Positions 1-28,498 of a stretch of DNA of 28,498 nt are shown piece by piece. The stretch's first letter is position 1, and each line of letters opens with the position of its first letter. The position numbers and the translations under genes are program-made. The notes beneath the pieces were generated by a model. The model saw nothing but the letters and a program-made list of their open reading frames with translations, had not been told where the DNA came from and did not search any database. Source of the DNA: a virus; the IMG/VR virus record IMGVR_UViG_3300036828_001641, positions 1 to 28,498 of that record; one strand, 5' to 3'.

Positions 1-291
1 AAAAGCACCCAATCTTTTTTTACTAGCGAGCGTTTTTTGGCTTAGGGCGGTCCCTACTTGGCTCCTGGCGATTGCCTCCTGTTGCGCGGCGCGTACCGCA
101 GGATTAAGCATCGATGCCTGGAGTATCCCCGGCAGATTTTGGCCTGCACTAAGCGCCGTTTGCCAGGATCGCGCCAAAATTTCGCCGGTTTGCGAGGGCA
201 CATTGACCGGTGTCGCCACGTAATGCGTCGGACTGAATGAATAAGGAGCGCTGATTCCAGCCTGTTGAAATTGTGTTGCGGGATCGGCCAT
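1..291 (-). CDS. Partial virion-associated hypothetical protein (N-terminus only)
   Basis: An open frame starts at ATG 291-289 and runs to the left edge without a stop, giving 97 residues of an incomplete protein beginning MADPATQFQQAGISAPYSF. It starts three bases after the stop of the Pro/Gln-rich gene, and the sequence GAGGACC just upstream can serve as ribosome binding site, so it is the next gene of the operon. The visible part is rich in Ala, Gln and Ser and has a helical stretch with several alanines. I do not recognise a family. The context suggests another virion or tail-interior protein. The ORFs on the opposite strand here are shadows. Confidence 0.7.
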   Translation of the reverse strand, partial: MADPATQFQQAGISAPYSFSPTHYVATPVNVPSQTGEILARSWQTALSAGQNLPGILQASMLNPAVRAAQQEAIARSQVGTALSQKTLASKKRLGAF

Positions 292-294
292 AGG

Positions 295-2382
295 TTAGGT
301 CCTCACTTGTCCAAGGCTTACTGGCGCTGGTGGTGGAGCAACTTGGTTACCCATGGATGCTGGCGTTATCCATCGCCAGGGCGGGGTGCTCGCGGCGATA
401 TCTTTGGAGGCTTGCGTCAAGGCGCTACCGATTCCAGAAGCGACACCTGCGGCCTGTAGGGTGGGCACTCCTGTGCCCGGGCCACTCACGCCTGCTGCGC
501 CTACGCCAGCAACGGGTTCTCCGGTCACGTAGGCCTGCTCGCCAGCGAGCGAACCAATATTTGGGGCCGAAGCATAAGCCTGCGCCTGTTTAGCCCGAAT
601 CGCATTCTGAATTGTCTGTTGATAGTTTGAACCAGCTGGACCCCGGCTTGTGCCTTGGGATGTATCCTCGCCCTGAGCGCTCCCTGGAGACCCCGTTTGC
701 GGCTGTTGGCTTCCTTGTTGCTGCTGCATGCGCGAAGGTTGGTCTTGAGGGCTAGCAGCGGGATGCCATGGATTAGCAGGGAGGCCCAGCAATGATGAGA
801 CTGCATTCGATATGTAAGGATCATCGTGAACGGTGCCCGAGTACGGCACAGGCGTTGTGTAGCCCGACCCTGGCGTTACATATCCGCCGCCCTGCATTCG
901 TAAAACTTGCGGCTGCTGGTCCTGGGGATACACATAGCCGCCGGTCTGCATCTTGGCTGGAGGAGGAGCAGTTGGCCCCCTCGGAGGCATCCCGGAAAAC
1001 CCGTGCTGAAACCCTTCCATAAATGCGGAGGACAGTCCCGGAGGCGCAGCTGGCGCAGCTGGAGGCATCGCCTGGACCCCAGGCTGAGCGGAAGCATTGA
1101 GTCGTGCTAGGTTCTGCGGCCCCATAGCCGCGGTTGCCTCCCGGTTCACTACGAATTCGCCTGGAGTCAACATCGCCGGCACTCTGTCGGTGTTCGGCTG
1201 TTGCGCTAGCGGAGTCGCTCTAGCGGTCGCAGCGTTGGCCGCAGGGGTCACAGGCATTTGCGGCATCTGAGCCGCATTAGCCTGGGGAGTTGGTGTCAAC
1301 GGTGACGTGGGTAAACCGCCCCAGCCTACTGGCTGGTTCAAGGTTGGCATCGGCGCTTTAACGAACACGCCCGGTTGGGTCGCCCAGGGACCGGAGGCGA
1401 TCTGAGAGGGCAGCTGCGAGGCGCCTGGGAGTAGTCCGGCCTGCTGCATCCGCTGAAAATCCCCTGGATTTAAAGCGTTGATCTGATCTGCGGTAAACGT
1501 CCGACCCTGGTAATTGACGGGTGGCCCCTGGTAATTGCCTACCAGCGCGCCCGGAGCGTTGCCCACTTGGTAAGCCGTTGGTTGCCCGGCCGGGGACACG
1601 CCGCTCTTATCGCTTGGCGAACCGCTTGGCCAGGGGTTAGTCAGCATGGAGGTTCCGGGTCCCAGCGCCCAGGCCCCAAGGAGATTCGCCTGATTATATG
1701 GGTTGTTCAGGCCTGAGGCAGCGCCGCTGGCCAGGGCCTGCCAATTCTGATAGGTTTGAGTACTTGGAGGACCCTGGCCGCTGGCAAGGGTCATAGGCTG
1801 CACCTGCCCGCCCTCCTGGAACCATTGGGGCTGTTGCTGCTGCTGGATAAGCGGATTTTGCGGTTGGGGCAATTGCGGCTGCTGCATCCCCATCCCTTGC
1901 CCAAGACTAAAGAGCGGTGTCGCCCCAGCTGCGTTCGCTTGCGGCACATTCGTCGTCGTGGGCACCGGAATCATCGGCATCTGCGGCGTAGGTCTTAGCG
2001 GAGTAGTCTGGACTGTCGGCATCGGCTGAGCCGGAGACAGTTGCGGCATTTGCGGCTGCTGGGGCTGTTGTTGCGGCTGTTGCTGGGGGACATATCCCTG
2101 CAGTAGATTCGCCATGGTCTGAAACGGGACGCCACCAATGACTTGACCGCCGCCCATGGTCTGTACCCCGTGCCCTGCCGCGCCATAGGTACCGGCCCCT
2201 CCAGGTGTATAGGTGCCCCCGATCATGGCGTTGATCGATTGCGGGTTTTGCTGATACAGCTTAAAGGCATCTTGCAGCTGAGAAGGACTGGAACCTCCGC
2301 CCAAACCTGCCGATTTCACCAGGGCGTTAAATTGGTCCTGGGTCATTTGGTTTTTTTGAGAATTACCGTTACCGTTAGCCAT
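295..2382 (-). CDS. Pro/Gln/Gly-rich virion protein with tape-measure-like motif
   Basis: 695 residues, starting at ATG 2382 three bases after the TfuA stop, with AAGGA upstream as ribosome binding site. The protein is strongly low-complexity. Residues about 95-200 are Pro/Gln-rich, with runs such as QQQPQQQPQQPQ. The C-terminal half carries Gly-Gly-Tyr-Val repeats (MQTGGYV, MQGGGYV) and an EGGQV element. Near residue 405 is DRVPAMLTPGEFVVNREAT, closely resembling the VPAMLTPGEFV element seen in many tail tape-measure and internal tail proteins. There is no signal peptide, and the extreme C-terminus is not clearly transmembrane. I infer an elongated or disordered tail-associated structural protein. 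The precise role is unknown, and composition alone could mislead homology searches. Confidence 0.8.
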   Translation of the reverse strand: MANGNGNSQKNQMTQDQFNALVKSAGLGGGSSPSQLQDAFKLYQQNPQSINAMIGGTYTPGGAGTYGAAGHGVQTMGGGQVIGGVPFQTMANLLQGYVPQQQPQQQPQQPQMPQLSPAQPMPTVQTTPLRPTPQMPMIPVPTTTNVPQANAAGATPLFSLGQGMGMQQPQLPQPQNPLIQQQQQPQWFQEGGQVQPMTLASGQGPPSTQTYQNWQALASGAASGLNNPYNQANLLGAWALGPGTSMLTNPWPSGSPSDKSGVSPAGQPTAYQVGNAPGALVGNYQGPPVNYQGRTFTADQINALNPGDFQRMQQAGLLPGASQLPSQIASGPWATQPGVFVKAPMPTLNQPVGWGGLPTSPLTPTPQANAAQMPQMPVTPAANAATARATPLAQQPNTDRVPAMLTPGEFVVNREATAAMGPQNLARLNASAQPGVQAMPPAAPAAPPGLSSAFMEGFQHGFSGMPPRGPTAPPPAKMQTGGYVYPQDQQPQVLRMQGGGYVTPGSGYTTPVPYSGTVHDDPYISNAVSSLLGLPANPWHPAASPQDQPSRMQQQQGSQQPQTGSPGSAQGEDTSQGTSRGPAGSNYQQTIQNAIRAKQAQAYASAPNIGSLAGEQAYVTGEPVAGVGAAGVSGPGTGVPTLQAAGVASGIGSALTQASKDIAASTPPWRWITPASMGNQVAPPPAPVSLGQVRT

Positions 2383-2385
2383 TAC

Positions 2386-3762
2386 TTAGAGTTCCTTTCC
2401 AGCTGTGACCCGAGAGACGGCCACGCCAAGTTCGGTCAGATTAGAAAAGCCCGTTTCCAACAGGTATTCTTCAATGTTGCATTTGAGTTCGAGTCCCTCT
2501 TTTTCGAGGTATTGTGCCAACAAGGTGACCGTGGGCGTATCCAGGTTAACTCCCAGCCAGTCATCGACACCGCTTTGCTTGATCTTTTCTTCGAGCTGGA
2601 CAGCTTGTACCGCCCAGTAGTCAAACCCCTGATGCGTACGCAAATAATCGATAAGCGACTGGGTATTGCGCCGATACATCTTCGTCACCGTATGGGCGTG
2701 TTGAAGCTTACGGATGCGCGCGTTCTGGATCATCAGCCGATCGTATTCGTGAGGGCTCCAGCCGTTGTTTTCTAAAAAGCAACGAAAGTCCTCGGTCGTC
2801 GCGATCTCGCTTCGTTGCTGAAACCGTTGATTTTCCCGTTCGATTTCGGATAAGTCGACCGTCACGCAAAGCGCATCGCAAAGCATGAGCGCTAATTCTT
2901 GATTGGCTGAATCCCAACAGATGCGTTCGTACTCTGGGTTGTGCAAGAGCACATAAGCGTCAAGGTGTTGTTGCGGGATCTCCGTACCATTAACCTTGAT
3001 CTTCCGGTCGCGTTCATAGAGTGCATGGAAAAAGCGGGATAGGTCTTCTGGAGCCGGGGTGCGCATGGCGGTGGGCTGGTAATCCGCGTAGCCGCCCAGA
3101 GTCCGGCTGGCATCGATCGATTTCTGCGGCTCGTGCGGGAAACTAACTCCAAAAGCTTCTCCCCAGATCTTCTCGCAACGCTCGGGCGTCCTGTCCATGT
3201 AGGAGACTTCCCCCATAGTAGAGAGGAACTCGCGCGCTTGTACCGCAACTGGTTGACCGGGGAATTCGCGTTCGTAGTGTTCGACGCCGGCGCGGATATC
3301 AACCAGAGGAATGGTCTTTGCGAAATATTGGGTAAACCCTCCCTTGGTAGTAACTTCGTTATAGGTTAGGGCGACTTCCGCATCGTCTTCGGTGACACGG
3401 TCCCGATAGAATTCATAGACGCGGCCGATCCCGATCATGCCGAGATAGTCAAGCTCCGCAGCGCGCAGGGCGCCCATCGAAGAGGCCCCGTAGACTCCCT
3501 TGACCCCAGGGTATTGAAGCGCGTAAACGATTTCCTTGTGCCAGGGCGACAAGTTTTGCGAAAAGCAACCGTCGATGAGGATGATCCGGTCTGGATTTTC
3601 GTTGACCAAATCGGAAACGATATCGCCTTGTTTGCAGGGCGGTTTGTAGACGGCAAAAGGCAGAATCGACTTTGCCTGGATCAAAGGAAGACTCGGCCCG
3701 AGGTAAACCAAAATCTTTTCGGGTTTTTCGGTATTACCGTTCTTTATATTGGGAGTTTCCAT
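2386..3762 (-). CDS. tfuA: TfuA-like protein, partner of YcaO
   Basis: 458 residues from ATG 3762. An upstream in-frame start at 3837 exists but lies deep inside ycaO. The chosen start overlaps the ycaO end by 19 nt, a coupled arrangement. The N-terminal half (about residues 16-200) is a TfuA domain: ILVYLGPSLPL at 17-27, RIILIDGCF near 59-67, and the diagnostic GASSMGALRAAEL at 92-104, followed by a RVYEFYRD element. In known systems TfuA assists YcaO in backbone thioamidation (archaeal methyl-coenzyme M reductase, thioamitide peptides) and is found in the trifolitoxin locus. About 250 further C-terminal residues, helical and charged, lie beyond the core and match no family I can name. Operon pairing with ycaO strongly supports a joint function. 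The substrate is unknown. Confidence 0.9.
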   Translation of the reverse strand: METPNIKNGNTEKPEKILVYLGPSLPLIQAKSILPFAVYKPPCKQGDIVSDLVNENPDRIILIDGCFSQNLSPWHKEIVYALQYPGVKGVYGASSMGALRAAELDYLGMIGIGRVYEFYRDRVTEDDAEVALTYNEVTTKGGFTQYFAKTIPLVDIRAGVEHYEREFPGQPVAVQAREFLSTMGEVSYMDRTPERCEKIWGEAFGVSFPHEPQKSIDASRTLGGYADYQPTAMRTPAPEDLSRFFHALYERDRKIKVNGTEIPQQHLDAYVLLHNPEYERICWDSANQELALMLCDALCVTVDLSEIERENQRFQQRSEIATTEDFRCFLENNGWSPHEYDRLMIQNARIRKLQHAHTVTKMYRRNTQSLIDYLRTHQGFDYWAVQAVQLEEKIKQSGVDDWLGVNLDTPTVTLLAQYLEKEGLELKCNIEEYLLETGFSNLTELGVAVSRVTAGKEL

Positions 3763-5000
3763 GACTGTTCCCGAGCCTCTTCCGCAGGTTTTTTCTCTGC
3801 CAGCTCTTTGAGCTTTCTGGCCGCATAAGAGCGACATCGCAGCCCAGGAGACCAGTGGTCAAAGTGGAAACCTTCACACTGCGGACTCATTACCCGGACG
3901 ACGTGAACCGTGTCGTTCACATAGGAACCCATTTGTTTGACGAAGACTTCCGAAACCCCGAACTGCTTGACCAGTCTGAGTAAGTAGCGCAGTTCGGTCC
4001 TGACGTCTGGAAACGAGACGGTTCGATAGTCGGAGAGCGGTGCGCCAACTGGCAAATCATTCGTAAAGAGCTCATGCAGCTTAGCCTGATCCATCCGTTT
4101 CATAACCAGGAATTGGCGCCGGAACAAATCGTCGCGTGCGCCTGAGATGTAGCAGCAGCGCGCCTGGGCAGCCTCGGTAACAGCGCGTAAAGCGGCTATT
4201 TCTGCGTTTAGGTGACAGCCGTACCCGCCAAAGGTGCCAAAGGCGTTGCCGCTTAAATCCAGCAGCAGCGCGCCAAAGACCGGCACTCGGTAATCGTTAG
4301 TGATGTCAAAGAGATGCACGCGTGAATCGGCTGCTTCGATCTTGCGTATGCAGGTCTCGATCCGGTCGGGCATCGAAATGAGCGGCGTACGAGTCAACAG
4401 CATTCCACTATCAAGGAGGAACTGGTTCAGGGTCCAGGCGTCCCGCTCGATAATTTCATATAGACCTGATAGAATTGCGTCCTCGACTGAGCCGCCGCTA
4501 GCCACTCCGTTCGACCCCATTTGGACGTATATCAGGGGTTGATCCTTGATCCTGTTGATCAGCCAAAGCAAATCGCTGGGCACGAGTTTAGGCGCCCCGT
4601 TCTGGATGTTGACCGCTTCCTCCCAGGCGATCGGAGTCAACTCGTTAACTATACCGGAGCGGGTAGGGAAACAGTCCTCAAGCGGCAAGTGCTCTTCTGC
4701 TGGCAATTCGATCGATCTGGCGACTCGGAACGGCCCGGTAGGATGTTCACCCGCATGGAATTCGATGGCTTCCATGATCGCTCCGCATCGCGAATAGGCC
4801 GGCTCCAAACCTTTTCCCGAATGAATCGAGATCGTCTCCGAAAGCGCACGCACACACGTGTGGACGGGCAGACCAATCGTATCCAGGTTGGTAAGGTCGG
4901 CGACCCGGGAAATGCCGAAATCCTCCAGCAGTTCTTTGCGCGAGAGCGCGTTAACCGCCTTGGCAGTTGCTTCACGAAGTTCTTTGCGGGTCATGCTCAT
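3744..5000 (-). CDS. ycaO: YcaO-domain ATP-dependent backbone-modifying enzyme
   Basis: 418 residues from ATG 5000, with GGAGG upstream; a second Met lies two codons further in. YcaO enzymes phosphorylate a backbone amide to drive azoline or, with TfuA, thioamide formation. The ATP/Mg-binding signatures are present: Ser70 and MEAIE at 76-80 (Glu77, Glu80), SNGVASG at 163-169, GLYEIIERDA at 179-188, and ALRAVTEAAQAR at 270-281. The N-terminus (FGISRVADLTNLDTIGLPV) is typical of YcaO proteins paired with TfuA. The protein ends in KLPI rather than the Pro-rich tail of azoline-forming YcaOs, and no E1-like/ocin-ThiF partner is encoded nearby. Both points favour thioamidation, though this is inferred. 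It follows the heptad-repeat virion gene by one base and overlaps tfuA. Confidence 0.95.
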   Translation of the reverse strand: MSMTRKELREATAKAVNALSRKELLEDFGISRVADLTNLDTIGLPVHTCVRALSETISIHSGKGLEPAYSRCGAIMEAIEFHAGEHPTGPFRVARSIELPAEEHLPLEDCFPTRSGIVNELTPIAWEEAVNIQNGAPKLVPSDLLWLINRIKDQPLIYVQMGSNGVASGGSVEDAILSGLYEIIERDAWTLNQFLLDSGMLLTRTPLISMPDRIETCIRKIEAADSRVHLFDITNDYRVPVFGALLLDLSGNAFGTFGGYGCHLNAEIAALRAVTEAAQARCCYISGARDDLFRRQFLVMKRMDQAKLHELFTNDLPVGAPLSDYRTVSFPDVRTELRYLLRLVKQFGVSEVFVKQMGSYVNDTVHVVRVMSPQCEGFHFDHWSPGLRCRSYAARKLKELAEKKPAEEAREQSWKLPI

Positions 5001-5001
5001 G

Positions 5002-6732
5002 CTACCGACAACCTCCGAAGGCGTAAGCCATAAAGCAGCGATTATGGATGACTCGATTCATCGCCATTCGAATCAGTTTTTTCAGCGTTTCCATTCTATG
5101 CCGGTGAAGCTTTTCGGCTAGACTTTGCCCAAATCGCAGGTAGAGCGCTCTCAAGAACCGTGGGCATCTATCGCTCAAGAGCCAGCTGCGGAAATACAAC
5201 CAGCGCGGATTATCAACTCCCAGGCATTCGCGCGCTACCCAACAGGTGATGGCTGCTGCTGCGCCTGCAGCTGAGGCAACGGCTCCGGCACCCCCTATCC
5301 CAGCCGACAGCATTCCGGCTGATTGCTGCGACTGGAGTTGTTGTTGTTGCGCAGCCATCTGGGCTTGGTTGAAGGCTATGCCATTCATAGTCGCATAGTT
5401 GGATTGCTGGAATGAGTTGTAGGCACCGGCTTGGCCTAATTCGGTCTGGGCAAGGTTCACGCCGCCAAGGCCAAATGGCCGCTTCTGAAACATCTGAGCA
5501 GCATTTTGCATGTTACCCATAAGGTTGGTTGCCTGTTGGTTTTGCAGTCCGCCATAGATGTTAGCCATCTGGGCAGTGTTCATACCGTACTGTTCCTGTG
5601 CGGTTTGTGCGGCGCCATAAAGGCCTCCGGCACTTGCGGCAGCGTTTGCTCCCAAGCCATAGAGCTGTCCTGCACCGGCCAACTGGTTACCGGCTGCACC
5701 CATCGTCCCAGCGCCCTGAGCCAGCTGCTGACCGCCCAGACCTATGGTTTGCGCGCCCAGGCCTAACTGCTGGCCACCCAGACCCATGGTCTGAGCACCG
5801 GCACCATAGAGCCCTGCACCCGCTCCCATGGTCCCGGCACCAGCACCGATCATCTGTCCGCCCAGGCCACGCATCTGGCCGGCAGCGCCCAACATCGAGG
5901 AAGCTTGCCCGATGTCCGCCATCCCTTCGCCCCGCATCGCTTGACCGTACTGCAAGGTATTGAGCCCCAATTGACGGGCGGCGGCCGCCTGTCCGGCCAT
6001 CCCCTGACCGAGGGATGCTGCACCCAGAGCGCCCGCTGCTGAACCCAAGCCGGCTCTCATCATTTGTTGTTGAGTTTGCGGATCAATGGGTTCCTGTAAA
6101 AGTTGCTGGCCAATGTTATAGGGAGCCGCCGCCATCCCAGCCATCTGACCGCCTAATTGATTGAGTTGCTGGCCAATCCGACCTTGTTGTCCCCCCATGC
6201 CGATTAGCGGCTGAGCCATGCCGGCTTGCTGCGCACCCAGGCCGACCATCGGTCCTGCCAGTCCGGCTTGCTGAGCGCCCAGACCGGTAATTGGCCCAGC
6301 TAATCCAGCCTGTTGCTGGCCTAGTTGGGCCATCGGTTGAGCCAGACCCGCCTGCGTTGCTCCCAAGTTAAAAATCGGCTGAGCCGCGCTGGCCGCAGCT
6401 CCGGCTTGCGCTCTAAGCGCATTGATATCGCTAGTGGTTTGGGTGCCTTGCCGGCCAAGAATCTGATTTCCCAGCCCTTGCATGATTTGGCCTTGTCCAG
6501 CAGCGCCTGTGGCAACGCCGGGCACCTGTTGGTTAAGGCTGGCTTGATACTGGTTGTACGCGTCATTCAGGGCAGGATATCTGTTCGCGAAGTCCTGATC
6601 GGAAAGCGCATAACTTTGGATGTCACCGCCGATGGCCATCTGCTGCAGGCCCATCGCGGTGTTATAATCAAAGCCTGGAGGCGACCCTTGGGCGCTAAAC
6701 TGTGTTGATCCGCCGCCTGAACCGCCGCCCAT
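5002..6732 (-). CDS. Gly/Gln/Ala heptad-repeat virion protein with CWVARE C-terminal motif
   Basis: 576 residues. ATG 6732 is preceded by a near-perfect GGAGGAATAACTT ribosome binding site. Residues about 121-200 are 14-residue repeats of the type LGAQQAGLAGPMVG. Residues about 288-372 are 7-residue repeats such as GAGAGTM, GAGAGLY, GLGGQQL, i.e. half-units of the same period. The last 80 residues switch to a compact basic domain: CWVARECLGVDNPRWLYFRSW at about 497-517, then a helical Arg-rich tail. This CWVARE...W..FR.W pattern recurs at the C-terminus of tail/virion proteins of diverse phages. I infer a fibrous or helical internal tail component. Just upstream of ycaO and unusually Gly-rich, it is a candidate substrate, but that is speculation. 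Confidence 0.85.
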   Translation of the reverse strand: MGGGSGGGSTQFSAQGSPPGFDYNTAMGLQQMAIGGDIQSYALSDQDFANRYPALNDAYNQYQASLNQQVPGVATGAAGQGQIMQGLGNQILGRQGTQTTSDINALRAQAGAAASAAQPIFNLGATQAGLAQPMAQLGQQQAGLAGPITGLGAQQAGLAGPMVGLGAQQAGMAQPLIGMGGQQGRIGQQLNQLGGQMAGMAAAPYNIGQQLLQEPIDPQTQQQMMRAGLGSAAGALGAASLGQGMAGQAAAARQLGLNTLQYGQAMRGEGMADIGQASSMLGAAGQMRGLGGQMIGAGAGTMGAGAGLYGAGAQTMGLGGQQLGLGAQTIGLGGQQLAQGAGTMGAAGNQLAGAGQLYGLGANAAASAGGLYGAAQTAQEQYGMNTAQMANIYGGLQNQQATNLMGNMQNAAQMFQKRPFGLGGVNLAQTELGQAGAYNSFQQSNYATMNGIAFNQAQMAAQQQQLQSQQSAGMLSAGIGGAGAVASAAGAAAAITCWVARECLGVDNPRWLYFRSWLLSDRCPRFLRALYLRFGQSLAEKLHRHRMETLKKLIRMAMNRVIHNRCFMAYAFGGCR

Positions 6733-6735
6733 AAG

Positions 6736-7137
6736 TTATTCCTCCTCCGTATAGGTATAAGCCATCTCCGGCGTTTTCTTGAGCCTGAGTGTCTTCATGT
6801 GTTCGGTTCCCAGTTGCTCCGCCAATCCACACAACAAAAAGATCGGATCTCCGTACTGACGCTTGGCTTCAATCGCGAGATCTCGCACGATCCGGACGAA
6901 ATCCTTTGGATCTAATAGATCCGGATTGAACCCAGGGCTGATGACCACTCGTTCAGAAATCTGGAAATAGGCCCGGATCCTCCCCCGGTAATAAACCAGG
7001 AACAATGGAAATCGGCGTTCCGCCTCATAGCCATGGACGGAGCACGCCAGTTCATCGACATTGTACCGGCGCAACTCCTTTTCGTTATTTACCCGAATCA
7101 GGCTGATCTGCTCATGAACTTTATGTAAGTCTTGCAT
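6736..7137 (-). CDS. Small hypothetical tail-region protein
   Basis: 133 residues from ATG 7137 (MQDLHKVHEQISLIRVNNEK). Longer starts to 7242 lie wholly inside the fibre-like gene and look non-coding. It overlaps the end of that gene by 17 nt and ends three bases before the next start. The protein is soluble and mixed alpha/beta, with a hydrophobic strand-like FPLFLVYYRGRIRAYFQI core and an acidic end (TYTEEE). No signal peptide or membrane segment is visible. I do not recognise the family. By position it may be a tail assembly factor or adaptor, or a small protein acting on the host. Confidence 0.8.
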   Translation of the reverse strand: MQDLHKVHEQISLIRVNNEKELRRYNVDELACSVHGYEAERRFPLFLVYYRGRIRAYFQISERVVISPGFNPDLLDPKDFVRIVRDLAIEAKRQYGDPIFLLCGLAEQLGTEHMKTLRLKKTPEMAYTYTEEE

Positions 7138-8407
7138 CGGCTCTGATGATGGTGGCGAGTTCATCTGTCTTGGCGACAGTAGGAGTGGTGTTCTGGACGA
7201 CGCCTTTTTGGGTTGCGGCCAAAGTCGCGGTGGCAATGTCAACGCCGCTGGTCAGGTCAGTAACGTTGCCGGAAGCATGGCTATTGAATCCGTAAGGGAC
7301 AACCGTTGGTGCTTTGCACATGCGCCTGGGAAAAGCGAAACTCCAAAGAACTGCGTTAGTGGTCTGTGCTGACGCCTGGACCGGAATGCCTACGGTGGTG
7401 CTTTGATAACTGAACCCCGTATAATAGTAGCGTTGCATCTCCTCAAAATCCTGTGAGAAGGGAGACACCTGTAAATAGCTGGGCACGCTCGCTTCTTCGA
7501 ACTTGAAGCCGGTAACCTTCATCTGGTTATTGAGGACTGTTAAGAGGTTGCTGTTTTGGGCGCTGCCGGCATAGAAGGCCGGTTGCCAGCTGCTGAGGTT
7601 AGCGGTTTGCCACTGGCTGCCCACGCCCAGGGGTACTCCAACGTAGAGCCCGGTGGCTCCCTCCGCATAGCTCCAGGTGCCTGCGGTTGGGAATGCCGGG
7701 ATCGCCGGGATATTGACTCGGACCCAAGTGCTGGCCTGTGTAGAGGAAATGGAAAACTGGAAAACGTAACTGTGATCACGTCCAGTATTGGTGATATAAG
7801 CCGAGTAAGTCCCTGCTTGGTTAACCCACGCAAAGAAGCTCAAGGTCGTGATCTGGCCCTGCAGCATACCGATATCGGCGCCTTCAATCAGGTGCTCATG
7901 GCTGTACAGATCAGCCGCAGCTAAGGTCGGAACCAGGGTCGGTCCCACCGTGTAGCGCATAGCCGATATGACTTGGTCGTTATCAACTGAGGCTGGCGGC
8001 CCGACATCGACTGCAATCGCCAGCACATTGGCTAAAGTCGACCGAGCCAGCGCCAAGTCGTAGGTCTGGGTGACTCCAGCGCCAAGTGTGAAGGAGGTGC
8101 CCTGCTGGGCAACTTGATAAATAGGGTTGCGGCAAAAGTTCTTAGTCGGTTTGACGGTGACGCTCTGGGGCAGGTACTGGCTAGTAGTCGGATCCCAGAA
8201 GTACCAAGTGCCCCCCATGGCGATCGGACCCTGGTCGGTCGTAGGCAACGTTGAACCGGGCGGCAGAATTAAACCGGTCAGGAAATTGCCCTGGATGGTG
8301 CCAGTCGCCAACTGGCAGAATTGCTGAAAGGTTTCGTCCATGTCGCCCTGGAAACCTTCCGGAAAGGGTGCGACAGACAGATCAAAAGGTAAAGGGGTGG
8401 TAGCCAT
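7121..8407 (-). CDS. Tail fibre / receptor-binding-like protein
   Basis: 428 residues from ATG 8407. The N-terminus (about 1-75) resembles virion-attachment segments of tail-fibre proteins, with a DETFQQFCQLATGTI helix and a LPPGSTLPTTDQGPIAMGGTWYFWD strand region. From about residue 88 (KNFCRNPIYQVAQQGTSF) it reads as a beta-rich module rich in Thr, Ser and Gly like fibre jelly-roll domains. It has aromatic-rich strands (SFFAWVNQAGTYSAYI, GTWSYAEGATGLYVGV) and a SPFSQDFEEMQRYYYTG element common in fibre proteins. I infer host recognition or a base-plate fibre. No catalytic lyase or hydrolase motif is apparent. It lies in the tail gene cluster, six bases downstream of a 63-aa gene. Confidence 0.75.
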   Translation of the reverse strand: MATTPLPFDLSVAPFPEGFQGDMDETFQQFCQLATGTIQGNFLTGLILPPGSTLPTTDQGPIAMGGTWYFWDPTTSQYLPQSVTVKPTKNFCRNPIYQVAQQGTSFTLGAGVTQTYDLALARSTLANVLAIAVDVGPPASVDNDQVISAMRYTVGPTLVPTLAAADLYSHEHLIEGADIGMLQGQITTLSFFAWVNQAGTYSAYITNTGRDHSYVFQFSISSTQASTWVRVNIPAIPAFPTAGTWSYAEGATGLYVGVPLGVGSQWQTANLSSWQPAFYAGSAQNSNLLTVLNNQMKVTGFKFEEASVPSYLQVSPFSQDFEEMQRYYYTGFSYQSTTVGIPVQASAQTTNAVLWSFAFPRRMCKAPTVVPYGFNSHASGNVTDLTSGVDIATATLAATQKGVVQNTTPTVAKTDELATIIRADARLT

Positions 8408-8413
8408 GCTCGC

Positions 8414-8605
8414 TTACCAGTGGTGATTTGGCCGCGACAGATACAAAACCCTCGGCCCGAACGGATTTTTAATGAACCTGGGATTGCTTTGCAGGGTGTC
8501 GTAAATGATCTCTTTAGAGCGGTTGTGGTAGGTGGGTGGCATCCCGGTTTGCGGGACTAAGCCAACCGGCATCAGGGTAACCGGCGGCGGTGTTCCGTTG
8601 CTCAT
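8414..8605 (-). CDS. Small hypothetical protein between tail genes
   Basis: 63 residues from ATG 8605, one base after the stop of the 613-residue gene; the longer frame to 8692 is inside that gene. The sequence starts MSNGTPPPVTLMPVGLVPQ and ends with Pro, Arg and His (FGPRVLYLSRPNHHW). The N-terminal half is Pro-rich and hydrophobic, the rest polar. No family is recognised. Its compact placement between two virion genes with minimal gaps supports it being translated. A small tail or connector accessory role is possible but unproven. Confidence 0.7.
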   Translation of the reverse strand: MSNGTPPPVTLMPVGLVPQTGMPPTYHNRSKEIIYDTLQSNPRFIKNPFGPRVLYLSRPNHHW

Positions 8606-8606
8606 A

Positions 8607-10448
8607 TCAAGCAGTCGCCTCCAGGACAATGTGCGGGGTCTGACTTTCGTCCACTGGGCACTGGCCCTGCGGACTCTGCAGTTGACGGTCATAGAAAAAT
8701 TTGAGTTGCCGGATGCCCATGCGACCCTGCCATTGGATCATCAGCTGAAAGGCTTTATCGACGCCGTCGAGGCGCTGGATCTCGGTACAGGCAGCCCTAT
8801 CCGATGACTCGTGTACCACGAATTCCTGGGTCCGAAGGTGGCGCACTTGCCTGCGGTAGGTGCTAAAGAGTGTGGTCTGATTAAGGGCGACATAATAGAG
8901 GACCGTCTCCTGGTCCGGGTTGCCCCACGGGCCAATATCGGCGCGCAAGGTAGTGGAGAAGAGCGGCTGATAGTTTCCGGCAAGCCCGCTCACGTAAACT
9001 TGTACGGGGACAATCCCCTTGAGGCTAACGATCATGAATTCGGCGAAAACGAACCGATAGTAATCGTCCGTCGTTAACGTGTAGGCCTTGGTCTCTACGG
9101 AGCAGTAGACGGGTCCTTCAACGTCATCAAGTTGATTGGGAATATAGTTTTCCCACAGATGGATATTAGCTTGGATCGGCAAATCAGTCTCAGGCTGCGG
9201 ACTGGGCGAATCCCCTTGATTTAGCGCCAGGAAACCGGCTGAGTAAGACAGTTCATAGTTGTGCTGGGTTCCGCTGACAATCGGGCTTGTAAACTGCACC
9301 GGATAAGTCCCAGTCCAGATCCCGCTCCAGCAGAGACCCGAAGTGTTATTGAGTTTTTCCGCGATTCCGGCATCCATAATCCAGGTATGCCTGTTTTTAA
9401 CGCAGCTGGCCGGGACGGCAACCATCAGCACATTTTCCCAGACACCGATAGCAGCGCCGCTTACATCGGGTGCCATGAGGCTCTTACTGCGCTGCATCTC
9501 GCCGTCCGCAGTCAGAATAACCGTGGTCAGATTCTGAGTCAGCGCCCTATCATAGTTGATGATGCCGCGAGCGGTGAGCATCCAGGGCATCCCATGCAGA
9601 TACTCGATCGCCCAGGGCGCAATTACACCGATTTCCAAGTTGACGTCGGACTGGAATCCCTGGGTCGTCTGCCACTGCGTGCGGTCCTGAATATAGGACA
9701 TCAGCGTGTGCATGGAGGAATCGGTCAACACCAGCAGGCCTTGCACCGGTGCCGGTTTTATACTACGAACTGCTCGCGGAAATCTGAATCCAGTTTTCTC
9801 GGCAAGGGCGCCTTCTTCCTGAAAGCTTTGGGGGTAGAGGAGGTCACTGGCAAATACCAGATTGTCGACCACTAGCCAGAGCCGATTGTCTTGCCACACC
9901 ATCAGAGTTCCGATGGGCATCGACCTGGCGGGAGTAGAGCCGCCGCCGCCTAGTCCAGGTAATCCCAGGTCGATCGTTCCACTCGAAAAGTCCATCGCGT
10001 TCCAGTAGCAGGGCGTGCTGGTGCCATCTTGCATCGCGACGATGTTTAGCGGGTTAGGCAGTAACACGATGTTGTTAGCATTGTCGTAATTGACCGCCTG
10101 TTCGCCTGTGCAGAAATAGATGCGCGGCGCCGTGGGACTAAAGCTGACATTCGGAATCTGGACCCAGGCAGTAAACGGGAACGGTGCGTAATAAACTTTT
10201 CCATCGATCGCCACCAATTCGTAATTGCGATCATCTAAGGTGCGGCACCAGTGGTGACCCTGAGCGACATGCCCGCAGAAGCTGACTACTCTCCGTTTGC
10301 CCGGCCGGGTCTGGATGACCCCGCCTCTATTGATCACGTTGACGCCCCAGGCGTAGGTCGACGGCAGCAGGTCGGTCGGATAAAGCAAGCTATCGACGCC
10401 ACCAGCCCACTGACCATCGACAATAATTTGGTAGTTCTGCGCTCCCAT
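8607..10448 (-). CDS. Large tail/virion structural protein
   Basis: 613 residues from ATG 10448, with GAG-containing sequence upstream, seven bases after the previous gene. The N-terminus (MGAQNYQIIVDGQWAGGVDS, then LLPSTYAWGVNVINRGGVIQTRPGKR) resembles phage proteins that open with a short strand followed by a beta-propeller-like repeat fold: recurrent GxxW/GYY-type strands, DNRLWLVVDNLVFASD, and SSMHTLMSYIQDR. There is no signal peptide or transmembrane helix. The family is common in uncultured podovirus-like genomes, usually called hypothetical or structural. Position between the duplicated-domain protein and the fibre suggests a tail tube, nozzle or hub role, which is inference. Confidence 0.8.
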   Translation of the reverse strand: MGAQNYQIIVDGQWAGGVDSLLYPTDLLPSTYAWGVNVINRGGVIQTRPGKRRVVSFCGHVAQGHHWCRTLDDRNYELVAIDGKVYYAPFPFTAWVQIPNVSFSPTAPRIYFCTGEQAVNYDNANNIVLLPNPLNIVAMQDGTSTPCYWNAMDFSSGTIDLGLPGLGGGGSTPARSMPIGTLMVWQDNRLWLVVDNLVFASDLLYPQSFQEEGALAEKTGFRFPRAVRSIKPAPVQGLLVLTDSSMHTLMSYIQDRTQWQTTQGFQSDVNLEIGVIAPWAIEYLHGMPWMLTARGIINYDRALTQNLTTVILTADGEMQRSKSLMAPDVSGAAIGVWENVLMVAVPASCVKNRHTWIMDAGIAEKLNNTSGLCWSGIWTGTYPVQFTSPIVSGTQHNYELSYSAGFLALNQGDSPSPQPETDLPIQANIHLWENYIPNQLDDVEGPVYCSVETKAYTLTTDDYYRFVFAEFMIVSLKGIVPVQVYVSGLAGNYQPLFSTTLRADIGPWGNPDQETVLYYVALNQTTLFSTYRRQVRHLRTQEFVVHESSDRAACTEIQRLDGVDKAFQLMIQWQGRMGIRQLKFFYDRQLQSPQGQCPVDESQTPHIVLEATA

Positions 10449-10454
10449 AGGCTC

Positions 10455-12317
10455 TCACGGCATTGTTACCATGCTGGCTCCCCAGATCGCTGGGTCTACT
10501 TGAAGGCCCATCTGCTCCTGGGGGTGCAGAGACCGCCACTCCTTATTCAACTGATCTTTGGCCGCCATTAACAGCACCTGGGCGGCGTTCGGATCCTGGG
10601 TTGCGGTCATAATCGAGCGCAGGGCATTCATCATTGCCGAGCGGCTGCGCATGTGCAAAGGGTCGGTGAGCTGCGTGATCTTGGTCCAGCGTTTACGGTA
10701 GCGAATCCGGACAGTGACAGCTTTCTGACCGATCTTGATCACCCTGAATTTCGGCTCGGAAATGTTCGGCCAGAATGTGCCCAAGGACTGCAAGTATTGG
10801 GTGCCATCCGTCGCGTAGAGCTCGAGGAAACTCTGCGGCTCACCGATAACAATCCGATCAATCCGTTTAAATGGCAGCTGTTGTCCTGAAATATCGAAGC
10901 TGCCTTGTTCACAAGTTATTGTCACACCCGGGTTGCCATCTTGCCCGTAAATCGGCAGATCGTTTTGATCGATTCCGTAAGCGCGCACCGGAGTGCCGTT
11001 ATCCGAAATGAGCAGCGGATTGGCGACGAGATAAGATGGGCTCTGCAAGGGGAACGCGCAGGGCATTTCGCCCACCTCTTCCCAGCCTCCGCAAGGCCTG
11101 TTGGAGCCCACTTGATCGGCATAATCGTTATCCTGACCCAATCCATTCATGTGAAACTCAAACCACCGGCTGCGGAACGATCCGGTAGTCTTATTCACAT
11201 TGATCGCCAAGACTTGATCCACGTACTGCGGCAGCGTGACGTAAAAGCTGTCGAAGGTCATGATGTCGCAGTAACCTTCCATGGGGTCCCACTGCGACAG
11301 GTTGGCTAAAAGCTCGATCGCTTCAGTCATCCGATCAAAGATCTTCGCCTGTCCGATGGGTCCGAAAACGTCACAGGCGAAGTCGTAGAGATCGGCCGCA
11401 ATAATCGACTCGCGGTTGTTGATCGATAGGTTCAGCGTTGGGGTTGTCTCAGCAGCCACCGAAACACGTTGGAACAGATTGCGGGCACCCTGGTCCTCGT
11501 CTAAGAACCGGAGGGCGTTTTGTTCGGCAACGGCGCCGTCATCCCAATTCAGCGTATCGTAACTCTTTATGGCTATGCAGGCGGTGATGATGGCTTGCCG
11601 ATTGGAGAGCGGGATAACGTCGGTAGGTTGGGTGATTTTGTAGGAACGCCGGCGGGCGAGGATCTTGCAGCTAACGCCCGATTGGGAGAGTTTAATCCAC
11701 TCGAATTGAGGATAGAGCGTGGCTGGAGCCCACTGAGCAACCAGCGCACTATTGACGATGAATGGGGACGCATAGAGGGAAAGAGTGCCCTGAGTGACCG
11801 GCTTGGAGACTTCCAAAAGCCCGTAGATCTTCGGGCCCGCAGTACCGATTACGCCCGTTATCCACGTGGTGGACTGGTCCTGGTTGATCGTATTGAGCAG
11901 GACCTGGGTGTTATTGTCGTTGCCGTTGTCGCTCGCGATCATGAACTGCTGGCCGCCGGATGGCCAGGGTTTCTGCAACGGTTTCCAGCCGCGATCCTGC
12001 CAGCTCCAGCCCGCTTCCGGATCCATGGTACCAGGACCATTTAGCGAGAACTCGAAGAACTGATTGTGTGTGAATGCCGGCTGCTTATTAATGTTCACCT
12101 TGATCGGCTTAAGGATGTGCGGCGCCAAGCAAACGTAAAATCCATTGACGATAGGAAGATCCACGTAGCAAAGCAGGCTATCCCAAACGACGCCGGTTTT
12201 AGTGGGCTTATTCGCGATAAGCTCTATCGCCCGCGTGAGCACGTCGTTCACGTAATCCGTATCACAGGTGCCAAGCACTCGACCAATTTGTGGTAAAACA
12301 TCGCTGGCGATAATCAT
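10455..12317 (-). CDS. Virion protein built from two tandem homologous halves
   Basis: 620 residues from ATG 12317, overlapping the preceding membrane-protein gene by ATGA; the longer frame to 12440 lies inside that gene. The protein is an internal duplication of about 300 residues. VNGFYVCLAPHILKPIKVNIN followed by FFEFSLNGPG in the first half corresponds to FDSFYVTLPQYVDQVLAINVN followed by WFEFHMNGLG in the second. LARRRSYKITQPTDVIPL corresponds to RYRKRWTKITQLTDPLHM. Each half also has an AIELLAN helix. No enzyme motif is seen. It is likely a tail or head-tail connector structural protein. Homologous adjacent domains could build pseudo-symmetric rings, which is inference. Confidence 0.85.
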   Translation of the reverse strand: MIIASDVLPQIGRVLGTCDTDYVNDVLTRAIELIANKPTKTGVVWDSLLCYVDLPIVNGFYVCLAPHILKPIKVNINKQPAFTHNQFFEFSLNGPGTMDPEAGWSWQDRGWKPLQKPWPSGGQQFMIASDNGNDNNTQVLLNTINQDQSTTWITGVIGTAGPKIYGLLEVSKPVTQGTLSLYASPFIVNSALVAQWAPATLYPQFEWIKLSQSGVSCKILARRRSYKITQPTDVIPLSNRQAIITACIAIKSYDTLNWDDGAVAEQNALRFLDEDQGARNLFQRVSVAAETTPTLNLSINNRESIIAADLYDFACDVFGPIGQAKIFDRMTEAIELLANLSQWDPMEGYCDIMTFDSFYVTLPQYVDQVLAINVNKTTGSFRSRWFEFHMNGLGQDNDYADQVGSNRPCGGWEEVGEMPCAFPLQSPSYLVANPLLISDNGTPVRAYGIDQNDLPIYGQDGNPGVTITCEQGSFDISGQQLPFKRIDRIVIGEPQSFLELYATDGTQYLQSLGTFWPNISEPKFRVIKIGQKAVTVRIRYRKRWTKITQLTDPLHMRSRSAMMNALRSIMTATQDPNAAQVLLMAAKDQLNKEWRSLHPQEQMGLQVDPAIWGASMVTMP

Positions 12318-12505
12318 GGTCTGATATTGGCTAAGGGCAGCAGCAGATAGATCAGGATCAGCGCGAAAATCAAAACCACCACAAAGCGTGCAATCGAGGC
12401 GAAGGGCTCTGGCAGCGGCAAAAAGCTCATTGCCCACCACAGGAGCCAGAAAATGACGCCCAGGATAATGATGACAATCAATAAATGGATAAGGGCTGAA
12501 ATCAT
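12314..12505 (-). CDS. Small two-helix membrane protein (holin-like candidate)
   Basis: 63 residues from ATG 12505, one base after the upstream stop, with AAGGA about eight bases upstream. Two strongly hydrophobic helices are evident: about residues 5-28 (LIHLLIVIIILGVIFWLLWW) and about 41-60 (FVVVLIFALILIYLLLPLA), joined by a short Pro-rich loop. Size and topology fit a class II-like holin, and resemble small inner-membrane proteins of unknown role sometimes found in phages. No endolysin lies beside it in this window, so lysis function is only a possibility. The 3' end overlaps the next gene by ATGA. Confidence 0.8.
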   Translation of the reverse strand: MISALIHLLIVIIILGVIFWLLWWAMSFLPLPEPFASIARFVVVLIFALILIYLLLPLANIRP

Positions 12506-12506
12506 C

Positions 12507-12857
12507 TTATTTGTCCTTAAAATATTCTGAGAACGCTTTGCGAGCGCCTCCATCAGAGTCTTTGCGTTTGCCATTGAATTTCGGGTCATGACCCGGTTCG
12601 ATCTTGCGGACCTCGAGCGTTAGCGAACAGCGCCGCTTTTTCTTCCCTCCCTCCTCTCTTTCAGAGTGGGTCCGGTGGACGACCTTGAAATGGATCTCAG
12701 CAACTCCTTCATCAGGCAGATCAAGGAGCCGCACATCATCGACATCACTAAGATGCAGGTCCGGATAGTGAACCTTATCCTTCGCATCGCTAATATCGAT
12801 TGGGATGGCAAGATCATCCCACTTTTTACCCAGATCGATGGGTTTAGTGTGGCTCAT
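12507..12857 (-). CDS. Charged hypothetical protein following the capsid gene
   Basis: 116 residues from ATG 12857. The start overlaps (ATGA) the end of a short upstream frame, a common coupling signal. The protein is very hydrophilic. An acidic first half contains SDVDDVRLLDLPDEGVAEIHF, a central basic run EGGKKKRRC follows, and the end is KAFSEYFKDK. No domain is recognised. A similar composition is seen in small nucleic-acid-associated or capsid-associated proteins, but there is no specific motif, so function stays open. Confidence 0.75.
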   Translation of the reverse strand: MSHTKPIDLGKKWDDLAIPIDISDAKDKVHYPDLHLSDVDDVRLLDLPDEGVAEIHFKVVHRTHSEREEGGKKKRRCSLTLEVRKIEPGHDPKFNGKRKDSDGGARKAFSEYFKDK

Positions 12858-12989
12858 TCAAGACTCGAGGGACCGACCTTTCCGGTGACCTTTGCAGTAA
12901 AGAAGCGACCTTTAACCGCATGCAATTGTTTTCAAGGCTCCGTAAAAAGGATCGGCCCCTCCCGGTGAAGATTCTTGTAAGTTATTCAC
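12854..12989 (-). pseudogene. Small ORF apparently frameshifted at an A4 tract
   Basis: A GTG at 12989 sits six bases after a perfect GGAGG (13000-12996) and opens a frame reading VNNLQESSPGGADPFYGALK. That frame ends at TAA 12912 after 25 codons. If one A of the AAAA run near 12930 is removed, the reading continues in the neighbouring frame as QLHAVKGRFFTAKVTGKVGP and ends at TGA 12854, overlapping the next ATG as ATGA. The strong binding site and coupled end suggest one 44-residue gene broken by a 1-nt insertion, or expressed by frameshifting, or a sequencing error. No function is recognised. Confidence 0.4.
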
Positions 12990-13093
12990 AAAGCGCCTCC
13001 GACGAGCTGTTGCGGGAGCCCATTCTCGGACGCTTTGCCTCCGCTTCCGCTACGGGCCATACGGCTGAATAACTGACTGCCATCGCAAGTGTA

Positions 13094-13116
13094 CCGGCCC
13101 TACTGATCCGGGCCGG
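13094..13116 (-). other. Perfect 7-bp GC-rich stem-loop downstream of the capsid gene
   Basis: CCGGCCC and GGGCCGG form a perfect 7-bp stem around a 9-base loop, about 16 bases past the capsid stop codon. No U-run follows on the transcribed strand, so a standard intrinsic terminator is not supported. It may protect or process the capsid mRNA 3' end or attenuate read-through. Confidence 0.5.
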
Positions 13117-13132
13117 CCATTAAAATAGATGC

Positions 13133-14111
13133 TTACATCGCATAGCCAGACGCACTGCCAGGATAGGACGGGCACGTCAGGAAGTTGAACGTAGGATTGC
13201 ACCTCTTATAGAGGATCGGAATGACCGCATGCGGTCGCTCCGGACGGTAAGCCCGGATCATCTGATAGATGTGGTAACCGTAGTCGCCGTACGTGTTGCA
13301 GTCGTTGTCCCTGATGACGGTGAACTCCAATTCGCCCTGCGCAAATTGGGCTGGAAACTTCCAGTCGCCTACGCCCAGGTACTGTTCAGGAACGAGCCTC
13401 CGGAAAGAGTTCGCAAATAGCAAAAACCCCACCTCATACTGCGCGTACAACCACGCCGGGTTGGTCCTGGCGCCGAAGCCCGTGGTCACAGGAACCGCAA
13501 TTTCGGGCTCAATAAACTGGGGAATCAATTGCCCGTTCAGGACCGTGAATGCATTGAAACGTAACGGCTGCTGGTCAATGCCAAAAGCGATCCCGCGATA
13601 CGGTCCTTCCCAACTGTAACCGGTCAAAGTTTCGTTACCAATTTCGTATCGACCGGTCGTCAAGCTCTGCAAATCTTGATGGATGTTGAGCTCATCGCGG
13701 AACACGTTCAGCTGGTTCTGGCTGCCAATGAACTTGGCGATCGCGCCCTTCTCTGACTCGAAGGATTCGCAGAGCAGTGTCTCGTGTGCGAACACGAGCA
13801 GGTACTGTAGAAAACTAAACGTTAAGTTGGCGTCGGGAGGCGTGCTGTCGTTGACCGGGACGTCGATCATCTGGACGTCGCCGTTCGTCATTTGTTCAAA
13901 GGTACGTCCCTGATTGATTTTGACTTTAAACCCGGAATGCAAGAACAGCTGGCTGCGCACATCGCAGTTGGCTAGATATAAAAGTTGCTTCTGGAGCGAG
14001 TCCTGAATAGCTACGTAGCTGTTCTGAAAGGCACTGCGCATTTGTTTCACGCAAACTTTTGGGCCTCTTCCCCGAAGGGTCCCAAGCCGGGTAATGTATT
14101 CCGTCGTTCCA
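13133..14111 (-). CDS. Major capsid protein, exon 2
   Basis: This exon encodes residues 88-413 of the capsid protein. Spliced to exon 1 it gives an unbroken 413-residue protein in which the junction reads SQV-GTTEYITRLGTLRGRG. The TTEY..LGTLRGRGP.VCVK element, the following helix (SAFQNSYVAIQDSL) and NCDVRSQLFLHSGFKV are features of capsid proteins of an uncultured podovirus-like family. FKVIG-like segments and a WKFPAQFAQGELEFTVIRD strand follow. It ends YPGSASGYAM. Unspliced, the frame could begin only at a TTG at 14128 within the intron. Position downstream of portal and scaffold supports the capsid call. There is no HK97 protease nearby. Confidence 0.85.
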
Positions 14112-14354
14112 CTTTTTCTTCGCGGCAAGATCGCTACTTCTTACCACCGCCCCTTCGGGCTGCTGCATATTCCTATGCAGATGAGACTATATCTTCACCG
14201 ACATTTTTTGTCGGGCTGGGCGCTTCGGATCGCTTGATCCTACTCTCTTGCGAGATAGTCGTTAGCGTTTCCGCGCTTGCGCGCGGCTTACGTCGGTATT
14301 GGCCGTTCTGGCTGTTCACCGATTTCACCCAGTTAACAGGCCAGAACTAAATCA
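14112..14354 (-). ncRNA. Group I intron (subgroup IA-like) in the capsid gene, 243 nt, no ORF
   Basis: The transcript strand shows the group I core. P7 is GACUAU (14260-14255) pairing with AUAGUC (14190-14185), the latter within the hallmark AAGAUAUAGUC. P3 is CUGGGUG (14332-14326) with CGCCCAG (14222-14216). P4 is UCGGU/ACCGA and P6 is CCGCGC-GCAA-GCGCGG. Two hairpins after P7 (P7.1/P7.2-like) indicate subgroup IA. P8 is CCGAC/GUCGG with an A-rich loop. P1 pairs exon end ACAGGU (14360-14355) with GCCUGU (14341-14336), placing a U-G wobble at the 5' splice site. P10 pairs exon-2 start UGGAAC with GUUCUG just before it, and the intron ends in G (14112). Both ends restore the reading frame. It encodes no endonuclease. 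Confidence 0.92.
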
Positions 14355-14617
14355 ACCTGTGAGATCTGACCGAACGTTCCGCACGAATCGGTATCATTAA
14401 TGTACTCAGGCAAGACGAGGCTTTGCCCGAGAATTGGCCGTTCAACAACCACATTGCGTTGTTGATCCGAAATAGCGTTTTCAAAGACGCCTCCATCGAG
14501 CGCGTCGTTAAAAGGTGCGCGCCGCATGATCGTGGTCGTTATTTGCCCCACGAGTCTGTTGTTATCTCGGTTGGCGAAGTCCACTGCCTGGACTGGGGTT
14601 ACTATGCAGTCTCCCAT
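14355..14617 (-). CDS. Major capsid protein, exon 1
   Basis: This exon encodes the first 87 codons plus two bases of codon 88, from ATG 14617, with GGAGAG six bases upstream. It reads MGDCIVTPVQAVDFANRDN, then an RAPFNDALDGGVFENAISDQ segment and NVVVERPILGQSLVLPEYIND. The last part matches the VxxERPxLxQSLVxP stretch found before a TTEY element in related capsid proteins, which lies in exon 2. Without splicing, translation would run seven codons into the intron (DLVLAC-type end) and stop at TAA 14333. Exon 1 ends in ACAGGU, as required for P1 of a group I intron. Confidence 0.85.
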
Positions 14618-14660
14618 ATTGTTCTCTCCGTTGTACTTACGTATATGTTCTGGCGAATAA

Positions 14661-14819
14661 TTAGTAGGTGTACGCCAGAATAAAATTTCGAGTGGTTTGA
14701 GGTTGATGGTCTTCCTGAGTGACCAGCTTCAAGGCACCCGAATTTGTAACGCGTCCGGCACCGACGCTTGGGACCAGAAGAGGGCGGCTGGATCCCGAAC
14801 CGCGATGTAAAGTAAACAA
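14661..14819 (-). pseudogene. Orphan C-terminal fragment of a small protein upstream of the capsid gene
   Basis: A 52-codon frame, readable from TTG 14819 to TAA 14661, encodes RGSGSSRPLLVPSVGAGRVT followed by a polar stretch ending PQTTRNFILAYTY. It reads like the end of a real small virion protein but has no good start codon or ribosome binding site. An in-frame stop lies just upstream (14828). It abuts the HNH endonuclease gene on the other strand. Insertion of that gene may have removed its N-terminus. Alternatively it is a small intact gene with an unusual start. Confidence 0.4.
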
Positions 14820-14898
14820 TCCAGATTAGTACAAATCAAGCGAAATCAACCGATAGCACTTGCTAAGTCATTCAATACATAACACTCTGTTAGTACTA

Positions 14899-15567
14899 AT
14901 GGCTAGACCACGAGAAGACTTCGCAGAGCGATTCTGGAGCAAAGTAGATAAGAAAGGGCCAAGCGACTGCTGGCTGTGGAAAGGTGCAGTCTTTAACAGA
15001 GAGGGTTACGGACGCGTCTCCTTACCAGGAAGTCCAACGAGGTATACTGCCGCACACCGAGTAGCTTATGCGTTTGTAAAGGGACCTATTCCAGAAGGCT
15101 TAGAGATACATCACAGGTGCCATGTCCGGGATTGTGTCAACCCGGACCATCTTGAACCCTTGTCGCATGCGGAGAATATCAGAAGTCCTGGCGTTTATGT
15201 CGCTCCTCTAAGATCACCACGCCGAAAACCAAATAGTCTTAAGGACGTTTGTTCTCGCTGTGATAAGCCCTATGATTATTTCCACAACCGCAAACGCTAT
15301 TGCCTGACCTGCATCAAGGAGCGCCAACGCAAAGATCCCAACGTGCGCCAACGTAAACGGGAGTGGAAACGCCGCGACGATGCAGTCAAAAAAGCCGAGG
15401 CCATTGCCAATGGGATCTACCGAGCGCCGGGAAGTGCTCCAGGAGAAAAGCGTGGCGGAGGACCGAAGAAGTGGCGTACACCTGAATATATTCGAGAGCA
15501 AAACAGGCTCAAGGCGGTACGCTGGAGAGCGAAGCACCGAGCAACACGGTGCGCGCCGACTTCCTAG
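14899..15567 (+). CDS. Free-standing HNH_3-type homing endonuclease
   Basis: This is the only plus-strand gene: 222 residues from ATG 14899 (MARPREDFAERFWSKVDKKG). An upstream TTG frame to 14860 looks leader-like and is rejected. The HNH_3 core is clear: CWLWKGAV, GYGRVSL, AHRVAYAFVKGPIPEGLEIHH, then CVNPDHLEPLSHAENIR, giving the catalytic HH and N..H residues. A second module has a Cys4 zinc ribbon (CSRC ... CLTC) followed by a long basic tail, probably DNA binding. Such enzymes cut DNA to spread themselves or neighbouring introns. It lies about 280 bp upstream of the intron-bearing capsid gene, in opposite orientation, and its 3' end overlaps the convergent glycosyltransferase gene by 59 bp. 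Confidence 0.92.
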   Translation: MARPREDFAERFWSKVDKKGPSDCWLWKGAVFNREGYGRVSLPGSPTRYTAAHRVAYAFVKGPIPEGLEIHHRCHVRDCVNPDHLEPLSHAENIRSPGVYVAPLRSPRRKPNSLKDVCSRCDKPYDYFHNRKRYCLTCIKERQRKDPNVRQRKREWKRRDDAVKKAEAIANGIYRAPGSAPGEKRGGGPKKWRTPEYIREQNRLKAVRWRAKHRATRCAPTS

Positions 15568-16258
15568 CTTCGCCGGTCTTTTCCCCATGGAAAAACACGG
15601 GCCGTTCACCGTTCTTGCGCAGTTCGAGCAGTTCTTCTGGAGTGAGTCCGTACCGCTGCCAATGCTGATAGATGAGGTTAGAATCAACTGAGAGCGCGAC
15701 TAGGTGTTCCTTATAGAACCAGTCCCAGCCCATGGTGCTTGGGCCAATAATCCACTGGGGATGCTTGTCGAACCAGTCAGAGCGGAACACGGCGTTACCG
15801 TTCAGATGATGATATGCCGGACCATGCTCCTGGCCTTGCCAATGGCCAAAAGCTTCCTTGCCCAGCTCCCTTACTCGTTCCCATTCCTGGCTTAACCGGT
15901 CAATCCAATCCAGCGACAGGGGAATACAATCGGGCTCGAACAAAAGGAACGCGTCGTTTTCGCAGAGCTTTTCCCGTGCGAGGATCGACATCTCGATAAA
16001 CGCTGACCCCGCCAGCATATTTGAGCCGCCTGGATAACCGACATCGTGGTTACGGGCGACTCGAGCGGCGGATCGCATAAACTTCCTGCGCGCCATCGAT
16101 TCGAAACGTTTCCCAACTTCCGCAAGGCAATCCTTGCGAAAAATAAGAAAGAACTCTGTGCGTGGCCGGCGGTCCTTTTCTATATCGCAAATCAGTTCAG
16201 TAAGCTCTAAGGCGGCTTCCTGATCGTACGGGCAACATTGTAAACAAAGCGAAATCAC
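15509..16258 (-). CDS. Glycosyltransferase-like protein (third of the cassette)
   Basis: 249 residues from GTG 16258, overlapping the preceding gene as GTGA. It has a GT-A-like layout: N-terminal SLCLQCCPYDQEAALELTEL, then a strand ending FLLFEPDCIPLSLDWIDRL, where Glu108-Pro-Asp110 occupies the position of a DXD metal/nucleotide-sugar motif. HHLNGNAVFRSDWF and GPSTMGWDWFYKEHL follow, as in family members that bind acceptor sugars. No signal peptide or membrane segment is seen, so it is probably cytosolic. Donor and acceptor are unknown; virion glycosylation or host envelope modification are both possible. The 3' end overlaps the convergent HNH gene. Confidence 0.75.
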   Translation of the reverse strand: MISLCLQCCPYDQEAALELTELICDIEKDRRPRTEFFLIFRKDCLAEVGKRFESMARRKFMRSAARVARNHDVGYPGGSNMLAGSAFIEMSILAREKLCENDAFLLFEPDCIPLSLDWIDRLSQEWERVRELGKEAFGHWQGQEHGPAYHHLNGNAVFRSDWFDKHPQWIIGPSTMGWDWFYKEHLVALSVDSNLIYQHWQRYGLTPEELLELRKNGERPVFFHGEKTGEARKSARTVLLGASLSSVPP

Positions 16259-17019
16259 ATGCCTAATAGCTGATCCAAGCTTGGCCGCACGAGCTCAAAT
16301 GGGGTATGCGACCAATAGTCCTTAATCGGGTTGGACCGAGGAATTCTGCCGATATAAGTGATTTTTTCGGTATCCCACAGAAAATATTTCTCTCCCTCAA
16401 GACTTGCGCCATACAATGCCAGGTTCTCTAAATCACAGAAGGTAAACGGGTGATCTTCATAGTGGGTCCAGTCATAGGGAGCCTCCGAATAGACTGCTTC
16501 ATCGAATGGCTTGCCGCGATGATTCTCCACGAGGCTGCGCGCACCGGCAAAGGTAGAACGCCAAAACGCCCAGTCCGGCTTGATCATGTAATCGACTGGC
16601 AACTTCAGGCCGGTTGATTCTTTGACTATCCGCGGCCAGATCCGGCGAGCTACATCCCGGCTCTCGTGCCCCCAGCGGAGGTATTCAATCACTGGCTTGC
16701 CTTCATGCATGAGGTCCGAAAACCCGCATGGATTCACCATCAAATGGTCGCTATCCATAAGCAGGATTAGTTCAGCGTCCGTGTAACGGTCGGCAGTCGC
16801 CTTGCACCAGAGCGCGTGCATATAGCGGTCAGGCCAGGGATCCACAAAGATATACTGAACCTTGACACCCCACTGGGCGACGATCTCCTCACAGTTGCGG
16901 TCCAGTACAACAACAATTCGACTGTCTTTGTGTTGCCAGTTTTTCTCGATAAACTGGAGGCAGTAGCAAAGCCAGTTCAGCTGTTCCAGGCACCCCTTAA
17001 TGAAGAGGTCGCAGCGCAT
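16255..17019 (-). CDS. Glycosyltransferase-like protein (second of the cassette)
   Basis: 254 residues from ATG 17019, overlapping the upstream stop by one base (TAATG). The GT-A features are a Rossmann-like start (RCDLFIKGCLEQLNWLCYCL), strands IVVVLDRNCEE and VQYIFVDPWPDRYMHALWCK, and the DXD motif in ILLMDSDHLMVNP (Asp89-Ser-Asp91). The C-terminal half is rich in Trp, Tyr and His (DWTHYEDHPFTFCDLENLALYG), typical of acceptor sites. It resembles proteins of unknown sugar specificity (DUF6492-like). Part of a three-gene cotranscribed set. Confidence 0.82.
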   Translation of the reverse strand: MRCDLFIKGCLEQLNWLCYCLQFIEKNWQHKDSRIVVVLDRNCEEIVAQWGVKVQYIFVDPWPDRYMHALWCKATADRYTDAELILLMDSDHLMVNPCGFSDLMHEGKPVIEYLRWGHESRDVARRIWPRIVKESTGLKLPVDYMIKPDWAFWRSTFAGARSLVENHRGKPFDEAVYSEAPYDWTHYEDHPFTFCDLENLALYGASLEGEKYFLWDTEKITYIGRIPRSNPIKDYWSHTPFELVRPSLDQLLGM

Positions 17020-18425
17020 TAGAACGCCAAAGCGCTAGCGGTATGTTCAGGAAGGAAAGCCATTTGGCCTACATGGCCGCATACGAGCTGGCTGTCCAAC
17101 CATATCGGGATCGAGCACGCCTTGGCCCGCTGACAGAACGCCTCGTCCTCGCCGGTCATGCCAGTATGATCGAAAAAGCGCCATGGCGACTGTTCATTTT
17201 CTGGTGCTAGGTCTGGGAACCGGCGCTGAATCTCTATGAAGACCTCGCGATGGACAAGGGCGCAGCCAAAGCCGATCCAGTCGACATCGACTAAGCCCCT
17301 TGCCACACCTTTCCGGATATCGTTACAGAGCGTCTTGTCCTCGTGGCTGCGCGGACGAATCTCCGGCTGAATACAGAGCGCTCCATGGTAACGCCGGGTT
17401 GCATAGACTCCGCCCACCATCGCTTTACCGTGACCCAATAGCCGCGCTAGGACGTCGTACCGAGTGGCGTCATCGTTGATCGCCAGCGCTCCGGTAAGCC
17501 AGCGAAACCAGTCGCCATTTGCGATCGGGGCGGCAATATCGGAGTCCAGCCACAAGCTCCAAGTGACGCCCGAAGCCAGGAACCTGTGTGCTAGCATGTT
17601 GCGTGAGCGGTCGATCATGGTGTCAGCTTGGACCTCGAATCCTAACTCGTACTTCTTCGCGAGATAGAGACACGTCCACATGTACGGCAGGGTAGGCCGC
17701 TCGAGAATCGCTGAGCAAACGCTGACATTCATCTTCCCGCGGTTAGGCAGGCTGGTAAAGCTGCCCTCACGCCCATTGCAGGCGAAATGCGGCTCGAGTT
17801 CATCTAAGATCATCTCCATGACACCTGGACGTTTGCCTAGGCACGCAATTACCGCTCCGAGAGGGATCGCAGCTGGATTCTTTTGCCACTGTCTCAGTGT
17901 CTGCTCGCTGCGGTCATAGAACTTTTGGCATTCTTCGCTCTTCTCGCCGCCCAGTTCCCAGATGTGATCGAGAAGTACCTGGGTAAGATCTACTTTCTTG
18001 CGCTTAGGCGGCTTTGTCACTTGGACTTCGACGGGCGGTTCGGCTACGCCCGAGTTGACCGGAAGAGGCACGTCGATCATTGGGTTGCTGTTAGTTGAGG
18101 AAATCTGCGCTTGCTGGCTCTGTTCGACAAACGTACCGATCGTTGTCCGCCCGGTGCCATGCGGAGGCACGATTTGGATCCCTGGCTGATTCGCCTGGTG
18201 CACCTGGGGCGGCACAACGGCTATCGCGGGCTGGCCGCGACCGACCACCTGCTGAATAATGGTTCCTTCTGGAATGGGGACGCCCTGAGGAATCTGCCCC
18301 TGACCAGTTTTAGGAGGCGCGATATTCATTCCCGGACTATACAGCGGAGGCGGTTCGCCCTGTGGAGCAGCAACAGCCTTTTTACCATACCGGGCCTCAA
18401 TAGCGCTAGCGTCGGCGGTGATCAT
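17019..18425 (-). CDS. Glycosyltransferase-like protein with disordered and HTH-like N-terminus (first of the cassette)
   Basis: 468 residues from ATG 18425, overlapping the HNH gene stop as ATGA, with AAGGA inside the HNH gene as binding site. Residues about 20-140 are Pro/Gln/Gly-rich and probably disordered. Residues about 146-215 form a helical domain (VLLDHIWELGGEK, EQTLRQWQKNPAAIPLGAVI) that resembles a helix-turn-helix fold. From about 230 it is a GT-A domain: DRSRNMLAHRFLASGVTWSL, then WLDSDIAAP with DXD at 294-296, and GMTGEDEAFCQRAKACSIP followed by a C-terminal LVCGHVG. The latter pattern is common in phage-encoded glycosyltransferases. The extra N-terminal domain is unusual and could tether the enzyme. 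Sugar and target are unknown. Confidence 0.85.
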   Translation of the reverse strand: MITADASAIEARYGKKAVAAPQGEPPPLYSPGMNIAPPKTGQGQIPQGVPIPEGTIIQQVVGRGQPAIAVVPPQVHQANQPGIQIVPPHGTGRTTIGTFVEQSQQAQISSTNSNPMIDVPLPVNSGVAEPPVEVQVTKPPKRKKVDLTQVLLDHIWELGGEKSEECQKFYDRSEQTLRQWQKNPAAIPLGAVIACLGKRPGVMEMILDELEPHFACNGREGSFTSLPNRGKMNVSVCSAILERPTLPYMWTCLYLAKKYELGFEVQADTMIDRSRNMLAHRFLASGVTWSLWLDSDIAAPIANGDWFRWLTGALAINDDATRYDVLARLLGHGKAMVGGVYATRRYHGALCIQPEIRPRSHEDKTLCNDIRKGVARGLVDVDWIGFGCALVHREVFIEIQRRFPDLAPENEQSPWRFFDHTGMTGEDEAFCQRAKACSIPIWLDSQLVCGHVGQMAFLPEHTASALAF

Positions 18426-18865
18426 TGAACTTGTCCTTTTTGTCTTCGATATCGCTGGCGATCTGCTTCCTTCCAGCAGATTCTGCAGTGCCGTCTACCC
18501 CTCTTGATCAAGGTATTGGCTTCGTCGTAAGGGTGACCTTGCGGACAATGGGTCTTGTTTCCATTGCCGTTCCTACCGCCTGGAGTTAGCAAGCAATGCT
18601 CGGAACGTGTCAAAACTTCTAAGTGATTCGGGTTACAGCAGTGCTTATTGAGACATTTGTGATGAAGCTCCTTTCCTTTCGGAACAGGGCCAATGAGCAG
18701 TTCATAAACAATACGATGAACATACTTCATGGTATTCGGCGGCTCAGTATAGATGCGACCGTATCCCTTTTCAGTCACGTAGCCATTCCAGATCCAGCAA
18801 TCATCAACAAGAATCTTGGAACGAATTTGTGGAGATAGATCTGCGACGCTATGTATTTCCATCAT
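18422..18865 (-). CDS. Second HNH_3-type homing endonuclease
   Basis: 147 residues from ATG 18865; the longer frame to 18901 would overlap the scaffold gene by 53 nt and has no better binding site. The HNH_3 motifs are CWIWNGYVTEKGYGRIY, YVHRIVYELLIGPVPKG, ELHHKC, and CCNPNHLEVLTRSEH, with catalytic HH and N..H. A Cys-rich C-terminus (CPQGHPYDEANTL ... HCRICWKEADRQR) forms a zinc-ribbon-like binding module. It is about the same architecture as the plus-strand HNH but shorter and divergent. It starts within the last bases of the scaffold-like gene and runs into the first glycosyltransferase as ATGA, so it is inserted very precisely. Confidence 0.9.
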   Translation of the reverse strand: MMEIHSVADLSPQIRSKILVDDCWIWNGYVTEKGYGRIYTEPPNTMKYVHRIVYELLIGPVPKGKELHHKCLNKHCCNPNHLEVLTRSEHCLLTPGGRNGNGNKTHCPQGHPYDEANTLIKRGRRHCRICWKEADRQRYRRQKGQVQ

Positions 18866-19616
18866 TCTCGGCCCAGTATTTATCAAAAGACTGCCGTACA
18901 TCCAAATTGCGTATGCTTAGTCCGTCATTTTTCTTAGAGTTGCTCGCAGGCGGGGTCCCGGTGGTCTGGGAAAGTCTCCGCCGCGCACCTGCTATTTTAT
19001 CCAGTTCACTCTTATATTTATCTCTCTCAAGCTTCGCATTTTTGAGTTCCGACTTTAATTCCTTCAACCCTTCGTCCAGGATTTGAGCACGCGTAGCCTC
19101 GATACTGGCTCGCACCCAGCCGCGCGGCCCGTTCGCGCTGATGTCCTTGATGAACCCTTGAAACTGGTTATTAAGGCGCGCAAAGCGTTCGTTATGCGCT
19201 TCGATCGCTTTGCGTTCCTCAGAAGTCTTTGCCTCATCAATGTTACGGGGCAGAATCTCCGCGATCCGTTGTTCCTGCACGCCAATTTCGGTCATGATTT
19301 CCTCTTGCACCCTTTTAGAGGTGTTCGTCGCTCTCTCAGCGACAAAATTATTGAACGCGCTTTGGTTGTTTGTGCGGCGCATTAACTCGCTATCGCGCGC
19401 CTTCTGTGTCTGGCGCAGTTGACTCACTGAATTAAGGAGCTGGGCCCGGTCCAGTTCGTTAGGCACTTTGGCTACGACGTCATTCACCCACCAGTCGCGC
19501 CCGAGCTGATCTGGCCGGTAATTGGATTTGATGTGGTCGGCCCATTGCCGGGCCGCCTCTCTATCTGGAAGGACTTCCACCGCTTCTTCCAATAAGCTCT
19601 CGAAACGTTGTTGCAC
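18849..19616 (-). CDS. C-terminal part of the scaffold-like protein after the in-frame stop
   Basis: Readable from GTG 19616 for 255 residues, but the frame is open upstream to the TAA at 19643-19641, giving FVEHFHLPVQQRFESLLEEA. The sequence is strongly helical and charged (LLEEAVEVLPDREAARQWADH, LPRNIDEAKTSEERKAIEAHN, LKELKSELKNAKLERDKYKSE), with coiled-coil potential and a disordered tail. It is in the same frame as the preceding 170-codon gene. The meeting point resembles one continuous protein, ASDP-stop-FVEHF. No ribosome binding site precedes GTG 19616. I therefore treat it as the second half of a gene carrying a nonsense codon or requiring read-through. It ends 17 nt inside the HNH gene. 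Confidence 0.75.
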   Translation of the reverse strand: MQQRFESLLEEAVEVLPDREAARQWADHIKSNYRPDQLGRDWWVNDVVAKVPNELDRAQLLNSVSQLRQTQKARDSELMRRTNNQSAFNNFVAERATNTSKRVQEEIMTEIGVQEQRIAEILPRNIDEAKTSEERKAIEAHNERFARLNNQFQGFIKDISANGPRGWVRASIEATRAQILDEGLKELKSELKNAKLERDKYKSELDKIAGARRRLSQTTGTPPASNSKKNDGLSIRNLDVRQSFDKYWAENDGNT

Positions 19617-19640
19617 AGGAAGGTGGAAGTGTTCGACGAA

Positions 19641-20153
19641 TTACGGATCGCTCGCGCAGTCGAACCGCCGGCGGATCTCGGACGCATGCTCGTAATCGGC
19701 CTTTTGTTCCGGCGTCCACGCGTTCTGCCGTGCCTGGCTGAGTTGCTCCTCGATCTTGGCTTTCTCAGCCGCCTCGGCCCGCAATTGCTTCCGAGCCATT
19801 ATCACCTGTTCCCGCATCTTTCTGAAGTCGGCGACATGCTCGGGTCTCGCAGTCGGCGGCAACTGCATATGCTCGATCTCTTCGTCGCTAAGTTCAGCAG
19901 CCGCAGGCGCGCTGCTAGGAGGCTCAGGCTTGCCGACCGGCGTTTCAACCTTGGTTTCCTGGGCGGCACCTTCTCCAGGCGCGGACGGAGCGTCAGTCGA
20001 TTTTTCTTCGGGCGCCTCGGTTTTATTGTCTTCTTCTTTCCAGAAGTCCGCGAAGGAATCCGTGATCGAGGCAATCGATTCTTTGTCCGCTCCGGTATCT
20101 ACGGTTACGACTTCGGGACTACTCGTGCTGAGAGGTTCAGTTGATTCGGACAT
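19641..20153 (-). CDS. Scaffold-like protein, N-terminal part ending at an in-frame TAA
   Basis: 170 residues from ATG 20153, directly after the stop of the 94-aa gene (TAAATG). The first 100 residues are acidic and Ser/Thr/Pro/Glu-rich (TEPLSTSSPEVVTVDTGADK). The rest is a charged coiled-coil-like helix (FRKMREQVIMARKQLRAEAA). Acidic, Pro/Glu-rich, helical proteins between portal and capsid genes are typical of scaffolding proteins, so the role is inferred from composition and order. It ends ASDP-TAA, and the frame continues without interruption for another 263 codons, so the stop may be a mutation. Confidence 0.78.
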   Translation of the reverse strand: MSESTEPLSTSSPEVVTVDTGADKESIASITDSFADFWKEEDNKTEAPEEKSTDAPSAPGEGAAQETKVETPVGKPEPPSSAPAAAELSDEEIEHMQLPPTARPEHVADFRKMREQVIMARKQLRAEAAEKAKIEEQLSQARQNAWTPEQKADYEHASEIRRRFDCASDP

Positions 20154-20438
20154 TTAGTCAGCCTCGGGATTAATGCCGGGTGCACTGGCGTCTTCGGGTT
20201 GGCTGCGAGCTTTGCGCATGTCCTCGATGACAGCCAGGACGCTTTCGTAGCCGGCGCCCTGTGCACCGGTCAGCGCCGCCCGTTCGGTGCTGGACAAGTC
20301 CAGTTTCGGTTTGCGAGACGCTAATACGTTAAGCCATTTTCGGCCCACAGCTGTATTTAAGAATTCATTAACACTAGCTGCTTCCGATGCGGTCCAGGCA
20401 ATACCCGTACTGGGCACCGGGACAGGATTGGTTTTCAT
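20154..20438 (-). CDS. 94-residue protein between portal and scaffold
   Basis: Starts at ATG 20438, overlapping the portal stop as ATGA, and ends just before the scaffold ATG. It reads MKTNPVPVPSTGIAWTASEA, has a helical middle (EFLNTAVGRKWLNVLASRKP) and an acidic Pro/Glu-rich end. A short, acidic-tailed protein at this site is common in phages with this gene order and may be a portal-associated or scaffold-associated factor. No catalytic motif is seen, and its function is not known to me. Confidence 0.8.
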   Translation of the reverse strand: MKTNPVPVPSTGIAWTASEAASVNEFLNTAVGRKWLNVLASRKPKLDLSSTERAALTGAQGAGYESVLAVIEDMRKARSQPEDASAPGINPEAD

Positions 20439-22921
20439 TGACCCATACCTCCATTTCCACCATTAGATCCAGGAGGTGGAAGACCTCCGCCATTGCCTCC
20501 CGGAGCCCCTAAACCCATGCCGGCCGCATTATTGCCGTGCGGGATCCCCATGGGACCCATCCGGCCGGGAGGGGGAGCTCCCCCCATGGGCATGCCGCCA
20601 GTCTGCTGGGCGATCATTGCCATCATCGCCTGCTGCTGTTCAGCCTGAGTGACTTTCTGGACCAGTTCCCCGTACATTTTCTCCAGGTCTTTGAGTTGCA
20701 AAATCTGGGGTTTAAGCTGCCTTTGGTTAGCTCCGCCTTGCATCATTGCCTGTATATGCGCCTCGGCGTGCGTGGCACCGAGCTTACAGGCGTTCAGGAG
20801 GTCTTTAGGCACCTGGACGGGCGGCATCTGTGACGCGATTTTTAAGTGATCGGCTACCGCCGGAATGATCGTCTGAAAATGTTGCATATGCGGGTCGCGT
20901 TGACTGACCTGCACTCCAATTCCACCTAACATCGTCGTCCATTCCAGTTGCTGAGCGCGTTGCGCCTCGATGTCACTGGTCTGCGACGGCATCGGTACAA
21001 AGAGCTCTTTGCAATTCTTAAACCCGATCATCCTATTAGCCGCCTGCTCGTCCAGCTTGGAGGCATCAAAGTTGGGATTACCCTTCGCCAACTGGTAGAA
21101 TTGCAGGAACATCATATCGTCCTGGGCGCCGGCCGTATCGGTGAATTCGGTGGCGGGCTTGTGCGCCAGAATGATGATCTCCTGGATTGAAAGGCCGTCG
21201 TCCAAGAGGCTCACGATGGTTTCCACCGCTGCAGCATCTGCCTGATCCAGATCGGGGGCGGCGCTAAAGAGCTCTTTAGTCGTATCGTCGACCTCCATCA
21301 TGGCCCGGTAAAGATCCTTATCGATCAGGGATTTGCCGGTATCGGCGGCTTTTAGCCGGGCTTTGCGCTGGCGCAATGCTGCCCGTAAATTAGTCTTGGA
21401 ATAGAGGCGGCGCTGCATGGAACTGATACCCTTGGTGAACTGGACCCACCAGCGGTTCATCATCCCGGCTTTGACTTCCTCTTCCTTGACCGCATCGATA
21501 CTTTCCTTGGTCGCGGTCTGAATCATCTGGCCGTTATTCTGGATCTGCTGCTGGTCAGGCAAGAACGCTCCCGCGATGATCTCTGCGGTGTTCGTCAATT
21601 TTTGATCGAGACCTAACCAGTTATTCAGGTCGACCCGGAACTGCTGCATAAGCAGTGCGAACCCTTCCGGAACGATCATGAACGGCGAACGCACATGCGG
21701 CTGGAGCCTAGCGATGACGGATTCTTCGGCCTGTCCAATGAGCAGACCGGAGATATACATCGCATCGATAAAGGACATGCGGGCTTTCTCGGTAGCTAAG
21801 CTAATGTTATAGAGCAGCCGACCGATGCCCTTGCTTCCAAAAAGCCTGTTATTGCCGGCCTGGAACGAAAACAGGGTCAGCACATCGTCCATGGCAACCG
21901 CAACCGCTTCGCCGTAGAATAATTCGTACGGATCATCGTCCATCGCCTTGGGACCATCCGGCGTGCTGCCATCCAGGTTTTGGCGCGGCACTTGTGATTT
22001 GGCCCGATACTTGTTATTTGAACGTTTGGCTGCGTTCCGGTTTATCCAAAAGTGATCGACCGTATTGTCGTAACATTTTACGAAAACATGTGCCGTCTCG
22101 ATCATCTTTGAACTGCGATGAAAGCTGTAGTAAAGGTTGCCTTCCCTGACCATGTCCGAGAGTTGCCTAGGATTATAAACAAAGCTATCGTATGGTGGCG
22201 CAGCTTTTTCGATTGCCGACTTGATATTGCCTACGTTATAGCCGGCCTCCTCGGCAGTGTCCGCGTCCTCGATGATTTCGCAACACTCGTGGATATAGTA
22301 ATTACTTTTCACGCAGAAAAGTGGAACCTTCTCGGCGAGTTGTGGCGATTGCTCATCGAAAAGCAAGTCTTCCTGGCGAAACGTCTTCGGGCGCCATTCG
22401 TATTCGTCCATCTGGACCGAACCCGTGTAGCCGTATAACACGTTTTCTGTGGCGACTTGTTCCACGTAATCGATCCAGCCGTTCCATTGGCGGATCACTT
22501 CGGAGGTGCGTTCCCTGAACTTCTGCGTTTTGTTTTCCGCGTCGATAAAGGAGTCCGGGAGTTCTGACGCAGTTAAATACTTCATGGCGTGCACGGAGTC
22601 CGTCAGGCGCGGAGTCACCCGATCAACGAAGGTCGCAAGCACCAGCGTCGAGAAGTTCGCCCTCCAGCCTTGCTCATTGCTATCGAGTTTTTTCTGATCG
22701 AATGGGTTCGCTCCGTTATATTGGTCTGCGATCAGCTTGTTGCGATTTGCTCTAGCCTGATTATCGCGCTGCAAGCGCTGATACACTTCGTAGGCCTGTT
22801 GTCCACTGGTTATGGGCTTGTTGACGATACGAGTCGATTTTCCGTCCTCGCCCAATTGCGGCTGGTTCAACCGGCCCATCTCCGAGCCGCCAAATGCATC
22901 TGTAAGAGAATCTGATGCCAT
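20435..22921 (-). CDS. Portal protein
   Basis: 828 residues from ATG 22921, one base after the upstream stop, with GGAAGAAAG as binding site; a longer frame to 22996 is inside the neighbour. The portal forms the dodecameric ring at the capsid vertex through which DNA is packaged. The N-terminal region has YEVYQRLQRDNQARANRNKL and QYNGANPFDQKKLDSNEQGW. A long helical core (VDRVTPRLTDSVHAMKYLT, ATEKARMSFIDAMYISGLLIG) and NWLGLDQKLTNTAEIIAGAF follow. Length is in the range of large podovirus-like portals. The C-terminal 60 residues are a Gly/Pro/Met-rich tail (MPMGGAPPPGRMGPMG), probably disordered. Position after terL and before scaffold and capsid supports the call. Confidence 0.87.
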   Translation of the reverse strand: MASDSLTDAFGGSEMGRLNQPQLGEDGKSTRIVNKPITSGQQAYEVYQRLQRDNQARANRNKLIADQYNGANPFDQKKLDSNEQGWRANFSTLVLATFVDRVTPRLTDSVHAMKYLTASELPDSFIDAENKTQKFRERTSEVIRQWNGWIDYVEQVATENVLYGYTGSVQMDEYEWRPKTFRQEDLLFDEQSPQLAEKVPLFCVKSNYYIHECCEIIEDADTAEEAGYNVGNIKSAIEKAAPPYDSFVYNPRQLSDMVREGNLYYSFHRSSKMIETAHVFVKCYDNTVDHFWINRNAAKRSNNKYRAKSQVPRQNLDGSTPDGPKAMDDDPYELFYGEAVAVAMDDVLTLFSFQAGNNRLFGSKGIGRLLYNISLATEKARMSFIDAMYISGLLIGQAEESVIARLQPHVRSPFMIVPEGFALLMQQFRVDLNNWLGLDQKLTNTAEIIAGAFLPDQQQIQNNGQMIQTATKESIDAVKEEEVKAGMMNRWWVQFTKGISSMQRRLYSKTNLRAALRQRKARLKAADTGKSLIDKDLYRAMMEVDDTTKELFSAAPDLDQADAAAVETIVSLLDDGLSIQEIIILAHKPATEFTDTAGAQDDMMFLQFYQLAKGNPNFDASKLDEQAANRMIGFKNCKELFVPMPSQTSDIEAQRAQQLEWTTMLGGIGVQVSQRDPHMQHFQTIIPAVADHLKIASQMPPVQVPKDLLNACKLGATHAEAHIQAMMQGGANQRQLKPQILQLKDLEKMYGELVQKVTQAEQQQAMMAMIAQQTGGMPMGGAPPPGRMGPMGIPHGNNAAGMGLGAPGGNGGGLPPPGSNGGNGGMGQ

Positions 22922-22922
22922 A

Positions 22923-23546
22923 TTAAGCTTTCTTCCAGCATGCTGGAGGCGGTTGCTGGCTGGATTCGGAGTGGCTATTTTTAAGCCATACCGCAACCTG
23001 GTTATGGTGCCCGAAGATCCTGCATACCATCAGGTTCCTGTCGTAAGGCGTTGCCAGACTGCCTTTCGCTAATTGTGTCCGGACCTGCACGTTATCATTG
23101 CAACTTGTGCAGCCGGTTTGCCATGGAACGTTTTGGAGACAACTCGCGCAGATCTGGGCGCGTTGTGCGGCGAGCGCTGCGTCAACATGTTCCAAAGGCT
23201 GCTGGGCAATCCGGGCCAGCCAATCGGATGCCTTGTTAATCGGGGAGACATAATTGGTCACAGGGATTCCTATGCGCGCTACCGGGGCTGATCGGCTATC
23301 GCTGCAATTTTGAGGGAAATGGCTGCATAGATAGTTTTTGAGATCGATCCGCACGGCTTCGATCCGCGCTTTGGCTGCGCCTCCGCACAGGTCCAAATGA
23401 CGTGTGCGAAACTCGAGCATGTTCGAGAGTAACTGCTCGAAACTGAACCCGGTAACCTTAACGGTTTGCCCGCTGGAGAGAAGCTGCGGGTAGTGAAAAC
23501 CGCCGGGAGGGACCACCGAAGTGATTATCCCAAACTCGACTGACAC
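22923..23546 (-). CDS. Cys-rich, putative zinc-binding phage protein
   Basis: 207 residues. I choose GTG 23546, which overlaps the preceding TGA region (TGATGTG); the frame to 23606 lies inside the upstream gene. The N-terminal half (FGIITSVVPPGGFHYPQ, then EQLLSNMLEFRTRHLDLCGG) contains helical regions. The C-terminal half carries ICASCLQNVPWQTGCTSCND and a later MVCRIFGHHNQVAVWLK, giving C-x2-C, C-x2-C and a further Cys-His, consistent with a zinc-ribbon-like fold. Proteins of this type occur upstream of portal genes in several phages; function is unknown to me. It ends one base before the portal start. Confidence 0.78.
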   Translation of the reverse strand: MSVEFGIITSVVPPGGFHYPQLLSSGQTVKVTGFSFEQLLSNMLEFRTRHLDLCGGAAKARIEAVRIDLKNYLCSHFPQNCSDSRSAPVARIGIPVTNYVSPINKASDWLARIAQQPLEHVDAALAAQRAQICASCLQNVPWQTGCTSCNDNVQVRTQLAKGSLATPYDRNLMVCRIFGHHNQVAVWLKNSHSESSQQPPPACWKKA

Positions 23547-23547
23547 A

Positions 23548-23853
23548 TCAGATCTTCTTTTTACTAAAGGCTGGAAAGCTCTTGGCTGCTTTTCCCGAAT
23601 GACCACCCTTAGCGGCCCGGACCCCGCCCAGGGTGCCGGTTGTCTTCACGTCGCTCTTTATCTTCGCGCCCCCGACTAAGCCGGGAGCACTATGCGCGCG
23701 ACCGGCATTGGTCATCTTATCCTTTGTCGTAAACCCGCTGCGCTGACCTCCGCCGCCCACAGTGGACACGCCACCAGATTTTTTGGAAAATGCCGGGACC
23801 GCCGATCCCCCAATACCGGGATCGGATCTCTTTTTAAAACTTGGAACACTCAT
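23548..23853 (-). CDS. Small basic Gly/Ser/Lys-rich protein
   Basis: 101 residues from ATG 23853, with a weak AGTAGGA binding site. It is low-complexity and positively charged (MSVPSFKKRSDPGIGGSAVP, KGGHSGKAAKSFPAFSKKKI), with FSKK repeated at both ends and no hydrophobic core. It is probably disordered and may bind nucleic acid or line the capsid interior. The next gene overlaps its stop. I do not recognise a family. Confidence 0.72.
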   Translation of the reverse strand: MSVPSFKKRSDPGIGGSAVPAFSKKSGGVSTVGGGGQRSGFTTKDKMTNAGRAHSAPGLVGGAKIKSDVKTTGTLGGVRAAKGGHSGKAAKSFPAFSKKKI

Positions 23854-23907
23854 TGATCCTACTCTTAGAGCATGCAGAAGAAAGGACGCTTCAAACCTGT
23901 GAGTTTA

Positions 23908-24951
23908 TCAGAACTCTGAGTCCCAGTCGATATAAAGTCTATGCAGGCGTTCTTGAAGACTGTTCGACTTGCGCGATCGCTTCGAAGAACGGGTAGGCTT
24001 GCTGGGGGACAACAGCGTTTCCCAATGCTTTAAGTTGGTGTGATCGACCTCGTATCCCATCAGTTCGCAGACAAATCGGGGGTTCAGTGAGCCGGAAAAT
24101 GTGTCTTTGAGATTCGAGCAACCCCCGATCTTCCGTGCTCTCTCTAGCGCCTCCTGGCTGCGAGGCTGCATGTGATCCATGCAATTCGGCGGCGGCAACA
24201 GACTCGCCTTCACTTCGTATTGAAGGTCGCCGTGTCCCTTCCCCTGGCTGTCGTAACCCTCCTTGCGCGGCGTCGGCCAGAGTTTCGCCATTGTCGTCAG
24301 AGTTGCTCCCCGTCCCTGCCCGGTCCACGATCCCATTCCCCGCTCGGCTGCTTTCTTCACCTTCTCTCTGTTCTCCGGTCCCTGATCGTTTTCGTTCGCT
24401 CTCGCCGTCGGCCAGAGCTTCGCCGCCGTTTGCAGGTTGATCCCTCCTTCCCTGCCCTGCGTGCCCGCTCCCGTTGAGCAGTTCGCATGCGCGGTCGGCC
24501 AGAGCTTCGGATTCATCACCTGATCGGCCAAACGCACTTGCTGGTCCGGTCTCGCCGTTCCATTCAAGAGGCATTTGCTGGGCGTCGCTACGTTCCCCTT
24601 CGATCCTGCATCCGGCGTGCGCCACAATGAAGACTCGCTGCCTCCTGTGCTTTGCCCCAACGGCGTTAGCTGGAACCTCAAAGACTGCGAATTGATAGCC
24701 GAGAGCTTCCAGATCCACACAAATTCCTCCGAATTCGTCCATAGAGGTGAGTCCAGGCACGTTTTCACCAATAACCCAAGCGGGCCTGACAAGTTCGATA
24801 ACATTGCGCATTGCCGGCCAGAGGTTTCGGTCATCTTTCTGGCCTCGCCGCTTCCCGGCTGTGCTGAAGGGTTGACAGGGGAATCCTCCACTGAGAACGG
24901 TAATCCCTCCTGCAAGAGGTCTGAAAGATTCTGTGTTTCTGACATCTCCAT
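23908..24951 (-). CDS. Alternate-frame ORF within the methyltransferase gene (dual-coding candidate)
   Basis: 347 codons from ATG 24951 to a stop at 23908, in a different frame from the methyltransferase and almost fully inside it. The product has KLWPTAHAN, KLWPTARAN and KLWPTPRKE repeats, a related SLWRTPDAG element, SGSLNPRFVCELMGYEV near the C-terminus, and a basic end. LNPRFVEWLMG- and WPTP-type elements are found in proteins encoded with or fused to phage cytosine methyltransferases, so the frame looks like real protein rather than chance. Whether it is expressed separately, with its own start, or was fused to an ancestral methyltransferase is unclear. There is no convincing ribosome binding site at 24951. 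Confidence 0.5.
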   Translation of the reverse strand: MEMSETQNLSDLLQEGLPFSVEDSPVNPSAQPGSGEARKMTETSGRQCAMLSNLSGPLGLLVKTCLDSPLWTNSEEFVWIWKLSAINSQSLRFQLTPLGQSTGGSESSLWRTPDAGSKGNVATPSKCLLNGTARPDQQVRLADQVMNPKLWPTAHANCSTGAGTQGREGGINLQTAAKLWPTARANENDQGPENREKVKKAAERGMGSWTGQGRGATLTTMAKLWPTPRKEGYDSQGKGHGDLQYEVKASLLPPPNCMDHMQPRSQEALERARKIGGCSNLKDTFSGSLNPRFVCELMGYEVDHTNLKHWETLLSPSKPTRSSKRSRKSNSLQERLHRLYIDWDSEF

Positions 24952-25093
24952 AGTTTTGTATTTCAGGCCATTTTTCGGCTAACAATTGGCAGCAGTAAGG
25001 ATCGACTTCGCTGAATCCTATCGTCTGGAATCCGGCCCATTCGGCTGCCAGATGAAAACCTCCGATGCCCGTGCATAGGTCGAGGTGTGTCAT
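23939..25093 (-). CDS. C5-cytosine DNA methyltransferase
   Basis: 384 residues from ATG 25093, overlapping the 27-codon ORF as ATGA; the longer frame to 25228 runs back into terL. It transfers a methyl group from S-adenosylmethionine to C5 of cytosine in a specific DNA site. Motif I is DLCTGIGGFHLAAEWAGF (5-22), motif IV GGFPCQPFS with catalytic Cys73, motif VI GENVPGL, motif VIII KHRRQRVFIVA, and motif X QLKALGNAVVPQQAYPFF. The region between VIII and X, where the target-recognition domain sits, is Gly/Glu/Arg-rich and carries EALAD repeats that correspond in DNA to the alternate ORF. No restriction enzyme lies beside it, suggesting an orphan protective or regulatory enzyme. Confidence 0.93.
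   Translation of the reverse strand: MTHLDLCTGIGGFHLAAEWAGFQTIGFSEVDPYCCQLLAEKWPEIQNYGDVRNTESFRPLAGGITVLSGGFPCQPFSTAGKRRGQKDDRNLWPAMRNVIELVRPAWVIGENVPGLTSMDEFGGICVDLEALGYQFAVFEVPANAVGAKHRRQRVFIVAHAGCRIEGERSDAQQMPLEWNGETGPASAFGRSGDESEALADRACELLNGSGHAGQGRRDQPANGGEALADGESERKRSGTGEQREGEESSRAGNGIVDRAGTGSNSDDNGETLADAAQGGLRQPGEGTRRPSIRSEGESVAAAELHGSHAASQPGGARESTEDRGLLESQRHIFRLTEPPICLRTDGIRGRSHQLKALGNAVVPQQAYPFFEAIAQVEQSSRTPA
24272..24504 (-). repeat. Three dispersed copies of an 11-bp repeat in the methyltransferase gene
   Basis: GTCGGCCAGAG occurs on the plus strand at 24272-24282, 24407-24417 and 24494-24504, each followed by (C/T)TTCG. In the methyltransferase frame it encodes E(A/T)LAD, and in the alternate frame KLWPT. 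Conservation of both peptides at spaced sites shows the repeat is coupled to coding, not an independent element. Confidence 0.8.
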
Positions 25094-25173
25094 TCGAGTG
25101 TGGCGAATTGAAGAGCTTCTTCCTGGGTTCGAAAGTTCTTCCTGACAAGATGGCCGTTGATAACGCGTTTCAT
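25090..25173 (-). CDS. 27-residue ORF linking terL and the methyltransferase gene
   Basis: ATG 25173 overlaps the terL stop as ATGA. Its stop at 25090 overlaps the methyltransferase ATG the same way. The product is MKRVINGHLVRKNFRTQEEA followed by LQFATLE, amphipathic with a plausible helix. Double ATGA coupling is a typical sign of a translated small gene, perhaps simply coupling translation of its neighbour. No homology is claimed. Confidence 0.55.
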   Translation of the reverse strand: MKRVINGHLVRKNFRTQEEALQFATLE

Positions 25174-26981
25174 ATGTCTTCTGACCAATCGATATAGGCG
25201 GTCTTTTCCCGGTGACCGATGTACTCACCGGGCCTAAAGCGTTGCCGGTTCGAGCCGAGCATACTCGCCTTCTCAGGCCCGTTTATGGCGCAACCATGGA
25301 TCATCATAACAAAGGCGTCAGCTATATCGGGGCTCCATCCCAACCTCTTCTTAAACTCTTTTTTAGGCTCCAGGCGTATTCGCGGCTTTGCACTCGGGCC
25401 TTTGGTGGACGGCTGATACCTGCGGCCACTCAACTCCTTGAACAGTTGTGAGCTTAACATGTTAGGATGAAACGCCACATGACCGAACTCGAGGAATTTG
25501 CGGGCCCGGGCGTACATCTCCGTACTGATCCCGTCGTAGATTTCGTTCGCGTAATCGTGATCGTCAGCCAACAGTTTGCGGAACCCCGCATCAGAGCCCC
25601 ACATCACCCCGCGCACCGATCCTGACCATTGCTCACACAGAGCATCGTGCGTCCCAGTACCGACACCCGTACGATCACAGGTTACCCAATCAGCATGAAC
25701 CTTTAGTCCGATCATGCGCTCTTGCAGGCTGGTAGCTAATGCGATGGTTTTCTCCTTGGGCACCTCATAGTACTGATCAGCCTGGACACAGTAGCGCGGC
25801 TTTTGCCATAATAGCGGCTTGCCGTTCGAGGGTTGGAACCCGATAGCCTTACCATACCTGCCGCAGAACAATATGATCCGGTCACCGCCCTCGAACGCCA
25901 GATCTATCCCGGCGCAACCTACCGTTCTGCCGTCAAAGATGAAGAGACCGATCACGGTCTCCAATAACGAGTAAGGAATCAGCGTGTTCGCTAAAGCGTC
26001 CAGAGGATACATACCCCTGCCAAAAGTGAGGTATTTTGGAGACTGACCCCCCAATTCCAACGCGAACTTTTGATAACCTTCCCACGTGAGGAAACCGGGG
26101 AAGATCAACTCACGTTTCTGGACATTCTCGCAATCGAACCCGTCCAGGCGCAGAACCTGCCAGCGTTCCGAGCTGACCCATTCCTTGTCGGTATCCATAT
26201 TCAGTGTCGTCCAGCCGTTAGCGGGCTCGGCCAACTGCGCTAACTTCGAGCTTACGTCGCGCGGGTTGGTGCAACACGCCACTTTAACGGCTTCCGGGCC
26301 CCAAGCGCTGGCTAGTAGGTTTGCAACACCTTCCCAGACGCCCGAAGGGATCTCCTCGGCTTCATCGAGCAGCGCGCGGACGCGCGACATTGCACCAAAG
26401 ACCGGATGCGGATGATGGCGAGGAACCGGGTGGAACCCTTGTAAAACCCCGCGGCCATCTTCGCCTTGCGGAATCGCCACCAATGTAATCGCCGAGTGCC
26501 GGTCTTTCGGGTTGAGGCCAACAAACCCGTCCATCGATAGCCCGGGTAACGGTACAATCGAGGCTTTGTAGAGTCGCTGCAGAGTGGAAAACGATTGGCT
26601 CTTCGCATGGCCGCCCGTCGTCGAGATGACCTTGATTTCCGTATATTCACAATCGCGGATCCAATCAAGCAAGCAATAACAGATCAAGGTGTATGTCTTG
26701 CCCAGGGCAGCCCCACCAAGGACAATCAGGTTCTGACTTGCTCGCACCGTCTTTAAGAGTTGCGTGACTGCTGACGGACCAGAATTGAATAAGGCCGGTC
26801 CCCATAACAGCGTGCCAGCAAGGGCGTATCTCTCAGTTTCCAGCAGGCGTTTTACCAGCGCCCAGATCCAACTGCGCGCCTGATCCGGCTCCTGGACACT
26901 GTTGTCGATCTTCCAGACTGCCGGGACGATCTCCTCATCGGTCCCAGCTCCGCACTCACGCCTGAATTGCAGCAGGTCCAT
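25170..26981 (-). CDS. terL: Terminase large subunit (DNA packaging ATPase/nuclease)
   Basis: 603 residues from ATG 26981 (MDLLQFRRECGAGTDEE), overlapping the upstream stop; the extension to 27056 lies inside that gene. TerL powers DNA translocation into the prohead through the portal and cuts the concatemer. The ATPase Walker A is GGAALGKT (89-96) and Walker B LLDEAEE (204-210), with a CTNP coupling element near 237-240. The nuclease domain shows GIDLAFEGGD with Asp360, VTCDRTGVGTG with Asp436, and SPDIADAFVMM near 550-560, the expected RNase H-like acidic residues. Length is normal for the family. A small terminase subunit was not identified with confidence among the two small genes upstream. 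Confidence 0.95.
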   Translation of the reverse strand: MDLLQFRRECGAGTDEEIVPAVWKIDNSVQEPDQARSWIWALVKRLLETERYALAGTLLWGPALFNSGPSAVTQLLKTVRASQNLIVLGGAALGKTYTLICYCLLDWIRDCEYTEIKVISTTGGHAKSQSFSTLQRLYKASIVPLPGLSMDGFVGLNPKDRHSAITLVAIPQGEDGRGVLQGFHPVPRHHPHPVFGAMSRVRALLDEAEEIPSGVWEGVANLLASAWGPEAVKVACCTNPRDVSSKLAQLAEPANGWTTLNMDTDKEWVSSERWQVLRLDGFDCENVQKRELIFPGFLTWEGYQKFALELGGQSPKYLTFGRGMYPLDALANTLIPYSLLETVIGLFIFDGRTVGCAGIDLAFEGGDRIILFCGRYGKAIGFQPSNGKPLLWQKPRYCVQADQYYEVPKEKTIALATSLQERMIGLKVHADWVTCDRTGVGTGTHDALCEQWSGSVRGVMWGSDAGFRKLLADDHDYANEIYDGISTEMYARARKFLEFGHVAFHPNMLSSQLFKELSGRRYQPSTKGPSAKPRIRLEPKKEFKKRLGWSPDIADAFVMMIHGCAINGPEKASMLGSNRQRFRPGEYIGHREKTAYIDWSEDI

Positions 26982-27201
26982 CTGAGTCCGGCAACGGCTG
27001 GTTGCCGATAAGATCGATAAGTTTATCGAAGGCAGCGATCGTTTCAATGACCTCAAGGGAGATACCGTATCCCCTCAGTTGCTCGTATTGTTCCTGAGTG
27101 ATGTAATAGACCTTCATGCAATCATACACGCGCCCCACTATTCCAACCCGCTGCAATCGCTCAATCGTACCACTGGCTGCTCCATTCATCTCGGATAGCA
27201 C
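26956..27201 (-). CDS. Small winged-HTH-like protein upstream of terL
   Basis: 81 residues from GTG 27201 (or 77 from ATG 27189), overlapping both neighbours. The segment SGTIERLQRVGIVGRVYDCM then KVYYITQEQYEQLRGYGI looks like a helix-turn-helix followed by a short beta hairpin, as in excisionase/MerR-like DNA-binding proteins. A final helix (FDKLIDLIGN) and a Pro-rich tail follow. Given its place before terL it could be a small terminase or packaging recognition protein. It is short for that role and lacks a clear oligomerisation domain. Confidence 0.7.
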   Translation of the reverse strand: MLSEMNGAASGTIERLQRVGIVGRVYDCMKVYYITQEQYEQLRGYGISLEVIETIAAFDKLIDLIGNQPLPDSDGPAAIQA

Positions 27202-27358
27202 GTGTGTTTTCTTCTTTCTCTAATGCGTTCTGCGTGCACTCGTACCGTACGGTACAATCGCCGCCTTGTTCCAACTGTGTCTGCCCCTTCAAATAGGCTA
27301 GCAGTTGTTCCCGATCTTCGAACCATATAGGGCCATTAGGCCCGAGCATTCCAATCAT
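27161..27358 (-). CDS. Small hypothetical protein upstream of terL
   Basis: 65 residues from ATG 27358, with GGAAA six bases upstream, inside the second copy of a 10-bp tandem repeat. It reads MIGMLGPNGPIWFEDREQLL, then acidic and Gln/Glu-rich helices (ENTRAIRDEWSSQWYD). It overlaps the next gene by 41 nt. No family is recognised. It starts the packaging operon after the relaxase. Confidence 0.7.
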   Translation of the reverse strand: MIGMLGPNGPIWFEDREQLLAYLKGQTQLEQGGDCTVRYECTQNALEKEENTRAIRDEWSSQWYD

Positions 27359-27360
27359 AT

Positions 27361-27380
27361 TCTATTTCCATCTATTTCCA
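27361..27380 (-). repeat. Perfect 10-bp direct repeat containing the ribosome binding site
   Basis: TCTATTTCCA occurs twice in tandem on the plus strand (TGGAAATAGA on the coding strand). The copy next to the 65-aa gene supplies its GGAAA ribosome binding site. It may be a recent slippage duplication or a regulatory binding site. Confidence 0.75.
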
Positions 27381-27388
27381 CTTTTTAC

Positions 27389-28498
27389 TTATTCTTCCCA
27401 CTCATCGTACGCCATTTCGCGGCTGCGCTGCCGTATCTGTACAGCTTGCACCGCCTCACGTTGTTCTTCTTTGGCTAATCGCGTAGCAAGTTCCTGCACG
27501 CGCACCGAAACCCGATATCCCTGCGCCAGCATGTGATCCACGGCCTGACGCACCGGGTGCAGAGTTTTAGCCCGCTGCCAGGTCTTGAAGTACTCGAGAT
27601 TCGCGACTTTTACCTTTTGACTAAGAGTGTTCCAGCGTTCTTCTCCGAATCTGACGCGCCATTCCCGCAGTTGTTCCGCGTGAGTCATTTGGATGCTCTC
27701 CTTACGTTGCCGCGTTTGCGTCCCTAAGGCTGCTTTGGCGTGACCGGTCAGCCCCTTGGATCTGGCAGCCAGTTCCACTTCTTCAGTACGGCGGCTGAAC
27801 CTCTCAATGTCATAGTCAGTGATTGCCTTTATTTCCCATTGGCGCCAGCCTCGGTCGGTCGGACGCAACTCGTAGCCCTGTTCCAGGAGTTTATCCTTTA
27901 GTCTCTGGTGAAACCGCTGCTCATGATAGGCACCGTCGCGTTTAATCTGTCCGAACTCGACAGCTTTCCATTGACCCTCCACCCGATCAAAAGTTGCGTT
28001 AATACCGATCACATGCGTGTGCAGGTGAGGGTCGGCAACCCCGTCTATCGGCCGGCTTGTCTTGTGCATAAACGAAGCATAAACTAGCTCGCCTGTTACC
28101 CGGTTCTGACGCTGTTCTCCCCCCTTTCGCATCCGGACCTGCACATCCGATTCAATCTCCGCTAAGGTTTCCCTGACCGCCTCGCGATAGAACCGGCCCA
28201 CGCCGGGATCACCGGCAGCATGCAGGATACTGACTGACTTCGGTGCGCTAAAGACAAGTTCGTACCCGCTCCGCCGGTTAGCTCGAGTCCTGGCCGTCAA
28301 TTTCTCGCCGTCCGGACGATGGTTCCGGATAAGCGCAATGAAATCCTTACGCTCAACTGTACTGGATAACTCTAAACGTTCAGCACCTTTCCCGCCCCAC
28401 TTCCCGATTTCGGCAGTGTAATAATCGCTCTGAGCCAAAGCAGAATCGAAATACTTTACAGCACCGCAGGAGGATCGGATTGGACGGATTTCAAGCAT
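27389..28498 (-). CDS. MobF/TrwC-type HUH relaxase domain protein
   Basis: 369 residues; ATG at 28498 is the last base of the window, and the protein starts MLEIRPIRSSCGAVKYFDSA, which matches a normal relaxase N-terminus, so it is probably complete. Relaxases nick one DNA strand at oriT or an origin and stay covalently bound through tyrosine. The evidence is a tandem catalytic tyrosine (SDYYTAE, Tyr26-Tyr27), FSAPKSVSILHAAGDP near 83-98, FMHKTSRPIDGVADPHLHTHV with the metal-binding triad His158, His160 and His162, and a basic C-terminal part. The helicase domain of full-length TrwC/TraI (about 1000 residues) is absent. It lies just before the packaging genes and is oriented with them. It may initiate rolling-circle replication or mobilisation of a phage-plasmid. 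Confidence 0.9.
   Translation of the reverse strand: MLEIRPIRSSCGAVKYFDSALAQSDYYTAEIGKWGGKGAERLELSSTVERKDFIALIRNHRPDGEKLTARTRANRRSGYELVFSAPKSVSILHAAGDPGVGRFYREAVRETLAEIESDVQVRMRKGGEQRQNRVTGELVYASFMHKTSRPIDGVADPHLHTHVIGINATFDRVEGQWKAVEFGQIKRDGAYHEQRFHQRLKDKLLEQGYELRPTDRGWRQWEIKAITDYDIERFSRRTEEVELAARSKGLTGHAKAALGTQTRQRKESIQMTHAEQLREWRVRFGEERWNTLSQKVKVANLEYFKTWQRAKTLHPVRQAVDHMLAQGYRVSVRVQELATRLAKEEQREAVQAVQIRQRSREMAYDEWEE

Follow-up and report, generated by a model that had tools for sequence, protein, structure and literature searches.

What interrupts the capsid gene at the centre of this phage contig, and how could such a gene still give rise to one coat protein? The window, by which we mean the whole 28,498-nt stretch of IMG/VR record IMGVR_UViG_3300036828_001641, yields two separate fragments of 94 aa and 331 aa (TTG start) in its open reading frame list when splicing is left aside, just as a preliminary description of this DNA had foreseen for conventional gene callers. 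That description attributed the split to a compact ORF-less group I intron at 14112-14354. These ends proved right to the base, and the strand, which had been left unstated, is the minus strand: positions 14354-14112 are a 243-nt group I intron interrupting a 413-codon gene that runs from 14617 to 13133. Exon 1 (14355-14617, minus strand) is 263 nt long and comprises codons 1-87 together with two bases of codon 88, and exon 2 (13133-14111, minus strand) comprises 979 nt including the stop codon. Both exons were defined by alignment to intron-less relatives.

Relatives of the capsid protein were found at 20 IMG/VR loci, five of which share one identical capsid sequence. In the aligned DNA, none of the 20 loci contains an insertion at the site of the window intron. 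Excision of 14354-14112 restores a frame of 413 codons with the junction QV-GTTEY, and the resulting protein, which is up to 96% identical to its intron-less relatives, aligns with them straight across the junction without a gap, so that the predicted 413-residue product and its junction both held when the proposed alignment was carried out. Junction residues G89 and T91-E92-Y93 are invariant among the aligned relatives. In addition, purifying selection acts on both exons (pN 0.04-0.09, pS 0.74-0.88), which contain no stops or frameshifts; in comparison with the intron-less relative L001, pN and pS are 0.04 and 0.74 for exon 1, and 0.065 and 0.79 for exon 2. That pN lies far below pS in both exons indicates a need for the full-length product and, by implication, removal of the intron.

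The order at the boundaries is 5′ exon ...CTCACAGGT / intron TGATTTAG...GAAGAAAAAG / 3′ exon TGGAACGACGG.... Alignment to the empty sites leaves the position of the intron end ambiguous by one base, because a T is present at both ends. In group I introns a U precedes the intron and a G closes it. The terminal G of the final bases AAAAAG, together with the U.G pair that P1 forms between ACAGGU and GCCUGU, resolves the ambiguity in favor of the splice sites proposed earlier. A covariance search with the Rfam group I model RF00028, which had been suggested as a check, gave a match above the cut-off at 14457-14163 (minus strand; 51.6 bits, gathering score 50, E 1.4e-10). This match begins too early, its 5′ end being over-extended into the exon where the model stretches the first helix. 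The intron ends were accordingly fixed by empty-site alignment against the 20 relatives and not by the RF00028 match. No endonuclease ORF is present within the 243 nt.

All pairings named in the preliminary description (P1, P3, P4, P6, P7, P8 and P10) are present, and P1, P3, P4, P5, P6, P7, P7.1, P7.2, P8, P9, P9.1, P9.2 and P10 can all be drawn without recourse to non-standard pairs. Pattern scans located relatives of the intron on further phage contigs, and seven introns were aligned. Within this alignment 89.7% of the cells are paired and two-sided changes occur in 33 of 70 pairs; when the partners were slid by one to three columns as a control, 31-38% of the cells were paired and 4-8 pairs had two-sided changes. 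Drawing the structure on the window sequence gives it some advantage over the slid versions in pairing, but none in two-sided changes. Chance as the source of the structure is excluded by this covariation, and the better folding of the intron relative to shuffled versions (z-score -5.4) supports this.

The helices of the core, all on the minus strand, are distributed as follows. The 5′ strand of P3 (CUGGGUG, 14326-14332) pairs with CGCCCAG at 14222-14216, with 98% of cells paired and two-sided changes. P4 (UCGGU/ACCGA) and P5 occupy 14293-14322 and are paired in 100% and 95% of cells, respectively; they are followed at 14266-14292 by P6 (100% paired, two-sided changes in three of three pairs) and P6a (72%), which carry a GCAA tetraloop. 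The 5′ strand of P7 (GACUA, 14256-14260) pairs with UAGUC at 14189-14185, which lies within the S element claimed previously, AAGAUAUAGUC, located at 14195-14185; P7 is fully paired and has two-sided changes in two pairs. The P8 hairpin (14198-14214) is paired in 88.6% of cells with two-sided changes in three pairs, and the P9, P9.1 and P9.2 hairpins (14122-14180) in 100%, 78.6% and 80%, respectively. Thus, the conserved P3-P8 core with the guanosine site in P7 is present and backed by covariation. Two further hairpins, P7.1 and P7.2 (14227-14255), are 100% paired in the seven introns. An insertion of this kind between the 5′ strand of P7 and the 3′ strand of P3 is typical of subgroup IA, and judged by sequence the two hairpins point to this subgroup for the window intron.

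P1 and P10 are site-specific, and their alignment across introns is not expected. In the window, the internal guide sequence GCCUGU (intron positions 14-19, 14336-14341) pairs, including the U.G pair, with the exon strand ACAGGU (14355-14360), whose U lies at the 5′ splice site; among the 284 U positions of this capsid message, this is the sole perfect six-base match ending in U. P10 is formed by the intron strand GUUCUG (14342-14347) and UGGAAC of the 3′ exon (14111-14106), giving six standard pairs, two of them wobbles. Splicing would then proceed along the lines common to the family: with ACAGGU at the end of the exon held by the guide, guanosine would bind at P7 as cofactor and attack after the U; the exon end freed in this way would then attack behind the intron's terminal G, P10 assisting in aligning the 3′ exon. 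The joined message would encode the 413-residue coat protein.

These data bear on two other views of the interruption. An intron that has degenerated, lost its splicing and left the capsid gene broken would agree with an Rfam score near the cut-off and with splicing being deduced from sequence, but it fits poorly with core helices that are all intact and made of standard pairs, with a P1 that matches its own exon uniquely, and with exons in which pN is far under pS and stops and frameshifts are absent; we regard it as very improbable. A translational bypass element would likewise restore one protein across the interruption. It would predict neither the covariation of a complete group I core nor the exact splice-site features, and its probability is close to negligible.

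The closest relative of the window intron was found in L018, a 22-kb contig, where a 238-nt copy (6784-7021) lies in the same capsid gene but after codon 261 instead of in codon 88. Within this phage group, the window and this one relative are the only carriers. The RF00028 margin is small for both introns, since that of the window is just above the cut-off and that of L018, at 49.9 bits, is 0.1 bit under it. Overall identity between the two introns is 92%, rising to 94.7% in the core, and they are sisters with 100% bootstrap among the seven introns, whereas the exons are 77% identical with saturated synonymous sites (pS 0.80). Although the likeness of the introns may partly reflect constraint on the ribozyme, identity to the window intron is 65-85% for other family members, which makes a recent common origin of the two the better reading. 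The guide of the L018 intron, GCCUCU, matches AGAGGU, while that of the window, GCCUGU, matches ACAGGU; in other words, the guide differs where the exon differs (C-G versus G-C), which is covariation of guide and target. As in the window, the sole perfect six-base match ending in U in the L018 capsid message is at the intron's own splice site (261 U positions). By inspection, the window has a strong P10 and L018 a weak one. Comparison of window and L018 exons in 60-base bins for co-conversion tracts showed no clearly raised exon identity beside either intron.

An assembly chimera or sequencing artefact might be suspected because the window is one metagenome contig. It is extremely unlikely in view of the clean in-frame boundaries, which follow group I rules, and of the independent contig whose sister intron occupies a different site and has a guide to match. 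The degenerate intron, the artefact and the bypass element were all rejected. We are highly confident that 14354-14112 is a compact subgroup-IA group I ribozyme, presumably self-splicing, by which an uncultured tailed phage has its major capsid gene interrupted.

More distant introns share the P7.1/P7.2 fold. L025 (5654-5904) and L060 (1256-1504) contain related introns of 83% core identity near the start of the tail tube gene (phrog_185), inserted in codons 18 and 10, respectively, and intron-less tail tube relatives confirm the joined reading for both. L061 and L062 contain a related intron in the major head gene (phrog_334). The introns of L025, L060, L061/L062, L026 and L023, whose cores are 65-85% identical to the window intron, differ from those of the window and L018 by extra sequence with a potential P2 hairpin between P1 and P3 (by inspection). 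Three group I introns above the cut-off were observed in one phage locus, L029, and two in L023.

Judged from these comparisons, introns of this lineage have reached more than one site, and the pattern is seen in two gene families, at codons 88 and 261 of the capsid gene and at codons 18 and 10 of the tail tube gene. The two-site pattern suggests ectopic movement, perhaps by reverse splicing. For reverse splicing 4-6 bases of guide match suffice, and it has been invoked to account for related introns at separate positions in rDNA, albeit without direct proof (PMC3984707). It is the route that we favor, while rating it at somewhat under an even chance. In this scheme, which we put forward tentatively, an endonuclease-free intron would hop among sites in the same late structural genes via RNA-level reverse splicing, its guide being re-matched at each move. 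Endonuclease cuts at ectopic sites would also fit, and two phages may also have taken up the intron independently from a common donor.

A different route is collaborative homing, in which a neighboring HNH enzyme would cut intron-less capsid genes and repair would copy in the intron-bearing version; precedents have been reviewed (PMC3984707, PMC2988022). The window contains two free-standing HNH_3 genes, at 14890-15567 (plus strand) and 18422-18901 (minus strand), the first lying on the strand opposite to its neighbors. This first gene (PF13392, E 2.4e-14), at most a candidate partner of the intron, is directly upstream of the capsid gene, L025 has an endonuclease VII-like gene beside its related intron, and the L061 record includes an HNH_3 gene, all of which would suit such a mechanism. 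Against this, the 22 kb of L018 contain the intron without any HNH_3 match (these contigs are incomplete), G007 lacks the intron although seven HNH_3 genes are present, and in L010 and L014, which likewise lack the intron, an HNH gene lies immediately upstream of the capsid gene. An association between HNH genes and the intron was sought among related loci and not found, HNH genes being present in many intron-less relatives. Moreover, homing keeps the site, and therefore homing alone does not account for two different sites. We consider collaborative homing unlikely, and continue to favor reverse splicing.

The label of major capsid protein given to the split gene in the preliminary description could not be drawn from sequence families. 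Neither the spliced protein nor its relatives matched PHROGs or Pfam, no isolate-phage match was obtained for the window capsid or for a distant family member, and a PDB sequence-profile search with the capsid returned nothing meaningful. A genome collection contained no relative of the capsid and, by exact pattern, no copy of the intron. A deeper IMG/VR search increased the family to more than 300 members. A first structure model, based on 14 close sequences, was discarded (pLDDT 33) and replaced by one based on 65 sequences, built for the intron-less relative L001 (pLDDT 71.8, pTM 0.73). Foldseek searches with this model gave E values down to 3.7e-8 with top matches that are all capsids, and VIA aligned it to the N4 capsid (9e99_A) with a Z of 15.8 and an rmsd of 3.8 over 267 residues. 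The HK97 fold is also found in encapsulins. A weak terminase match is present in the window at 25170-27056, and on a phage contig with such a match major capsid protein is the natural reading of an HK97 fold. The predicted structure, of middling confidence and built from an intron-less relative, thus supports the view that the split gene encodes an HK97-fold major capsid protein. Adjoining the weakly matched terminase gene is a DNA methyltransferase gene (23939-25228, minus strand; phrog_363, E 1.8e-74).

Group I introns in phage capsid genes have already been published (LittleE, Tuc2009). Mycobacteriophage LittleE has an intron in its major capsid gene, as does the window, and mycobacteriophages BAKA and Optimus have a compact ORF-less intron in a tail gene; that of BAKA is 265 bp long, and a 156-bp segment of it is 98% identical to the LittleE intron (PMC3706429). 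Splicing of the LittleE capsid and BAKA tail introns was shown by RT-PCR (PMC3706429, Pope et al. 2013). In LittleE and BAKA a U precedes and a G ends the intron, as in the window. The LittleE capsid intron is ∼820 bp long and contains an endonuclease ORF, whereas that of the window has 243 nt, no such ORF and a sister elsewhere in the same gene. PMC3706429 also names an earlier case, in a capsid subunit gene of lactococcal phage Tuc2009, which belongs to a different phage group; this intron is likened here by description. In the Jug gut phages, short group I introns averaging ∼206 nt are common in essential genes, and metatranscriptomes supported splicing for 37 of 76 (PMC12363816). The window shares with them a compact intron in an essential gene, but Jug phages are huge gut phages with ∼18 introns each, and one intron was found in the 28-kb fragment analyzed here.

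What appears to be new here is that the closest relative of an intron sits at a different site of the same gene, with its guide changed to match. For a widespread group of uncultured phages, the results provide a precise annotation of the capsid gene and a warning that gene callers split such genes. Circumstantial evidence of this kind for reverse splicing has been credited chiefly to ribosomal DNA introns (PMC3984707), and sister introns at two sites of a single protein-coding phage gene, each with a matched guide, offer a concrete pair on which reverse splicing may be tested.
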